From: Pseudidiomarina insulisalsae
GTDB lineage: Bacteria; Pseudomonadota; Gammaproteobacteria; Enterobacterales; Alteromonadaceae
Length of the DNA stretch: 64,000 nucleotides
NCBI RefSeq assembly: GCF_003987065.1
Contig: NZ_PIPY01000009.1
Location: forward strand, 1-64,000
Direction of reading: 5' to 3'
The notes beneath the pieces were generated by a model. The model was not told the origin of the DNA and did not search any database. It was given only the letters and a program-made list of their open reading frames with translations. This document shows positions 1 through 64,000 of this stretch, piece by piece (within the stretch, counting starts at the first letter, position 1; the number at the start of each line of letters is the position of its first letter). A program made the translations under genes and the position numbers.

Positions 1-7
1 AGTTTTC

Positions 8-13
8 TGTCAA
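8..13 (-). promoter_or_regulatory. Possible second (P2) rRNA promoter, -35 element only
   Basis: A perfect TTGACA reads leftward at the very edge, about 100 bp downstream of the P1-like promoter. That spacing fits the tandem P1/P2 layout of rRNA operons. Its -10 would lie outside the window, so this rests on one hexamer. Confidence 0.35.
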
Positions 14-89
14 GCCTTTCGGCATAATTTTTTCTGACTGAAAACTTCTGCTTTTGGCGGCTTCGTTGCCTGCCTCAAGCGTGGAGCGC

Positions 90-117
90 ATTTTAGAGAT
101 TTAACTTGCCACGTCAA
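90..117 (-). promoter_or_regulatory. Probable rRNA operon P1 promoter, reading left
   Basis: On the minus strand a -35 TTGACG (112-117), a 16-bp spacer and a -10 TAAAAT (90-95) are followed by a GC-rich GCGCTCC discriminator. A near-consensus promoter with a GCGC discriminator is typical of stringently controlled stable-RNA promoters. In E. coli yrdA also lies beside an rRNA operon (rrnD), so an rRNA operon just left of the window is likely. The RNA genes themselves are not visible. Confidence 0.55.
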
Positions 118-274
118 GCGCCTTTTTGAAGTTTTTGCGTGTTTTTTTGCTGACTGCTGGTTTGTTGTGCAGATCGGTCGGTTTTTGTATCAGCTCGCCA
201 GATATAAGGCTTTCTGCTACCCTTTAGAGTTACATTCAGGATCAAAAAGATAACAATTTAAGAGGTAAACGCCC

Positions 275-823
275 ATGAAAGGAGATATTCGTAGTTATCG
301 GGGTATCGCGCCGACGTTTGGTGAGCAGGTCTATGTCGATCCGAGTGCGGTGTTGGTCGGTGATATTACCTTAGGCGACCATAGCAGTATCTGGCCATTG
401 GTGTCTGCCCGTGGCGACGTAAACTTTATAAAGATTGGTGCCCGGACCAATATCCAGGACAACTGTGTATTACATGTCAGTCGTAAAAGTAGCGGCCACC
501 CCGAAGGCCACCCGCTGATCATTGGTGACGATGTCACCGTAGGCCATCATGTCATGTTGCATGGTTGCACTGTTGGTTCCCGTATTCTGATCGGTATGTC
601 GGCTATTATTATGGACGGCGTTACCGTGGAAGATGATGTGATCATTGGCGCGGGAACGCTAGTCCCACCAGGTAAGACATTGCGTAGTGGTTACCTGTAT
701 GTGGGTAGTCCAGCGAAAGAGGCGCGACCGCTGACAGAAGAAGAACGGGCGTTTTTGCCAGCTTCTGCAGAAAATTATGTGCGTCTTAAAGATGACTATG
801 CGGAGAATGTCGAGTCGGTTTAA
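275..823 (+). CDS. yrdA: Gamma-class carbonic anhydrase family protein (YrdA)
   Basis: The 182-residue protein is a left-handed beta-helix of hexapeptide repeats (IGDDVTVGHHVMLHGC and similar) over roughly residues 10-150, with a short helical tail. The histidines expected to bind metal in the gamma-carbonic anhydrase fold are present in the HVSR and HHVMLHG segments. Family members hydrate CO2 or are metal-binding relatives of unproven activity, so activity is not assured here. It starts at ATG 275 behind AGAGG. It is transcribed alone, away from the rRNA-type promoter at its left, as yrdA is in E. coli. Confidence 0.88.
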   Translation: MKGDIRSYRGIAPTFGEQVYVDPSAVLVGDITLGDHSSIWPLVSARGDVNFIKIGARTNIQDNCVLHVSRKSSGHPEGHPLIIGDDVTVGHHVMLHGCTVGSRILIGMSAIIMDGVTVEDDVIIGAGTLVPPGKTLRSGYLYVGSPAKEARPLTEEERAFLPASAENYVRLKDDYAENVESV

Positions 824-838
824 GGACGCTGACAACAG

Positions 839-3800
839 TTAATGAAAGTCACGCGAGCGTTTACCTTTTAATTCAAGTTGCGCCAGCAATGGCGCTCCAT
901 CTTCTAAACGTCCGGCGATAACATGAATGACATCGCCATGAATCTCTACGGTGCCTACCACTTTGAGCAGCTTCACAGTCAGGTATTCCTGGCGCTGAGC
1001 GCGGGCCGTCGCTTGCCAGACCACCACGTTCACCATGCCGGTCTCATCTTCTAAAGTAATAAAAGTGACCCCGCCTGCGGTGCCCGGACGCTGGCGGCAC
1101 GTCACCAGCCCCGCCACCTGCACAATTTGCTGGTGACGACAGTTTGCCAGCTCCGCAGCCGTGCGTACCCCTCGGAGCAACTTACGTTCGCGGAGTAAAG
1201 CCAGCGGATGACGGCGAATGGATGCGCCCAGCACGCGGTAGTCGGCGGCCAGGTCTTTTACTTCAGAGGGGGGAGGCAGTTGAATGGCATCATTGCTGAC
1301 CGCATCGGCATTCCCATCAACAAATAAAGGTAACTGTTCCGCTTGCTCAGCCAATGTTTGCCATTGGCTTTGGTAGCGATGCCCGGCAATTTTCTTTAAT
1401 GCATCGGCGGCGGCCAGCCGCTGTAATAAAGCCGGGCTGGCACCGGCCTGACGCAGCGCACTTAACGAGGTAAAGCCCGCTGCGGGGCGCCGGGCGAGTA
1501 ACGCCTGCACTTGTGATTCAACCAAGCCACGCACCAAACACAAGCCAAGACGTAACGCCATGCCGTTTTGCATCGGCACCAGTTGATGTTGCCAGGCGCT
1601 GGTTTGGATATCGACCGGCAAAATTGCCACGTCATGGCGGCGCGCGTCCTGAATCAGTTGATCGGCTGAATAAAAACCCATCGGTAAACTGTTCAATAAC
1701 CCACAATAAAATGCGGCCGGGTAATGATACTTAAACCATGCTGAGGCATAAGCTAAGTTGGCAAAACTAGCCGAATGTGACTCAGGGAAGCCGTACTCGC
1801 CAAAACCACAAATCTGCTGGTAAATACGCTGGGCAAAGTCAAGCCGATAGCCACGCTCTTGCATACCGGCAATCAGGCGTTGCTCAAACTGCTGCAACTC
1901 ACCAGTGCTGCGCCAGTTGGCCATGGCGCGGCGTAATTGATCAGCCTCACCGCCACTAAAGCCCGCTGCCACCATCGCCAGTTTAATCACTTGTTCCTGA
2001 AAAATCGGTACGCCCAAGGTGCGCTCGGTGACTTGCCGTACTTCTTCACTGGGGTAGGTGACTGCTTCTTCACCCGCACGGCGGCGCAAATAGGGATGCA
2101 CCATGTCGCCCTGAATGGGACCCGGCCGCACAATGGCAATCTGCACCACCAGATCATAAAAGGTGGCAGGGCGCAGCCGTGGCAACATATTCATTTGCGC
2201 GCGCGATTCGATCTGAAATACACCAATGGAGTCGGCGCGTTGCAGCATCTGATAGACCTTCGGGTCCTCGGTGGGGATACTGGCTAAATCAAGCGGCCGC
2301 TGGTAATGCTCTGCCACTAATTGCAACATGCGCCGTAGCGCCGACAACATGCCCAGCGCTAACACATCGACCTTGATCAGCTTTAAGGTTTCTAAATCGT
2401 CTTTATCCCATTGAATGACCGTGCGATCGGCCATGCTGGCATGTTCAATCGGCACCAGATCGGCCAGCGGACCCGCAGCAATAACAAAACCGCCGACATG
2501 TTGTGACAAATGCCGCGGAAAGCCACGCAGCTGTTCCGTCAGTTGCAACAGCCATCGTCCTCGTTCGGTTTGCGGTAAACCTTTTTGGAGCAAGGCCAGC
2601 TGTTCATGCCAGGGGGTGTCCTGATCACGACGGTCAATTTGCCGCAGGTAGTGACCAAGCTCTTGTTCATTAAACCCCAATGCCTTGCCGACATCACGAA
2701 AGGCACTGCGTAAGCGGTAACGGATCACGGTCGCCGCCAGTGCAGCACGATCACGACCGTACTTCTTATAAATGTACTGAATGACTTCTTCGCGCCGCTG
2801 GTGCTCAAAGTCCACGTCAATATCGGGCGGCTCGTCACGCTCTTTTGAAATAAAACGCTCAAACAGTACGTCAATTTGATCAGGATTCACCGCCGTAATT
2901 TGCAGGCAATAACACACCACTGAGTTCGCCGCCGAACCCCGACCCTGATATAGAATGCCGCGCTGCTGGGCAAACTGCACAATGTCGTGAATGGTTAAGA
3001 AGAAATACTCGTACTTTAACTCGGCAATAAGGCTCAGCTCTTTTTCCAGTTTTGCCTGCACGTCACTGCGCAGGCCCTCGGGAAAGCGCTGTTTGGCGCC
3101 TGCATAGGCAAGCTGACGCAGGTACTCTGTGGCGCTTAAGTCCGCAGGAACAAGCTCAGCAGGGTACTCATAGCTAAGCTCACTCAATTGAAAGTTACAC
3201 TGTGCAACAATGGTATCGGCCGCGCGCAACCACTGTTGCGGGTAGCAGCGCTGTAATTGCGCCGCCGAGCGTAAATAGTGCTCGGCATTGGGCCTTAGCT
3301 CAGCTCGTACCTCCGTTACTGTTTGCCGGTGCCGGATGGCGGTCATCACATCATGTAGCTGTTGCCGTTCAGGCGCAGGATAAAGTACCTCGTCAACGGC
3401 TACCACCGGCAGTTGGCTGACATGTTGGTAATGCTGATAAGTACGCACTTCGCGCACATCATTCGCTTGATAATGCCGCGCATAGGCCAGCCATAAACGC
3501 TCGGGGAAAGCGCTACGTAGTTTTGTCATCTGCGTACTAAAATAGTGCTCCTCAGGCCGCCATAACAGTAAACAATCATCCAGCCCCTGCAAGAAGTCGT
3601 CAAGCGCAACCTGGTAGCTGCCTTTCGCGCAGCGGCTGCGGCCCAGACTGATCAAGCGGCAAAGCTGGCCGTAGCCTTGCCGGTTTTGCGCTATCACAAT
3701 TAAGGTGCCCAATTCAGGCACCACAAAGAAGCTGCCGATCAGTAACTGTAAGTCGTTAGTGACACCTTTCATGGCCACAAAAGCACGTACCACTCCAGCC

Positions 3801-3961
3801 ACCGAGCATTCATCGGTAATCGCCAGCGCCCGGTACTCTAATTGCACAGCGCGCTCAATATATTCGTGCGGGTGCGCAGCGCCATACAAAAAGCTGTAAT
3901 TGGTGACGCAGTTCAGGGCACTTGGCCGCCACTGAGGAGTGCTATTAACTGTACCAGCCAT
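839..3961 (-). CDS. dnaE2: Error-prone DNA polymerase DnaE2 (ImuC)
   Basis: This is a C-family polymerase of about 1040 residues. It has an N-terminal PHP domain (LNCVTNYSFLYGAAHP), a palm with catalytic aspartates in PPDIDVDFE and KVDVLALGML, helix-hairpin-helix segments and a C-terminal OB fold. It is shorter than replicative DnaE (about 1160) and has the DnaE2 N terminus. The reading frame stays open upstream to 4045, but the start at 3961 gives the usual family N terminus and a 17-bp overlap with imuB, suggesting coupled translation. It is the catalytic subunit of the ImuA-ImuB-DnaE2 translesion mutasome and is placed under SOS control by the LexA box upstream of imuA. Confidence 0.93.
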   Translation of the reverse strand: MAGTVNSTPQWRPSALNCVTNYSFLYGAAHPHEYIERAVQLEYRALAITDECSVAGVVRAFVAMKGVTNDLQLLIGSFFVVPELGTLIVIAQNRQGYGQLCRLISLGRSRCAKGSYQVALDDFLQGLDDCLLLWRPEEHYFSTQMTKLRSAFPERLWLAYARHYQANDVREVRTYQHYQHVSQLPVVAVDEVLYPAPERQQLHDVMTAIRHRQTVTEVRAELRPNAEHYLRSAAQLQRCYPQQWLRAADTIVAQCNFQLSELSYEYPAELVPADLSATEYLRQLAYAGAKQRFPEGLRSDVQAKLEKELSLIAELKYEYFFLTIHDIVQFAQQRGILYQGRGSAANSVVCYCLQITAVNPDQIDVLFERFISKERDEPPDIDVDFEHQRREEVIQYIYKKYGRDRAALAATVIRYRLRSAFRDVGKALGFNEQELGHYLRQIDRRDQDTPWHEQLALLQKGLPQTERGRWLLQLTEQLRGFPRHLSQHVGGFVIAAGPLADLVPIEHASMADRTVIQWDKDDLETLKLIKVDVLALGMLSALRRMLQLVAEHYQRPLDLASIPTEDPKVYQMLQRADSIGVFQIESRAQMNMLPRLRPATFYDLVVQIAIVRPGPIQGDMVHPYLRRRAGEEAVTYPSEEVRQVTERTLGVPIFQEQVIKLAMVAAGFSGGEADQLRRAMANWRSTGELQQFEQRLIAGMQERGYRLDFAQRIYQQICGFGEYGFPESHSASFANLAYASAWFKYHYPAAFYCGLLNSLPMGFYSADQLIQDARRHDVAILPVDIQTSAWQHQLVPMQNGMALRLGLCLVRGLVESQVQALLARRPAAGFTSLSALRQAGASPALLQRLAAADALKKIAGHRYQSQWQTLAEQAEQLPLFVDGNADAVSNDAIQLPPPSEVKDLAADYRVLGASIRRHPLALLRERKLLRGVRTAAELANCRHQQIVQVAGLVTCRQRPGTAGGVTFITLEDETGMVNVVVWQATARAQRQEYLTVKLLKVVGTVEIHGDVIHVIAGRLEDGAPLLAQLELKGKRSRDFH

Positions 3962-5447
3962 GCAAATACCACTGCTCGTTGCTTTCATTGCTTTGTTGAT
4001 TTGCACACGTACGATAGATCCAGCCTTGTCGCTGCCAGCGATCAAGCGCTATGAAATAGTCACGCACCATACTCTGGCCGTCCCACCAACCACTTTGAAT
4101 ACGTTCGGGGCCCCATTGCAACTGCCAGTCGCTGATATTAATCGGCTCGGCATCGGACAATAACCATAAGGGCCTTGGCAGGTTTGCTGATGTCGTTTTC
4201 GCTGCATTCTTCTCCGCCGCAAGACCGACAGAGGCTCCTTCAGCCTGCCACTGCTGGGCTAATTCAGGCCGCCAGTCCTGTACCAGTTGCGCTTGCTGCA
4301 CGGCTTGCGTGCCAAGTCGTGCCTGTAATTTACCGATCAAGCCCTGTAAGCGCCGCTGTTCATTGCGCTGGGCGTGGGCGTCTTGCTGCGCTGGCAACCA
4401 ACTTCCGTGTTGCGCTTCGCGCGCAGTAAAGCCTTCGGACCGTAAACTGATTTCCAGCGCTGGTGTAGTTAATTGCTGGCGTTCGAGCTGCAGTTGTACC
4501 AGTTGCAACATGTCACGCTGTCGCCATAAGGGCAGGGCAAACGCCACACGAACAAAGGTTTGTTCCTTATTGCGGTGGTGGGCCACAAGCGCAAACTCAC
4601 TGACGCTCAGTTGCCGTACCTGTAAAAAGGCCTCTAGTTGCTGCAACAAGCGTCGCAACGGAAACAGCAGTTGCTGCCAACTGGCGACTTCGGTCAGTAA
4701 ATCCAGGCGCTCATGGAAGCGCAGGGGCGGGCGATACCATTCTTGCGGCGGTAACAGCTCACCTTTGAGTTGCGCCATATAACTGAGCATACTGCGGCCA
4801 AAGCGCGCACCGAGTTCAGCCACCGGCAATTGCAACAGTGGTGCCAGCTGTTCAATACCAACTTCTTGTAACTGCTGCTGTTGCTGCGGCGGTAATAAGC
4901 TCTGCGTTATCGCAACCTGGCCAAGTGCCTGCTGCAATACCGCTTTATCGGCACTAAGCAAGCTGGTGCCGGACTGCGCCAAAATGCGGGCTACCAAAGG
5001 GCTATAGCCCGCAGCCACAACATACTGCACGGCAATGCCGCGCAAGCGCCGTTGCAATTGCCGCTGCACCCCGGCATAGCCGCCATACATACGCTGCAGA
5101 TCATGCACGGCCAGCAATAAGCCTTGCGGCGGATACAGTGCAATCTGCGCAATGTCCTGATGCAGCCACTGCGCCAGCCGTCTGAGTACCAAGGTTTCAC
5201 GGGCTTCGTCGTAATCACGCTGCTGCAAATCAGGTAGCAAGGTACTTGCCATTACTTCGGCCATACCCAGACGCACGCCAGCATCCATTGCCGCGCGATT
5301 CGCTTGCACCACCTGTCGCCGCCGCTGCCCGTCGCTGCTACACAGCACCTGTGGCTGTTGCCGCTGCACTTTGCTCTGCAAGCTCAGTTGCTCATCGAGC
5401 AGCAACTGCGGCACATGCAAGAACCACCAAAGCTTGGTCTGACTCAT
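3945..5447 (-). CDS. imuB: ImuB, Y-family polymerase-like mutasome subunit
   Basis: This 500-residue protein has Y-family polymerase architecture but lacks the acidic catalytic residues. The first motif reads LWWFLHVPQLLLDEQ where active enzymes have an aspartate, and the SxDE motif is replaced by AVHDLQRMYGG. This is the family signature: ImuB is a non-catalytic adaptor linking DnaE2 to the sliding clamp. LPLW-type and RPLWLL segments in the C-terminal half are possible clamp-binding or partner-binding sites. The start at 5447 makes an ATGA overlap with the imuA stop. An in-frame extension to 5513 is open but would lie inside imuA. Confidence 0.9.
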   Translation of the reverse strand: MSQTKLWWFLHVPQLLLDEQLSLQSKVQRQQPQVLCSSDGQRRRQVVQANRAAMDAGVRLGMAEVMASTLLPDLQQRDYDEARETLVLRRLAQWLHQDIAQIALYPPQGLLLAVHDLQRMYGGYAGVQRQLQRRLRGIAVQYVVAAGYSPLVARILAQSGTSLLSADKAVLQQALGQVAITQSLLPPQQQQQLQEVGIEQLAPLLQLPVAELGARFGRSMLSYMAQLKGELLPPQEWYRPPLRFHERLDLLTEVASWQQLLFPLRRLLQQLEAFLQVRQLSVSEFALVAHHRNKEQTFVRVAFALPLWRQRDMLQLVQLQLERQQLTTPALEISLRSEGFTAREAQHGSWLPAQQDAHAQRNEQRRLQGLIGKLQARLGTQAVQQAQLVQDWRPELAQQWQAEGASVGLAAEKNAAKTTSANLPRPLWLLSDAEPINISDWQLQWGPERIQSGWWDGQSMVRDYFIALDRWQRQGWIYRTCANQQSNESNEQWYLHGWYS

Positions 5448-6085
5448 GCTGATAACCGTCGGCGCTCTGGCAGGTGGCGCGCTACGTTGCAAGGGAAGGC
5501 GGGCAACGGCCAACCGGCGCGACGCTTGAGTACAGCGACCTGAAGTTGCTCGGAAGCCCAGCTGAGTTGCAAGCGGTTCACATAAGCACGCGCTTCGGTG
5601 GTTTGCTGCCAGGGCGTGATAACAAAAGCCATCTGCTGGTGCCTGGCAGCACTTTGTTGCAACCGCCGTACGGCGCTGGCGTCAATACTGTCAAACCACG
5701 CGACTACCGCGCCCAGCGCTTCGCTTTGCAGCGCTTGCTCAAAGGCCCATAAGGCTTGCTTAGGGTCGCTTTCTTGTAGCCACAACGGCGCTTGCTTTAA
5801 TTGTTGGTAACGCAAACCCGGCCAATAGGGCTGGCAAGGCGGGTTCAACCACAGACAAGGTTTTTCCTGCGCCAGCAACACGGGGAGCAACAAGGCCAAC
5901 TCGCCCTGAAAATGGTGCTGAACCTGTACTTCATGCACTGCGCCGCGTAGCCAACCGCCGCCCAAGCGCCGATCAAGCTCTGCCCAACCACTACTGACTA
6001 ATTGCTCTGGTGCTAACTGCTCAGCGGCCTCGCGCCCCTGCCAGACCCATCCTTTGTGCACCAGTTCTTGTAAGGGATGTGCCAT
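5444..6085 (-). CDS. imuA: ImuA, RecA-like mutasome subunit
   Basis: This 213-residue protein is related to SulA and RecA. It contains the ImuA region LVSSGWAELDRRLGGGWLRGA and the core ALLLPVLLAQEKPCLWLNPP, with no intact Walker A motif. It is the first gene of the imuA-imuB-dnaE2 operon and starts 14 bp downstream of a LexA box. ImuA is thought to join DnaE2 and ImuB during mutagenic repair. The start ATG at 6085 follows GAGG. The protein is short and diverged, so the family call rests partly on operon context. Confidence 0.88.
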   Translation of the reverse strand: MAHPLQELVHKGWVWQGREAAEQLAPEQLVSSGWAELDRRLGGGWLRGAVHEVQVQHHFQGELALLLPVLLAQEKPCLWLNPPCQPYWPGLRYQQLKQAPLWLQESDPKQALWAFEQALQSEALGAVVAWFDSIDASAVRRLQQSAARHQQMAFVITPWQQTTEARAYVNRLQLSWASEQLQVAVLKRRAGWPLPAFPCNVARHLPERRRLSA

Positions 6086-6099
6086 AACAACCTCGCAAA

Positions 6100-6119
6100 T
6101 ACTGTATAAATATACAGTA
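6100..6119. promoter_or_regulatory. LexA (SOS) box upstream of imuA
   Basis: TACTGTATAAATATACAGTA matches the gammaproteobacterial LexA consensus (CTGT, 8-bp AT-rich core, ACAG) with perfect palindromic arms. It sits 15 bp upstream of the imuA start, where it would block transcription of the whole mutasome operon until DNA damage. Confidence 0.93.
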
Positions 6120-6244
6120 TAACTGTAGCTGTTTTTTTCGACACTGGCAAGTTCGTCTGTCGTAAGCTCAATACGAATTTTAAGTTGAGCATTTCACTGC
6201 AATTTCCGTATGATGAGACGATACTTTTTTGGTCGGAACCGCTT

Positions 6245-7159
6245 ATGCTTACGCTTTTATTAGCGCCTTTTCGCGTCATCATTAACTTCATTTTCGGGGC
6301 ACTCGCCACCGCCATAATAGGTATTTTGGTGATCCTGGTAGGGTTACCGAAATTACTGCTACCGATTCCGGCGGTACAACGCGGCTTATCAACGTTTGCT
6401 AATGCGCTGTTCCGGTTGTGGGGCTATGCCATGTCGATGATGTTCCGCCTGACCCAGCCCATGCACTGGCATATTCATGGTGACGCGCAGCTACATCGCG
6501 ACCGCTGGTATATGATCTTATGTAACCACCGCAGTTGGGTGGATATTTTAGTGCTGATGCACCTGGCTTCCCGCAACATGCCCATGCCGCGTTTTTTCTT
6601 AAAGCAGCAGTTGTTCTGGATACCCATTATTGGCCTGGGTTGCTGGACACTGGATATGCCGTTTATGAAGCGCTACAGTCGCGAGCAGATTGCCCGCAAG
6701 CCGCAGTTAAAAGGTCGGGATATTGCTACCACGCAGAAGAAATGCGCCAAATTCCGGCATATTCCTACCACGGTGATTAATTTCTGCGAGGGCACGCGTT
6801 TTACACCGGAAAAGCACCAACGTAAGAACAGTTCGTTTAAACACCTTCTGCCGCCGAAGGCCGGTGGCACGGCATTCACCTTGCAAACCATGGGTGAACA
6901 ATTTGACGCCATTCTGGACATTACTATTGTCTATCCGTCGGATAAGCGTCCCGCGGTGTGGCTGCTGCTAAGTGGGCAGCTGCGCGATATTTACGTAAAC
7001 GTCGAGACCATTCCAATGCAGTCGGAGCTGATTGGCGATTACTTTAATGATGCGGAGTTTAAAGACAGCTTCCAACGCTGGCTGAACCAGCGTTGGCAGC
7101 ATAAAGATGAAGTGTACGAAAAACTTATTTCTCGAGCAGATAACCCGCCGCAGCAATAA
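6245..7159 (+). CDS. yihG: YihG-type 1-acyl-glycerol-phosphate acyltransferase
   Basis: This is a PlsC/LPLAT-family membrane enzyme of about 304 residues. An N-terminal hydrophobic stretch (residues 1-40) precedes the acyltransferase block: NHRSWVD (the HxxxxD catalytic motif), a middle motif PFMKRYSREQ, and FCEGTRF. Homologues acylate lysophosphatidic acid or lysophospholipid at the inner membrane. The frame is open to 6185, but ATG 6245 gives the expected N terminus. The 3' end overlaps the end of the convergent dsbA by 35 bp. The yihG-dsbA-srkA neighbourhood is also found in E. coli. Confidence 0.82.
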   Translation: MLTLLLAPFRVIINFIFGALATAIIGILVILVGLPKLLLPIPAVQRGLSTFANALFRLWGYAMSMMFRLTQPMHWHIHGDAQLHRDRWYMILCNHRSWVDILVLMHLASRNMPMPRFFLKQQLFWIPIIGLGCWTLDMPFMKRYSREQIARKPQLKGRDIATTQKKCAKFRHIPTTVINFCEGTRFTPEKHQRKNSSFKHLLPPKAGGTAFTLQTMGEQFDAILDITIVYPSDKRPAVWLLLSGQLRDIYVNVETIPMQSELIGDYFNDAEFKDSFQRWLNQRWQHKDEVYEKLISRADNPPQQ

Positions 7160-7730
7160 AGTCATCGGCAAAGTTCTGGCTTTCGCTGAAACCCTGTGGA
7201 ATCAGCTTGTATTTGCCATTCACGATGAAGGTTGGCGTTGAGTTGACACCGTAGTTCGAGGCCTCACGGTCCATTTTATTGGCCATACCGCGTACTGCGA
7301 AGCTGTTGATCATCTTTTTGAAGTCATCTTTGGCAACGCCATTGGTGGCAAAAATAGCGGCAAAGTCCTCCTCGCTGCCAATCATATTGCCTTGGGCGAA
7401 GTTACGCTGAAAAATAGCCGCCGAAATCTCTTTTTCTTTGTCCAGTTGCTGCGCCAGCGCCCAAGCCTGATTCATCATCATGCCCTGGCCTTTGTAATTG
7501 ATAAACGACACATGTGACTTTTCAAAGGCATTCGGATACTTCTCAGCCATCGCCTGTGCAATCGGCTCAAAGCGATAGCAAGCGCCACAGAAAAACGAGA
7601 AGAACTCTTTGATTTCTGGCTCGTCGGTGCCTTGCTCGGCAATCACCTCATAGTGCACACCTTCTTCAAACTGCTGTGCAGCTACGGGAAAGACCATCAG
7701 TGCCAGAACGGCAAACAACAACTTCTTCAT
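7125..7730 (-). CDS. dsbA: Periplasmic thiol:disulfide oxidoreductase DsbA
   Basis: The 201-residue protein has a signal peptide (MKKLLFAVLALMVFPVAAQ), a thioredoxin fold with an inserted helical domain, and a cis-proline loop NSTPTFIVNG. The active site is C48-G-A-C51, not the CPHC of E. coli DsbA. The dipeptide between the cysteines sets redox potential and nucleophile pKa, so this enzyme may be a weaker oxidant. Its role would be to introduce disulfides into exported proteins. It ends the ccoG-srkA-dsbA run, 35 bp after srkA, and overlaps yihG tail to tail. Confidence 0.9.
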   Translation of the reverse strand: MKKLLFAVLALMVFPVAAQQFEEGVHYEVIAEQGTDEPEIKEFFSFFCGACYRFEPIAQAMAEKYPNAFEKSHVSFINYKGQGMMMNQAWALAQQLDKEKEISAAIFQRNFAQGNMIGSEEDFAAIFATNGVAKDDFKKMINSFAVRGMANKMDREASNYGVNSTPTFIVNGKYKLIPQGFSESQNFADDFIAAAGYLLEK

Positions 7731-7765
7731 AGTTGATTCCTGTTTTTACAATTAAAGTTTCTAAG

Positions 7766-8779
7766 TTAACGATTAAAATTCGGCCGCAGCTCAAGCGGCG
7801 CTTCCTGTAATGCCGCAAACTGCTCTTTTAGTACCAGCACCTGTTGTTCCCAGTAACGTTGCTCGGCAAACCAGGGAAATGCCCGTTGAAATGCTGCGTC
7901 TTCCCAGCGCCGTGCCAGCCACGCCATGTAGTGTATGATGCGAAAACCGCGTAAGGGTTCAATCAGACGCGTTTCACGTTCGTCAAAATCACAGAATTCT
8001 TCATACCCGCTGACCAACGCATCAAGCTGTTGCCAGCGCTGTTGCCGATCATCCCCCGCCAACATCATCCACAAGTCCTGTACTGCCGGCCCGGTCATGG
8101 CATCATCGAAATCGACAAAGGTGAGCAGGTCATCGCGCAACAGCATATTGCCAAGATGGCAGTCACCATGCAATCGCTGTTGATCAAAACCACTGAAGTC
8201 AACCGTAAGCAGCGTCTCACTTAACGGCTCGGCAATAGCCCAGAAGGCGGCTTGTAAATTGTCCGGAATAAGCTCGGTCTGGCGCAGGGTAACTAAGGAA
8301 TCACTAACGAAATCGGTGGCATTAAGCTGTTTACGATGGTGAAATTCGCCTTGGCGGGCCACCGCATGCAAACGACCTATTTGCCGCCCAATACGCTCTA
8401 GCTGGTCCAGGTCGCCTGGCTCCACCGCACGTCCACCCACACTGGGAAACACGCTAAAGCGATACCCTTCGTAGATATGCAAAGTGGTGCCGTTTAAGAC
8501 CAAAGGCGCCACCGCCGGCACATCGTCGTCGCGCAACTCGGTAGTAAAGGTATGCTCTTCTAAAATCTGGGCATTGCTCCAGCGGGCCGGGCGATAAAAC
8601 TTCGCCACGTAGCGGCGCTGATCATCGGCAACGAACTGATAGACCCGGTTTTCGTAGCTGTTCAGCGCCAGCAGGCCAGACATGGGATCAACCCCGGCAC
8701 TGGCCAGCGCGTTGGCAATGAGATCAGGCGTCAGCCCGGTAAAGCTAAAGTCCGTCGCCGCGTCCGTCGCATTATTCAT
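7766..8779 (-). CDS. srkA: Stress response kinase A (SrkA/YihE)
   Basis: The 337-residue protein has an aminoglycoside-phosphotransferase/eukaryotic-kinase-like fold. The N-lobe runs through YENRVYQF and VAKFYRP (the lysine strand). The catalytic loop is LHGDCHLGNMLL and the metal motif is FVDFDDA. SrkA is a cytoplasmic Ser/Thr kinase counteracting cell-death pathways under envelope and oxidative stress. In E. coli it is co-transcribed with dsbA under Cpx control. Here it lies between ccoG (8-bp overlap) and dsbA, which suggests joint expression with the respiratory assembly gene upstream. Confidence 0.92.
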   Translation of the reverse strand: MNNATDAATDFSFTGLTPDLIANALASAGVDPMSGLLALNSYENRVYQFVADDQRRYVAKFYRPARWSNAQILEEHTFTTELRDDDVPAVAPLVLNGTTLHIYEGYRFSVFPSVGGRAVEPGDLDQLERIGRQIGRLHAVARQGEFHHRKQLNATDFVSDSLVTLRQTELIPDNLQAAFWAIAEPLSETLLTVDFSGFDQQRLHGDCHLGNMLLRDDLLTFVDFDDAMTGPAVQDLWMMLAGDDRQQRWQQLDALVSGYEEFCDFDERETRLIEPLRGFRIIHYMAWLARRWEDAAFQRAFPWFAEQRYWEQQVLVLKEQFAALQEAPLELRPNFNR

Positions 8780-10187
8780 AGAGGAAACTCGTTACCCGGT
8801 GCTCAGTCACTTCACCGTCAGCCCGGGTGACAATAAAGCGAATATTATGTACACGTTCGGTGACCTCATCCGGGTGCACCGCTAACGTCAACGGAACCGT
8901 TGCAATGCTGCCGCCTTCAATCGTAACCGACGTATTGCCGGTCAGGCGGGTGCGGTCAAAACCAGCCACACTAATCTCAAAGGTCTGTGTCAGTTGCGAC
9001 TTATTGAGTACTTTCAGGGTGTAAACGTTTTGTACCCAGCCTTCCATGCTAATGCTGTAAAGCTGATTGCGATCACGCAGTACATCCACTTCCAAAGGCT
9101 TGCGCGTCGAAATGTCCCAGACCAGCAGGGCGGTCATAGCGATCATCACCACAAAATAACCGACCGCCTTAAAGCGGGTTTTACGAGTGCGTCCGCCTTG
9201 CAGGTTGCGCTCGGTGGTAAAACGGATGAGTCCGCGCGGATAATTCATTTTGTCCATGACATCGTTACAGGCATCGACACAGGCACCACAGTTAATGCAC
9301 TCATATTGCAGGCCGTTACGAATATCGATGCCGGTCGGACATACCTGCACGCACATATAACAGTCAATGCAGTCACCCAGACCTTGCTCTTTATGATCAG
9401 CTTTACGAGCCCGTGGTCCACGCGGCTCGCCGCGGTTGGGATCATAGGAAACCGTAATCGTGTCCTGGTCAAACATGGCTGACTGGAAGCGCGCGTACGG
9501 GCACATATGCGTACACATGATTTCGCGCATCCAACCGGCATTGCCATAGGTACAAAAGGTAAAGAAAAGCACCGAAAAAATCGCCCAGAAGCCAGCGTCA
9601 AAGGTCCAGAACTCCACAAACAGCTCACGGATATCGGTAAAGTAGCCGACAAAGGTCATTGCGGTAAGCAGCGCGACCAGCAGCCAGGCGGCATGTTTGC
9701 CCGTTTTACGCCACAATTTGTCGAAGTCCCATGGACGACGATCCAGGGCAATTTGTTTATTGCGCGGCCCTTCGAACTTCTTCTCTATATACATAAAGAT
9801 GAAGGTCCAGGTGGTTTGCGGACACATGAAACCACACCACACACGACCATACAGCGTGGTCACGAAGAACAGTGCGAAGGCCGCCACAATGGATATCCAG
9901 GCAAGAATGGTCAGGTCCTGAGGCCAGAGTGTCATGCCAAAAATGCGAAAGCGCTGGTTGGCAATATCGAGCAGCACGGCCTGATCACCGTTCCATTGCA
10001 GCCAAGGAATGGCCGCAAACACGAATAACAGCAGGAAGCCGAAGATGCGCCGGAAATACTCCAGCTTACCTTTGACATCGCGCACATAGATGCGGCTGCG
10101 AGGTGCGTAGTCGTTATTCTTCTTGTTGGGATCGGGGCGTTGGATCTTGACCTGATCCGCCGCCATCACTTTCACTTTCTGCTCCAT
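8772..10187 (-). CDS. ccoG: Cytochrome c oxidase accessory protein CcoG (FixG/RdxA)
   Basis: This 471-residue membrane iron-sulfur protein has four to five hydrophobic segments in residues 35-230 and one near 340. Two ferredoxin-type clusters follow, CIDCYMCVQVCPTG and CINCGACVDACND, and a C-terminal Ig-like FixG domain ends the protein. CcoG reduces copper(II) during assembly of cbb3-type oxidase. The ccoNOPQ genes are not in this window. The promoter upstream carries FNR-type boxes, as expected for a microaerobic gene. It heads the run into srkA and dsbA. Confidence 0.94.
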   Translation of the reverse strand: MEQKVKVMAADQVKIQRPDPNKKNNDYAPRSRIYVRDVKGKLEYFRRIFGFLLLFVFAAIPWLQWNGDQAVLLDIANQRFRIFGMTLWPQDLTILAWISIVAAFALFFVTTLYGRVWCGFMCPQTTWTFIFMYIEKKFEGPRNKQIALDRRPWDFDKLWRKTGKHAAWLLVALLTAMTFVGYFTDIRELFVEFWTFDAGFWAIFSVLFFTFCTYGNAGWMREIMCTHMCPYARFQSAMFDQDTITVSYDPNRGEPRGPRARKADHKEQGLGDCIDCYMCVQVCPTGIDIRNGLQYECINCGACVDACNDVMDKMNYPRGLIRFTTERNLQGGRTRKTRFKAVGYFVVMIAMTALLVWDISTRKPLEVDVLRDRNQLYSISMEGWVQNVYTLKVLNKSQLTQTFEISVAGFDRTRLTGNTSVTIEGGSIATVPLTLAVHPDEVTERVHNIRFIVTRADGEVTEHRVTSFLYE

Positions 10188-10229
10188 AACCGTACGTCAC
10201 CCTCAGCTATTTCCACAAGATATGCGGGG

Positions 10230-10272
10230 ATTATACGCTCATTTTTTGACAAATATCAGTGATAGAGATCAA
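10230..10272 (-). promoter_or_regulatory. ccoG promoter with FNR-type boxes
   Basis: On the minus strand a perfect -10 TATAAT (10230-10235) lies 42 bp upstream of the ccoG start, predicting a transcription start near 10223. GTGAT-AGAG-ATCAA (10259-10272) matches the FNR consensus TTGAT-N4-ATCAA at 9 of 10 positions and is centred about 42 bp upstream of that start, the class II activator position. A weaker copy, TTGAC-AAAT-ATCAG (10246-10259), abuts it. Confidence 0.68.
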
Positions 10273-10286
10273 TCCAGCTGTGCATT

Positions 10287-11525
10287 CTACTTGCCACTTT
10301 TGCCGGTCAAGGCTAGTACCGACTGCAGAAGGACATTGGTTCCCGCTTCGACATCATGCCAGTGCGACCATTCATCCGGAGCGTGACTGACGCCATTCAC
10401 CGACGGAATAAAAATAAGTCCGGCCTCGGTGATTTCACCCAGAAATTGCGTGTCATGCCCGGCGCCACTGGGCATACGCTGATAGCTGTAACCCATCTCC
10501 TGAACTTGTTTCTCAATCAGATCCGTCAACGATGGCGAGCACGGCTTGGGCGCCAGCCAGCTAATTTGTTCATACTCGAACATTAACCGATGCTTCCGTG
10601 CAATCGCAGAGAGTGCTTTACGGCAGGCATTGGCAATTTCCTCCATGACTTTTTCATCGGTATCGCGTCCGACAACGGTGAATACGGCCTCGCCGGGAAC
10701 GGTATGCGGTGCACCTGGCTTCAGTTCTACCTTACCTACCGTAATGCGAGTCTTATCGGTGCCGTTTTCAGCGATAATGCGCTCAATTTCGTGCGCAAAA
10801 TCAGCGAGTCCCATAAACGCGTCGCTACGCATGTGCATAGGTGCTGTGCCGGCGTGATCTGGCTTGCCGCGTAAGTGAACGATCCAGTTGAAGACGCCTG
10901 AAATACCCTCAACCACACCAATTTGGACGTTGTCCTGAAATAGTACCGGTCCTTGCTCAATGTGCAGCTCAAGAAACGCTTTTAACTGCTCGGGGCGCCA
11001 CGCAGCATTAAGCGCATCCATTGCGTTGAGGCCCTGCGCTGCCATTGCATCTTTTAAATACAGGCCATCGGCGTCATGCGCCGACATTAACCAGTCCGGA
11101 TTCAGTTGACCCGCTATCGCCTGCGACCCAAGCATGCCGCCAAAGCGGCCTTCCTCTTCGGCCGTCGCCACACCCCACACTGGGGTTTCGCTGACCACCT
11201 GATGATCATCCAGCGTTTGCATCACCTCCAAAGCAGCAATAACGCCTAATGAACCATCGAATATGCCGGCCGCAGGCACTGAGTCAATATGCGAGCCCAT
11301 CAGCACCGCAGGGCGGTCCAGCGTGCCGCGTCCGAAAAAGACATTGCCGGCGCCGTCCATATAAGTGTCATAGCCGGCCGCTTTAGCCTTTTCCTGCAGC
11401 CACTGGCGACTTTGCATGTCGGAATCACTGAAACCGAGCCGATACACGCCGTGGTCATTTTCGTTGTAGCCGATTTTGCCAAGTTCAAGCAGGTTGGCTT
11501 TCAATCGCTCACAATTGATCTGCAT
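10287..11525 (-). CDS. M20-family N-carbamoyl-amino-acid / allantoate amidohydrolase
   Basis: The 412-residue protein is a di-metal hydrolase of the hydantoinase/carbamoylase family. It shows the metal ligands MGSHIDSV, AEEEGRFGG and LHIEQGP, a dimerization insert with LRGKPDHAGTAPM, and the terminal SGAGHDTQ and NGVSHAP motifs. Relatives cleave N-carbamoyl-L-amino acids, allantoate or beta-ureidopropionate, and sequence alone does not fix the substrate. No hydantoinase, allantoinase or dedicated transporter gene is adjacent. It starts at ATG 11525 behind GAGG and appears monocistronic. Confidence 0.85.
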   Translation of the reverse strand: MQINCERLKANLLELGKIGYNENDHGVYRLGFSDSDMQSRQWLQEKAKAAGYDTYMDGAGNVFFGRGTLDRPAVLMGSHIDSVPAAGIFDGSLGVIAALEVMQTLDDHQVVSETPVWGVATAEEEGRFGGMLGSQAIAGQLNPDWLMSAHDADGLYLKDAMAAQGLNAMDALNAAWRPEQLKAFLELHIEQGPVLFQDNVQIGVVEGISGVFNWIVHLRGKPDHAGTAPMHMRSDAFMGLADFAHEIERIIAENGTDKTRITVGKVELKPGAPHTVPGEAVFTVVGRDTDEKVMEEIANACRKALSAIARKHRLMFEYEQISWLAPKPCSPSLTDLIEKQVQEMGYSYQRMPSGAGHDTQFLGEITEAGLIFIPSVNGVSHAPDEWSHWHDVEAGTNVLLQSVLALTGKSGK

Positions 11526-11604
11526 GGGAACCTCGCTGGTTACTGGATATTAGATATTGGTTATAAAAGCTTAGTAAACGAGCAGCGATTAGCGAATAGC
11601 GAGC

Positions 11605-11634
11605 AAAAAAAAAAGCCCGGCGCGAAGGCCGGGC
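11605..11634 (-). terminator. Rho-independent terminator of the ahpC-ahpD unit
   Basis: GCCCGGC / GCGAAG loop / GCCGGGC (11615-11634) is followed on the minus strand by ten U residues (11605-11614). It lies 90 bp beyond the ahpD stop and insulates the M20 hydrolase downstream. Confidence 0.9.
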
Positions 11635-11723
11635 GAAAGGGTTATAACAACCAGATCTCAGGGAAGTCGATGGGTAATCTACCCCATGACGATGACAAAC
11701 ATGTGACAGTTGCCGAATAATTT

Positions 11724-12251
11724 TTAAGCGATTCGGCGCGCAGTGGCTGCTGCGTTCAGTACCGCAGCCATTTTGATCGAGTTTTGAATCACTTGCGCTG
11801 AGATGTCATGCTTGAGCAGCACGCCAACGTGTGAATCAATGCACATACCACAGCCGTTTAGTGCAGAAACAGCCAGTGAGTACAACTCGAAATCAGCTTT
11901 ATCAACGCCAGGGTTCGCCATGCCGTTCATGCGCAGGCCAGCTGGCATTTTGCTGAACTGCTTATCAGTGCTTAAGTGCAAAAAGCGATAGTAGACGTTG
12001 TTCATTGCCATCAAAGTGGCGGCCAGTTTCGCGGCGCCAATGACGTTTTCTTCAATTTTGCCGTCCGCCTCTGCTTCAACGGCAGCAATCAAATCAGCAT
12101 CGCCAATGGAATAAACCAATGACAGGGCGGTGCCGAAGAACTGGGTCGGGGTCATGCCCGAGGTGTCAACATTGCCGAAAAGGTTCGACAGGTTCAGCTT
12201 GGTGTCTTTGCCGTGGTCGCCCAAGCCTTGTTTGTAATCTGCAATGCTCAT
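11724..12251 (-). CDS. ahpD: Alkylhydroperoxidase AhpD
   Basis: The 175-residue all-helical protein belongs to the AhpD/carboxymuconolactone-decarboxylase fold. The catalytic CxxC is C134-G-M-C137 with H141. E122 sits 12 residues before the first cysteine, which reproduces the Glu-Cys-Cys-His proton relay known from mycobacterial AhpD. AhpD reduces AhpC during peroxide turnover. It lies downstream of ahpC on the same strand, separated by a hairpin with a U tract. It starts at ATG 12251 behind GGAGG. Confidence 0.92.
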   Translation of the reverse strand: MSIADYKQGLGDHGKDTKLNLSNLFGNVDTSGMTPTQFFGTALSLVYSIGDADLIAAVEAEADGKIEENVIGAAKLAATLMAMNNVYYRFLHLSTDKQFSKMPAGLRMNGMANPGVDKADFELYSLAVSALNGCGMCIDSHVGVLLKHDISAQVIQNSIKMAAVLNAAATARRIA

Positions 12252-12265
12252 TCAAATTCCTCCGT

Positions 12266-12290
12266 AAAAAAAGTGCCGCCGTAGCGGCAC
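12266..12290 (-). terminator. Hairpin with U-tract between ahpC and ahpD
   Basis: GTGCCGC / CGTA / GCGGCAC (12273-12290) is followed on the minus strand by seven U residues (12266-12272), and the ahpD ribosome binding site starts right after. There is no room for a separate ahpD promoter, so the hairpin most likely lowers ahpD expression relative to ahpC. It might instead act as an RNA-stabilizing element. Confidence 0.75.
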
Positions 12291-12331
12291 TCAAAGTGAC
12301 ATCACAAAAAATGTGGGGGTTATGATGTCGC

Positions 12332-12877
12332 TTACAGGGTTTCGCCACCCAGCGCGCGGTTACATGGGCACAGCTCGTCGGTCTGCAAGCCATCAAGAAT
12401 ACGCACGATTTCAGCTGGGTTACGGCCTACGTTCAGGTTGTTCACTGACACGTGTTGGATAACGTTGTGCGGGTCAACAATGAAGGTTGCACGCAAGGCA
12501 ACATTTTCAACCTGATCACGTACGCCCAGGCCGTCGACCAGTGAACCGTTGTCAGCAAATGAATACTGATTCAGGCTTTTCAGGTCAGGGTGCTCACGGC
12601 GCCATGCCAATTTCACAAACTCATTGTCGGTGCTACCGCCCAGAACGACTGCGTCACGGTCCGCAAACTCTTCGCTTAACTTGGCAAACTCGACGATTTC
12701 AGTCGGGCACACGAAAGTGAAGTCTTTCGGATAGAAGAAAATAATTTTCCATTTGCCCTCGAAGCTTTTGTTGTTAATCGTTTCAAATGCGCTTTCGCCA
12801 TTTTCTTCTGGCATGTTGAAGCCTGGTTTTGCTGCTACAACTGAAAATTCTGGTAATTTATCGCCTACAGTTAACAT
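12332..12877 (-). CDS. ahpC: Peroxiredoxin AhpC (three-cysteine, AhpD-dependent type)
   Basis: The 181-residue protein is a 2-Cys peroxiredoxin with peroxidatic C57 in DFTFVCPTE and a C-terminal pair C170-P-C172. The doubled resolving cysteine (ELCPCN) is the mycobacterial AhpC pattern, which is recycled by AhpD, not the AhpF-linked enteric type. That agrees with ahpD lying next to it. It reduces hydrogen peroxide, organic peroxides and peroxynitrite in the cytoplasm. It is divergent from oxyR. The start ATG 12877 has a strong GGAGA site. Confidence 0.93.
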   Translation of the reverse strand: MLTVGDKLPEFSVVAAKPGFNMPEENGESAFETINNKSFEGKWKIIFFYPKDFTFVCPTEIVEFAKLSEEFADRDAVVLGGSTDNEFVKLAWRREHPDLKSLNQYSFADNGSLVDGLGVRDQVENVALRATFIVDPHNVIQHVSVNNLNVGRNPAEIVRILDGLQTDELCPCNRALGGETL

Positions 12878-13056
12878 CTAAGTTGTCTCCTTGGTTTAGA
12901 TTAAATAATCAGTAAGTTGCGCGGTGCCTCTTGGGACATCGCTACGTTACGGGGAGCATAGTAGGGGGTTAAATGAATTTGTTAAAACGAATAAATCGAA
13001 TTATAGTAATCGGAAAATATGATTAAACCATTTGAGCAACGCATTCGAGGCTGTTG
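12878..13056. promoter_or_regulatory. Divergent ahpC-oxyR control region
   Basis: This 179-bp spacer separates the two divergent starts. It contains an AT-rich tract at about 12970-13025 with repeated AATCG-type half sites around TTATAGTAATCG. That is where an OxyR operator would be expected, but no clean ATAG/CTAT array can be read. The assignment to OxyR rests on gene order. Confidence 0.4.
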
Positions 13057-13971
13057 ATGAGCAAATTACCCAGTTTAAAAAACCTTAGTTACCTAATGGC
13101 GCTGCATCAGCATCAGAATTTTAATCGCGCTGCGCAGGCTTGCCATGTCAGCCAGTCGACACTTAGCAGCGGTATTCAGAACCTTGAAGAGCAGCTTGGC
13201 TGTCAGTTAATTGAGCGCGATCACAAGTCATTTCTATTTACCGGTATGGGCGAAGAAATCGTGCGTCAGGCACGAAGCATTCTTACCGAAACGGAAGAAC
13301 TGCTGCACTTTGCTCAAAGCCAGGGCAAAACGATGGAGGGCCCGTTGCGCCTTGGGTGTATTCCTACCATCGCGCCATTTTTACTGGGTGATTTGAGTAA
13401 GTTCGTGCATCAGCATCATCCCAAACTGCAACTGAATATTCGCGAAGACACCACGCAAAATCTTTTGCAACTTTTGCGCAATGGCGAGCTGGACGTCTTG
13501 ATTTTAGCCTTACCGATGGACCTGCAGGGCAATCAGAGTTACCTGCTCGGGCGCGATCCGTTCAAACTGGTGATGCATAAGTCGCTCGCGGAGAATCTGC
13601 CGGAGCCGGTGATTTATGATCAGTTGCCTGATGGATCGATCTTTTTGCTGGAAAAAGAACACTGCCTGACCGGCCATGCTGTGGCAGCCTGTGAACTGGC
13701 CGATTCAAATAAGATCAATCCTTTCACCGCGACCAGCTTACACAGCCTGGTGCAAATGGCGGATGCTGGCTTTGGCGCCACTTTTATTCCGCAAATGGCC
13801 ATCGACCACGGCATTTTACAAGGCACCGATCTGGTAGCGCTGCAGCCCAAAGGACAGCAGGCAGCACGTGATATTGGCCTGGTGTATCGCGCAACGACAA
13901 ATCGGCGTCAGACGTTTCGTAAGTTCGGGGAAATTGTCGCCGACTTGTTACCTGAACGCACTTTGCAGTGA
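13057..13971 (+). CDS. oxyR: Peroxide-sensing LysR regulator OxyR
   Basis: The 304-residue protein has an N-terminal winged helix (NFNRAAQACHVSQSTLSSGI) and a LysR sensor domain. The redox pair is C203 (EHCLTGH) and C212, nine residues apart as C199 and C208 are in E. coli OxyR, so the disulfide switch is conserved. It activates catalase and peroxiredoxin genes. The divergent ahpC-ahpD genes are the obvious local target. The frame begins with TTG at 13054, but ATG 13057 has GAGG six bases upstream and is preferred. Confidence 0.93.
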   Translation: MSKLPSLKNLSYLMALHQHQNFNRAAQACHVSQSTLSSGIQNLEEQLGCQLIERDHKSFLFTGMGEEIVRQARSILTETEELLHFAQSQGKTMEGPLRLGCIPTIAPFLLGDLSKFVHQHHPKLQLNIREDTTQNLLQLLRNGELDVLILALPMDLQGNQSYLLGRDPFKLVMHKSLAENLPEPVIYDQLPDGSIFLLEKEHCLTGHAVAACELADSNKINPFTATSLHSLVQMADAGFGATFIPQMAIDHGILQGTDLVALQPKGQQAARDIGLVYRATTNRRQTFRKFGEIVADLLPERTLQ

Positions 13972-14049
13972 ATCAGTCCGATTTTATGAATCCAAATCAG
14001 AAGTTTGACTATAGTAATAGCTACATCCAGAGCATTTAAGGAGCACACT

Positions 14050-15216
14050 ATGTTGCACAACCTGTTCAAACCCGCTGCACTGACACTGGCTGCAGCCAGC
14101 TTGTTTGCCGCCAGCAGCGTTGCCGCCGAAACGAAAGAGAATGACGCGACCGCAACGACTGAACGCCACAAAGTGAAAGCCACGACAATTACTGAAAATC
14201 TCGAATTTCCATGGGGCATCGACTTTCTGCCCAATGGTGACGCGCTGGTGACAGAAAAGCCAGGCACCTTGCGCCGGGTCGGAATGAACGGCGTGATTAG
14301 CAACGCCATTACCGGGGTACCTGACGTGGTTTATAAAAGTCAGGGCGGGCTGCTTGACGTCGTGATCGACCCGAATTATGAAGACAATAACTGGGTCTAC
14401 TTGAGTTATGCTGAGCCGGCGCCAGAAGGCGAGGAGGGCAATAGTACGGCCGTCGCGCGTGGCAAGCTGATAGGCAATCACCTGCAGGAAGTCGAAGTTA
14501 TTTTTCGCGGTCAACCTAAGTATAAAAGCAACGCACACTTCGGTTCGCGCTTAGTGTTCTCGCCGGAAGGGCATTTGTTCATCACTCTGGGCGATCGCTA
14601 TTCCGCAATGGACGACGCGCAGACACTGGATAATCACCACGGCAAAATTGTCCGTATCTGGCCAGACGGCGCTATCCCTGAAAACAATCCGTTTGTTGGT
14701 AAAGAAGATGCGCTCCCCAGCATCTGGTCATACGGTCACCGCAATGTACAGGGCGCGGCCATTCACCCAATGACCGGCGAGTTATGGGTAACTGAACATG
14801 GTCCTAAAGGCGGTGATGAGATTAATATCCCTCGCGCCGGCGAGAACTATGGCTGGCCTGAAGCTACCTACGGCGTCGATTATGACGGCAGTATTATCAG
14901 TAAGAAAACCCACGTGCCGGGTACTGTTCAGCCGCATTATTACTGGGTACCGTCGATTGCGGTCTCAAACGCTATTTTTTACACCGGTAGCCAGTTCCCT
15001 GATTGGCAGGGTGACTTATTGATTGCTGCGTTAAAAGCGTCAAAAGTAGCGCGCCTTGACTTAGAAGGTGAGCGCGTTATGCATGAAGAGTCGCTATTCG
15101 AGGACCTGGTGGAACAGCGTATCCGCGATATTGCACAGGGACCGGATGGCGCTATTTATCTTATTACCGATAACCGCAACGGTAAACTCATTAAAATCTC
15201 CAACGCTGACGAGTAA
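14050..15216 (+). CDS. Periplasmic PQQ-dependent aldose sugar dehydrogenase (YliI-like)
   Basis: The protein has about 388 residues and a signal peptide ending near SSVAAE. Its six-bladed beta-propeller belongs to the soluble glucose/sorbosone dehydrogenase family, with ENLEFPWGIDFLPNG, KSQGGLLDVV, WSYGHRNVQG and TEHGPKGGDEIN. These match E. coli Asd (YliI), which oxidizes aldoses with pyrroloquinoline quinone and calcium. An upstream in-frame ATG at 14005 is open, but ATG 14050 has AAGGAG and gives the signal peptide. The stop is 3 bp before a PqqU-like receptor, so cofactor uptake and enzyme are probably co-expressed. Confidence 0.85.
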   Translation: MLHNLFKPAALTLAAASLFAASSVAAETKENDATATTERHKVKATTITENLEFPWGIDFLPNGDALVTEKPGTLRRVGMNGVISNAITGVPDVVYKSQGGLLDVVIDPNYEDNNWVYLSYAEPAPEGEEGNSTAVARGKLIGNHLQEVEVIFRGQPKYKSNAHFGSRLVFSPEGHLFITLGDRYSAMDDAQTLDNHHGKIVRIWPDGAIPENNPFVGKEDALPSIWSYGHRNVQGAAIHPMTGELWVTEHGPKGGDEINIPRAGENYGWPEATYGVDYDGSIISKKTHVPGTVQPHYYWVPSIAVSNAIFYTGSQFPDWQGDLLIAALKASKVARLDLEGERVMHEESLFEDLVEQRIRDIAQGPDGAIYLITDNRNGKLIKISNADE

Positions 15217-15219
15217 TCT

Positions 15220-17259
15220 ATGTTGTTTCCATCGAAGTTAGCACTGGCTGTCATGGCCAGTGCTGGCATGGCTATGTCGTCTGTTAGCCATGCGCAGGAC
15301 ACCAACAGCGACACGAGCGCCATTGAGCGCATTGAAATTACTGCCGATCGGCACAGTACCACACAAACCCTGCCAGCGGCGGTAACCAATCTGGCAACGG
15401 ACGAACAGTTACCGGGTCTGCGCATAGACGCTGCAGAATTACTCGGTGGTATTGCCGGGGTGCAAAGTGATTCGCGTGCCAATTATGCTCAGGACACGCG
15501 CATTACCTTGCGTGGGTTTGGTGCGCGCTCCGCCTTTGGTGTGCGTGGCGTGCTACTGCAACTCGACGGTGTACCGCTGAGTATGCCTGATGGTCAGGCG
15601 CAGACCTCGAGTATTTTGCTCGACGAAGCCGATAACGTGCAGGTCATTCGTGGGCCCTTGGCCGCGCTTTACGGCAATGCCGCCGGTGGCGTCATTCACT
15701 GGCGCAGTGCCGCGCCGCTTGCGACCTGGACTCAGATCGATGCATTCGCAGGGGGAAATGATACCCAAAGGCTATTCGCACAGCACGACTGGGCCGGCGA
15801 CGACAAAGCGCTGCGCCTGGCCGCAGCCACGTTTCAGACGGATGGCCCGCGCCCGCATAATAGCGCCGAGCGCCATCAGGTGGCGTTACGCTGGTATCAA
15901 CAGCTGGCTGCCAATACCCGCCTGGTGCTACGTGCGGATAATAATCACGCACCGTTATTACAAGACCCCAGCTCATTAACGCCGTCGGCTTGGCGCGAGG
16001 ACCCCACGCAGACGGTGGAGCGCGCTTTCACGTTTAATACCCGCAAGCGCATTCACCATCGTCAGGCGTCGCTGGGTTTAGAACATGACACAGCGACACA
16101 GTCGGCACTGCTGACAGTGTGGCGCGGCTGGCGCGACGTCGAACAGTACCTACCATTTCCGGGCAGTGACTTAAATGGTGATGGCGCCGTCATCGATTTG
16201 CGCCGTGACTTCACCGGGGTCAATGCCGCTTTCCAATGGCGCCCGGAGCAACTGCAGAATTGGCAGTTCAGCAGCGGCTTGCAAGTCGCTGAACAAAATG
16301 ACCGGCGCTTAGGGTACGTCAACGACTTTGGCGAACGCGGTGACGTACGCCGCAACGACGATGGCACCGTTAGCACAGAGTCGGCCTATCTGCTGGCGCA
16401 GTGGCAACCGCTGCGTCGCTGGCAGCTGATGAGCGGCTTGCGCTATAACCAGACCGAATTCAGCGTAACCGACTTTTTCGTTATTCCCGAGAACCCCGAT
16501 GACAGCGGCGCTGCTGACATGCAGGAACTGAGCTGGATGCTTGGCCTGAATTATCAGCTCAACGCGAATTTGTCGCTGTATGCGAGCCGCGGCGCTGGTT
16601 TTGAAACGCCCACACTGACCGAGTTGGCCTATCGTAATGAAGGCACCGGTTTGAATACTGAGCTTGGACCTGCCAATAATTTGCAATGGGAATTAGGTGC
16701 GAAATGGCAAAGCCGCGTACTGCAAGCGCGTCTGACCTGGTTTGATATTGCTACCCGTAACGAGATTGTGGTCGATCAGAATAACAACGGCCGCACTACC
16801 TATGTGAATGCTGAGCGCACCGCACGCGAAGGCTTCGAGCTGGAACTGGACGCGCAGCTTGCCAGCGCCTGGTCAACGCGGCTGAGTGCCAGCTATACCG
16901 ATGCGACCTACAGCAACGGCGCGCGACTGCCGGGCGTCGCCCGCAAACAGGCATACTGGCAGCTACAATGGCAACCTGATGAACGCCGTCGTGTGCAGTT
17001 GGTGGCGGATTATCGCGGTGATCTGGCAGCCAACGACGCGAACAGTGTTTTTGCGCCCAGCCATACCCTTTGGCACCTAGCCTATCTGCATAGCTTTCGC
17101 TACGATAACCTGGAGCTGCAACCCTGGGTAAAAGTCCATAACCTGACCGACCAGGACTACGTTGGCGCGGTGGTAGTGAATCAGGGTAGCGGCCGGGCTT
17201 TTGAGCCGGGTATTGGCCGTGAACTGCAACTGGGAATTGGCTTTAATTATCTTTGGTAG
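15220..17259 (+). CDS. pqqU: TonB-dependent receptor resembling the PQQ importer PqqU (YncD)
   Basis: The 679-residue outer-membrane receptor has a signal peptide to about residue 25, a plug domain and a 22-strand barrel ending in FNYLW. From memory of E. coli YncD, several segments match closely: NYAQD..RGFG.RS..GVRG, DG.P..MPDGQ.QTS, NEIVVD...GRTTY.NA, and the end [17 protein letters not shown]. YncD was shown to import PQQ and renamed PqqU. Here the gene follows a PQQ enzyme by 3 bp, which supports the same substrate. Its end overlaps the convergent response regulator by 17 bp. Confidence 0.8.
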
Positions 17260-18619
17260 AGACTGACGCCAACCAGCGATAAAGTGTGCGACGCGTCACC
17301 CCTAAAATTTTCGCGGCGCGCACTTTGTTGCCTTCTGTGGCCTGCAAAACCTGTTTTACGTAACGCTCCTGAACTTCTTGTAACGTCGCCCAATCGCTGT
17401 CTTTATCATATTCATTGGCTATCGTAGACGGTGTGACCTCAGTAGCTCTACGCATGCGTTCAGGAAAGTACTCTGGGGTTATCCAGTCACCCTGGCAAAA
17501 GGTATAGGCGCGCTCAACAGCATTCTGCAGTTCCCGCACATTACCCGGAAACTGATAATTACGAATGAGGGACTGCGCCGCGGGCGAAAAACCAAGCAGT
17601 GTTTTATCCTGTTGTAAGCGTAGCTGATTAAAAAAATGATGGGCTAGCAGAAGCTTATCGTCCCCTCTTTCGCGCAAGGGAGGTACCCTTAAGCGGAAAG
17701 TTTCTAAACGATAAAATAAATCTGCACGAAATGCATTTTCTCTTACCCGCGCCTCCAGATCCTGATGGGTGGCTGCAATAATGCGCACATTAACCTGTTG
17801 CTCCTGATCGCTTCCTACTGCGCGCAACGTTCCTTCTTGTAAAACGCGTAAAAGTTTTGCCTGCAGCGCCAGTGGCATCTCGCCAATCTCATCGAGCAAC
17901 AGTGTGCCTCCGTCCGCCTCGCGCAGCAATCCTGCACGCTCACGCTGCGCGCCGGTAAAAGCTCCGGAGGCATGACCAAAGAACTCACTTTCCATCAATT
18001 CCGCTGGAATTCCGGCACAATTGACTGCTAAAAACGGCTGTTCGGCGCGAGCGCTTTGTTGATGCAAGGCCCGCGCGACCAGCTCTTTTCCGGTACCACT
18101 TTCACCCTGAATAAGGACGGCGCCATCGGCCAAAGCAACTTGCTCGATTTCGTCATATAGCTTACGCATTATCTTGCTTTCGCCGACCAAGCCACCGGGG
18201 CCACTATTCCCGCGCTGACTTGCGCGATAATGAGCAACTTCACGCTGCAGTTTGTGATAGTCAATGACGCGCTCAACGCTTACTAACAGATGTTCAAGAT
18301 CCAGTGGTTTGGTGAGAAAATCATCGGCGCCTTCTTTGAGAGCGTCCACCGCCTGAGAAACTGTGCCAAAGGCTGTGATCAAAATAAAAGCCGGAGGCTC
18401 AGCCTGTTGTTTAAGATGTTGCAACAGCTCCATGCCAGACATGCCGGGCAAACGAATATCACTAATAACGAGTGCCGCATTGATGTTTCGGTAGTGCTTA
18501 AGAAACGTCTCCGCTGCACCAAAGGCGCGAACATCATAACCAGCGCTTTCCAATTCTTCTTGTAGCAGCTCTCGTAATCCGGGGTCGTCCTCGACGACCG
18601 CAACTGTCAAGTGTGCCAT
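17243..18619 (-). CDS. Sigma-54-dependent response regulator (NtrC/ZraR type)
   Basis: The 458-residue protein has a receiver domain (phospho-acceptor D54 in VISDIRLPG), an AAA+ domain with [14 protein letters not shown] and LLLDEIGEM, and a Fis-type helix-turn-helix ([18 protein letters not shown]). The intact GAFTGA loop means it can contact sigma-54. It is coupled to the histidine kinase upstream by a TAATG junction. A sigma-54 promoter with a palindromic upstream site lies at the head of this unit and faces a DUF4168 gene, so that gene is its likely target. Confidence 0.93.
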
Positions 18620-19938
18620 TAGACCTCCTTCGGCGCCTGCCGCGGTAAGCTTATACGCGCTTCACAGCCCTTTTCATGGCGGTTTTTTAGGGTAAACCGC
18701 CCTTGGTGTGCGGCAATGATATGAGCAACGATAGCCAATCCCAGCCCCGTGCCCTGACCTATAGGTTTGGTCGTTGAGAAAGGCTCTATTAGCTGTTCGG
18801 CATTCGAATGGTGCGGCAGACCAGGGCCATCATCCTCGGTAATGATCGTTAATTCATCTGCGCTAGTTTCCAGATAGATATCAACGCGACTGCGGGCCGC
18901 CTGCATGGCATTTCGCAGAATATTTACCAAAGCCAATTCAAGCCGCGTAGCATCACACTGTAGCTGAATATCTTCGCCATCTGCATGAAACTGGATCAGT
19001 ACTGGGTCCGCTTCGCTTTGCTCATGCATGACTGCGCTTTTTGCTTGTTCAATCAGTTTTCTGATGGCTATTGGCTGTCGATCGCTTATCGGTGTGCGAC
19101 TAAAATCGAGAAGCTGCTGGACTAACCCGGTGAGCCGTTCCACCTGACCACGAATCGCGGTTAACTGGCGTTGGCTTTCAGGATCCGGATGGCTTGTCTG
19201 CAAACGCTTTGCACGTCCGGCAATGACCGTGAGTGGTGCACCCAGCTCGTGCGCGACACCGCGTGCCAACTGGCCAACTGCCGCCATTTTCTGGTGTTCG
19301 CGCAATCGCTCATTGAGCTCTTGCTGCTGTTGTTGCCTGGTACGATAGAAGCCCACCGCCAGTATTGTTAACAGGGCCACCGCAACAATACTCCATGAGA
19401 TCCAGGCGATGCGCTCTAGCTGAGCAAAACTACGGTCAAAATCTTCCGCGCGCCGGTTTAGCTGCATAAAGCCAATTAATCGGCCGGCACGGTCATGTAC
19501 CGGAATGAACTGCGAATAGACATCCCGACCAGCAACCTGCCGGTAGCTGTCCTGTTGTTCTCCAGTCAGCACCAGTTGCTCCGCTAACAGGCTTTCAGAT
19601 AAATCACGCTCCGTCACGCCAGCAGCAGCCACCAGATCGCCGCCGGTATCGTATACCGAGGCGCCATACACGCGCCCAATGTCAAATACCGCATCAAGGT
19701 GTGCCTGAACGCGGGCAATGTCATTGTTCATTAACGCGTCACTCAGGGGCAGACGGATAGCGCGACCAATCAACTCCAGGTCATCGCGCAGTCGCTGATC
19801 CTGAAATGTGCGAGCTTGTTCCAGCGCAACATTAATCGCGATTCCAGACAAGGCCAGCAAAGGCAAGACCAAATAAAACAGAAATGCCCGTTGTGACCGC
19901 GTGATAATAAATGAAAACAAACTGTATCTTTTTGTCAC
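18619..19938 (-). CDS. Membrane sensor histidine kinase
   Basis: The protein has about 439 residues. It has an N-terminal membrane helix (residues about 18-38), a periplasmic sensor of about 125 residues, a second helix ([16 protein letters not shown]), HisKA ([14 protein letters not shown]) and HATPase with VNILRNA, DDGPGLP and [10 protein letters not shown]. The frame is open to an ATG at 19974, but that ATG has no ribosome binding site. GTG 19938 follows TGAGG at good spacing and leaves the palindrome at 19950 in non-coding DNA, so it is preferred. The periplasmic sensor suggests an envelope or metal signal, like ZraS. Confidence 0.87.
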
Positions 19939-19966
19939 ATCAACCTCAGTTTTGTCACTGACAAAA
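19930..19966. promoter_or_regulatory. Palindromic upstream activating site for the sigma-54 activator
   Basis: A perfect palindrome TTTTGTCA-C-TGACAAAA (19950-19966) is preceded by a second TTTTGTCA half-site (19930-19937). Its centre is about 104 bp upstream of the predicted sigma-54 transcription start near 20062, the usual distance for an NtrC-type enhancer. It would also sit at the kinase promoter, allowing autoregulation. Confidence 0.65.
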
Positions 19967-20034
19967 GTATACATTTAGCCGTTAGCTTTTTCCACGTAAA
20001 ACATAAGTCTTTGTTTTTATGGTAAATAACAAAG

Positions 20035-20051
20035 TTGGCACGGAGCTTGCT
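20035..20051 (+). promoter_or_regulatory. Sigma-54 (-24/-12) promoter
   Basis: TTGGCACG-GAGC-TTGCT matches the RpoN consensus with the invariant GG and GC at correct spacing. It reads toward the DUF4168 gene, 70 bp ahead of its start, and lies beside genes for a sigma-54 activator and its kinase. Confidence 0.92.
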
Positions 20052-20070
20052 TTTTATTTAGTGAACACGA

Positions 20071-20089
20071 ATACGTGACCATCACGTAT
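20071..20089. repeat. Perfect inverted repeat in the 5' leader of the DUF4168 gene
   Basis: ATACGTGA-CCA-TCACGTAT is a perfect 8-bp inverted repeat just downstream of the predicted transcription start and 33 bp before the gene. It could be a repressor site or an mRNA-leader hairpin; it has no U tract. Confidence 0.7.
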
Positions 20090-20121
20090 CGATAAATGAT
20101 GTTTTTAACTTAGGAGCTATG

Positions 20122-20499
20122 ATGAAAAAGCTATTACCAACTTTAATCGCCACCGCTATCTTCGCAACCACTGCGGCAACTGCCGCGCCGATGGCGCAAC
20201 AAGCTGCACAAGGTCAAGCGATGCAACAACAGAAGCAAATCGAAATCACTGACACCTTGCTGGAAAAATTTGTTGTTGCAATGAGCAACGTGCAGCAGAT
20301 AAGCCAGAAATACTCTGAGCAGTTCCAGAATGCGCAAGACGCCGAAGCGGCACAGGAAATTCAGCAAAAAGCGCAAAAGGAGATGATTTCTGCGGTCAAC
20401 GATGCTGGCCTTTCACCGGATGAATACAATGCAGTCATTCAGCAGGTACAACAGGACCCGGAACTGCAGCAGCGTCTGCAGGAAATGACGTCCGAATAA
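20122..20499 (+). CDS. Secreted DUF4168-domain protein
   Basis: The protein has about 125 residues. After a signal peptide (ending near ATAA) comes a glutamine-rich helical mature part of about 100 residues with the DUF4168 pattern: a first helix with LLEKFVVAMSNVQQIS, then AGLSPDEYNAVIQQVQQDPELQQRLQ. There are no cysteines or obvious catalytic residues. The function is unknown. Expression from a sigma-54 promoter beside a kinase/activator pair suggests an inducible periplasmic stress protein, analogous in position to ZraP but not obviously homologous. ATG 20122 is preferred over 20119 for spacing to GGAG. Confidence 0.87.
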   Translation: MKKLLPTLIATAIFATTAATAAPMAQQAAQGQAMQQQKQIEITDTLLEKFVVAMSNVQQISQKYSEQFQNAQDAEAAQEIQQKAQKEMISAVNDAGLSPDEYNAVIQQVQQDPELQQRLQEMTSE

Positions 20500-20525
20500 C
20501 GCGCACGTGGAAGTAGTACTTGCAC

Positions 20526-20560
20526 AAAAAAGCCGGCGTCTGCCGGCTTTCTTGTTTTTG
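20526..20560. terminator. Bidirectional terminator
   Basis: AGCCGGC / GTCT / GCCGGCT (20531-20548) is flanked by A residues on the left and a T-rich run on the right. It can end both the DUF4168 transcript and the convergent DJ-1 family transcript. Confidence 0.87.
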
Positions 20561-20572
20561 GGTTTTAATCTA

Positions 20573-21250
20573 TCAACGGAGTTTTTTCAGTAGCGCTTCT
20601 GCCACTTTCTTCGAAGATGCCGGGTTCTGTCCTGTAATCAGCTGACCATCGACGACGACAAAGGCTTCGCCGTCATCAGCTTTTTGGAAATCAGCACCGC
20701 GCTCAATTAATTTATCTTCAACCAGGAAGGGTACGACATCGGTTAAGCCCACGCCTGCTTCTTCGCTGTTCGTGAAAGCGGTCACTTTTTTGCCTTTGAC
20801 GAGGTTATCACCGTGCTGATCGCGGGCATTAATGAATACTGCCGGAGCATGGCAGACCGCCGAAACCGGCTTACCCTGACGCCAGAACTTTTCAATCAGT
20901 TGCAATGACGCTTCATTGCTGGCCAAATCCCAAAGTGGACCATGACCGCCGGGAAAGAATACTGCGTCATAGTCATCAGCATCGACCTCGGTCAATTTTA
21001 ATGTGGTTGCTAGCTGATCTTTGGCGTCGCGATCCTGAAATAAGCGGACGGTCGCAGGCGTCTGCGCGTCTTCCTGTTGGCTATTAGGATCGATAGGCGG
21101 ATGACCACCGCGCGGCGATGCCAGCGCGATTTCCGCACCGGCGTCTTTGAGCAGATAGTAAGGTGTTGCAAACTCTTCGGCCCAGAAGCCGGTTTTCTGC
21201 CCGCTGTCGCCAAGCTCGTCGTGCGAAGTCAAAACCATTAAAATTTTCAT
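20573..21250 (-). CDS. DJ-1/PfpI family protein (Hsp31-like)
   Basis: The 225-residue protein has the class I glutamine-amidotransferase-like fold. The nucleophile elbow is AVCHAPA, preceded by the acidic and oxyanion region FFPGGHGPLWDL. The N terminus KILMVLTSHDELGD and the ATPYYLL segment match the Hsp31/glyoxalase III subgroup. Such proteins hydrate methylglyoxal to lactate without cofactor or act as stress chaperones or deglycases. The protease annotation often attached to this fold is not supported. It is a single gene, separated from DUF4168 by a shared terminator. Confidence 0.85.
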   Translation of the reverse strand: MKILMVLTSHDELGDSGQKTGFWAEEFATPYYLLKDAGAEIALASPRGGHPPIDPNSQQEDAQTPATVRLFQDRDAKDQLATTLKLTEVDADDYDAVFFPGGHGPLWDLASNEASLQLIEKFWRQGKPVSAVCHAPAVFINARDQHGDNLVKGKKVTAFTNSEEAGVGLTDVVPFLVEDKLIERGADFQKADDGEAFVVVDGQLITGQNPASSKKVAEALLKKLR

Positions 21251-21329
21251 GGGCTTACTCCTGTATTTTTGCGAGTGTATCTAGTTTAATGGGGCTATTC
21301 ATTACGCTTTCAAGTAAGGATTTGATCCT

Positions 21330-21827
21330 ATGAGCATTGCCTGGGTTGCCCCCGAACCGAGCTATCGCTCGTATTTACAAGTGCGCTCGTTACTCTCCAT
21401 GTTAGTACTCGCGGCCATTGTCGGCGTTGCCTGGTATACCGGCGTGTACCCAACACATGTGCTACCGCTATGGGCTGCCGGTGCTATCTGGGCAGCACTG
21501 ACCATTTTTTTCAGTCTGTTTTTCGCCGCGCGCCGCTTTCAGTTTACCGCCTATGCTCGTACTGACGAGGGCATTCACTTAAAACAAGGCGCGCTGTTTC
21601 GTAAAATTCGTGCCGTTCCGCTGAACCGTATTCAGCATGTGGAATACAAACACTCGTTTTTGGAACGGCTGTTTGGCATTGCTCGCCTGGCCATGTACAC
21701 CGCGGGTAGCGGCGGCGCCGATCTGACCATCCCGGGTCTTGATCCGGAATTCGCTATGCAACTGAAAAATGAGCTTTTAACGACCATTGCAAATGAGCCG
21801 ACTGAGGATACCCAAGCCAATGAGTGA
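21330..21827 (+). CDS. ydbS: PH-domain membrane protein YdbS
   Basis: The 165-residue protein has two N-terminal membrane helices (about residues 20-70) followed by a bacterial PH-like domain (bPH2/DUF304) with ARTDEGIHLKQGALFRKIRAVPLNRIQHVEYKH written here in its parts: HLKQGALF, VPLNRIQHV. The YdbS/YdbT pair is widespread and its role is not firmly known. A link to membrane or envelope homeostasis is usual speculation. It overlaps ydbT by 8 bp. Confidence 0.83.
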   Translation: MSIAWVAPEPSYRSYLQVRSLLSMLVLAAIVGVAWYTGVYPTHVLPLWAAGAIWAALTIFFSLFFAARRFQFTAYARTDEGIHLKQGALFRKIRAVPLNRIQHVEYKHSFLERLFGIARLAMYTAGSGGADLTIPGLDPEFAMQLKNELLTTIANEPTEDTQANE

Positions 21828-23325
21828 ATTAAGCTGGCAGCGCACACCGCTTATCACCATTGCTTTTTTCCTCTTACGTCAAGTTAAGCAACTGGTGAGC
21901 AATATTTCCAATCTGATCCCGGTGTTTGCTGCAATTTTCGTCGCTGGCAAGAATGCAACCTGGCTACCATTCGCTCTGGTTGGGGGTTATTTGGCCTATG
22001 TTGTCATCAGTGCAATTCTGCAACAGCGATTCTTTCTCTATGCCATCGCCGATGACGCCGTACACATTCGCACCGGTTTATTTAATCGCCAGCATCTGAC
22101 ACTGAAATATGAGCGCATTCAACAGGCCGAAATTCATCAGGTGTGGTACTTTCGCCCATTCGCATTAACGATATTGAGCGTAGATAGCGCAGGCTCCGCC
22201 GGCAAAGAAGTGATGATACCGGGGCTAACTATGACACTGGCTCAGGAGCTCCGGCAACGTATGCTCGAGACGAGCACAGTAAGCGAGACATCCGCAGAAA
22301 CCGCTACAGAGAGCGCTGCCACACCTGACGTCGAACAACATTTTCCCGCTAGCGAAATTGTGCGCGCCGGTATTATTGATAATAAGCTGTTTGTTCTGCT
22401 TGCCGTGCTTATTTACCCAGTGAGTCAGCTTGACCTGCTGGAAAATTATGTAGTGCCCTGGGTACAGGCACATGTTTCCTGGCTTAGCAGCGACAATGCC
22501 TGGCTGCTGGTCGGCGGCGCAACCGTCGCTGGTCTCGCCTTGCTATTTCTATTGGCCATCGTGGTGAGCTTAATCACCTATCATGACCTTCATCTCAGTA
22601 TCAGTGGCGAGCGCTTTCAGGCGCGTTCAGGCGCATTTTCTATTCGAACCCTTAGCTTTCGTTACCCGAAATTACAGGCCGTCTACATTCGCCGTAATCT
22701 GCGCGCGCGCCTGTTACGCCGCAGCGTCGTCCGGGTCAGTCAGTTGCAACCACGTCAGGCACAGGCGGGCCAGACTTCAGCGCAGCAGTTTGTACTGCCG
22801 GTCGTTGATCAGCGTTTCCTACAGCGCTTTCGCGCACGTTTACGCATGCCTGAGCAGCATGAGGTACACTGGCAACGCTTATCCAATTTAGCCCTGTTAG
22901 GGCCCAGTCTATGGTTGGCGTTGCTAGCGCCGTTGGCCGCCGTAGCACTCGTGTTGGGTGCTGAAAGTGGCATGCTGGGGCTGCTTCTGACAGCATTGGG
23001 CTGGCTGATCATCCAGACACTGATTGTGCTGAGCTGGCGCAATTACGCCTACAGTTTTGTCACCAGCGGCACCACACCACAAGAACAATGGTTTGTGGTA
23101 CGGCGTGGCGTTTTTAGCCGTAATGAAAACTGGTATCCACGTCACAAGGTGCAGCAGCTCGATGTGGTGCGCGGACCATGGTTACGACTTTTAGGCTTCG
23201 CCCATCTCATTCTGCACACGGCGGCGGGCAGCGAGAGCATTCGCTACCTGCCGGCCAAGCAGGCATTGACCTTACAGCAGGAGTGGACGCAGGAAATTGC
23301 GCAGAACCGCCGCCGCTGGATGTAA
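21820..23325 (+). CDS. ydbT: PH-domain membrane protein YdbT
   Basis: This protein of about 501 residues has three bPH2 units, each preceded by membrane helices (about residues 15-60, 190-250 and 355-400). The repeated pattern is HIRTGLFNRQHLTLKYERIQ, RSGAFSIRTLSFRYPKLQ and VVRRGVFSRNENWYPRHKVQ. The start at ATG 21820 lies inside the end of ydbS, while the reading frame is open to 21787. It acts in the inner membrane with YdbS; biochemical function is unknown. Confidence 0.83.
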   Translation: MSELSWQRTPLITIAFFLLRQVKQLVSNISNLIPVFAAIFVAGKNATWLPFALVGGYLAYVVISAILQQRFFLYAIADDAVHIRTGLFNRQHLTLKYERIQQAEIHQVWYFRPFALTILSVDSAGSAGKEVMIPGLTMTLAQELRQRMLETSTVSETSAETATESAATPDVEQHFPASEIVRAGIIDNKLFVLLAVLIYPVSQLDLLENYVVPWVQAHVSWLSSDNAWLLVGGATVAGLALLFLLAIVVSLITYHDLHLSISGERFQARSGAFSIRTLSFRYPKLQAVYIRRNLRARLLRRSVVRVSQLQPRQAQAGQTSAQQFVLPVVDQRFLQRFRARLRMPEQHEVHWQRLSNLALLGPSLWLALLAPLAAVALVLGAESGMLGLLLTALGWLIIQTLIVLSWRNYAYSFVTSGTTPQEQWFVVRRGVFSRNENWYPRHKVQQLDVVRGPWLRLLGFAHLILHTAAGSESIRYLPAKQALTLQQEWTQEIAQNRRRWM

Positions 23326-23426
23326 CAGACACAGTTTGTAACGCTTATCATTCGTCAGGCTGGCTATTTTTTGCCAGACTCACTAATGCCGATGTTTAGC
23401 AGCAGAGCGCACAGAGGATGACCATC

Positions 23427-24431
23427 ATGTATAGTGATGATGATTTACGTTCAGCCGTCACCGCCGGGGTAATCACTGAAAAGGACGCCGATGCCTTACG
23501 TGATTATGTTGAGCAACAACGGTCTACGCAGTTCCAGGACGAAGAGCACTTTCGTCTGGTAAGTGGTTTTAATGATATTTTTGTGGTCATTGCCGCAGTG
23601 CTGGCATTGGCCGCTTTATGGACTTTGGGCAACACTGTTGCTCCGTGGCTCGGCGGACTTGCTGTAGCGGTAAGCAGCTGGCTGTTGGCGGAGTATTTTA
23701 CCCGTATTCGCCGTATGGCTCTGCCGTCCATCGTACTGCTCGGTAGTTGTCTGGCAGGTCTGTTTGCCGGCAGCTTCCTGACGCTGACTGAAATTTGGGG
23801 CGACTCCGCGCTCGTGCCTTTGACGTCCTTTATTGTCACGACGCTGGTCGCAGTGGCCCACTGGTTTCGTTTTCGCGTGCCGATTACGCTCGCCGCCGGG
23901 GCAGCCACTACAGTAGGCTTGGTAATTTCGGCCGCAGCATTAACCTTTAGCTTTTCCGACAGCTTACTGAAAATATTACTGTTCGCCTCGGGAGTTCTGG
24001 TTTTTGCGCTGGCCTTGTATTGGGACCGTAGCGATCTTGAGCGCCAAACCCGCCGCTCAGACGTCGCCTTTTGGCTCCATTTGCTAGCGGCGCCATTACT
24101 GGTGCATCCCATTTTTGTCACACTGGCTGACCAGCATTTTGCCATTGGCCTGCCCCAGGCACTGGCAACCATAGTAATGTACGCAGTGCTGGCGTCGGTG
24201 TCGCTGATTATTGATCGCCGGGCGCTGATGGTTTCCGCGCTTTCCTACGTTATTTACGTCTTCAGCGCTTTACTTGATAGCTATGGGCTTGTTTCAGTAA
24301 GTACCGCACTGATTGGACTTATTGTCGGTAGTGGCTTATTACTACTGGCGGTATTTTGGCATCCGCTGCGCCGGGCGCTGATTAATGCCTTGCCACAGCG
24401 ACTAAGTACGGCAGTACCCGCAGCACGTTAA
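23427..24431 (+). CDS. Multi-pass membrane protein, unknown function
   Basis: The 334-residue protein has a short acidic cytoplasmic N terminus (YSDDDLRSAVTAGVITEKDADALRDYV) written as a likely helical hairpin, followed by about ten hydrophobic segments and a short basic C terminus. The N-terminal part resembles the leader of DUF2157-type membrane proteins, but I cannot assign a family firmly. ATG 23427 lies nine bases after AGAGG, whereas the ATG at 23418 touches it. The stop codon overlaps that of the convergent c-di-GMP gene by 4 bp. Confidence 0.75.
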   Translation: MYSDDDLRSAVTAGVITEKDADALRDYVEQQRSTQFQDEEHFRLVSGFNDIFVVIAAVLALAALWTLGNTVAPWLGGLAVAVSSWLLAEYFTRIRRMALPSIVLLGSCLAGLFAGSFLTLTEIWGDSALVPLTSFIVTTLVAVAHWFRFRVPITLAAGAATTVGLVISAAALTFSFSDSLLKILLFASGVLVFALALYWDRSDLERQTRRSDVAFWLHLLAAPLLVHPIFVTLADQHFAIGLPQALATIVMYAVLASVSLIIDRRALMVSALSYVIYVFSALLDSYGLVSVSTALIGLIVGSGLLLLAVFWHPLRRALINALPQRLSTAVPAAR

Positions 24432-27019
24432 TCAGTCGGTGTTGAGCTAACGATAAGAGACTTTTGAAAGCGCTCCAGCCAGGTAGCCACGGGCTGGGGC
24501 CGGCCATACAAAAAGCCCTGAAACTTCACACACCCCAGCTGGCGTAATGCGTCAGCCTGGGGTTGTGTTTCTACACCTTCGGCAATCACTTCCAGGACCA
24601 TACTCTCACCAAGTCCTAAAATGGTCTCGACAATCACGGCATCATTGGTGTCGGTGAGCACGTCACGGACAAAGGACTGGTCGATTTTTAACTGATAAAT
24701 TGGCAGTCGTTTGAGATACGCCAACGAGGCATACCCGGTGCCAAAGTCATCAAGCGAAAAACGCACACCTAAATTGCCTAAATGCGACATCCGCTTAATG
24801 GTGGTTTCAACGTTTTCAATCAGCATATTCTCAGTGATTTCAAGTTCCAGCCTGCCTCTGGGCACCTCGCAACGCTGCAGGCATGACGCCACATGGTCAA
24901 CAAAGTCAGGCTGGCGAAACTGACGCGGGCTGATATTTACCGCCAAATGCAGATCTTTTAACTGCGGCTCCCGCGACCACTGTTGCAACAGAATACAGGC
25001 CTGCTCCACCACCCAGTTGCCAAGTGGCACGATGAGACCGCTACTTTCAGCTACCGGAATAAACTCCGCTGGAGAAACCTCACCGAAGTCGTCGTCATGC
25101 CAGCGCAGTAACAGCTCTACACCGGCAACTTTACCCGCCACGTCGACTTGTGGCTGCAGAAAAATCTGCAACTTACGTTCGTCGATCGCGTGGCGTAGGG
25201 CCGCCTCCAGATGCACGCGCCGGTCAATGGTCTGTTGCATAGCAGGATTAAATAAACAAATAGCGCCACTACCCAGACGTTTCGCTTCACTTAGCGCGAT
25301 ATCAGCATTCTTAAGACGCTCTTCAACACCATCCTGGCTATCCGAAAACATACTAACGCCAATGCAAACATTCGCTGTATGCATGCGTACACCCAGGTCA
25401 ATGGGTTGCTGTACCGCATCGACAATTCTTTCGGCAAAGCGTCGGGCGGCCATAACTGCATTGTCACGCTTATCGCCTAGGTCTTCCAAAATAACCACAA
25501 AATCGTCTGAACCCAGTCGCGCAACACAGTCCGTTGGATCAACAACACGCTGAATGCGCGCAGCGACGCCCTGCAACAATCGATCGCCAGCCGAATGGCC
25601 CAGACTATCGTTTATGAGGTTGAAGTCGATGAGATCAAGCGCCACTACCGCGCCCTCAAAACCCGTTCGATGATAACTTACCAAAGCGTGCTCAAGCTGG
25701 TGGCTCAGTAATTTACGGTTCGCCAGGCCGGTAAGGCTGTCGTAATACGCAAGCTGGCTCAACTCTTCCTGTATCTCAATATATTCGGTGATGTCTGTGG
25801 AGATACCGCAAAGGCCGTAAATCTGATCGTTGGCATCCCACAGAGGTATTTTCACTGTTAAGAATTGGCGTTTCTGTCCGCCCTGAACCGTGTTGTGTTC
25901 TTCATCGACCAGCCGCTCACCTTTCTCAATTACCTGCTTGTCGTTGTCGCGCAAATAATCTGCGGTCGTTTCGTCAAATAGATCGTAATCTGATTTGCCG
26001 ATGATTGACGTTTCTGTTTCTCCAAACAGCTCACAGACCAGTCGGTTCGCATAGCGGTAACGAAAATCGGTATCTTTGATAAAAATGCAGGCATCGACGG
26101 AATCAAGAATGGTATTTGAGCGTTGTTCACTCTCCAACAGAGCGCGCGACTTTTTCATCACCTGATAGCGCAACAGCGCCACGCTCAAAATAGCAACTGC
26201 CAGTACCGCCAACAAAGAAGGGAGTAACCAGCCCGGCACCGGGTTGCGTGGTTCGCCTGCGTAAACGCCCCATTTTTGCATGATGTCCTGATAGGGCGAG
26301 TTCGCCTCGGCACGCCAATCAGCCAACCAGCGATCGATACGCGTCAATACCGGACGCATCGAAGGATCCGGCTTACTGGCAAAAAATAGCCGACTCGGTT
26401 GGAACATAACTGCGGTTGCAATCAGCCCGAGTTCACCCGCATGTTGATTGCCGTACAAGTGATTAACGGCAACAAAGTCAGCGCGCTCAGCAAGCACTGC
26501 GGCAAAACCTTCGTCAAAAGAGCCCACCTCAACAAAGGTAACCTCAATACCAAAATTAGCGACCCTATTTTTCAAAAATTCGCTTTGAACTGAGTCACGC
26601 AGTACTGCAATTCGGGCGCCATCGACCTCAAGCATGCTGGTCACACCTGGTCGCGATTTTGAATACAGCTGTGACCAGACATGTAGAACCGGTACTTCAT
26701 GAAAGTAAAAACGCGCATCACGCGCGTTGCTGATGGCAACATCGGGCATCAAATCGAGATTACCGTTTTCCAGCATTTGTAAACAGTTCGCCCATGCGCA
26801 GGGCACAACCTTGATCTGCCAGCCTTCACGGCGAGCAATCTCATAAAGCATGTCGCCGAATACACCAGAGAGTTGCCCGTTCTCGTCGAGCTTAACCTTA
26901 GGTGGATTCTCATAGGCACCCACGCGTAAAGGTTCCTCAGCCGCGGCAGGAGCGAAAGCGGACACAAGAACGGCTACGCAGATGAACCCTAAAACAACGT
27001 AGCGAACAACTGATGGCAT
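24428..27019 (-). CDS. Solute-binding-PAS-GGDEF-EAL c-di-GMP signalling protein
   Basis: The 863-residue protein has a signal peptide (residues 1-27), a family-3 periplasmic solute-binding domain (30-250), one membrane helix (about 258-282), a PAS domain (about 295-410), GGDEF (420-585) and EAL (600-855). The GGDEF signature reads RLGSDDF, so cyclase activity is doubtful. The EAL domain keeps ELLLRW, EITENML, DDFGTGYASL, LKID and AEGVE and looks able to hydrolyse c-di-GMP. The sensor suggests a response to a small polar ligand such as an amino acid. No transporter genes accompany it. Confidence 0.9.
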   Translation of the reverse strand: MPSVVRYVVLGFICVAVLVSAFAPAAAEEPLRVGAYENPPKVKLDENGQLSGVFGDMLYEIARREGWQIKVVPCAWANCLQMLENGNLDLMPDVAISNARDARFYFHEVPVLHVWSQLYSKSRPGVTSMLEVDGARIAVLRDSVQSEFLKNRVANFGIEVTFVEVGSFDEGFAAVLAERADFVAVNHLYGNQHAGELGLIATAVMFQPSRLFFASKPDPSMRPVLTRIDRWLADWRAEANSPYQDIMQKWGVYAGEPRNPVPGWLLPSLLAVLAVAILSVALLRYQVMKKSRALLESEQRSNTILDSVDACIFIKDTDFRYRYANRLVCELFGETETSIIGKSDYDLFDETTADYLRDNDKQVIEKGERLVDEEHNTVQGGQKRQFLTVKIPLWDANDQIYGLCGISTDITEYIEIQEELSQLAYYDSLTGLANRKLLSHQLEHALVSYHRTGFEGAVVALDLIDFNLINDSLGHSAGDRLLQGVAARIQRVVDPTDCVARLGSDDFVVILEDLGDKRDNAVMAARRFAERIVDAVQQPIDLGVRMHTANVCIGVSMFSDSQDGVEERLKNADIALSEAKRLGSGAICLFNPAMQQTIDRRVHLEAALRHAIDERKLQIFLQPQVDVAGKVAGVELLLRWHDDDFGEVSPAEFIPVAESSGLIVPLGNWVVEQACILLQQWSREPQLKDLHLAVNISPRQFRQPDFVDHVASCLQRCEVPRGRLELEITENMLIENVETTIKRMSHLGNLGVRFSLDDFGTGYASLAYLKRLPIYQLKIDQSFVRDVLTDTNDAVIVETILGLGESMVLEVIAEGVETQPQADALRQLGCVKFQGFLYGRPQPVATWLERFQKSLIVSSTPTD

Positions 27020-27110
27020 GAAGCATCCAAGTTTTGTTAAATTAGGAATCTACACCCATATAGCATAGTAGAGATTTACCTGTGCATCACAGTAACGGGG
27101 ACGGCGTTTT

Positions 27111-27683
27111 ATGTCGCACAATACCATTGCCCTGAACCAGCGCCAGCAACCTCTGGATCACCTTGAGTCGGTCTGGCTATTTGGTTACGGCTCATTAATT
27201 TATAAAGCCGACTTTCCTTATTTGCAGCGACGTCCTGCCTGCATTTGGGGCTGGCAGCGACGCTTCTGGCAGGGTTCCCATGATCACCGGGGTACGCCGG
27301 AGGCACCAGGGCGGGTCGCAACGTTAATTGAAGCGCCTGGCAAGCGTTGTGTAGGGATGGCGTATGAAGTGACCCCTGACGTTTTTTCCCACCTCGATCA
27401 TCGCGAAAAAAATGGTTACCTGCGATTTTTCACCGAACTTCAATGGCTGGACGAGGCCGACTCAGTGCAAGGGCTTGTTTACGTCGCCGGCCCCGATAAC
27501 GAAGCCTACCTGGGGCCTGCCAGTGAAGAGGAAATTGCCCGCCATATCGCCCGCTCGGAAGGGCCAAGCGGCCCCAATAGCGAATATTTGCTTAACTTAG
27601 CGAACTCGCTGCGGGAACTTGAAACTGACGACGCGCATGTCTTTGCAATTGAACGCGCATTGCTGACAGAAAAGAGCGGTTAA
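27111..27683 (+). CDS. chaC: ChaC-type glutathione gamma-glutamylcyclotransferase
   Basis: The 190-residue protein has the family start [12 protein letters not shown] and the later motifs [30 protein letters not shown] and LDHREKNGY, where the catalytic glutamate is expected. ChaC releases 5-oxoproline and Cys-Gly from glutathione in the cytoplasm. It starts at ATG 27111 without a strong ribosome binding site. Its stop shares TTAA with the convergent yjdM stop. Confidence 0.9.
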
Positions 27684-28015
27684 GCTTTTTTCACAAATTC
27701 GGTTTTGAGTTTCATCGGACCAATCCCGTCGACTTTACAGTCAATGTCATGGTCGCCCTGATCGGTCAGGCGGATATTTTTTACTTTCGTTCCCACTTTC
27801 ACTACCAGTGATGAGCCTTTGACTTTCAGGTCTTTAATGACCGTTACCGTATCGCCATCCTGCAGCGAATTACCGTTTGCATCACGATAGACAGGCTGCG
27901 CCGCAACGGGCTCATTCGGCGACCATTCGTGTGCACATTCGGGACAAATTAACATTGCTCCATCTTCATAGGTGTATTCTGATGCGCAATTCGGGCAAGG
28001 AGGCAGTTGACTCAT
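27680..28015 (-). CDS. yjdM: Zinc-ribbon protein YjdM (PhnA family)
   Basis: The 111-residue protein has an N-terminal zinc ribbon ([10 protein letters not shown] ... [10 protein letters not shown]) and a C-terminal SH3-like barrel ([17 protein letters not shown]). The name PhnA survives in databases, but YjdM has no proven role in phosphonate use. It is coupled to the DUF4442 gene upstream by a TAATG junction and is the last gene of the yccF-to-yjdM run. Confidence 0.92.
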
Positions 28016-28488
28016 TATTTTTTCCTGCTTGGTTTTTCGGAAATATAAATGACAATTTCGCCGCTGATCACTAAGGTACCGTCATTACGGTAGCCCTTCA
28101 CCTGTACCGGCAGATCACCTGGTTGCCAGGCGTGGTTCGGAGTTTCAGCGGTAATGCGAATGTCACTGTCGGCTTTGGCGGTGTAGTTTACCGACATTCC
28201 TTTTGGGATCCAGCGCAAATGCTTGGGAACGGTCGCTTCTGCCAGAGCTCCCATGGCCATTTCCAAACCATTACATAACGCAATGGCATGCACCGTGCCG
28301 ATATGGTTCTCGACAGCTTTGCGTTTACGAAAGCGCAACTCGCAAAAATGAGGCCGGAGCTCAGTAATTCGTGGCTTAATCGTGCGAAAATACGGCGCCT
28401 TACGGGCAAAAACAGCGCTGAATAAGCGTTGACCCAGCGGGTACCGGGTCATGTTCTGATAAAGCTTAAGTAAATAATTGTCTGCCAT
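28015..28488 (-). CDS. DUF4442 hotdog-fold protein
   Basis: The 157-residue protein is a single hotdog domain of the DUF4442 type, with [23 protein letters not shown] and [11 protein letters not shown] as the helix and active-face segments. Members resemble acyl-CoA thioesterases, but a substrate is not established. It lies 9 bp after the outer-membrane phospholipase gene and is coupled to yjdM, so a role in handling released acyl chains is possible. Confidence 0.85.
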
Positions 28489-28497
28489 CGGTTATCC

Positions 28498-29427
28498 CTA
28501 AATATTCAGCAGCAGAAAACCAATACCGATGCGATTTTGGCGGTGGTTGTAATCGAGCAGGGTTTCGCCATAACCAGAGAAAATCTGAATATAAAAACGC
28601 AGTCCGTCAGGCTTGTTATGATTGACCGGGTGGGTGAAATCAAACTGCCACGAGCCACGATCCCATGACAGCTCACGGGTAATGCGAGTGAGACTATAGG
28701 TACTCACGTCATGGCGCCACGAGAACCGATTTTCGAAATTGCCGCGATAACGCACCAGATTAGGGTTGTCGTCATCATCGCCGGTCTCATTTACGCGCTG
28801 CTTATACGTTGTTTCCCACAATACGTTGCCCCATTGCACCGCGCCGCCGAAATGAAAGTAATTCCAGCTGCGCGAGGAAGGCTTACGTTGGCCATTGGAC
28901 TCATGCGCAAAACCAAACTTCGCAAAGCGTACTTGTGCGGGCCCGGGAATAAAGTCGAGTTCTTCTGTCCATGGCAACACATAGAACACGTCGGGGTTAT
29001 AGTTTGTACTGCGAAACGGCGATGAGTCATCGCTGTTCCATGCCTGCCATAATGAGGTCTGCGTGTAAGACACCCATAAGTCACCGTTAGGTAACAGCAG
29101 GTTCTCGAATAGCTTGGTGCGCAATGAGATCTGTAGCTTCACCTCGTTCGGCTTGTAGCTCTCTAGCCGCTCTGAGGGCCCCCGCGTGGGCGACTCGGGT
29201 TGCACATTAATATCGGAGCTGTGATGAACCGGTAAAATAAAGTTTGGCTTATAAGTGCGTAGCTCAAACACACCACGTTTGTGCTCCTCGTCAAGCTCCC
29301 AGAACCGAGCAACCAGGTCTTCGGTGCCAAACTCTTCCCAGGTCAGATCTCGCTCCTGTGCGCCAGCGCTCAGTGGCAATGCCGCCACTACAAAAAAACC
29401 GCAAAGCAGCGACACTACGCGGCTCAT
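28498..29427 (-). CDS. pldA: Outer-membrane phospholipase A (PldA)
   Basis: This beta-barrel protein has about 309 residues and a signal peptide ending in SAGAQ. The OMPLA catalytic triad segments are present: AHESNGQ (His and Ser) and RSWNYFHF (Asn). The barrel ends in FLLLNI. It hydrolyses phospholipids misplaced in the outer leaflet after membrane damage. The frame is open to 29505, but ATG 29427 has a GGAAAG site and starts the signal peptide. It begins one base after the stop of the upstream oxidoreductase gene. Confidence 0.9.
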   Translation of the reverse strand: MSRVVSLLCGFFVVAALPLSAGAQERDLTWEEFGTEDLVARFWELDEEHKRGVFELRTYKPNFILPVHHSSDINVQPESPTRGPSERLESYKPNEVKLQISLRTKLFENLLLPNGDLWVSYTQTSLWQAWNSDDSSPFRSTNYNPDVFYVLPWTEELDFIPGPAQVRFAKFGFAHESNGQRKPSSRSWNYFHFGGAVQWGNVLWETTYKQRVNETGDDDDNPNLVRYRGNFENRFSWRHDVSTYSLTRITRELSWDRGSWQFDFTHPVNHNKPDGLRFYIQIFSGYGETLLDYNHRQNRIGIGFLLLNI

Positions 29428-29428
29428 G

Positions 29429-30460
29429 TCAGCTTTCCTTATACCGATCAACGAGATCTGCTCCGCACAGTTTTGCCGGGGTGTAATAGCCGCCTTCCAC
29501 TTCATGTTCCTGCACCCAAAGAGCTACGTCGACCGCGCCGCGACTGGTAAGCTTATAGCCATTCATCACTTTTATCTGCTTGCTTACCACCTTACCGGCC
29601 ACGTTTTTTGCTTCACCCCAAACATAGGTGACCGCTTCTTCTAGCTGCTTTTCGCTCGGCCCGGGCGGTTGCTGCTCGACTTTCTTTTCCAGCCAGTTTT
29701 TGACCCAACCCAAACGCAACAACCAGCGTACGTAATTTAACCGACGTAAGCGCTTGACGAGTTTTGGTGAAGCCGGAATATAGACCTCAATGGAACCGAT
29801 ACCCGTGGTGTAATATGCAGTTGCGACATCACCCCAGGGAATGGTCATGGCCAGCTTCTCACCATTACCGAAGTCAATTTTCCGGGTTTTGTAAGCCAGT
29901 GGCACGGTCACGATCTCGCCTTTACGGCGAACAGCACCGCCTTCGCCAAGGCGTCGCACGCTCGTCTTAGCCGTACCGCGGCTCATCCGCGAAGCAGAGT
30001 CAAAGCCAAGTGTCAGCTGAATCGCATCGGGTAGTTCTTCTTTCAACTGGGCCGCAATGCAGTCGGTGGGAATAACATCGAAGCCAACGCCCGGACACAA
30101 AATAATGCCGGCAAGCTTAGCTTCTTCATGCTTGCTATGCGCCAGTTCAAACACTGCCAGCTCACCGGTAATGTCCAGATAATGCGTACGCGTTGCAATG
30201 CAGGCGTCCATCATTGGCTCAGCAGTTACTTCAAAAGGACCCGCACAGTGCACTACCACTTGTTGCTCCGCCAATGCCTGACGTAAGGCCACAGTATCTT
30301 CCAGATCAACCACCTGAAAGGGCAAATCGAGCCGCTCAGCGACTTTTTTGAGCTTGCTCTCATTACGCCCTGCCAGTAGCGGCTTTTCACCTCGCTCCTT
30401 GGCGTACTCTGCTACCAGCTCACCGGTGTAACCATAGGCACCATATATCATCCACGACAT
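29429..30460 (-). CDS. Saccharopine dehydrogenase-like NAD(P)-binding protein
   Basis: The 343-residue protein has an N-terminal Rossmann fold (YGAYGYTGELVAEYA) and the domain pair of the saccharopine-dehydrogenase-like group that includes trans-acting enoyl reductases. Features include VVHCAGPFEV, THYLDITGE and GVGFDVIPTDC. It is probably not a lysine-pathway enzyme; a lipid or polyketide reductase role is more likely given its neighbours pldA and DUF4442. It follows yccF by 20 bp. Confidence 0.82.
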   Translation of the reverse strand: MSWMIYGAYGYTGELVAEYAKERGEKPLLAGRNESKLKKVAERLDLPFQVVDLEDTVALRQALAEQQVVVHCAGPFEVTAEPMMDACIATRTHYLDITGELAVFELAHSKHEEAKLAGIILCPGVGFDVIPTDCIAAQLKEELPDAIQLTLGFDSASRMSRGTAKTSVRRLGEGGAVRRKGEIVTVPLAYKTRKIDFGNGEKLAMTIPWGDVATAYYTTGIGSIEVYIPASPKLVKRLRRLNYVRWLLRLGWVKNWLEKKVEQQPPGPSEKQLEEAVTYVWGEAKNVAGKVVSKQIKVMNGYKLTSRGAVDVALWVQEHEVEGGYYTPAKLCGADLVDRYKES

Positions 30461-30480
30461 ATCAGTTTGCTCCTTCCAAA

Positions 30481-30939
30481 TTAGTTTCTGCGCACTCTAT
30501 CGACATATTCTTCAGCGTTTTTTTGCCGTGCTGCCTGCGCAACTTCTTTCGGTACCACCGTTTGGCCAATCGGTAATAAGGCGATTCCCGCCAATTTAAC
30601 ATGCTGTATGCCAAACGGGATGCCAATGATAATAATGAACATACCGATAGCAGTAATGAGATGACCTAAGGCCAGCCACCAGCCAAAGAAAATCAGCCAC
30701 AAGATATTGCCGATGGAGCCGAAGATGCCCGTGCCTATATCACCATTTTGCGTCAGTTCACGGCGATTAATGGCTTCATAACCAAACGGCCAGAACGCAA
30801 AGCGACCAATAACAAAGCACGCCCTTGCCCAGGGAATACCAACAATTGAAATAAATGCAATGAGTCCGGCTAACCACCAGCCGAGACCCATCACCAGACC
30901 ACCAAAAATAAACCAGAGAATATTACCAAGCAGCGCCAT
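30481..30939 (-). CDS. yccF: YccF-domain inner-membrane protein
   Basis: The 152-residue protein has two copies of the YccF motif. Each has a membrane helix followed by GIPWARACFVIGRFAFWPFG (first) or GIPFGIQHVKLAGIALLPIG (second). Function is unknown; E. coli YccF is an inner-membrane protein of the same type. It heads the five-gene minus-strand run toward yjdM and is divergent from the BON lipoprotein gene. Confidence 0.88.
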   Translation of the reverse strand: MALLGNILWFIFGGLVMGLGWWLAGLIAFISIVGIPWARACFVIGRFAFWPFGYEAINRRELTQNGDIGTGIFGSIGNILWLIFFGWWLALGHLITAIGMFIIIIGIPFGIQHVKLAGIALLPIGQTVVPKEVAQAARQKNAEEYVDRVRRN

Positions 30940-31086
30940 CTTTAATTGCCTCGCATGATTGATTTTATACTTAACTACTTTCGCACAGTTCCAGCCTAAC
31001 GCAAATCTACCGTAAATAATCTCGCAAATTTGTTAAATTTGACTACATTTAAGAGCGAAGTTAACGCAAAAACAGGGGGTTATTAA

Positions 31087-31572
31087 ATGAAAAGCATGAA
31101 TCGTCTCGCTTTGCTCGCCTTATTTTCCAGCCTGACGCTGGTCGCTTGTGGCCAAGGTGGTCAACAGTCAGCAGAAGATCAGTCCGAGCAAACGATGGAG
31201 CAAACTGAAGAAACTACCAATGACATGGCTAATGAAGGGGAAGATGCTGCTGAAACGGGCGCTGAAGCCACTGAAGGTGCCTGGGAAGAAACCAAAGATG
31301 CTGCAGGTGAGGCCTGGGACGAAACCCAGCAGGCGGCAGCAGAGGCAGGTGACTTTCTAAGTAATGCAGCCATTACCGCCCGGGTAAAAGCAGCTTTAGC
31401 AGACGCCGCCCAAGTCGACGCGATGAATATTAATGTAGAAACCGTTGATGGTGTGGTCGTCTTAAGTGGCGTGGTCGCCAGCGAAGATATTGCTGAACTC
31501 GCCGCCCAAATCGCAGCGGGCGTCGAAGGCGTGAAATCTGTTGAGAATGATATTGAAGTACAGAGCTACTAA
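31087..31572 (+). CDS. BON-domain lipoprotein
   Basis: The 161-residue protein has a type II signal peptide with lipobox LTLVACG, an acidic low-complexity linker rich in Glu, Ala and Thr (about residues 25-90) with repeated WEETK/WDETQ motifs, and one BON domain at the C terminus (AAITARVKAALAD to VENDIEVQSY). BON domains bind phospholipid surfaces, and proteins like OsmY or DolP act in envelope stress. The acidic linker probably spans the periplasm. It ends 42 bp before a strong terminator. Confidence 0.88.
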   Translation: MKSMNRLALLALFSSLTLVACGQGGQQSAEDQSEQTMEQTEETTNDMANEGEDAAETGAEATEGAWEETKDAAGEAWDETQQAAAEAGDFLSNAAITARVKAALADAAQVDAMNINVETVDGVVVLSGVVASEDIAELAAQIAAGVEGVKSVENDIEVQSY

Positions 31573-31614
31573 ACTCCGCACTTTAACGCTAGTTTTAAAC
31601 TTTTAAGCCAACCG

Positions 31615-31648
31615 ATCCGTATTCAGTTTTGCTGAATACGGATTTTTT
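31615..31648 (+). terminator. Terminator directly upstream of yghU
   Basis: ATCCGTATTCAG / TTTTG / CTGAATACGGAT forms a perfect 12-bp stem followed by a run of T (31643-31648). It ends the BON lipoprotein transcript, but the yghU ribosome binding site begins only a few bases later. Confidence 0.92.
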
Positions 31649-31661
31649 ATGGAGACATATC

Positions 31662-32513
31662 ATGAGCGATAGCACTTATGAGCCACCAAAGGTATGGAAG
31701 TGGGACAAAGAAAGTGGCGGCAAATTTGCCAACATTAATCGCCCCGAAGCTGGTCCTACGCATGAAAAGGAATTGCCGCTTGGCGAGCATCCACTGCAGC
31801 TTTATTCATTGGCCACTCCAAACGGAGTGAAAGTTACCATTATGCTCGAGGAGCTGCTCGAAGCGGGTTACAAAAACGCGGAATACGATGCGTTTCCCAT
31901 TGATATCAGTGAAGGAGATCAGTTCAGCAGTGGTTTTGTGGAGATTAATCCGAATTCGAAAATTCCGGCACTTTTAGATCGCAGTACACAGCCTGCCATA
32001 CGTGTATTTGAGTCAGGATCAATCCTGCTCTACCTGGCTGAGAAGTTTAATGCCTTTTTACCAACCGAACCGGCGCGACGTACCGAGACGCTGAACTGGC
32101 TGTTCTGGCAAATGGGCGCAGCACCTTTCTTGGGCGGCGGCTTTGGCCATTTCTATGCTTATGCACCGGAAAAATACGAATACCCGATCAATCGCTACAC
32201 CATGGAAGTGAAACGGCAATTTGACGTACTTGATCGTCAGCTGGCCGCGCACAGGTTTATCGCCGGTGACACCTATACCATTGCCGATATGGCGATCTGG
32301 CCCTGGTACGGAGCGGTAGTTAATAACGAAGCCTATGACGCAGCAGAGTTTTTACAGGTACACGACTACAAGCATGTCGTGCGCTGGGTAAATGACATCG
32401 GCCAGCGCCCGGCGGTGAAGCGCGGTCGCCTGGTGAACCGTGTCTGGGGAGATGAGGACGAGCAAGTACCTGAGCGGCATAGCGCCAGCGACTTTGTTGG
32501 GAAAAAATGTTAA
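31662..32513 (+). CDS. yghU: Glutathione S-transferase YghU
   Basis: This protein of about 283 residues has the long YghU N-terminal extension (YEPPKVWKWDKESGGKFANINRP), then a thioredoxin domain (HPLQLYSLATPNGVKVTIMLEE) with the TPN motif, and a helical GST domain. E. coli YghU binds two glutathiones and has disulfide-bond reductase activity. The in-frame ATG at 31629 falls inside the terminator stem-loop, so ATG 31662 behind GGAGA is chosen. It ends with GKKC. Confidence 0.92.
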   Translation: MSDSTYEPPKVWKWDKESGGKFANINRPEAGPTHEKELPLGEHPLQLYSLATPNGVKVTIMLEELLEAGYKNAEYDAFPIDISEGDQFSSGFVEINPNSKIPALLDRSTQPAIRVFESGSILLYLAEKFNAFLPTEPARRTETLNWLFWQMGAAPFLGGGFGHFYAYAPEKYEYPINRYTMEVKRQFDVLDRQLAAHRFIAGDTYTIADMAIWPWYGAVVNNEAYDAAEFLQVHDYKHVVRWVNDIGQRPAVKRGRLVNRVWGDEDEQVPERHSASDFVGKKC

Positions 32514-32581
32514 AAAATATAATTGACAAATAATTTCTTAACAACTAGTTGTTAAATTTTATCTCTAAAGAGGCACGGCCA

Positions 32582-34258
32582 ATGAGCCTGGCGCAACTGC
32601 TTTTTCGAAAGTACACCCCGGTGCAGCGATTCATTGTTGTTGCGCTACTTATGCTGGCGGTCGCGGCAGTTACCTTGCTGGTTTGGGCTACCGGTGGTAT
32701 CAAGTACGTGTACTCGCACTCCATGTACATTCCAATTGCTATCGCCGGAACGGTCTTCGGCTATAAGGGTGCGATTGTCTTCGCTTTAGTGGGCGGCTTG
32801 GCTTTAGGTCCTTTTATGCCTATCAGTACCGAAACCATGGAAATGCAAAAGACAATCAACTGGATGTATCGTTGCTTTTATTTTCTTGCCGTTGGCCTGC
32901 TTTCAGGGCTTGCCATTGACACCAGTCGCCGTTACATCAGGCGCTTGGAACGTATGACCAATCATGACCCGGTGACCGATTTACCCAATTGCAAAGCACT
33001 GATCGAGCGTCTGAATTTTTTACGAACAAAATCCAGAACCCACCAACCATATAAGCGCGGGTTTTTAGTCATTTGCAGTATTGATAACAGTATGGAGTTG
33101 CGCTCAGCATTCGGTTTTACCGTTATCGATTCGATTATCGAAGACTACGCACATTCACTGGCTGCCATGCCTAAGTATCGCCCCGAACTATATCGTATTC
33201 ATGCCAATCAGATCGCTGGTTTATTCCACCAGATTGAAGATGAGCAAATAGATGATCTGATGTCGACATGTTTGGCTACGGTGAAAGAAAACGCTAACTT
33301 CGGCGATCTATGGGTTTACGTTGAACGTCATCTGGGAGGTGTACGGCTTAACGGTAATGAGCCCGACCCGATTAAAACCATACAACACGGTGAAATCGCG
33401 ATTGCCCGCGCCAGCGAACGTATGCTTGATTCTTTTATCTATACTCCCGAAGTCGGTGAAGATATCAGCAAACATTTGGCGCTGATGGCCGATGTCAGTG
33501 ACAGCATCGATCGCGGCGATTTTGTCATGCATTATCAACCCAAAATTAATTTATCCAATAACACAATCATCGGCGCCGAAGCACTGATCCGTTGGCACCA
33601 CCCCACCATAGGCTGGATTCCTCCCAATCAGTTTATTCCCTTTGCCGAGCGCAGTACTTTAATTTTGAAAATTTCGGAATTTGTACTTCATGAAGTCATT
33701 CGGCAAACCGCAGCATGGCAACAGCAAGGCATTTACATAAAAGTTGCGATTAATATTACCGGACATGATTTGCTACGTCCCGGCTTCTCTCAGATGCTGT
33801 TTGATCTGCTGCAGCATTACCACGTGGATGGTAGCTTTATTGAGCTTGAAATTACCGAAGGGACGCTTATTGAGGATATGGATGACCTTATCGTCAAACT
33901 GCTGAAATTAAGCAAAGCTAAAATCACCGTCTCTATTGATGACTTCGGTACCGGGTACTCCTCATTGCAATATCTCTACAAGCTGCCAGTTTCACTACTA
34001 AAAATCGACCAGATTTTTGTCAAAAACCTGCCTGACGATCAGGGTGCTGCAAATATTTGTGCAGCGGCGATTGTGCTGGCTCATAAGATGGGTATTAAAG
34101 TTCTAGCTGAGGGCATTGAATCAAAACAACATCTCCGGAGCTTACGCGAGCTGGGTTGCGATTACGGGCAAGGTTACCTAATCTGTAAGCCAAAAAGCGC
34201 CGACGACTTTATCAACTGGTATCAGGACTATATGAGCGATGAACAATCAGTGGGATGA
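32582..34258 (+). CDS. Membrane-anchored EAL c-di-GMP phosphodiesterase with degenerate GGDEF
   Basis: The protein has about 558 residues. A membrane sensor of four to five helices (residues 15-125) leads to a GGDEF-like domain in which the catalytic loop is absent (YRIHANQIAGLFHQ). An EAL domain from about 300 follows, with EALIRW, EITEGTL, DDFGTGYSSL, LKID, AEGIE and GQGYL all conserved. It therefore probably degrades c-di-GMP, with the GGDEF part serving as a regulatory or GTP-sensing unit. The start at 32582 is preferred over 32549 for its AGAGG site. It overlaps the methyltransferase gene by 20 bp. Confidence 0.88.
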   Translation: MSLAQLLFRKYTPVQRFIVVALLMLAVAAVTLLVWATGGIKYVYSHSMYIPIAIAGTVFGYKGAIVFALVGGLALGPFMPISTETMEMQKTINWMYRCFYFLAVGLLSGLAIDTSRRYIRRLERMTNHDPVTDLPNCKALIERLNFLRTKSRTHQPYKRGFLVICSIDNSMELRSAFGFTVIDSIIEDYAHSLAAMPKYRPELYRIHANQIAGLFHQIEDEQIDDLMSTCLATVKENANFGDLWVYVERHLGGVRLNGNEPDPIKTIQHGEIAIARASERMLDSFIYTPEVGEDISKHLALMADVSDSIDRGDFVMHYQPKINLSNNTIIGAEALIRWHHPTIGWIPPNQFIPFAERSTLILKISEFVLHEVIRQTAAWQQQGIYIKVAINITGHDLLRPGFSQMLFDLLQHYHVDGSFIELEITEGTLIEDMDDLIVKLLKLSKAKITVSIDDFGTGYSSLQYLYKLPVSLLKIDQIFVKNLPDDQGAANICAAAIVLAHKMGIKVLAEGIESKQHLRSLRELGCDYGQGYLICKPKSADDFINWYQDYMSDEQSVG

Positions 34259-34979
34259 GCGTTACAACACTGACGACTATATCTATGGCACCGCGCCGAA
34301 CGACTTTCTGCTGGAGCATGCGGCTGATTTACTCAACGAGCATGAGCAGACCCACGCACTATGTGTAGCGGACGGGGAAGGGCGTAATTCCGTTTATTTA
34401 GCTGAACTTGGCGCCAACGTCTGTGCCATGGACATCTCTCAGGTGGGTCTCGATAAAGCACAGCAACTTGCCAAAGCACGGGGCGTTATCATTCAGACCG
34501 AGCAAGCCGACCTGACCGAGGCACAGCTAGCCGCTGAGCATTACGACGGTATTGTCGCTATTTTTTGTCACCTGCCACCCGCGGGACGCGCCCATTTGTA
34601 TGAACAAATTGCCGCAAGTTTAAAGCCCGGAGGTTTTTTTCTGCTTGAAGCCTACACCGCTGCGCAGCTTAAGTACGCCACCGGTGGGCCGCCCAGCGCA
34701 GAGCTGATGTTATCGCAAGCCGAACTGGAGCGCGCTTTCAAAGGTTTTGAGATTCAGCTTAGTCAAGAACTGGAACGCCCTATCCATGAGGGCGAACGCC
34801 ACAATGGCGTAGGCGCCGTGGTGCAGTTCATCGCACGTAAACCTCAGGCGCGCAGCCAGCGCTACCAGTTTACCGCTAATCGCGGTAAAGCCTCGCATAA
34901 ACTGCGCTACGTGGAAGGTTCGGCACCCACCGAACATGAGTGCACGCTTTGTCGGGGCCCATTAACGAGCGATGACTGA
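34239..34979 (+). CDS. Class I SAM-dependent methyltransferase (TehB-like) with C-terminal Cys motif
   Basis: The 246-residue protein opens with WDERYNTDDYIYGTAPNDFL, then motif I (ALCVADGEGRNSVYLAELG) and motif II/III segments through LKPGGFFLLEAY. This resembles the TehB/thiopurine methyltransferase-like group. The substrate is unknown. The last 50 residues are basic and end with CTLCRG, a possible metal-binding tail. The gene overlaps the EAL gene by 20 bp and its end overlaps the convergent DoxX-like gene by 18 bp. Confidence 0.83.
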   Translation: MNNQWDERYNTDDYIYGTAPNDFLLEHAADLLNEHEQTHALCVADGEGRNSVYLAELGANVCAMDISQVGLDKAQQLAKARGVIIQTEQADLTEAQLAAEHYDGIVAIFCHLPPAGRAHLYEQIAASLKPGGFFLLEAYTAAQLKYATGGPPSAELMLSQAELERAFKGFEIQLSQELERPIHEGERHNGVGAVVQFIARKPQARSQRYQFTANRGKASHKLRYVEGSAPTEHECTLCRGPLTSDD

Positions 34980-35378
34980 ACCTAAGGTCTTGGTATCGTA
35001 GTCGCGCAAGTAAAATAGCGCAAAACACGCTGCCCACATCGGCCAGGCCGCAAAAAACAGCAGGTTGTTAAAAGCGTCCAGATATTGAGGAAACGAGGAT
35101 AGTGTTGAGACCCCATGTAAAATGAATATCAGCCCGTAGGTATAGAATTTCCAAAGACCGAGCAAGAATGCCACGCTCAACAGTACCTGCAACCCTCCTA
35201 AGATGGCGGCCAGCTGACTCGATAAATTACCGATACCATAAAAGTTTTCGAACACAGCAGCCGTGTGAGCAGGGTTGACGAACTTGTCCAGGGCCCAGAT
35301 AAACATCACAATAAACACGCCGATCCGCAAGATCAGTAAACTTAACGCGAGTTTGTCATTTAACGACTTATTTTTCAT
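34962..35378 (-). CDS. DoxX-like four-helix membrane protein
   Basis: The 138-residue protein has four membrane helices and the DoxX pattern (LILRIGVFIVMFIWALDKFVNP in the first helix region). DoxX-type proteins are linked to thiosulfate/quinone or redox partner functions, but most are uncharacterized. It follows an AhpD-like gene by 6 bp on the same strand, a common pairing of DoxX with peroxidase-related genes. Confidence 0.72.
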   Translation of the reverse strand: MKNKSLNDKLALSLLILRIGVFIVMFIWALDKFVNPAHTAAVFENFYGIGNLSSQLAAILGGLQVLLSVAFLLGLWKFYTYGLIFILHGVSTLSSFPQYLDAFNNLLFFAAWPMWAACFALFYLRDYDTKTLGSVIAR

Positions 35379-35384
35379 AGCGTT

Positions 35385-35924
35385 TTACTCAAATTTTTTG
35401 AACGCATCATCCACTGGTGTCTTGGCCAGATGATTGGTGTAGTTACTCATGGTTTTCTGGGCAATGCCCAATACAACCGCCAGAATATGCTTGTTCTCAT
35501 AACCCGCGTCACGAAACGCAGCCAGTGAGTCGTCACTTGGCTTGCCACGTTGTTCAAGCATTTCAAGAATAAATTTTCGCAAGGCTTCAAGCTTGTCATC
35601 GTCTAGCGATTTTTCTTCGCGAATGGCTTTACTAATCGCGTCATCGACATCCATCTGTTGCGCTATGGCTGCGTGCGCAGGTTTGCAGTAATGGCAGTCG
35701 TTGTAGGTGCTGATGGTCTGCCAAAGCACCGTCAGCTCATCATTATCAAAGCCACTATCCCGAACTAACTCATCAAGCTTCTGATAGCCCTCTAATAACT
35801 CGGGCAGTTCAGCCATCACGGCATAAAGATTGGGAATCATTCCCATTGATTCTTTGGCTTCTTGCAAGCGTTCTTTACTATCTGCCGGAGCTGAGTCTGG
35901 TGTATGTAACGTAAATTTGCTCAT
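35385..35924 (-). CDS. AhpD-like carboxymuconolactone decarboxylase family protein
   Basis: The 179-residue protein is helical and has the family active-site CxxC as C-H-Y-C in YNDCHYCKPAHA, with the histidine four residues after the second cysteine, as in AhpD. It belongs to the group annotated as peroxidase-related enzymes, with the N-terminal MGMIPNLYAVMAELPELLEGY segment. It probably reduces small hydroperoxides or acts in thiol redox chemistry. It is paired with the DoxX-like gene. Confidence 0.85.
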   Translation of the reverse strand: MSKFTLHTPDSAPADSKERLQEAKESMGMIPNLYAVMAELPELLEGYQKLDELVRDSGFDNDELTVLWQTISTYNDCHYCKPAHAAIAQQMDVDDAISKAIREEKSLDDDKLEALRKFILEMLEQRGKPSDDSLAAFRDAGYENKHILAVVLGIAQKTMSNYTNHLAKTPVDDAFKKFE

Positions 35925-36168
35925 GTCTTCCTCCTACGCTAGTCAATTGCTTTCAGTACACATTAACTATAGCAACGGTTAGAAAAGATACGAGACGACG
36001 AGTGCGATTAATTGCTCGGTGGATTCCGTTGTTTCTGTTGCTAAATTCGGCGAATGAGTCATTTACCGACTACCCTTAAACCATTGATACTTAAAAAGTG
36101 ATGGTAAACTAATTTCTGAGTCTGCACGTAACGACTAGTTCTGACACAAGAATCTGGAGGCATCCTTG

Positions 36169-38478
36169 GTGAAAATCATATCAATTCTCGCTTTGTTCCC
36201 GCTCGCAACGACCGCGCAACAAGTTCAGCCTGACGAAATTATTGACGTTGAGGGCGAACGTGAAGAACTGGTCTTACCCAGTGAACAGCCGGTGGAGGGT
36301 ATTTTCGGTGCCAGCGATACCCTGCAAAGCATTGCCCGTTCAGCGACGGTGATCAGCGAGTCATTGATTGAGCAGGGCAATATTGATGATCTTCACGATA
36401 TCTCGCGCTTTGCGCCGAACAGCTACGCTGCCGCTGGTTTTGGTAATCCGTCGTTGCCCAGTTTACGGGGTCAGCTTGGCGAGTTATTTGAAGCAGGCAT
36501 GCGCCGTCAGGCAGGTAATAATGGTCTGGGTATTCCCATCTCGCTAAACCCCGTGGGCAGTATTGCGGTAGTGAAAGGTGCGCCTCCGGTCATGCTGGGC
36601 ACCACGCAGCGGGTGGGTGGCTTTGTCAACTTACAGCCAAAACGCGCCCAGCTGGATCAGCATCGTACTCAACTACGCGCCCGCATCGGCGAATGGAATC
36701 AGTACCGTGGCCAGATCGATCACAATGCGGTGCTGCAGGAAAATAAACAGGCCGTGCGGATCAGCGCGGAAGTGATTGACGAGGACAGCTTTTACGATTA
36801 CACCCATTTACGCAGTGATGACCTGTTTTTGGCCTATGAATGGCAGCCCGACACCGATACGCGATGGTCGCTGGCGCTGGAATACTACGATGTCAGCTGG
36901 ACCGATAACGCCGGCATCAACCGCCCCACACAAGCCCTGATTGACGATAACTTATACATTACCGGACAAGGGCAACAACCGAACGGCTCTTTTGTGCCCG
37001 GCGCGATGGCGGTTATTAGCCCGACCGGTGAGGTGGTCATCGATCGCAGCACAGTGCTGACCGATCCGCTCGATACCAACACCGCCGCTACCTGGCTGTT
37101 GCACTCGGTGCACGAGCAGCAGCTTAGCGCAGACTGGTTAATGTTCAATCGCAGCTACTATCAGCATATAAATCGCGAAGGTATTAATCAAAACAGCTTT
37201 GTCGAGATTATCGACGGCGCGGAAACATTCGAGCATCGCCTTGAGTTCCATTACCAGGGCAACACTATTATCGGTGCGAACTTGCGGTATAACGACGTGC
37301 TCGGTTACAGCCAGTTCACCACCGAAGCCGACGCGCCAATTGACTTAACAGGCACACTTGAGCAGCGTCGCATTCCCTTAACTCCTGCACAAAAAGCGCG
37401 GTTGGTTGAACTGCGTCCCGGCGTATGGGTATCACCCGGCACGCAGTATGATATCGACGGCGATGGTGCCGGCGACTTCAATTTGTCAGACACGACGGAC
37501 TCAACCAGCTACCAGTGGGGTCTGTTTGCTCAGCAACAATGGCAACTGACTGAAAAGCTACTGTTCACGGCCGGTCTGCGCGCCGATTATTATGATGTTG
37601 AGGCTCGCGACCCCATCGCACCAGCAGGCGTTACTCCCGGTCGCGATACCCACAACGAGTGGCTGACAGCCGCCAGCCTGGCGCTGCAATATCAGCTGAA
37701 TCCCGACGTCATTTTTTATGGTACGGCGTATGAAAGCGATTCAACCTCAAACTCGATGGCCGGCGGTACTGTACTCAATGCCAGTCAGGAAATTGACGCA
37801 CAGAATTTTGCCACTGAGAACGAGCTCTATGAGTTGGGCGTGAAATATGCTCCCGCCGGTAGCCGCTGGTATGCCGACGCGGTGCTATTTGATCAGGTAC
37901 GTAGTCTGCGTAATCGCGACGGCTCCAATAGCGGTATTGCTACCTCGGGTATTGAGGGACAATGGCACTACGCGCACGAGGACGGCCACTGGCTGACGCT
38001 GGCAGCGAGCTATATTGACGCGCATTATGATAACAGTGCGGCGTTTCAGGGCACCCGTAAGGTCGTTGACGCCTTTGACGACTCACGTCCCGACATTATT
38101 GAGGGTACAGGTGTCGGCGCACCCAACTTCACTGCTTTTCCCGCATCGAATCAGCAATTGCAGGGCGTACCTGAGGTGCAGGCATCGCTGGCCGGTAGTT
38201 GGTACATCAGCGATATCTGGCGCATTGGCGGCGATGTCAGTTATACCAAGTCGTACCCGCTGGATTACTTACAGACGGTATTTATTCGTGACCAGCACCA
38301 ACTAAACCTGAATACTGAGTTCCATTTTACGTCGCAGTTCAGCGCGCGACTGGACGTCATTAACGTGACTGATCAGGATAATTGGTCGCCGGTATTTGAG
38401 GGCGGCTACTTTGGCGCCGATCTTGCGTTTCCGTCATTGCCACGGCATGCTCAACTCACTTTTAGTTATCACTTTTAA
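36169..38478 (+). CDS. TonB-dependent receptor
   Basis: This outer-membrane receptor of about 769 residues has a short signal peptide (ending near TTAQQ), a likely TonB box in DEIIDVEGE, a plug domain (SIARSATVISESLI to VGGFVNLQP) and a barrel ending in LTFSYHF. It resembles siderophore receptors in layout, but I cannot name the substrate. The start is non-ATG: TTG 36166 or GTG 36169, both behind GGAGG, with GTG at better spacing. The next gene, 17 bp on, encodes a VTT-flavoprotein fusion. Confidence 0.85.
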   Translation: MKIISILALFPLATTAQQVQPDEIIDVEGEREELVLPSEQPVEGIFGASDTLQSIARSATVISESLIEQGNIDDLHDISRFAPNSYAAAGFGNPSLPSLRGQLGELFEAGMRRQAGNNGLGIPISLNPVGSIAVVKGAPPVMLGTTQRVGGFVNLQPKRAQLDQHRTQLRARIGEWNQYRGQIDHNAVLQENKQAVRISAEVIDEDSFYDYTHLRSDDLFLAYEWQPDTDTRWSLALEYYDVSWTDNAGINRPTQALIDDNLYITGQGQQPNGSFVPGAMAVISPTGEVVIDRSTVLTDPLDTNTAATWLLHSVHEQQLSADWLMFNRSYYQHINREGINQNSFVEIIDGAETFEHRLEFHYQGNTIIGANLRYNDVLGYSQFTTEADAPIDLTGTLEQRRIPLTPAQKARLVELRPGVWVSPGTQYDIDGDGAGDFNLSDTTDSTSYQWGLFAQQQWQLTEKLLFTAGLRADYYDVEARDPIAPAGVTPGRDTHNEWLTAASLALQYQLNPDVIFYGTAYESDSTSNSMAGGTVLNASQEIDAQNFATENELYELGVKYAPAGSRWYADAVLFDQVRSLRNRDGSNSGIATSGIEGQWHYAHEDGHWLTLAASYIDAHYDNSAAFQGTRKVVDAFDDSRPDIIEGTGVGAPNFTAFPASNQQLQGVPEVQASLAGSWYISDIWRIGGDVSYTKSYPLDYLQTVFIRDQHQLNLNTEFHFTSQFSARLDVINVTDQDNWSPVFEGGYFGADLAFPSLPRHAQLTFSYHF

Positions 38479-38495
38479 GCGAGGCGCGTAACCCG

Positions 38496-40637
38496 ATGTC
38501 GATTAAAAAAGTGCTCTTTATTGCGGTTATAGCGGCATCGTTTGCCAGTATCTTCATTTACGATCTGACCGATTATTTAACCCTTGAGCAACTTAAGCAG
38601 CAGCAACAGGCGCTCAATCAGCTTTTTGCCGAGCGCCCGTTATTTATGTTTTCGCTGTACTTCCTGATTTATGTCGTCAGTGCCGCTTTATCATTGCCAG
38701 GGGCAACCGTTCTCACTGTCGGCGCGGGTGCGATATTCGGTTTTGGCTGGGGTCTGTTACTGGCTTCTTTCGCAAGTTCTGTGGGCGCTTTATTGGCCTT
38801 TTTAAGCGCCCGGTGGTTGTTACATGACTGGGTACAAAAGAAGTTCAGCAACCGGCTGAAGGCAATCAATGCCGGCATTGAGCGTGAAGGTGCGTTTTAC
38901 CTGCTCAGCTTGCGTCTGGTACCGCTGTTTCCGTTCTTTGTCATTAACCTGGTGATGGGTCTGACGAAAATCAAAGCCCGGACCTATTACTGGGTCAGCC
39001 AGGTGGGTATGTTGCTGGCCACCGCCGTCTTCGTGAACGCGGGTACCCAACTGGCACAGGTCGAAAAATTGGGCGACATTCTCTCGCTGGACATGTTAAT
39101 TGCCCTGATTTTACTCGCGCTGGTACCCATCATGGCCAAATTCGTGTTGTCGTTTCTTAAATATCAACGCGCCTACCGGGGCTATAGCAAACCCAAAACT
39201 TTTGATAATAATCTGATTGTTATTGGTGCAGGCTCTGCTGGGTTGGTAAGTGCTTACATAGCGGCTGCAGTCAAAGCCAAAGTCACGTTAATTGAAAAAG
39301 ACAAAATGGGCGGCGACTGTCTCAATACCGGTTGTGTGCCGTCTAAGTCGTTGCTGCATGTGGCAAAAAGTATCCGACAGACGCGTGACGCGCAGGCGCT
39401 AGGGGTCAATAGCCAAGTTAAAGATATCGATTTTGGCAAGGTCATGGATAAGGTCGCCGAAGTCATCGCGAAAATAGCGCCCCATGACTCTGTTGAACGC
39501 TACACCGATTTAGGTGTGAATGTAGTAAACGGCGAAGCGAAGGTGGTTACCCCCTGGGAGGTTGAAGTGAGAACTGCAGAAGGCACGCAGACGCTGACCT
39601 CACGCAGTATTATTATTGCCACCGGGGCGCGGCCACTGGTTCCCGATTTTCCCGGCATTGATAAGCTCGACTACCTCACTTCCGAAAATTTATGGCAGCT
39701 ACGCGACCTTCCTAAGCGCTTGTTAGTGCTTGGTGGCGGACCCATTGGCTGTGAACTGGCGCAAGCCTTCCGCTTACTGGGCAGTGAGGTCACCATTGTG
39801 GAAATGGGTCCACGCGTACTTGCCAACGATGACACCGATAGTGCCGCGTTCGTACAGCACCAGTTGCGTGAAGACGGTATTGATTTGCGCTTGAATCATA
39901 AAGCTAAACGTTTTGTCGAAGAAGACGGTGAGTGGCAGCTCATAGCTGAACATGAACAAGAAGAGGTGAAGCTTGGTTTTGAGCGGGTACTGATCGCGCT
40001 CGGCCGTAGTGCAAATACCAGCGGATTTGGTTTAGAAGAGCTGGGCGTCAAGATGGATAAGACCTTGCAGCTGGACGAGCTACTCCAAACCAATTACCCG
40101 AATATCTATGCCTGTGGCGATGTGGCCGGCCCTTACCAGTTTACCCATGTCGCGTCACATCAGGCCTGGTATGCCGCCGTCAATGCGCTGTTTACGCCGT
40201 TTAAGAGCTTCCGGGTCGATTACTCGGTGATCCCATGGGTAACTTATACGACACCTGAGGTGGCGACGGTGGGGCTTACGGAAGCCGAGGCAGAGCGTGT
40301 CGGTAAAGAGTATGAAGTGACCGAATACGATATCAGTGATCTGGACCGGGCCATTGCCGAACATCAGGCGTACGGAAGGATTAAAGTGCTGACCGAACCA
40401 GGCAAAGACAAAATTCTGGGAGTGAACATTGTTGGTGCGCAGGCGGGGGAGTTACTTGCTGAGTATGTGCTGGCAATGAAGCACAATATCGGCTTGAATA
40501 AGATCTTAGGTACCATTCATAGTTATCCGACCATGGCTGAGGCCAACAAATATGTGGCGGGTAACTGGAAACGCGCGCATGCACCAGAGAAGTTACTGGC
40601 GTGGGTGGAAAAATTCCATCGCTGGCGCCGTGCATAG
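38496..40637 (+). CDS. VTT-domain / flavoprotein disulfide reductase fusion
   Basis: The 713-residue protein has two parts. Residues 1-225 form a TVP38/TMEM64 (VTT, DedA-like) membrane domain with GAGAIFGFGWG and LRLVPLFPFFVINLVMG. Residues 240-713 are a dihydrolipoamide-dehydrogenase/mercuric-reductase-like enzyme with VIGAGSAGL, the redox pair GGDCLNTGCVPSK, a second nucleotide site LGGGPIGCEL and YACGDVAGP. The C-terminal catalytic histidine region reads HSYPTMAEA. Similar fusions occur in other marine gammaproteobacteria. The substrate is unknown, and the fusion places a disulfide reductase at the inner membrane. Confidence 0.9.
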   Translation: MSIKKVLFIAVIAASFASIFIYDLTDYLTLEQLKQQQQALNQLFAERPLFMFSLYFLIYVVSAALSLPGATVLTVGAGAIFGFGWGLLLASFASSVGALLAFLSARWLLHDWVQKKFSNRLKAINAGIEREGAFYLLSLRLVPLFPFFVINLVMGLTKIKARTYYWVSQVGMLLATAVFVNAGTQLAQVEKLGDILSLDMLIALILLALVPIMAKFVLSFLKYQRAYRGYSKPKTFDNNLIVIGAGSAGLVSAYIAAAVKAKVTLIEKDKMGGDCLNTGCVPSKSLLHVAKSIRQTRDAQALGVNSQVKDIDFGKVMDKVAEVIAKIAPHDSVERYTDLGVNVVNGEAKVVTPWEVEVRTAEGTQTLTSRSIIIATGARPLVPDFPGIDKLDYLTSENLWQLRDLPKRLLVLGGGPIGCELAQAFRLLGSEVTIVEMGPRVLANDDTDSAAFVQHQLREDGIDLRLNHKAKRFVEEDGEWQLIAEHEQEEVKLGFERVLIALGRSANTSGFGLEELGVKMDKTLQLDELLQTNYPNIYACGDVAGPYQFTHVASHQAWYAAVNALFTPFKSFRVDYSVIPWVTYTTPEVATVGLTEAEAERVGKEYEVTEYDISDLDRAIAEHQAYGRIKVLTEPGKDKILGVNIVGAQAGELLAEYVLAMKHNIGLNKILGTIHSYPTMAEANKYVAGNWKRAHAPEKLLAWVEKFHRWRRA

Positions 40638-40655
40638 TAAACCATAGGTGAGGAG

Positions 40656-41249
40656 ATGTCTTTAGACAACCTACTTGAGCATGTTCGCGCCTGCCGGGTC
40701 TGTGAGGAGAACTTACCTTTTGGCGCGCGGCCGGTGCTGCAAGCTTCTTCACAAGCACGCATTCTTATCGCCGGCCAGGCACCGGGGCGGCGCGTGCACG
40801 CAACGGGCCTGCCGTTTAATGACCCCAGCGGAGACCGCCTCCGGCAGTGGTTAGGCGTGGATCGCCAGCAATTCTACGACGCCCGCCTGTTCGCCATCAT
40901 GCCCATGGGCTTTTGCTATCCGGGCACCGGCAAAAGTGGCGACTTACCGCCACGCCCGGAATGCGCGCCGCTATGGCGTAAGCGTCTGATGGCCGAACTA
41001 CCCGCATTGGAACTGGTGTTACCCATTGGCCAGTACGCGATTAACTGGCACTTAGCTGAGCAGGGCATGATTGCAAAAAAACAAACCCTGACCGAAACGG
41101 TGAAACAGTGGCAGCAGTTCTGGCCCCATGTTTTACCCATGCCGCACCCAAGCCCGCGCAATAATCTCTGGCTGCGACGCAATCCCTGGTTTGAAGAAGA
41201 AATTATTCCGCATCTGCAGCAGCGCGTGCAAAGCCTGATCAATCGCTAA
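40656..41249 (+). CDS. Uracil-DNA glycosylase family protein with Fe-S ligands
   Basis: The 197-residue protein has UDG-superfamily motif A as AGQAPGRR and motif B as MPHPSPRNN. Cysteines C13, C16, C87 and C103 reproduce the CxxC...C...C layout of the [4Fe-4S] family-4 enzymes. Motif A has Gln where family 4 usually has Glu (GExPG), so substrate range or activity may differ. It follows the fusion gene by 18 bp and its stop overlaps the convergent gene by 4 bp. Confidence 0.82.
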   Translation: MSLDNLLEHVRACRVCEENLPFGARPVLQASSQARILIAGQAPGRRVHATGLPFNDPSGDRLRQWLGVDRQQFYDARLFAIMPMGFCYPGTGKSGDLPPRPECAPLWRKRLMAELPALELVLPIGQYAINWHLAEQGMIAKKQTLTETVKQWQQFWPHVLPMPHPSPRNNLWLRRNPWFEEEIIPHLQQRVQSLINR

Positions 41250-41932
41250 GCAAATTTATAGTGGGCACCGGCAAGGTTACCACGCCATACCCACTGCCAC
41301 TGACCGTCCATTTGCCAGCCGATTTCAGCGAAGTGGGGGATTTGCATGCCCGCTACCTCGCGGTAGTCGGCAATACGTCCACGCCAGGGCATACGCCTGT
41401 AAGTTTTACCGACACGGGCGAAACGTCCGGGACAAAAAACCTCTTTGATCGCGCCGTTACTGGCAAAGGTAAACTCCAGCTCGACCTCAAGCTCGCCATG
41501 TTCAAGGTGCGCAATGGCGCGCTCGTCATCAACTGCCCGCCACTTTACCCCATTCTCGGGTAACAAGTTGGTCGGAAACCAGACGCCCTCGGCAAGAAAG
41601 CGATGCATGGCAGCTTCATTCAGTTCATAGCGGTCCTGGTCGCGCGCAATCGTTAACCATGAGAACAGCTTCACTTTGGCACTGCCAACACCAGTCTCGT
41701 ATTGGTCAATGACCTGCAGACGCAAGAAGCGACCCATCTGAATCATGGCGCGCCATTCAAAGCCGGTGGTCGAAAAGGTCTGCTCAGCAGTAAAACGAAA
41801 CCACTTTTGTTGGGTCATGTCGGTACGCAGCTCGCCGTACTGGCGAAGCTCAGCATTTTTTACTTGCCGGTAGTCCGCAGGAAGCGTAAAAGCAAAATAA
41901 CGTTGAACTGGTAAAGGTAAGTGTTCTGTCAT
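41246..41932 (-). CDS. Uncharacterized protein (DUF6544/DUF6920-like)
   Basis: The 228-residue protein has no signal peptide or membrane helix. It begins LPLPVQRYFAFTLP, then MTQQKWFRFTAEQTFSTTGFEW, and shows alternating hydrophobic strands typical of a beta-rich lipid-binding fold. It resembles the DUF6544/DUF6920 proteins found beside membrane protein genes, but I cannot assign a function. It is a single gene. Confidence 0.7.
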   Translation of the reverse strand: MTEHLPLPVQRYFAFTLPADYRQVKNAELRQYGELRTDMTQQKWFRFTAEQTFSTTGFEWRAMIQMGRFLRLQVIDQYETGVGSAKVKLFSWLTIARDQDRYELNEAAMHRFLAEGVWFPTNLLPENGVKWRAVDDERAIAHLEHGELEVELEFTFASNGAIKEVFCPGRFARVGKTYRRMPWRGRIADYREVAGMQIPHFAEIGWQMDGQWQWVWRGNLAGAHYKFA

Positions 41933-41995
41933 CGCGATAGTTTCCTGTTAAAATAGCCGCTGATTTTAGTGTAGCGGTTATTTAACGGGAAACAG

Positions 41996-42631
41996 ATGAG
42001 TAGTTGTTGCGGTATAGATACCCAAGCCAAACTTGATAGCGCCCAACGTAAATTGTTGTGGACAGTACTGATTCTGAATGCAGCGATGTTTTTCGTTGAA
42101 TTTATTGCAGGTTGGATCGCGGAATCAAGCGGTCTGATTGCCGATTCGCTTGATATGTTGGCGGATGCTTTGGTTTACTCAGTAAGCCTCTACACAGTGG
42201 GTAAAACCTTGCGTCACAAGGCCAATGCCGCGCTGTTAAATGGCAGCCTGCAACTGCTTCTTGGCTCGCTGGTGGTGTTTGATGTCATCAAACGCATTCT
42301 GTTTGGCAGTGACCCGAACGCAGACATAATGCTTTCAGTGGCGTTTCTTGCCTTGGTGGTCAATGTCATCTGTTTTGCCATGCTCTATCGCTTCCGTAAC
42401 GGCGACATTAACATTCGCGCTAGTTGGATTTGCTCACGCAATGACATGTTATTAAATGCCGGGGTCATTTTCTCGGCGCTGCTGGTCAGCTCGCAAAATG
42501 CTGCCTGGCCCGATTTACTCATCGCGCTTTTGATTGCCGGAATTGTATTGGTTTCAGCGTTGGGCATTGTCCGCAACGCGCTCCAGGTGCGTCGTGGAGA
42601 AGCTCAGCAACTTGAAGATTGCTGTGGCTGA
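41996..42631 (+). CDS. Short CDF-type cation transporter with Cys-Cys termini
   Basis: The 211-residue protein has the six-helix core of the cation diffusion facilitator family but no C-terminal cytoplasmic domain. The helix II site reads DSLDMLAD (Asp replacing the usual His of HxxxD) and the helix V site reads SRNDMLLN. The protein starts MSSCCG and ends DCCG, so both termini carry Cys pairs. This suggests a thiophilic or redox-sensitive metal such as Zn, Cd or Cu, but no substrate can be proven from sequence. It is divergent from the gene at its left and abuts a convergent DUF4105 gene. Confidence 0.82.
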   Translation: MSSCCGIDTQAKLDSAQRKLLWTVLILNAAMFFVEFIAGWIAESSGLIADSLDMLADALVYSVSLYTVGKTLRHKANAALLNGSLQLLLGSLVVFDVIKRILFGSDPNADIMLSVAFLALVVNVICFAMLYRFRNGDINIRASWICSRNDMLLNAGVIFSALLVSSQNAAWPDLLIALLIAGIVLVSALGIVRNALQVRRGEAQQLEDCCG

Positions 42632-42632
42632 G

Positions 42633-44462
42633 TTACCAATACCAGGACCAACCGAGCTGAATCCGCGATCCTTTCTGCCGGGCAACGCTTAGCCGAATAT
42701 CTTGTTGGGGTGCAATGTGCCAGGCCATCTCGCATCCCGCATACCAAGGCTCTTCCAGGCGGCTGCCAGGATCGAATTCATAACGCAGAGTACACTGAGA
42801 CCGCCAGCGATTTCCTTCAGATAGCCATTGTAATTGTGGTGCAGCAAGTATACCCCCGACATACGCCGAGGGGTCTCGCAACTCTGTCCTCAGGCTCAGG
42901 TTAACGCGTTCGTTCTTAATTCGGAAAGCGTGTCCGTAGCTGGCGGTTACTATGGGACTCAGATCATCAGCTGGTTGGCGCAGGCGATCGCGCTGCCACC
43001 CCAGCTCAAGCCCCCAGGAAGCACCACCATCGCCCGGTAGCCCCGAAACGCTCTCGTTAAGCGTATGCAATCGTAACAGCCAAAAGTGTTCCAGCTCCAA
43101 CGAGTTCCTATCAGCGCTGAGTCCCAACTCTGCCATGGTCAATGTCGCGTTCGGTAACCTTCCTTGCTGCCGCTGTAGCACATCATAATAGGCGGGACGA
43201 AAATTCATGCTCAGCCGCGTGGCGCTATCGCTGCCGGTGTCAGTGTAATCAAGGCCGAAGCGAAGCAAACCAGGTGCTTGTGCGCTCTCTGGGGCGCTGG
43301 GCTCAGCGAGCTGCCAGTCATGGCCTGTGGTCATGGGTAACAGCATGCGCTGGCGCAGCAACTGCTGTTTTTCGCGCTGTAAGCGCTGATGTTCCGGTGT
43401 GCCCTGATCGAGCTGGTGTAAGCGGTAGGCATAAAAGTCAGTCAGCACGTCGGCCACTTTTTGCTGACTTTGCGCCGGAAAATCCGTTAACTCAAAATAC
43501 CCGGGATTGCGCAGCCAGGCGTTTAGTAGTGCTTTTTCATCTGGGATCAGCTGCGACCAACGTTGTTGAAACTGGTAAAGGCGCGAAGGCTGCAGGTGTC
43601 GCTTGGCTATAGCAGCATGACCATCAATTGTGGCTTCATTGAGACGTTGAATAATATCTGCTGGCAACACAAAGGGATCGTGGCTTTGCACTAGTTGACT
43701 GTCAGTGACGAGTTCGAGCGCACGCGCCATATGATAGGCACAGTTACGTGAAGAGAAAAAATAAGCGTAGTCGGTCTGCAACAGCTCCCATAAATGCCAG
43801 ATCAGTAAGCGGCTTTGCGCAGGCGAAGTACTAAGTCGGTAATTCCAGAGGTTCCGTAATTCAGCCTCGGCATAATTAATATCATAACGGTAAAAGTGCG
43901 TGGTTGAGTAAGCGGCACGGTAGCCACCTACCAACCCTTTGATGATATAGCTGACCGGGTCTTCGTCGTGCGGTACGCGCGCACCAAAGTTAAAACTGTT
44001 TGCCATGAGCTGACGTGCGCTGGTATCACTTGTACTACCCACACGAATCAGTAAATGGCCGTAAAAGCTGGCGGGGTTCTCTAAAAAACCATCGGCAAAA
44101 ACAACACTCACGCTGTCAGGCGTTTGTCCGCCGAGCCACTGCATCAATTTGTCACATTGCCGGTAGTCAAAGCTGAGTAGCTGCTGCTGTGCCAGCCATG
44201 CCGCACGCGCGGGAAAGCGACACATTTGTTGCGCGTTCTCATGAAATAAACGCAGCGTCGCTCTTAGCTCGGCCTCAGCATCAACAGCGCCATTTTTAGC
44301 AAGAAAAAATGATGGCGTCTCTATCTCACTGGCGCTAGCCATTGCAGGCATATGCAATAATTTTTGCCAGGTACGGGCAGCCGCCAGTTGCGACAGGTCT
44401 GCAGCCATACTGGTAAGCGACGTCAACAGAAGTGCCAGCGCCAGCGTAAGCTTAAGTTTCAT
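42633..44462 (-). CDS. DUF4105 (Lnb N-terminal-type) periplasmic/outer membrane protein
   Basis: The protein has about 609 residues. A signal peptide (ending near TSMAA) precedes a DUF4105 domain (about 90-300) with FLENPASFYGHLLIRVG, NFGARVPHDEDP, the papain-like NlpC-related region and the SSRNCAYHMARALE segment. The C-terminal half is beta-rich with short strands ending in GWSWYW, which looks like an outer-membrane barrel. DUF4105 may be a cysteine peptidase or amidase-like domain (Cys in SRNCAY, His in YGHLL). It follows a DUF3015 gene and a terminator hairpin. Confidence 0.85.
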   Translation of the reverse strand: MKLKLTLALALLLTSLTSMAADLSQLAAARTWQKLLHMPAMASASEIETPSFFLAKNGAVDAEAELRATLRLFHENAQQMCRFPARAAWLAQQQLLSFDYRQCDKLMQWLGGQTPDSVSVVFADGFLENPASFYGHLLIRVGSTSDTSARQLMANSFNFGARVPHDEDPVSYIIKGLVGGYRAAYSTTHFYRYDINYAEAELRNLWNYRLSTSPAQSRLLIWHLWELLQTDYAYFFSSRNCAYHMARALELVTDSQLVQSHDPFVLPADIIQRLNEATIDGHAAIAKRHLQPSRLYQFQQRWSQLIPDEKALLNAWLRNPGYFELTDFPAQSQQKVADVLTDFYAYRLHQLDQGTPEHQRLQREKQQLLRQRMLLPMTTGHDWQLAEPSAPESAQAPGLLRFGLDYTDTGSDSATRLSMNFRPAYYDVLQRQQGRLPNATLTMAELGLSADRNSLELEHFWLLRLHTLNESVSGLPGDGGASWGLELGWQRDRLRQPADDLSPIVTASYGHAFRIKNERVNLSLRTELRDPSAYVGGILAAPQLQWLSEGNRWRSQCTLRYEFDPGSRLEEPWYAGCEMAWHIAPQQDIRLSVARQKGSRIQLGWSWYW

Positions 44463-44474
44463 GCGTTGATCCAT

Positions 44475-44506
44475 AAAAAAGCCCCGTACACCAGCGTGTG
44501 CGGGGC
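44475..44506 (-). terminator. Terminator between DUF3015 and DUF4105 genes
   Basis: A GCCCCG...CGGGGC hairpin (44481-44506) with further ACAC/GTGT pairing is followed on the minus strand by six U residues (44475-44480). The downstream start codon lies 12 bp beyond the U tract, so the DUF4105 gene has no visible promoter of its own. Confidence 0.85.
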
Positions 44507-44525
44507 TTCGATGGTAGTATTCAGA

Positions 44526-45026
44526 TTAGCTGGCCTGGCAATGTGCAACAGCATCAGCTGCGGTATAGTAAAGCGCTTCGGCTTTCTCAACCTGACTTTG
44601 CCCGGAGTAACTTGCCGTGCCCATATGGGCGGCATAGTCGGTACGCAATTTCTTGATTGCCTGAGGTTGTTGCGCTTGTGTACAGCCCATCAACTGTAAC
44701 ATTGCATTCAGATGCTCACCGTCACCAACCGCTAGCTGCTCCTCAATTTGCACATAGGATTCAGTAACGAAAATCGCGGTAAAGGTTCCTGCTCCTTCGC
44801 AGGTTTCTTGCGACACGGTAGCTGACGTCACTGCTGTAGTACCTAAGTCCCAGATAATATTCGAAATGGCTGCTGCCAGCCCATGATTAGGGAAAATCAT
44901 GGCACCGATACCGCACTGCTGCCATGGGTTCACGCCACCAAATGCGTTTGCCTGCGCTTTGGGTGCTGCAAGCATATTACCGGCAATTAAAACCGCTGCC
45001 GCAGTTACTGCTAACTTACGTACCAT
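44526..45026 (-). CDS. DUF3015 secreted protein
   Basis: The 166-residue protein has a signal peptide (ending near AQANA) and the DUF3015 start NPWQQCGIGAMIFP. It has four or five cysteines after the signal peptide that could form disulfides, plus TSATVSQETCEGAG. Function is unknown. The family often sits next to DUF4105 genes, as here, which suggests a shared periplasmic task. A strong GGAAAGAAGG site precedes the start. Confidence 0.9.
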   Translation of the reverse strand: MVRKLAVTAAAVLIAGNMLAAPKAQANAFGGVNPWQQCGIGAMIFPNHGLAAAISNIIWDLGTTAVTSATVSQETCEGAGTFTAIFVTESYVQIEEQLAVGDGEHLNAMLQLMGCTQAQQPQAIKKLRTDYAAHMGTASYSGQSQVEKAEALYYTAADAVAHCQAS

Positions 45027-45060
45027 GTTGTTATCCTTCTTTCCGTTGAGTAAGGTTAAT

Positions 45061-45633
45061 TTAGCACTTTGGCACAGTATTTAAAGCATGCTGCCATGCG
45101 CCTTCAGCATCGAAGTCTTTCACGAGCCCGCCTTTTTCTTTTGGCTCGGTAAATGCGTCCATACCGTGCTCGATCATATAGCTGGGATGGTATTCCGGCG
45201 CGCCTAACTGTTTAATGGCCTCGCATAAACCAGGTTCCGTCAGGCGTAGTTCGATGGCTTCCTGCATAGCCACCAGGTCTTCCTGTGTGGCTGCCTGAAA
45301 GGAGTTCATACGCATCACCATTAGCCCCTGATGTGCGGTTTGATCGCTCACCCGTAAAGTATCGAAAAAACCATAGGTCATGGCTGCGGTATACATGTCA
45401 GCCGCGTCAACATAATTTTCAGCCGCTAAACACTCTGCAATACCGTTAAAAATGACAACTGGGGTCATTTTTGCATTCAGCTCGCTAAGCTGCAGACATC
45501 CAATTTGCTCGGTGGGCTTTAAATTCCCTTCCGTTTCATAATTCTGCACCTGCTGCGCTTCTGGCTGAATACTCATGCCAAGGGCAACGGCGGCAATGAC
45601 CAGTACAATCAAAACGAGATATTTAGTCTTCAT
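45061..45633 (-). CDS. Uncharacterized membrane-anchored or secreted protein
   Basis: The 190-residue protein has an N-terminal hydrophobic segment (LVLIVLVIAAVALGM) that may be an uncleaved anchor, then a soluble helical domain with four cysteines (GCLQLSEL, IAECLAAE, PGLCEAIK and the final Cys). I do not recognise a family. It lies 34 bp upstream of the DUF3015 gene on the same strand, so it may belong to the same unit. Confidence 0.75.
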   Translation of the reverse strand: MKTKYLVLIVLVIAAVALGMSIQPEAQQVQNYETEGNLKPTEQIGCLQLSELNAKMTPVVIFNGIAECLAAENYVDAADMYTAAMTYGFFDTLRVSDQTAHQGLMVMRMNSFQAATQEDLVAMQEAIELRLTEPGLCEAIKQLGAPEYHPSYMIEHGMDAFTEPKEKGGLVKDFDAEGAWQHALNTVPKC

Positions 45634-45681
45634 AAAATGCCTTGGTAACTAAAAATTAAGTTCAGAATACGTGAACCCGGA

Positions 45682-45933
45682 CTACTTCACCATCACCTTA
45701 CCGCCAATTATTTTGTAAGCGGGTGTACCCCGAATCATGGTCTCGCGGGCGAACTCCTGACCACAGGCGGGGCAGACACCTACCGCTTGCGTGTGGTCTT
45801 CGACAATACGTTCAATGAAACATTTCACCAACGCGCCTTTGCCGCCTTTACGATATTTGTAAAGCGGTGCGCGGCACTTGTTGCAACTTATCTGCACCGT
45901 GCGAAGTGGTGGTTTCTTGCGAGGTTTAGCCAT
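45682..45933 (-). CDS. Small zinc-ribbon protein
   Basis: The 83-residue basic protein has two CxxC pairs (SCNKCRAPLY and GVCPACGQEF) that form a zinc ribbon. It may bind nucleic acid or a protein partner. I know no assigned function. It starts at ATG 45933. Confidence 0.72.
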   Translation of the reverse strand: MAKPRKKPPLRTVQISCNKCRAPLYKYRKGGKGALVKCFIERIVEDHTQAVGVCPACGQEFARETMIRGTPAYKIIGGKVMVK

Positions 45934-45993
45934 GCCGGAACATGTTAATGACTGGCATGGCTAATGCAAGGCAAGTGTCAGCTGTTGCTTGAA

Positions 45994-46239
45994 CTAAGCG
46001 CGCTTTAACGCCCGTACGATTACCAGTAATACAACGGCACCTATGGTGGCAACAATAATACTGGCAAGCAGACCGCCGTCGGTGGAAAAGCCCAGTGCCC
46101 CGAACAAAAAACCACCCAGTAGCGCACCAATAATGCCTATGGCAATATTGCCCAGCAGGCCAAAGCCGCCACCTTTCACCAGCGTACCGGCCAACCATCC
46201 GGCGATAAGCCCCACCAATAAAAACCATAAAAAACTCAT
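45994..46239 (-). CDS. GlsB/YeaQ/YmgE-family membrane protein
   Basis: The 81-residue protein has three hydrophobic segments and the family motifs GLIAGWLAGTLVKG and GIIGALLGGFLFG. These transglycosylase-associated small membrane proteins are stress-induced in many bacteria; mechanism is unknown. It starts at ATG 46239 behind GGAG. Confidence 0.92.
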   Translation of the reverse strand: MSFLWFLLVGLIAGWLAGTLVKGGGFGLLGNIAIGIIGALLGGFLFGALGFSTDGGLLASIIVATIGAVVLLVIVRALKRA

Positions 46240-46324
46240 GGGAAACTCCTTCTGCTATTTTTAAGTGAGAAAAATGCGATAAATCACTCTTAAACATAGC
46301 AAAGAAGCATTATTTTGGTAGCGA

Positions 46325-46684
46325 TTAAGAAGCTAGCATTTTTAAATATTGCGCAAGTACGACCGCATTATTGTGTTCACGATCTTTTGACGCATAAAGT
46401 AGCGTCACTTGCTGGCTTTTTGCTTTTTCTGCTAACTCGCGGCAACTGTCCTGATGCTCCTTTAATTCCGCTAAATAGCTATTGCGAAACTCGGCCCAGC
46501 ACGACGGGTTATCATGAAACCACTGCCGTAGATCATCGGAGGGTGCAACTGACTTCAACCAGTCATCAAGTTGCGCCTCGTCTTTTGCGAGGCCTCGTGG
46601 CCATAGCCTGTCGATAAGAACACGGTAACCATCATCCTCAGCGACCGCGTCATAAATGCGTTTCGTCTGTAACTTCATTGGCAT
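46325..46684 (-). CDS. DUF488 family protein
   Basis: The 119-residue protein has the family signature YRVLIDRLWPRGLAKDEA, then LRQWFHDNP and the C-terminal VTLLYASKDREHNNAVVL. DUF488 proteins are small cytoplasmic proteins of unknown function, sometimes linked to stress. ATG 46684 follows GGAGG, and ATG 46678 is an alternative. Confidence 0.9.
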   Translation of the reverse strand: MPMKLQTKRIYDAVAEDDGYRVLIDRLWPRGLAKDEAQLDDWLKSVAPSDDLRQWFHDNPSCWAEFRNSYLAELKEHQDSCRELAEKAKSQQVTLLYASKDREHNNAVVLAQYLKMLAS

Positions 46685-46721
46685 AACACCTCCGATAGTT
46701 TCAGGGATAAATATAGAGGGG

Positions 46722-46973
46722 TTAGTGTTTCCCGGTAATTATTTTGCTGAGTATTTTGTCGGCCTGGTCGGTGTTCATGGCGTAAATAGTCCAAACCACG
46801 GCCAGGGCAATGATCACGACATGGGTGAGCCAGTCGCTGAAATCAATCGACCAGATAAAGGAAAGAATCCAGGCGGCGAGATATAACAGCAGTGCGGACG
46901 GCACAGAAACAAGTGCAAAGCCAGCAAAGAACAGCACAATCGCAGCCAGTTTTGTGGTGAGTAGGCGTATCAT
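46722..46973 (-). CDS. Small two-to-three-helix membrane protein
   Basis: The 83-residue protein has hydrophobic segments around residues 8-37 and 48-65 and a short charged tail. I do not recognise a family. It lies 6 bp after the larger hypothetical gene upstream and may be co-transcribed with it. Confidence 0.68.
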   Translation of the reverse strand: MIRLLTTKLAAIVLFFAGFALVSVPSALLLYLAAWILSFIWSIDFSDWLTHVVIIALAVVWTIYAMNTDQADKILSKIITGKH

Positions 46974-46979
46974 AGTGTT

Positions 46980-47921
46980 TTAAATCTCCTGCTCATAGTT
47001 TAGCAGTGCTTGCGCCAGTTTTTGCTCAAACGCTTCGATTTCTGCCAACTCTTTTTCTTTATCAGTGAGCGTTGCCAACATTTGCGCTTGCCGCAGTCGC
47101 ATACGTAAAATATGAGCTAGTTCAGCTTCTACAACTTCGCGATTTCCTTCGTGACCGGCCGCTAATTCTTCTTCAATTTTATCAAGGCTCATAACGGTTC
47201 CACGGACCATGCCGGAACTCATCATCATGTTAAATTCGTCAATTTGCAGGCCATCCATACTGCCTTGCTTTTCATCAAGAAGATAATCGCGCAGTGCGGT
47301 ATTACCAAACGCCAATGCCGTATTGTACATTTCATTATGAACTTCCGGACCCAGGCTCACATAGCTATACCAACGGTCAATGACATCGCGGTTATTTTTC
47401 ATTGCCATGACACCGCGCCAGGCTTCTCCATTATTAATATCAGCGCCGAGGGCGACGAGCCTATCAAAGTGTTCAACAGTAAAACTGTCACGCCGCGAAC
47501 TTACGACCACGTACATTGCCGCCGTTACCGGCCCTATCTTGGGCACTGATAACATCACCTGGTTTGCAGCTATATCGCCGCGCTCCATTAATGCCAGCAT
47601 AAAGTCGGGGCGTATGCCAATCAGCTCAGGGTCATCGGCAAACAGTTTTTGAATATCCTCCAGCGAGACATCTGGGTAGCGCTTTAAAGCAAGTTCCAGG
47701 GCACTTTCTGTTGTTGCGTCGTTAGTAACTGTTTCGTCCGCACTGACAGTTGGCTGCCGGATAACAGCCGTTTCGTCGTCCTTTTTCTCGACCGCAATCG
47801 TTTCTGTCGCGGTGACTTCGACATTCTGGCGCATTAGCTCCGGTGACGACTCATCCCTCGTTAGCAGCCAACCGCCAATCACCGCAGCAATCCCTAGCGC
47901 CAACACAATAATAAATCGCAT
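46980..47921 (-). CDS. Uncharacterized anchored protein with ankyrin-like segment
   Basis: The protein has about 313 residues. It has an N-terminal anchor (FIIVLALGIAAVIGGWLL), an acidic linker to about residue 65, then a helical region with an ankyrin-like unit (FDRLVALGADINN ... NTALAFGNTALRDYLL) and a C-terminal helix rich in Glu, Lys and Ala likely to form a coiled coil. The frame begins with TTG at 47927, but ATG 47921 has GGAG at correct spacing. The function is unknown. Confidence 0.7.
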   Translation of the reverse strand: MRFIIVLALGIAAVIGGWLLTRDESSPELMRQNVEVTATETIAVEKKDDETAVIRQPTVSADETVTNDATTESALELALKRYPDVSLEDIQKLFADDPELIGIRPDFMLALMERGDIAANQVMLSVPKIGPVTAAMYVVVSSRRDSFTVEHFDRLVALGADINNGEAWRGVMAMKNNRDVIDRWYSYVSLGPEVHNEMYNTALAFGNTALRDYLLDEKQGSMDGLQIDEFNMMMSSGMVRGTVMSLDKIEEELAAGHEGNREVVEAELAHILRMRLRQAQMLATLTDKEKELAEIEAFEQKLAQALLNYEQEI

Positions 47922-47987
47922 ACGCAAACTCCTTTTCCAATGAATCCAAATGCTATCTCGTAGCAGTTTCGCTTCAGCATTTCTGAG

Positions 47988-48785
47988 CTACACTGTAATG
48001 CGCCCCTTCAGGTAGTGAGCGGCATGACCGGAAATCAGCACTCTGTCACCCTTTACCGAGCAATGAAGCACGCCGCCGCGACGCGATGCCTGATAAGCCA
48101 TCAAATCATTTTTACCTAAGCGCTCAGCCCAAAAAGGCGCCAGCCCGGTGTGAATCGAACCGGTCACCGGGTCTTCATCACCGCCGTTTGCTGGCCAGAA
48201 GTAACGGGAAACAAAGTCGTAGTCAGCCGATTCGGACGAGCATGTGACCACCACGTCGTAAGGCGCCAGCTGTTTTAACGACGCATTGTCACACAATACA
48301 GAGCGAACGTCAGACTCAGATTTGTACACCACAAAGTAGGCTTGGTCGTTCCGATAAACTTCGTCAGGCGTAATCGACAAACCCGACAATAAGTTATCAG
48401 GAGTAGTGTCGACTTTTTCCGGCTTGGTGTTTGGAAAATTCATCTGTATCTGACCCGAGTCGGTTTTGCTAACAGAGAAATCACCAACCGCTTCAGCGAA
48501 CAAATCAAGACGATTCAGTTGTGGGTTTTTGTCGAATAAAACAAATGCCGAAGCCAGGGTTGCGTGACCACAAAAAGGAATTTCGGTAATCGGCGAAAAC
48601 CAGCGGATGTGGTAGCCGGATATTTCTTGGGGCACCAGAAATGCGGTTTCTGATAGGTTGTTTTCGGCGGCTATCGATTGCATTAACTCGTCTGACAGCC
48701 AGCTATCAGTGATCATAACCGCAGCAGGATTGCCGCTGAAAACTGCATCGGTAAAGGCGTCAACTACATTAATTTCGAGTTCCAT
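47988..48785 (-). CDS. PhzF-family isomerase
   Basis: The 265-residue protein has two similar halves in the diaminopimelate-epimerase-like fold. It shows the start VVDAFTDAVFSGNPAAV, the catalytic glutamate region NNLSETAFL, FCGHATLASAFVL and the second-half motif DPVTGSIHTGLAPFWAERL. Homologues include PhzF and YddE. Phenazine genes are absent, so the substrate is unknown. It is not coupled to the toxin genes at 48821-49343. Confidence 0.9.
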   Translation of the reverse strand: MELEINVVDAFTDAVFSGNPAAVMITDSWLSDELMQSIAAENNLSETAFLVPQEISGYHIRWFSPITEIPFCGHATLASAFVLFDKNPQLNRLDLFAEAVGDFSVSKTDSGQIQMNFPNTKPEKVDTTPDNLLSGLSITPDEVYRNDQAYFVVYKSESDVRSVLCDNASLKQLAPYDVVVTCSSESADYDFVSRYFWPANGGDEDPVTGSIHTGLAPFWAERLGKNDLMAYQASRRGGVLHCSVKGDRVLISGHAAHYLKGRITV

Positions 48786-48820
48786 TTTTATTCTCTAAAT
48801 TTGGTTTGTTTACTAGAAAA

Positions 48821-49102
48821 TTACTGATCTTTCAGGCTCTTATAAACCTTATCTTTATCTCGCTTGCCAACGGCTAGAACATAAACCACAAGCACATCAC
48901 CAACGACTTCATAAATAAGTCGATAGCCCGCAGCGCGCAATTTTATTTTATACACTGAGCTGTAACCACTAAGCTTAGCCTTAGGTACTTTAGGATGGTG
49001 GAGCCGTTGCTCGAGTTTCTTTTTAAACTGTGCTTTTACTGGTGGTGCCAGCCGTTGCCATTCCTTCCATGCTGAAGGAACAAACTTGAGCTTATAAGTC
49101 AT
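48821..49102 (-). CDS. relE: RelE-family mRNA interferase toxin
   Basis: The 93-residue basic protein matches E. coli RelE across its length: FVPSAWKEWQRLAPPVKAQ, YKIKLRAAGYRLIYEV and VGKRDKDKVYKS. These contain the arginines and tyrosine used to cleave ribosome-bound mRNA. It overlaps the antitoxin gene by 11 bp, the usual coupling. The residues expected for activity look intact. Confidence 0.92.
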   Translation of the reverse strand: MTYKLKFVPSAWKEWQRLAPPVKAQFKKKLEQRLHHPKVPKAKLSGYSSVYKIKLRAAGYRLIYEVVGDVLVVYVLAVGKRDKDKVYKSLKDQ

Positions 49103-49343
49103 CTAAATCGACCTCGACGGCATCACCCATCTCCGCACGACGTTCCTCTACCAATTTGCCAAGCTCGTAATCCTCAACCACTTCCATAATCGCTTCGTAA
49201 GTTTCAGCAGGGATCAGGTAAGCTGCTGGCTTGTTATGATTCAGTACAGCAATCGGCGAACCGCTTGCCTCCGCAAGAATCGCCGAGGGATTTTTCTTCA
49301 ATTCTGAAATGCTTACAGAGTAGTCGGCATGAACTTCACGCAT
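49092..49343 (-). CDS. Phd/YefM-type antitoxin
   Basis: The 83-residue protein has a YefM/Phd-like N-terminal DNA-binding part (YSVSISELKKNPSAILAEA, IAVLNHNKPAAYLIP) and an acidic C terminus that would wrap the toxin. ATG 49343 has GAGG six bases upstream; the frame is open to 49355. It would neutralize RelE and repress the pair. A Phd-type antitoxin with a RelE toxin is a mixed but known combination. Confidence 0.88.
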   Translation of the reverse strand: MREVHADYSVSISELKKNPSAILAEASGSPIAVLNHNKPAAYLIPAETYEAIMEVVEDYELGKLVEERRAEMGDAVEVDLDDL

Positions 49344-49430
49344 AAAAGACCTCAAATAGGCTTGTATTTATGGACTTATTTTAGCTCTTTTTTATAGTTT
49401 TTTCATTCTTATCTTTGTAAGTGCTTGGTC

Positions 49431-49838
49431 CTAGCGTGGCCGTATCAGCGGTTCGACCATGTCCCCGGTTAAGTGTCTGCTTTTAAAGCGGAGCAAGTCT
49501 TCGAAGTCAAAGTCAGTAACGGCGACGCGCTCGTTGCCTTGCCAGGCGATCCGATAAGAAAGTTCCCGGGGATGACCATCGAGGCTCGCCAGTAACTCGC
49601 TCTCGTCACTACGATTCAGATCGATGACCACAATATCCGTTTGCCAGTTCGTCGTCGCGCCGCAGTTCACGATTTCTACCACCACGGCTTTCGTTTCATC
49701 CGGCGACGTCACACGCTCAAACTCTTCGGTTCCACAACTACCGCTAAAAAATAATACGATCGGCAGCCAGATAAGTAGACCGCCAATCACCACTGACCAA
49801 AACACCGCCGCGCCAGCGCTCCATAGAAATTTAAACAT
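49431..49838 (-). CDS. Small membrane-anchored protein, unknown
   Basis: The protein has about 135 residues. An N-terminal hydrophobic stretch (AAVFWSVVIGGLLIWLPIVLFFSG) precedes a soluble domain with two cysteines (GSCGTEEF, IVNCGATT). I do not recognise a family. The open frame begins at a TTG (49850), but ATG 49838 has a better site. It overlaps the upstream gene by 8 bp. Confidence 0.72.
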   Translation of the reverse strand: MFKFLWSAGAAVFWSVVIGGLLIWLPIVLFFSGSCGTEEFERVTSPDETKAVVVEIVNCGATTNWQTDIVVIDLNRSDESELLASLDGHPRELSYRIAWQGNERVAVTDFDFEDLLRFKSRHLTGDMVEPLIRPR

Positions 49839-50166
49839 CGGCGTTCCCAATTGTTTCTTGGGGATGTTGCTGTTCCCGGCTGACCTTAAAAGCGATCCCG
49901 CCCGTCTTTTTCGCCACGAGGTTATAAACCCAGGTAATGATCAACACAAAGATATAGGTAAAGATGGCGTAGAACACGGGCGCAAGTATCACACTGAATA
50001 ACGAGTAACTAAAGATCATCGTAGCGCCAGCGTCAAAATTCCCGATCAACCCGACTAATCCCATAAGCAGAGACAAGGGCAAAAAACCTAAAATTGTCGC
50101 CCAAAATGCCACCAAAGCGCAGACGACTGCCGCCTTGTGCGGCTCAATGTAGGTAATTCTGTTCAT
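49831..50166 (-). CDS. Three-helix membrane protein, unknown
   Basis: The 111-residue protein has about three hydrophobic segments (ALVAFWATILGFLPLSLLMG, ATMIFSYSLFSVILAP, IFTYIFVLIITWVYNL) and a basic C terminus. I do not recognise a family. It starts at ATG 50166, 57 bp after the glmS stop, and is followed by an overlapping small-protein gene, so the two are probably a unit. Confidence 0.72.
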   Translation of the reverse strand: MNRITYIEPHKAAVVCALVAFWATILGFLPLSLLMGLVGLIGNFDAGATMIFSYSLFSVILAPVFYAIFTYIFVLIITWVYNLVAKKTGGIAFKVSREQQHPQETIGNADV

Positions 50167-50200
50167 TGAAAATCCTTCTCCTTAACACATAGAAAGTAAG

Positions 50201-50220
50201 AAGGGCGCCGAAGCGCCCTT
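50201..50220 (-). terminator. Hairpin after glmS
   Basis: AAGGGCGC / CGAA / GCGCCCTT is a perfect 8-bp stem 3 bp after the glmS stop. On the minus strand it is followed by a pyrimidine-rich but broken U tract, so termination may be partial. Confidence 0.65.
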
Positions 50221-50222
50221 GA

Positions 50223-52055
50223 TCATTCTACGGTGACCGATTTCGCCAAGTTCCTTGGCTGATCGACGTCGGTGCCCTTAATAATGGCCACGAAGTACGA
50301 AAGCAGCTGTAAAGGAATGGTGTAAACGATCGGCGCGATCAGCTCTTCGCAATGGCTGACGTTAATCACCCGCATGCTCTCATCGCCTTTGAAGCGGGCG
50401 TCTTTATCGGCGAAGACATACATAATACCGCCACGCGCACGGACTTCTTCGACATTCGACTTCAGCTTCTCGAGCAATTCGTCATTCGGTGCGACCACGA
50501 TAACCGGCATTTCGGCATCGATCAGCGCCAGCGGACCGTGCTTCAATTCACCAGCGGCGTAGGCTTCGGCGTGAATGTACGAGATTTCTTTTAGCTTCAG
50601 CGCACCTTCCATGGCTATCGGATACTGCGAGCCACGGCCTAAGAATAAACTGTGGTATTTGTCGGCAAATTCCGGTGCCAGCGCTTCAATTTCATCGCTC
50701 AGCAGCAAGGCTTCTTCAAGTTTTGCCGGTAAGGTTTTGAGCGCCTTCACGATCAGTTCTTGCTTGTCAGCAGACAAGCCGCGTGATTGACCCAGTGCCA
50801 GCACTAACATCATCAGACCCACTAACTGAGTAGTAAAGGCCTTAGTCGACGCAACACCAATTTCCGTGCCCGCGCGGGTCATGTAAGCCAGATCAGACTC
50901 GCGAACCATGGATGAGGTCGAGACGTTACAAATGGTCAATGAGCCCTTGTAGCCAAGCTCTTTCGATAAACGCAGTGCGGCCAGGGTGTCAGCGGTTTCA
51001 CCCGACTGTGAAATGGTTACCAGCAGGCTATTCGGATGCACGTGCGACTGACGGTAACGGAATTCTGAGGCGATTTCGACGTTACATGACACACCGGCCA
51101 GAGCTTCCAACCAGTAGCGCGCCACCATGCCGGCGTGATAAGAAGTACCACAGGCAACAATTTGCACGTGCTCGATGTCTTTTAACAGCTCCATAGAGCC
51201 TTCACCAAACGCGTTGGCCGCCACTTTGCCTTCTACCAGCCGACCTTCAAGTGCATTTCGTACGGCTGCCGGTTGCTCGTGAATTTCTTTGAGCATAAAG
51301 TGGCGATAGTTGCCTTTGCCACCGGCGTCATACTGCCCGTCAGATTCGTGAATTTTGCGCTCAACACGCGCGCCCTTCGCGTCATAAACCTTCACTTCTG
51401 TGCGGGTAATGTCCGCCATGTCACCTTCTTCAAGGTACATAAACTTGCGCGTGACAGGTAATAACGCCAGCTGATCTGAAGCGATAAAGTTCTCACCAAT
51501 ACCCAAACCAATAACCAACGGACTGCCTGAGCGTGCCACGACCAGACGACCGGGGTCTTCACAATCCATCACCACAGTGCCGTACGCGCCTTCGAGCTGC
51601 TTGACCGCAGACTGTACCGCGTCAAACAGATCGCTATGGGTTTGCTTTTCATGATGTACCAGGTGACAGATCACTTCGGTGTCGGTGTCAGAATTAAAGG
51701 TATAACCCAGACCACGTAACTGCTCACGCAGCTTCTCGTGATTCTCAATGATGCCGTTATGGACCACGGCAATACAGTTATTCGAAATATGCGGGTGAGC
51801 GTTAGCTTCAGTAACGCCTCCATGTGTCGCCCAGCGGGTATGTGCAATACCCGTGGTGCCACTTAGCGGATGTTTGCCAACCGCGTCTTTTAATTCCTGT
51901 ACCTTACCGGTACGGCGAATGCTCTCAATGGCACCGTTCTCGTTTAATACCGCCAGACCCGCAGAATCGTAACCGCGGTATTCCAGACGCTTGAGTCCTT
52001 CCAGTAGAATTTCACTAATCCGGCGCTCTGAAGTGGCGCCAACAATTCCGCACAT
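50223..52055 (-). CDS. glmS: Glucosamine-6-phosphate synthase GlmS
   Basis: The 610-residue enzyme begins MCGIVGA, with Cys2 as the glutaminase nucleophile after Met removal. The glutaminase domain (1-240) has HTRWATHG, and two SIS sugar-isomerase domains follow ([11 protein letters not shown] and the C-terminal [19 protein letters not shown] end). It converts fructose-6-phosphate and glutamine to glucosamine-6-phosphate, the first step to UDP-GlcNAc. It is 5 bp after glmU. The enteric arrangement is the same. Confidence 0.97.
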
Positions 52056-52060
52056 ACTAC

Positions 52061-53425
52061 TTATCCCTTTTTCTGAGGGCGTTGCCAGCCCGTAATATTT
52101 CGTTGTTTACCGCGGGCGATACCCAGCTCGGTATCTTCCACATCCTTGGTAATGGTCGAGCCCGCACCCACGGTGGCCTGCTTGCCGATGCGTACCGGCG
52201 CAACCAGTGAGCTGTTCGAGCCAATAAAGGCGCCATCGTCGATTTGAGTGGTAGACTTATTCACGCCATCATAGTTACAAGTGATGGTGCCCGCGCCGAT
52301 ATTGACGCCATCGCCAACAATGGCGTCGCCCAGATAGGTCAGATGATTGGCCTTAGAGCCTTCTCCCAGGCGCGACTTTTTCATTTCCACGAAGTTGCCG
52401 ACTTTAGCCTTCGCAGCAAGCACTGAACCCGGGCGTAAGCGGGCATAAGGGCCGACTTCACAGTTTTCGGCAACCTCAGCTTCTTCAACAATACTGTGTG
52501 ACTTAATGCGGGTACCGGCGGCAATGCGACAGTTGCGTAAAATGCAGTTGCTTTCAATGACAACGCCTTCGCCAAGCTCGACGTCACCTTCAAAAATGAC
52601 ATTCACGTCAACGACAACGTCATTCGCAATGCTTACCTTACCGCGCACATCGACACGCGCCGGATCGAGCAGGGTAGCGCCGTCGATCATCAGTTGTTCA
52701 GCCTGACGCTGCTGGTACGCGCGCTCAAGCGCAGCCAGCTGCACGCGATTATTCGCGCCTTCAACTTCGTGAATATCCTGTGGCTGGGTGGAGGCAATGC
52801 GTACACCTTCCTGCGCCGCCATCGCAACGATGTCGGTGAGATAGAATTCGCCCTGGGCATTATTATTGGAAAGGGCTGAAAGCCAGCGTTTTAGTGCTTT
52901 CCCCTGAGCCAGCATCATGCCGGTATTGGCTTCAGTGACCCGTAGTTGCTCTGCTGTCGCGTCTTTTTGTTCGACAATGCCGGTAATATTGCCATTTTCA
53001 TCACGCAGAATACGTCCATAGCCGGTCGGATCGGGCAGGGTGACGGTCAGCAGTGCAAGTTCGCTGCCTTTCCCGGCTTCAACCAGAGCTTGTAATGTTG
53101 CTACCCGCGTCAGCGGCACATCGCCGTATAAAATCAGCACATGCTCATCGTCGCTCAGATGGGGCACGACTTGTTGCACCGCATGCCCGGTACCGAGTTG
53201 CTGTGCCTGCTCAACGAAATTTAACGCTTGCCCACCAAGGCGCTCTAATAACGCCTCGGCCCCGTGGCCGTAAATTACATGAATGGCGTTCGAATCGAGT
53301 TGCCGGGCGCTATCGATCACATGTTGCACCATAGGTTTATGGGCAACCGGATGCAGCACTTTTGGCAATGCTGAACGCATGCGGGTGCCCTTGCCAGCGG
53401 CAAGAACCACTACACTCAATGCCAT
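52061..53425 (-). CDS. glmU: Bifunctional UDP-GlcNAc synthase GlmU
   Basis: The protein has about 454 residues. The uridylyltransferase domain starts [14 protein letters not shown] and includes YGDVPLT. The C-terminal left-handed beta-helix acetyltransferase has hexapeptide repeats and [20 protein letters not shown]. It acetylates glucosamine-1-phosphate and couples it to UTP. ATG 53425 has GGAAGGATTC upstream. It is transcribed with glmS, so both ends of the UDP-GlcNAc pathway are co-expressed. Confidence 0.97.
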
Positions 53426-53551
53426 GAATCCTTCCATTTTTCGGTTAGTGAATCTGAAAGCCCTATTCTAGCGACATTACAGGAAATTAACAGGTTGAAA
53501 ATTAGTTTGTAGCTCGCATAGTTAGCGCTTTTGCAGAAAATTTGCACAAAT

Positions 53552-53580
53552 AAAAAAGCCCAGCACTTAGCTGGGCTTTT
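53552..53580 (-). terminator. Terminator after the atp operon
   Basis: GCCCAGC / ACTTA / GCTGGGC (53558-53576) is flanked by A and T runs, giving a U tract in both directions. It lies about 25 bp beyond the atpC stop and separates the ATP synthase operon from glmU-glmS. Confidence 0.92.
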
Positions 53581-53602
53581 AGATTTAGTAGGCTGGTACA
53601 GA

Positions 53603-54019
53603 TTACTTGCGAATTTTCCGGATAATCTGCAATTGTGCCAACGCCCGAGACAGTTCTGCCGCCGCTTCTGCGTAGCTAAGGTCAGAACTAGATCCTGCGA
53701 TTGCTTCTTCAGCACGTTTTTTCGCTTCAAGAGCTTCCTGTTCATCAAGCTCTTCACCGCGAACGGCTGTATCAGCCAAAACCGTGACGTTGTGAGGCTG
53801 CACTTCCAGCACACCACCAGCAACGTAGATGATTTCTTCTTCACCACCTTCTTTTACCACTCGCACCATACCTGGTTTGATTTTGGTAATTAAAGGCGCG
53901 TGACCAGGGTAAATACCCAACTCACCTTCGCTACCGGTCACTTGCACGGTCTCAACGGCGCCAGTAAACAACCTGTCTTCGGCGCTGACCACGTCAAGGT
54001 GTACAGTTTTTGCTGCCAT
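53603..54019 (-). CDS. atpC: ATP synthase epsilon subunit
   Basis: The 138-residue protein has the beta-sandwich N-terminal domain ([31 protein letters not shown]) and a C-terminal helical hairpin rich in Ala and Glu. It is part of the central stalk and inhibits ATP hydrolysis. It is the last gene of the operon, 16 bp after atpD. Confidence 0.96.
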
Positions 54020-54035
54020 TTAAACCTCCCGGTTC

Positions 54036-55460
<1,425 letters not shown>

Positions 55461-56333
55461 TTAAACCGCTTCGGCGCCCGATACAATTTCCGAAATTTCC
55501 TGCGTAATCGCTGCCTGACGTGCTTTGTTGTACACAAGCTGCAGCTGATCAATGAGGTCTTCGGCGTTGTCGGTAGCGGCTTTCATAGCCACCATCCGCG
55601 CTGCCTGTTCACTAGCGATGTTGTCCACCACGCCCTGATAGACCGTTGATTCGACAAAGCGTCGGATCAGCGTATCTAAAATGGCTTCTGGTGCCGGCTC
55701 GTACAGGTAGTCCCAGCTACCTGACTGCACGCGCTCACGCTCTTCGCCTTTGGCTTTTGGCAACGGTAGCAACTGCGCTATCGTTGGCTCTTGCTTCATG
55801 GTGTTCACGAACTTGTTGTACACCACGTAAAGACGATCGACGTTGCCTTTGTCAAAGGCATCGAGCATGACCTGTACAGTGCCAAGCACATCGTTCACGC
55901 CTGGCTTGTCGCCAAGACCCGAAGTTTGCGCCAGTAAACGGCCTCCAAAGCGTTTAAAGAAACCCGTTGCCTTGCTGCCAATCGCGGCAAAATCAACCTC
56001 AATACCCTGGTCTTGCTGTTGTTGAGCATGCTTGACCACCGCTTTAAATTCATTGGTGTTCAAGCCGCCACACAGACCACGGTCGGTTGAAATGACGATA
56101 TAGCCAACTCGCTTCACTTCACGTTCCTCAAGGAACGGATGCTTATATTCGAGGTTGGCATGGGCAACATGGCCGATCACCTTGCGAATGCTGTCGGCAT
56201 ACGGACGACTTGAAGCCATCCGTTCCTGCGCCTTTTTCATTTTTGACGCAGCAACCATTTCCATTGCGCTGGTGATCTTCTGAGTATTGTTAATACTCCC
56301 GATCTTGGTTTTTATCTCTTTACCGCTGGCCAT
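55461..56333 (-). CDS. atpG: ATP synthase gamma subunit
   Basis: The 290-residue rotor subunit has the N-terminal coiled-coil helix ([20 protein letters not shown]), [11 protein letters not shown] and the C-terminal helix ending in [15 protein letters not shown]. It couples proton flow to rotation in F1. Length is close to E. coli (287). Confidence 0.97.
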
Positions 56334-56391
56334 GATAATCTCCTGTTAACTCAACGACGTGTGGCCACTCTTACGATGTGGCCACTGCTCT

Positions 56392-57933
56392 TTACCAAGT
56401 CTGCGTTTCTTTGAAGGATTTCAGGCCTTCATGCAGCTTAGCTTCGATGTCGTCGTTATAGTTGCCAGTTTTATCAATATCAGCCATCAGATCGGCGTAC
56501 TCGCTCTTCATGTACGAAATTAACGCACTTTCAAAGTCGAGGATTTTGTCCTGCGCCACATCTTTGAGGTAGCCTTTTTCAGCTGAGAAGATAGACACTG
56601 CCATCTCTGCAACGCTCATTGGCTCATATTGGTTCTGTTTCATCAGTTCGGTGACACGCTGACCGTGCTCAAGCTGAGAACGCGTTGCTTCATCAAGGTC
56701 AGAAGCAAACTGTGCGAACGCCGCAAGTTCACGATACTGTGCCAATGCCAGACGAATACCACCACCCAGTTTCTTGATGATTTTCGTCTGCGCAGCACCA
56801 CCGACACGCGATACCGAGATACCTGCGTTCACAGCAGGGCGGATACCGGCGTTGAACAAGTCAGTTTCTAAGAAGATCTGACCGTCAGTGATCGAGATCA
56901 CGTTGGTTGGTACGAATGCCGAGACGTCACCGGCCTGGGTTTCGATGATTGGTAATGCGGTCAGTGAACCGGTTTTACCTTTCACTTCACCGTCGGTGTA
57001 TTTTTCTACGTAGTCAGCGTTAACACGCGCTGCACGCTCAAGCAAACGTGAGTGTAGGTAGAAAACGTCACCAGGATAAGCTTCACGACCTGGCGGACGA
57101 CGTAGCAACAATGAAATTTGACGATAAGCAACAGCTTGCTTCGACAAATCATCGTATACGATCAGTGCGTCTTCACCGCGGTCACGGAAGAATTCACCCA
57201 TGGTACAACCAGAGTAGGCTGCCAGGTATTGCAGTGCTGCTGATTCAGAAGCAGATGCTGCAACCACAATGGTGTTTTCCAGCGCGCCATGCTCTTCAAG
57301 TTTGCGTACTACAGAAGCGATGGTCGATGCTTTCTGACCGATAGCTACGTACACACACTTAATGCCAGAGTCTTTCTGGTTAATGATGGCGTCAACTGCC
57401 AACGCGGTTTTACCAGTCTGACGGTCACCGATCAGCAACTCACGCTGGCCACGACCGATTGGTACCATGGCGTCAATCGATTTATAACCGGTTTGTACCG
57501 GCTGATCGACCGATTGACGTTCGATAACGCCCGGTGCAATTTTCTCTACCGGCTCAAAACCGTCGGCGTCAATTGGACCTTTACCGTCAATTGGCTCACC
57601 CAGGGTGTTTACCACGCGGCCCAACAAGTTACGACCTACTGGTACCTCAAGGATACGGCCAGTTGAATTTACTTTAACGCCTTCTTGCAGGTCCGCATAT
57701 GGACCCATTACTACGGCGCCGACGGAATCACGTTCCAGGTTCAACGCGATAGCGTAACGATTGCCAGGAAGCTCAATCATTTCACCTTGCATACAGTCAG
57801 CAAGGCCATGAATGCGGATGATACCGTCGGTTACAGAAACGATGGTACCTTCGTTACGAGCTTCACTGACCACTTCGAACTTCTCAATACGTTTTTTGAT
57901 CAGTTCTGCGATTTCATTTGAATTCAGTTGCAT
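56392..57933 (-). CDS. atpA: ATP synthase alpha subunit
   Basis: The 513-residue subunit has Walker [22 protein letters not shown] and the [10 protein letters not shown] segment. It alternates with beta in the F1 hexamer and is mostly non-catalytic. The frame starts at a TTG (57939), but ATG 57933 gives exactly the E. coli length of 513 and the usual start [12 protein letters not shown]. Confidence 0.97.
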
Positions 57934-57947
57934 GCTCAAGTCCCCAA

Positions 57948-58481
57948 TTAGGATTGCAGTGCATGGGCAAGCCGATCCAGCTTGCCGCGCACCGTACCGT
58001 CAATCACGGTGTCACCAGCTTTAATGTATAAGCCACTGACAATCGCTGCATCGACACTGCAATTCAGCTTAACTTTGCGTGAAAAACGTTTTTCTAACGT
58101 TTGTGCTAGTTGGTCCTGCTGTTGCTGTGTCAGTTCGACGGCAGACGTAACTTCTACAGTGATCTCTTTTTCGTGCTCGGCACGGAGTTCAGCGTACAAG
58201 TCTTCGACAGCAGGTAAGGCTTTCAATCGACCATTTTCAGCCATCAAGCGCACGAAGTTTTGACCTTTTTCGTCCAGTTGATCACCACAAACGTTAATGA
58301 AAACCTCTACCTTTTTCTCTAGCGTTTCGGCGCTGCTCAAAAAAGTGGCCATGCTCTCGTCGCTCGCTACTGCGGCTGCGAAAGTAATCATTTCGTGCCA
58401 TTTTTCGATCGCGCCTTGCTCTAGTGCAAAATCAAAAGCTGCTTTTGCATAGGGGCGAGCAACCGTAGTCAATTCTGACAT
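57948..58481 (-). CDS. atpH: ATP synthase delta subunit
   Basis: The protein has about 177 residues, as in E. coli. It has an N-terminal helical bundle ([17 protein letters not shown]) and the C-terminal segment [22 protein letters not shown]. It links F1 to the peripheral stalk. GTG 58487 is an alternative start; ATG 58481 is chosen on length. Confidence 0.96.
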
Positions 58482-58499
58482 TTGCACAAACCCCTTTGG

Positions 58500-58970
58500 T
58501 TAGAGTTCAGCGACCAGTTTTTCAACGATGTCACTGTGAGCGTCTTTATCAATTTCACGCTCAATGATTTTGCTAGCACCAGCAACGGCCAATACTGCCA
58601 CTTGCTTGCGCAGCTCTTCGCGTAAGCGGTTGCGCTCAGCTTCGACTTCAGAGTGGCCGGCAGCAACGATTTTCTCGCGCTCCTGCTCGCCACGCTTTTT
58701 GCCTTCTTCGACTGTCTCGTCCGCACGTTTTTTCGCTTGGGCGATAATCTCAGCAGCTTGCGCTTTCGCGTCTTTCAGTTCGTCAGCAACTTTAGCTTGC
58801 GCTTCTTCCAGGCTCTTTTCAGCTTTTTCACCAGCTGCAAGGCCGTCGGCAATCTTTTTCTGACGAGCTTCGATCGCATTGTTCAGCGGTGGCCAAACAA
58901 ACTTCATGCAGAACAGCACGAAGACGATAAACGCGATTAATTCACCGATCAGGGTCATATTTAAACTCAT
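58500..58970 (-). CDS. atpF: ATP synthase subunit b
   Basis: The 156-residue subunit has one N-terminal membrane helix ([23 protein letters not shown]) and a long charged coiled coil. It forms the peripheral stalk dimer. Length equals that of E. coli. It precedes atpH by 18 bp. Confidence 0.97.
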
Positions 58971-59018
58971 AGACCCACCCTCCTATTCGTTCAGTTGTTC
59001 GAAATGATGTAACGAGCC

Positions 59019-59294
<276 letters not shown>

Positions 59295-59306
59295 TTAATA
59301 CAAAAA

Positions 59307-60567
<1,261 letters not shown>

Positions 60568-60598
60568 GGGCTCGAAACCTCAGTTAAAAGCCCGCGAT

Positions 60599-60626
60599 AG
60601 TATAAAGATTTGCGTCTCAATTGCAA
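60599..60626 (-). promoter_or_regulatory. Candidate atp operon promoter
   Basis: On the minus strand TTGCAA (60621-60626), a 16-bp spacer and TATACT (60599-60604) lie about 32 bp upstream of the atpI start, in the gap after parB. It is the best match in the gap and is placed where the atp promoter is expected. Confidence 0.55.
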
Positions 60627-60641
60627 CAAAATGCAACAAGC

Positions 60642-61541
60642 TTAAGCGTCATCGCTCAGTTGAAAATGCGTGAGAATGCCGTCGAGCTCGTCTAAATTAC
60701 TGTAATTTATTACCACTTTGCCTTTACCTTTGCGGCCGTGATTGATCGCAACGGCGGCACCTAAACGCTCGCTTAAACGTTGTTCCAAACGTTGTATGTC
60801 GGCGTCAGGCTGTTTTTTCTCCGCCGGTTTTTTCGGTTCCAGGGTAGTACGTACCAATTTCTCGGCTTCGCGCACGGTCATGGCTTTTGCGGCAATAATA
60901 CGCGCAACATCGGTTTGTTGTTCACCCTGCAGGGCGAGTAGTAGTTTGGCGTGGCCCAACTCAATGTCGCCACGTTCAAGGAGGGTTTTTGTTTCTTGTT
61001 CGAGATTGTTTAACCGTAATAAATTGGTCACCGTTGCCCGCGACTTACCGACGGCCTCAGCAACTTCCTGGTGAGTCAGCTGAAATTCATCCAGTAAACG
61101 TTGTAATGCGGAAGCCTCTTCCATGGCGTTTAAGTCTTCGCGCTGAATATTTTCAATCAGCGCAATAGCAACGGCAGCTTCGTCAGGTACATGCTTGATG
61201 AGACAGGGAACTTCCTGCAAACGTGCCATTTGGGCCGCACGCCAGCGCCGCTCACCGGCAATAATTTCATACTTGTCGTTGGCAACCTCGCGCACCACGA
61301 TCGGCTGAATAATGCCCTGCGCTTTAATTGACGCGGCCAGATCTTCCAGTGCTTCAGGTGACATGTCCTTACGCGGCTGATACTTACCTGGTTGTAAAAA
61401 CTCTATGGGTAGTTTTTGCAGTTCGCCTTTGCTGATATCCAGTACTTCTTCGGCAACCGGTTGTTCGTGCTCGCGGGCACTTTTACTGGTAGTCAATAAC
61501 GCGTCCAGGCCGCGTCCGAGTCCTCGTTTCTTGGCAGACAT
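60642..61541 (-). CDS. parB: Chromosome-partitioning protein ParB
   Basis: The 299-residue protein has the CTP-binding ParB N domain (GERRWRAAQMARLQEVP, LIENIQREDLN), a helix-turn-helix (LTHQEVAEAVGKSRATVTNLLRL) and a C-terminal dimerization segment (GKGKVVINYSNLDELDGIL). It loads at parS sites near the origin; none is visible in this window. It lies 14 bp after parA. Confidence 0.97.
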   Translation of the reverse strand: MSAKKRGLGRGLDALLTTSKSAREHEQPVAEEVLDISKGELQKLPIEFLQPGKYQPRKDMSPEALEDLAASIKAQGIIQPIVVREVANDKYEIIAGERRWRAAQMARLQEVPCLIKHVPDEAAVAIALIENIQREDLNAMEEASALQRLLDEFQLTHQEVAEAVGKSRATVTNLLRLNNLEQETKTLLERGDIELGHAKLLLALQGEQQTDVARIIAAKAMTVREAEKLVRTTLEPKKPAEKKQPDADIQRLEQRLSERLGAAVAINHGRKGKGKVVINYSNLDELDGILTHFQLSDDA

Positions 61542-61555
61542 AAAGCGTTGTATCC

Positions 61556-62359
61556 TCAGGCTTCAGCCGCTGCTTCGGCTTTCTTTTGTTGTTCTGCGCG
61601 ACGAATCAATTCGCCAGCCAGCGAAAGATAGGCTTTCGCCCCGGTCGATGTTTTATCGTAATACATAGCCGGAGCACCAAAACTAGGCGCTTCGGCCAGA
61701 CGCACATTGCGTGGAATCACGGTGCGATAAACTTTATTGCCAAAATGGGCTTTCAGCTGTTCTGAAACATCGTTGGCAAGGCGATTGCGCGGATCATACA
61801 TGGTGCGCAGAATACCTTCGATCTGTAATTTCGGATTCACCGCCTCAGCTAACCGCTCAATCGTATCCATCAGCGCAGTTAAGCCCTCAAGCGCGTAGTA
61901 CTCGCACTGCATCGGCACCAGAATTGAGTCAGCTGCTGCCATAGCATTCACGGTGAGCATGCTTAACGATGGCGGACAATCGATAAAAATAAAATCATAA
62001 TTGTCCTGCACTGGCTTAAGCGCGTTGGCCAGGCGTTGCTCGCGGGCAAAGGCTTCCATCAGTTTTACATCAGCTGCGGTCACATCGCCGTTGGCTGCAA
62101 CCAGATGGTATTTACCATTGGTTTCAGTGACCAGCACGTCCTGAATGGGTTTTTGATCGACCAATAACTCATAGGCGGTATTTTCAACGTCGTATTTATC
62201 AACGCCGCTGCCCATGGTGGCATTGCCCTGCGGGTCAAGATCGATGAGCAGCACCTTGCGCCGTGTCGCTGCCATAGAAGCAGCCAAATTCACAGCTGTG
62301 GTGGTCTTACCAACACCGCCTTTTTGATTTGCTATGGCAATTATTCTACCCACGGACAC
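61556..62359 (-). CDS. parA: Chromosome-partitioning ATPase ParA (Soj)
   Basis: The 267-residue protein has the deviant Walker A KGGVGKTT, LLIDLDPQGNAT and FIDCPPSLSML. It drives segregation of the origin region with ParB. It starts with GTG (62359, or GTG 62353) behind AGAGG and begins directly at the rsmG stop. Confidence 0.97.
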   Translation of the reverse strand: MSVGRIIAIANQKGGVGKTTTAVNLAASMAATRRKVLLIDLDPQGNATMGSGVDKYDVENTAYELLVDQKPIQDVLVTETNGKYHLVAANGDVTAADVKLMEAFAREQRLANALKPVQDNYDFIFIDCPPSLSMLTVNAMAAADSILVPMQCEYYALEGLTALMDTIERLAEAVNPKLQIEGILRTMYDPRNRLANDVSEQLKAHFGNKVYRTVIPRNVRLAEAPSFGAPAMYYDKTSTGAKAYLSLAGELIRRAEQQKKAEAAAEA

Positions 62360-62980
62360 TTAACCTCTTGTTGAGATAATGACTAAATGACGCTCGGCTT
62401 CAACTTCGGGCACGTGCAATTTCTTCACGTCATCAACCTGAAAACCTGGCGGTAACGCTGCGATTTCAGCTTCGGGATACACGCCTTTCAGAGCGAAAAA
62501 TTTACCGTCAGCCGCTGGCAGGTGATGACACCACTCCAGCATATCACTAAGCGAGGCAAAGGCTCTACTGATGACACCGTCAAATTTAGCCGCATCGTCA
62601 TAGTCTTCTACACGACTTTGCACGGCTTTTACGTTTTTAACACCCAGTTCGTGACACACCTGGCGAATAAAACGAATGCGTTTACCCAAACTATCGAGCA
62701 GTACAAATTCTTTGTCGGGCTGCGCAATGGCCAGCGGTAAACCGGGTAAGCCCGGCCCGGTGCCGACGTCAATAAAGCGTTGCCCGGAAAGGTAAGGTAA
62801 CACTACCAGACTATCGACAATATGGCGACTGAGCATCTGCTGCGGATCGCGCACCGAGGTTAAATTGTAGGCTTTATTCCATTTATCCAGCAACTCCACC
62901 AGACGCACCAGTTGTTGCTGTTGCGCCGGCGCAATCTCAAGTCCGGCGCCGGCAAGTAACTCAGCTAATTTTTTCTGCAT
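62360..62980 (-). CDS. rsmG: 16S rRNA m7G527 methyltransferase RsmG (GidB)
   Basis: The 206-residue methyltransferase has the AdoMet motif [16 protein letters not shown] and family segments [20 protein letters not shown] and [13 protein letters not shown]. It methylates G527 of 16S rRNA. It follows mnmG on the same strand as in most bacteria. Confidence 0.97.
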
Positions 62981-63010
62981 GTAAATTCTTTCTGTTTATT
63001 AAGCAGTTCA

Positions 63011-64000
63011 TTAAGCGCTTTTGCGCAACAGTCCTTGTTTCTTCAAGTGCACAAGTAACATTGAAATAGCTGCCGGTGTCACGCCGGAAATTCGTGCCGC
63101 TTTACCAACAGTTTCTGGCTGATGTTCATTCAGCTTGGCAATCACTTCGTTGGACAAGCCCTTAATCGCTGCGTAATCGAAGCTCATTGGCAAGCGCGTG
63201 TTCTCGTGGCGCTGCTGCTTACTGATCTCGTCTTGCTGACGACTGATGTAGCCGGCATACTTGGTCTGAATTTCCACCTGCTCGGCGGCTTCACGATCCT
63301 GCAATCCGGGGCCCAATTCTGAAATTGCCATCATGGCCTGATAGCTGACTTCCGGGCGACGCAGTAAATCTTCGCCGTTCACCTCTTTGGTGATCGGTGT
63401 TTTCACCAGTTCATTTACCGCGCTGACTGCCGGGTGATCTTTATGGATCCAGGTACTGCGCAACCGTTGTTGTTCCTGAGCGATAGCTTCCATTTTTTCA
63501 TTAAAACGTGCCCAGCGCGCATCATCCACCAGGCCCAGTTCACGGCCTTTCTCGGTCAGCCGCATATCGGCATTGTCCTCGCGTAGCAACAAACGATATT
63601 CCGCGCGCGAAGTGAACATCCGATAGGGTTCTTTAGTGCCCAGGGTGGAAAGATCATCGATCAACACGCCCATGTAGCCGTTATCACGCCGTGGTGCCCA
63701 GCCCTCTTTGTCCTGTGCTTGCAATGCAGCGTTCAGACCAGCTACCAGACCTTGTGCGCCGGCTTCTTCATATCCAGTTGTGCCGTTGATCTGGCCGGCA
63801 AAAAACAATCCCTGAATGTACTTGGTTTCAAGTGTTTGTTGCAGATCGCGTGGATCAAAATAATCATACTCAATGGCATAACCTGGACGGGTAATATGCG
63901 CATTTTCAAAGCCTTTGATAGAGCGAACTAACTCGACTTGCACGTCAAAAGGCAGACTGGTTGAAATACCGTTGGGATAGACCTCATGGGTATTTAAGCC
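63011..64000 (-). CDS. mnmG: tRNA uridine 5-carboxymethylaminomethyl enzyme MnmG (3' half, cut by window edge)
   Basis: The gene runs off the right edge; the last 329 residues are visible out of about 630 expected. They include [41 protein letters not shown] and the C-terminal helical domain ending [13 protein letters not shown]. The enzyme, with MnmE, modifies U34 of several tRNAs using FAD and folate. In gammaproteobacteria oriC usually lies just upstream of mnmG, so the origin is probably to the right of the window. Confidence 0.97.

Follow-up and report, generated by a model that had tools for sequence, protein, structure and literature searches.

Gene organization of the locus

The window analyzed here is a stretch of 64,000 nucleotides of Pseudidiomarina insulisalsae (assembly GCF_003987065.1, contig NZ_PIPY01000009.1, positions 1-64,000), in which the locus under study occupies positions 42633-45026. 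Two adjacent ORFs are found there on the minus strand, as described in an earlier note made from the sequence, and Pfam scores agree with its assignment of one to DUF3015 and of the other to the former DUF4105. The first gene of the pair (44526..45026) encodes an exported protein of 166 amino acids matching DUF3015 (PF11220, 48.9 bits with a cut-off of 25), while the second (42633..44474) encodes a protein of 613 amino acids with PF25225, PF13387 and PF25222 above cut-off; PF13387, formerly DUF4105, has been renamed Lnb_N. Within this larger protein, hereafter the enzyme, the DUF7843 domain (PF25225, 70.3 bits) covers residues 29-97 (44184..44390, minus strand) and the Lnb_N catalytic domain (122.3 bits, cut-off 22.2) covers residues 111-280 (43635..44144, minus strand). 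No literature was found for DUF7840, DUF7843, PF25222 or DUF7844. Two start codons come into question: the ATG at 44462, which opens the sequence MKLKL and gives a typical signal peptide, is more likely than the in-frame ATG at 44474, which abuts a run of U residues; residue numbers are counted from the start at 44474.

A three-gene operon including the upstream gene of 190 amino acids (45061-45633) was considered and rejected: this gene has no Pfam match, and in the nearest relatives (L123-L125) a zinc-ribbon gene occupies the ORF slot directly before DUF3015.

Pairing of the two families

Seen from DUF3015, its co-occurrence with DUF4105, on which the earlier note had staked its proposal, is close to obligatory: Lnb_N was present in all 26 DUF3015 genomes of the family draw and in 49/49 of those in the class draw (274 genomes), with the two genes adjacent in 47 of these 49, and in a first set of loci DUF3015 adjoined a DUF4105 gene in 78/80. 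The DUF7840 barrel domain was likewise found in all 49 pair genomes of the class draw. Order and adjacency of the pair are kept across the class and beyond, which fits an operon.

From the side of the enzyme, barrel-type members lacking DUF3015 do occur, and DUF3015 is absent from L136. Five such enzyme genes have instead a small glycine-rich lipoprotein gene directly upstream; profile comparison of this lipoprotein with DUF3015 aligned 18 N-terminal columns, corresponding to the signal-peptide region, at 24% probability. A tree was built with 29 of the 78 rows of alignment A2 (30 at most being taken), from which L151, L168 and L200 are excluded, together with 21 other sequences.

The DUF3015 protein

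Cysteines C38 and C76 of DUF3015 are invariant (78/78) and would form a disulphide bridge. In the family draw the DUF3015 of the window falls in a low-scoring group, with about 32-53 bits versus 156-172 bits in the other group. Comparison of its structure model with known structures gave nothing above Z 4.1; since the conserved stretch is poorly modelled, this is not proof of a new fold. A literature search returned no functional description of DUF3015; the family name came up in a paper about Leptospira, and PF11220 in one about a fungus.

Predicted structure of the enzyme

The enzyme model (pLDDT 93.8, pTM 0.90) contains both a candidate catalytic site and the barrel-like C terminus that the earlier note had proposed. 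Two residues predicted to be catalytic, C245 in the SRNCAY segment (codon 43740..43742, minus strand) and H140 (codon 44055..44057, minus strand), are invariant in 78/78 homologues and lie 105 residues apart, with His before Cys. They are contained in a domain whose predicted fold resembles that of TseH, a permuted NlpC/P60 effector; residues 116-301 of the model superimpose on TseH (6v98) with Z 10.8 and rmsd 4.2 (153 of 183 aligned). The catalytic domain is thus predicted to adopt the permuted papain-type, or permuted NlpC/P60, fold of LRAT, YiiX, TseH and Tox-Act1. Sequence searches of the PDB returned no credible relative, and a first scan of the genome contigs with one protein detected no relative; with the whole enzyme model, Foldseek retrieved chiefly porins and further barrel proteins, at low TM-scores.

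A papain-like Cys-His pair in an NlpC/P60-type predicted fold could also suggest a peptidoglycan-cleaving enzyme anchored in the outer membrane. We consider this very improbable, given that the Pfam match is to Lnb_N and that His precedes Cys as in the permuted, lipid-acting group, whose member Tox-Act1 has H43 and C151, 108 residues apart, according to the available text of PMC12994826. With Tox-Act1 and TseH, permuted NlpC/P60 T6SS effectors, the enzyme shares the predicted fold and, in the case of Tox-Act1, nearly the same His-Cys spacing (105 versus 108); unlike them, it has its own signal peptide and a predicted barrel.

This barrel (residues 401-613, DUF7840, PF25222; 42636..43274, minus strand) is indicated by profile, model and structure matches. 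The model places 12 strands in residues 403-612, and the best agreement was with KdgM (4fqe; Z 13.6, rmsd 3.4, 166 aligned), with matches also to LpxR (3fid, Z 11.7) and OMPLA (1qd6, Z 10.5). In the model the barrel is closed and its final strand ends in an aromatic residue, the C terminus being WSWYW; an outer-membrane location is predicted for the enzyme.

OMPLA (PldA) and LpxR are outer-membrane lipid enzymes built as 12-stranded barrels, and their barrels are of similar shape to the one predicted here; the catalysis of our enzyme, however, is predicted to reside in a separate periplasmic domain and to use a Cys. The OMPLA profile (PF02253) has no match in the 613-residue protein, and its match in this genome is another gene. 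OMPLA was present in 22/49 pair genomes, versus 47/225 others. Replacement of OMPLA by the enzyme was rejected: as both are present in this genome and in those 22, neither replaces the other.

Relationship to Lnb and Lnt

DUF4105 has been recognised in Bacteroides as Lnb, a lipoprotein N-acyltransferase, as far as the accessible text of PMC12994826 goes, and Lnb is described also in the parts available of PMC12345273 and PMC13103446. In those same portions of PMC12994826 the DUF4105 clade is primarily, not exclusively, from Bacteroides, with an additional Gram-positive branch, and the main text contains no mention of DUF3015. The enzyme belongs to the same catalytic family as Bacteroides Lnb (PF13387) and shares the conserved His and Cys; in contrast to Lnb, it adjoins DUF3015 and coexists with Lnt rather than replacing it. 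It also bears DUF7843 and the predicted barrel, the comparison with Bacteroides Lnb being confined to the catalytic family.

Lnt scores 306.6 bits in this genome and is present in 48/49 pair genomes of the class draw, so a Bacteroides-type replacement of Lnt was discarded; the three class-draw Lnb_N genomes without Lnt, leaving aside the fragmented G259, have no DUF3015. These distributions also bear on whether the enzyme could be a strict lipoprotein N-acyltransferase, serving as backup of Lnt or, at the outer membrane, for a subset of lipoproteins. The strong Lnb_N match and the identity of DUF4105 with Lnb in Bacteroides speak for it, yet Lnt accompanies the pair almost everywhere, and the three genomes just named lack DUF3015 as well. 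Moreover, Lnt works at the inner membrane, ahead of Lol transport, whereas the barrel points to the outer membrane, and we regard this function as unlikely.

A terminator-like element between the two genes

The junction contains a hairpin (44478..44509, minus strand) whose arms, GAAGCCCCG and CGGGGCTTT (44509-44478), form nine outer and four inner pairs, together with a run of six U residues (44475..44480, minus strand) that is read directly in the sequence. Twelve bases separate the last U from the ATG at 44462, and hence the hairpin and U tract that the earlier note placed 12 bp ahead of the second start are present if the enzyme starts there. This arrangement, a G+C-rich stem-loop running straight into U residues, is that of an intrinsic terminator, and termination may be expected at this site. 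Folding of a 91-nt region gave z = -2.42, with 7/200 shuffles equally good. The hairpin is missing from the output of a simple terminator scan because the scan has a loop limit of 8, whereas the nine outer pairs enclose 14 nt; the same scan counted 5 terminator-like sites in the region versus a shuffle mean of 5.6, which is no excess.

The hairpin is nevertheless beyond chance, because it recurs between the two genes far above both shuffles and neighbouring ORF pairs. In the first set, 43/72 DUF3015/DUF4105 junctions, the window counted, carried a hairpin with a T-tract (expectation 0.54 from mononucleotide shuffles), and in a second set 38/50 did (expectation 0.23), while among other co-directional ORF pairs of the same loci with gaps of 30-110 only 8/70 had one; a chance hairpin was thus ruled out. 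By the criterion used, 29/72 and 12/50 junctions lack the element. For both sets the shuffles preserve base composition, not dinucleotides. The second set derives from 55 loci, five being excluded on account of reversed order (L055, L059) or absence of the downstream Lnb domain from the locus sequence (L071, L078, L083); its search region may reach into the 5' end of the enzyme gene, and in L092, one of the 38, which has two tandem DUF3015 genes, the hairpin follows the second copy. The two sets overlap in some genomes, such as those of L054 and L135, and the sampled genomes are related, hence not independent observations, which makes the Fisher values come out too small. Background genes, for the ORF-pair as for the codon comparisons, were long ORFs with little overlap rather than annotated genes.

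The position of these hairpins, mostly 6-47 nt downstream of the DUF3015 stop, is that of ordinary gene-end terminators, and elements of this type occur in 8/70 other co-directional ORF pairs as well; the terminator could therefore simply end DUF3015, with the enzyme transcribed from its own promoter and adjacency kept for other reasons. The clade of higher-scoring DUF3015 proteins would lend itself to such an arrangement, as its gaps, estimated at 64-285 nt for the loci retained in that estimate, may leave space for a promoter after the hairpin. In the clade of the window, however, the median distance from T-tract to start is only 22 nt, and the distance was 35 nt or less in 32/39 scored loci, with start codons chosen by rule of thumb. 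No sigma-70-like site was found on the minus strand between 41500 and 46000, the few detected not being on this strand, and the conserved order and adjacency fit an operon. Separate transcription units consequently seem to us rather improbable. In 7/80 loci DUF3015 follows the enzyme gene, overlapping or close to it, and therefore no terminator acts between the genes there.

Relative expression and proposed mechanism

The mean percentile of the codon-preference score within loci was 0.86 for DUF3015 and 0.43 for the enzyme; in its codon usage DUF3015, unlike DUF4105, resembles well-expressed genes. The proposal that the larger protein is made in smaller amount is indirectly backed by this difference and by the recurrent terminator; judging from these sequence features, DUF3015 is probably made in excess over the enzyme.

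The earlier note had suggested a hydrolase; the closest relatives with a characterised function are an acyltransferase and phospholipases. We lean, with moderate confidence, towards a pair in which an abundant partner accompanies a scarce outer-membrane enzyme, either a cysteine acyltransferase or a phospholipase, their ratio being set in part by the terminator. For the reaction, its substrate, the role of the partner, the contact between the proteins, the read-through and the periplasmic side, we infer the following. The large protein would be a low-abundance enzyme. Behind its signal peptide, a permuted papain-type domain with the His140-Cys245 pair would lie on the periplasmic side, held against the inner surface of the outer membrane by the 12-stranded barrel. 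If the enzyme works like Lnb, LRAT and Tox-Act1, Cys245 would take over an acyl chain of a phospholipid; handing it on to an acceptor would amount to acyltransfer, and handing it to water to phospholipase activity. DUF3015, a small, putatively cysteine-bridged exported protein in excess over the enzyme and required with it, might act as acceptor, activator or lipid-handling adaptor. The terminator between the genes would help to fix the ratio; in the window, any transcript covering the start codon of the enzyme would have to traverse the hairpin.

A bolder version, which we hold as doubtful, makes DUF3015 the dedicated substrate, acylated at the outer membrane by the scarce cysteine acyltransferase through a route apart from Lgt-Lsp-Lnt; the glycine-rich lipoprotein would be the client in the sister clade, and a conserved leaky terminator would hold the enzyme well under its substrate.

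The apparent excess of DUF3015 would equally suit an inhibitor of a self-harmful phospholipase, and Tox-Act1, sister of DUF4105/Lnb_N, is an antibacterial phospholipase, Lnb being an N-acyltransferase (PMC12994826, in the text available). Nevertheless, the five barrel-type enzymes without DUF3015 are accompanied by an unrelated small lipoprotein. In addition, the genes for Tox-Act1 and TseH are located close to secretion systems, according to the accessible part of the same source, whereas a scan of ten neighbours here revealed no T6SS gene or sign of secretion-system cargo; an inhibitor role appears quite unlikely.

Lnb_N is already known from the lipoprotein acyltransferases of Bacteroides and has an antibacterial phospholipase as its sister. 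A form of Lnb_N with a predicted barrel anchor, a near-obligatory partner and Lnt alongside points to a further outer-membrane step of lipid or protein acylation in proteobacteria, and a recurrent terminator between two rarely separated genes offers a direct test case for termination setting the ratio of an enzyme to its partner.

Organization of the pair in the window

Both genes of the pair lie on the reverse strand, the DUF3015 gene (44526-45026(-), 166 aa) preceding that of the enzyme (42633-44474(-), 613 aa), in which Pfam profiles matched PF25225 (DUF7843), PF13387 (Lnb_N, formerly DUF4105) and PF25222 (DUF7840). Sequence and folding place a hairpin with nine outer pairs between them (44509-44478(-)), followed by a run of six Us (44480-44475(-)). 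Two in-frame ATGs can be read as the enzyme start: that at 44474, from which residues are numbered here, touches the U run, and that at 44462 is the better; the start 12 bases past the U run claimed by the earlier note holds for the latter. Each family has one match in this genome, and the three best named matches of the enzyme show 59-60% identity across 601-606 of its 613 residues.

A 190-aa exported-looking protein is encoded 34 bases upstream of DUF3015 (45061-45633(-)); it has no Pfam match and is absent from the position before DUF3015 in three related loci (L123-L125). Convergent with the enzyme gene is a cation-efflux protein (PF01545, 211 aa, 41996-42631(+)), shorter than the CDF models it matched (282-313 positions), whose ORF ends at 42631, one base short of the end of the enzyme gene. 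By eye, a 713-aa ORF (38496-40637(+)) combines a membrane region resembling DedA/SNARE-associated proteins with a pyridine-nucleotide disulphide oxidoreductase.

Co-occurrence of DUF3015 and Lnb_N

The two genes travel together. In a family draw of 98 genomes, Lnb_N was found in 33 and DUF3015 in 26, all 26 of them within the 33; a class draw of 274 genomes gave 65 and 49 respectively, again with 49/49 DUF3015 genomes among those having Lnb_N (Fisher 1e-40, relatedness ignored). In 47 of these 49 genomes the two genes share a strand, with under 4 kb between their centres; counted by match, this arrangement holds for 53 of 62 DUF3015 matches, the nine others including several short or weak ones. 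The DUF7840 domain is present in 49/49 DUF3015 genomes and in 56/274 of the class draw overall.

From 442 confirmed named relatives we compared the best 80, all of them loci aligning to Lnb_N; DUF3015 adjoins the Lnb_N gene on the same strand in 78 of these best 80, before it in 71 and after it in 7. The remaining two are L193, whose stretch ends 18 bases past the gene, and L136, where none is present. These loci are mostly from Gammaproteobacteria, with records named Vogesella, Curvibacter, Emcibacteraceae, Kordiimonadaceae, Magnetococcales and Deltaproteobacteria also represented.

By score the pairs form two groups, the window's clade being the low-scoring one, and the score classes of the two genes are coupled: in the family draw DUF3015 exceeds 150 bits in the same seven genomes in which Lnb_N exceeds 180 bits, and G174 and G209 carry one pair of each class apiece (the higher-scoring DUF3015 of G209 has an internal stop). 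This coupling indicates that the genes travel together; because they are linked, it is not proof that their products bind.

In the DUF3015 protein, C38 and C76 are kept in 78/78 homologues and C115 and C163 in 71%. Conservation peaks at residues 51-70, largely in the poorly modelled part (43-68, pLDDT below 50), and the C-terminal helices are well predicted; comparison with the PDB by sequence and by model found no solved relative. If this conserved stretch does not fold alone, it may need a partner or a membrane. We infer contact between the DUF3015 protein and the enzyme.

Terminator and codon asymmetry

A terminator was scored where a stem of at least 6 pairs with at least 4 G-C and a loop of 3-16 was followed by 5 Ts of 6. 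In the named set, counting the window, 43 of 72 junctions from DUF3015 to the enzyme have such an element (mononucleotide shuffles gave 0.54 in all), as do 38 of 50 in a second set of loci (0.23 expected), 25/34 in the higher-scoring clade and 13/16 in the other. At gaps of 30-110 it was found in 33/54 pairs, compared with 8/70 of the remaining co-directional ORF pairs in these loci (Fisher 7e-9), and at gaps under 30 in 6/9 compared with 1/49. Its absence from 29/72 and 12/50 junctions counts against a strict rule.

The hairpin sequence varies between genera and its place is constant: in 38 of the 39 loci scored it lies 6-47 nt past the DUF3015 stop. The median distance between T-tract and chosen start is 22 nt (at most 35 nt in 32/39), so that most loci of the window's clade have too little space behind the hairpin for a promoter with its leader, and the enzyme would be expressed there by read-through; in the higher-scoring clade, larger gaps (64-285 nt, estimated) may leave room for a promoter. 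Seven of the 80 loci have the reversed order, enzyme and then DUF3015 (L167, L172, L182, L190, L192, L195 and L196; gap -7 to 32), with no terminator between the two genes, which likewise counts against a strict rule. The five of them included in the tree of catalytic domains form one group (97/94), so a single inversion may suffice to account for this order.

The codons AGA, AGG, ATA and CTA are fewer in DUF3015 than in the enzyme in 76 of 79 pairs, and its GGT/CGT share is higher in 75. C-ending codons of Phe, Tyr, Ile and Asn are higher in DUF3015 in 62 of these pairs and lower in 17, the window itself being slightly below (0.38 vs 0.39). Codon preference, scored over ten synonymous families one by one in the 66 loci that contain four or more other long ORFs, gave mean percentiles among those ORFs of 0.86 for DUF3015 and 0.43 for the enzyme, with 58/66 and 25/66 loci respectively above the locus mean. 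The asymmetry is kept in 6/6 scorable reversed-order loci, and the codon difference therefore does not depend on the terminator. Indirectly, codon usage suggests that DUF3015 is made in larger amount than the enzyme.

Predicted fold and likely reaction of the enzyme

Residues H140, C245, C85 and C107 are unchanged in 78/78 homologues, in all of which DUF7843, Lnb_N and DUF7840 match; C85 and C107 may form a disulphide, fitting an exported protein. The AlphaFold2 model built on these homologues (pLDDT 93.8, pTM 0.90) has 12 strands in 403-612. When this predicted model was compared using VIA-align, residues 401-613 matched the outer-membrane barrels, likewise of 12 strands, of KdgM (Z 13.6), NanC (13.5), NalP (12.3), LpxR (11.7) and OMPLA (10.5), and residues 116-301 matched TseH (6v98; Z 10.8, rmsd 4.2, 153 aligned). 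The even strand number and the domain order suggest that the catalytic domain of this predicted outer-membrane protein is periplasmic.

One paper describes Tox-Act1, a sister of DUF4105, as cleaving PG and PE and as requiring H43 and C151 for toxicity, and says that DUF4105 was identified as Lnb in Bacteroides (PMC12994826). For the pair enzyme we infer the reaction, and with it the substrate, of an acyltransferase or phospholipase. Against the classical Lnb reading stands Lnt, present in the window's genome (306.6 bits) and, at E 1e-30 or better, in 48/49 pair genomes and 250/274 class genomes; the pair genome with no match, G259, is an assembly in about 430 contigs. The other Lnb_N genomes with no Lnt match at E 1e-30 are G109 (L208-L210), G144 (L211-L212) and G261 (L213-L215). 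Each carries two or three Lnb_N genes and no DUF3015, which makes them candidates, within this class, for a genuine replacement of Lnt by Lnb. The longer Lnb_N proteins of G109 and G261 (L209, L214) are of another type, L214 carrying DUF7844 and L209 grouping with it in the tree. OMPLA (PF02253, 259.5 bits) is also encoded in the window (28510-29310(-)), at a distance of about 13 kb, and occurs in 22/49 pair genomes vs 47/225 others.

Barrel-type enzymes with a possible other small partner

Seven Lnb_N genomes of the family draw are without DUF3015. Two (G017, G063) encode a short form with no barrel, in open frames of 349 and 371 aa. Barrel-type enzymes occur in the remaining five (L203-L207), and in 5/5 a gene for a lipoprotein of about 120 aa lies directly upstream, the gap being within about a dozen bases (L203:3352-3771(-); L204:3836-4192(-); L206:1782-2138(+); L207:1773-2135(+); and upstream of L205:3861(-)). 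This lipoprotein carries a segment of the kind GGxxGSTTDxxxxKMW, matched no Pfam family at E 0.01 in the four scanned (those of L203, L204, L206 and L207), and in profile comparison resembles DUF3015 in the N-terminal signal region only. In the tree of 50 catalytic domains, whose long branches make deep joins unsure, the L203-L207 enzymes and the two of G144 form one group (98/99), away from the DUF3015-type rows. A similar lipoprotein is encoded after the enzyme gene in L211. In G164 (L217), DUF3015 is missing only where the contig ends. The barrel-type protein of G130 (L216:1487-3514(-)), a genome with no DUF3015, has lost both His and Cys (FGQ for YGH, ENGAS for NCxY) and is likely a pseudoenzyme.

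The openly licensed papers searched held no description of a barrel-type DUF3015/Lnb_N pair, which is a variant within the known Lnb_N enzymes. Our preferred reading, held with moderate confidence, is that the enzyme is a cysteine acyltransferase or phospholipase of the outer membrane, made in small amount and working with an abundant dedicated partner; transcription termination between the genes would be one means of setting the enzyme-to-partner ratio.
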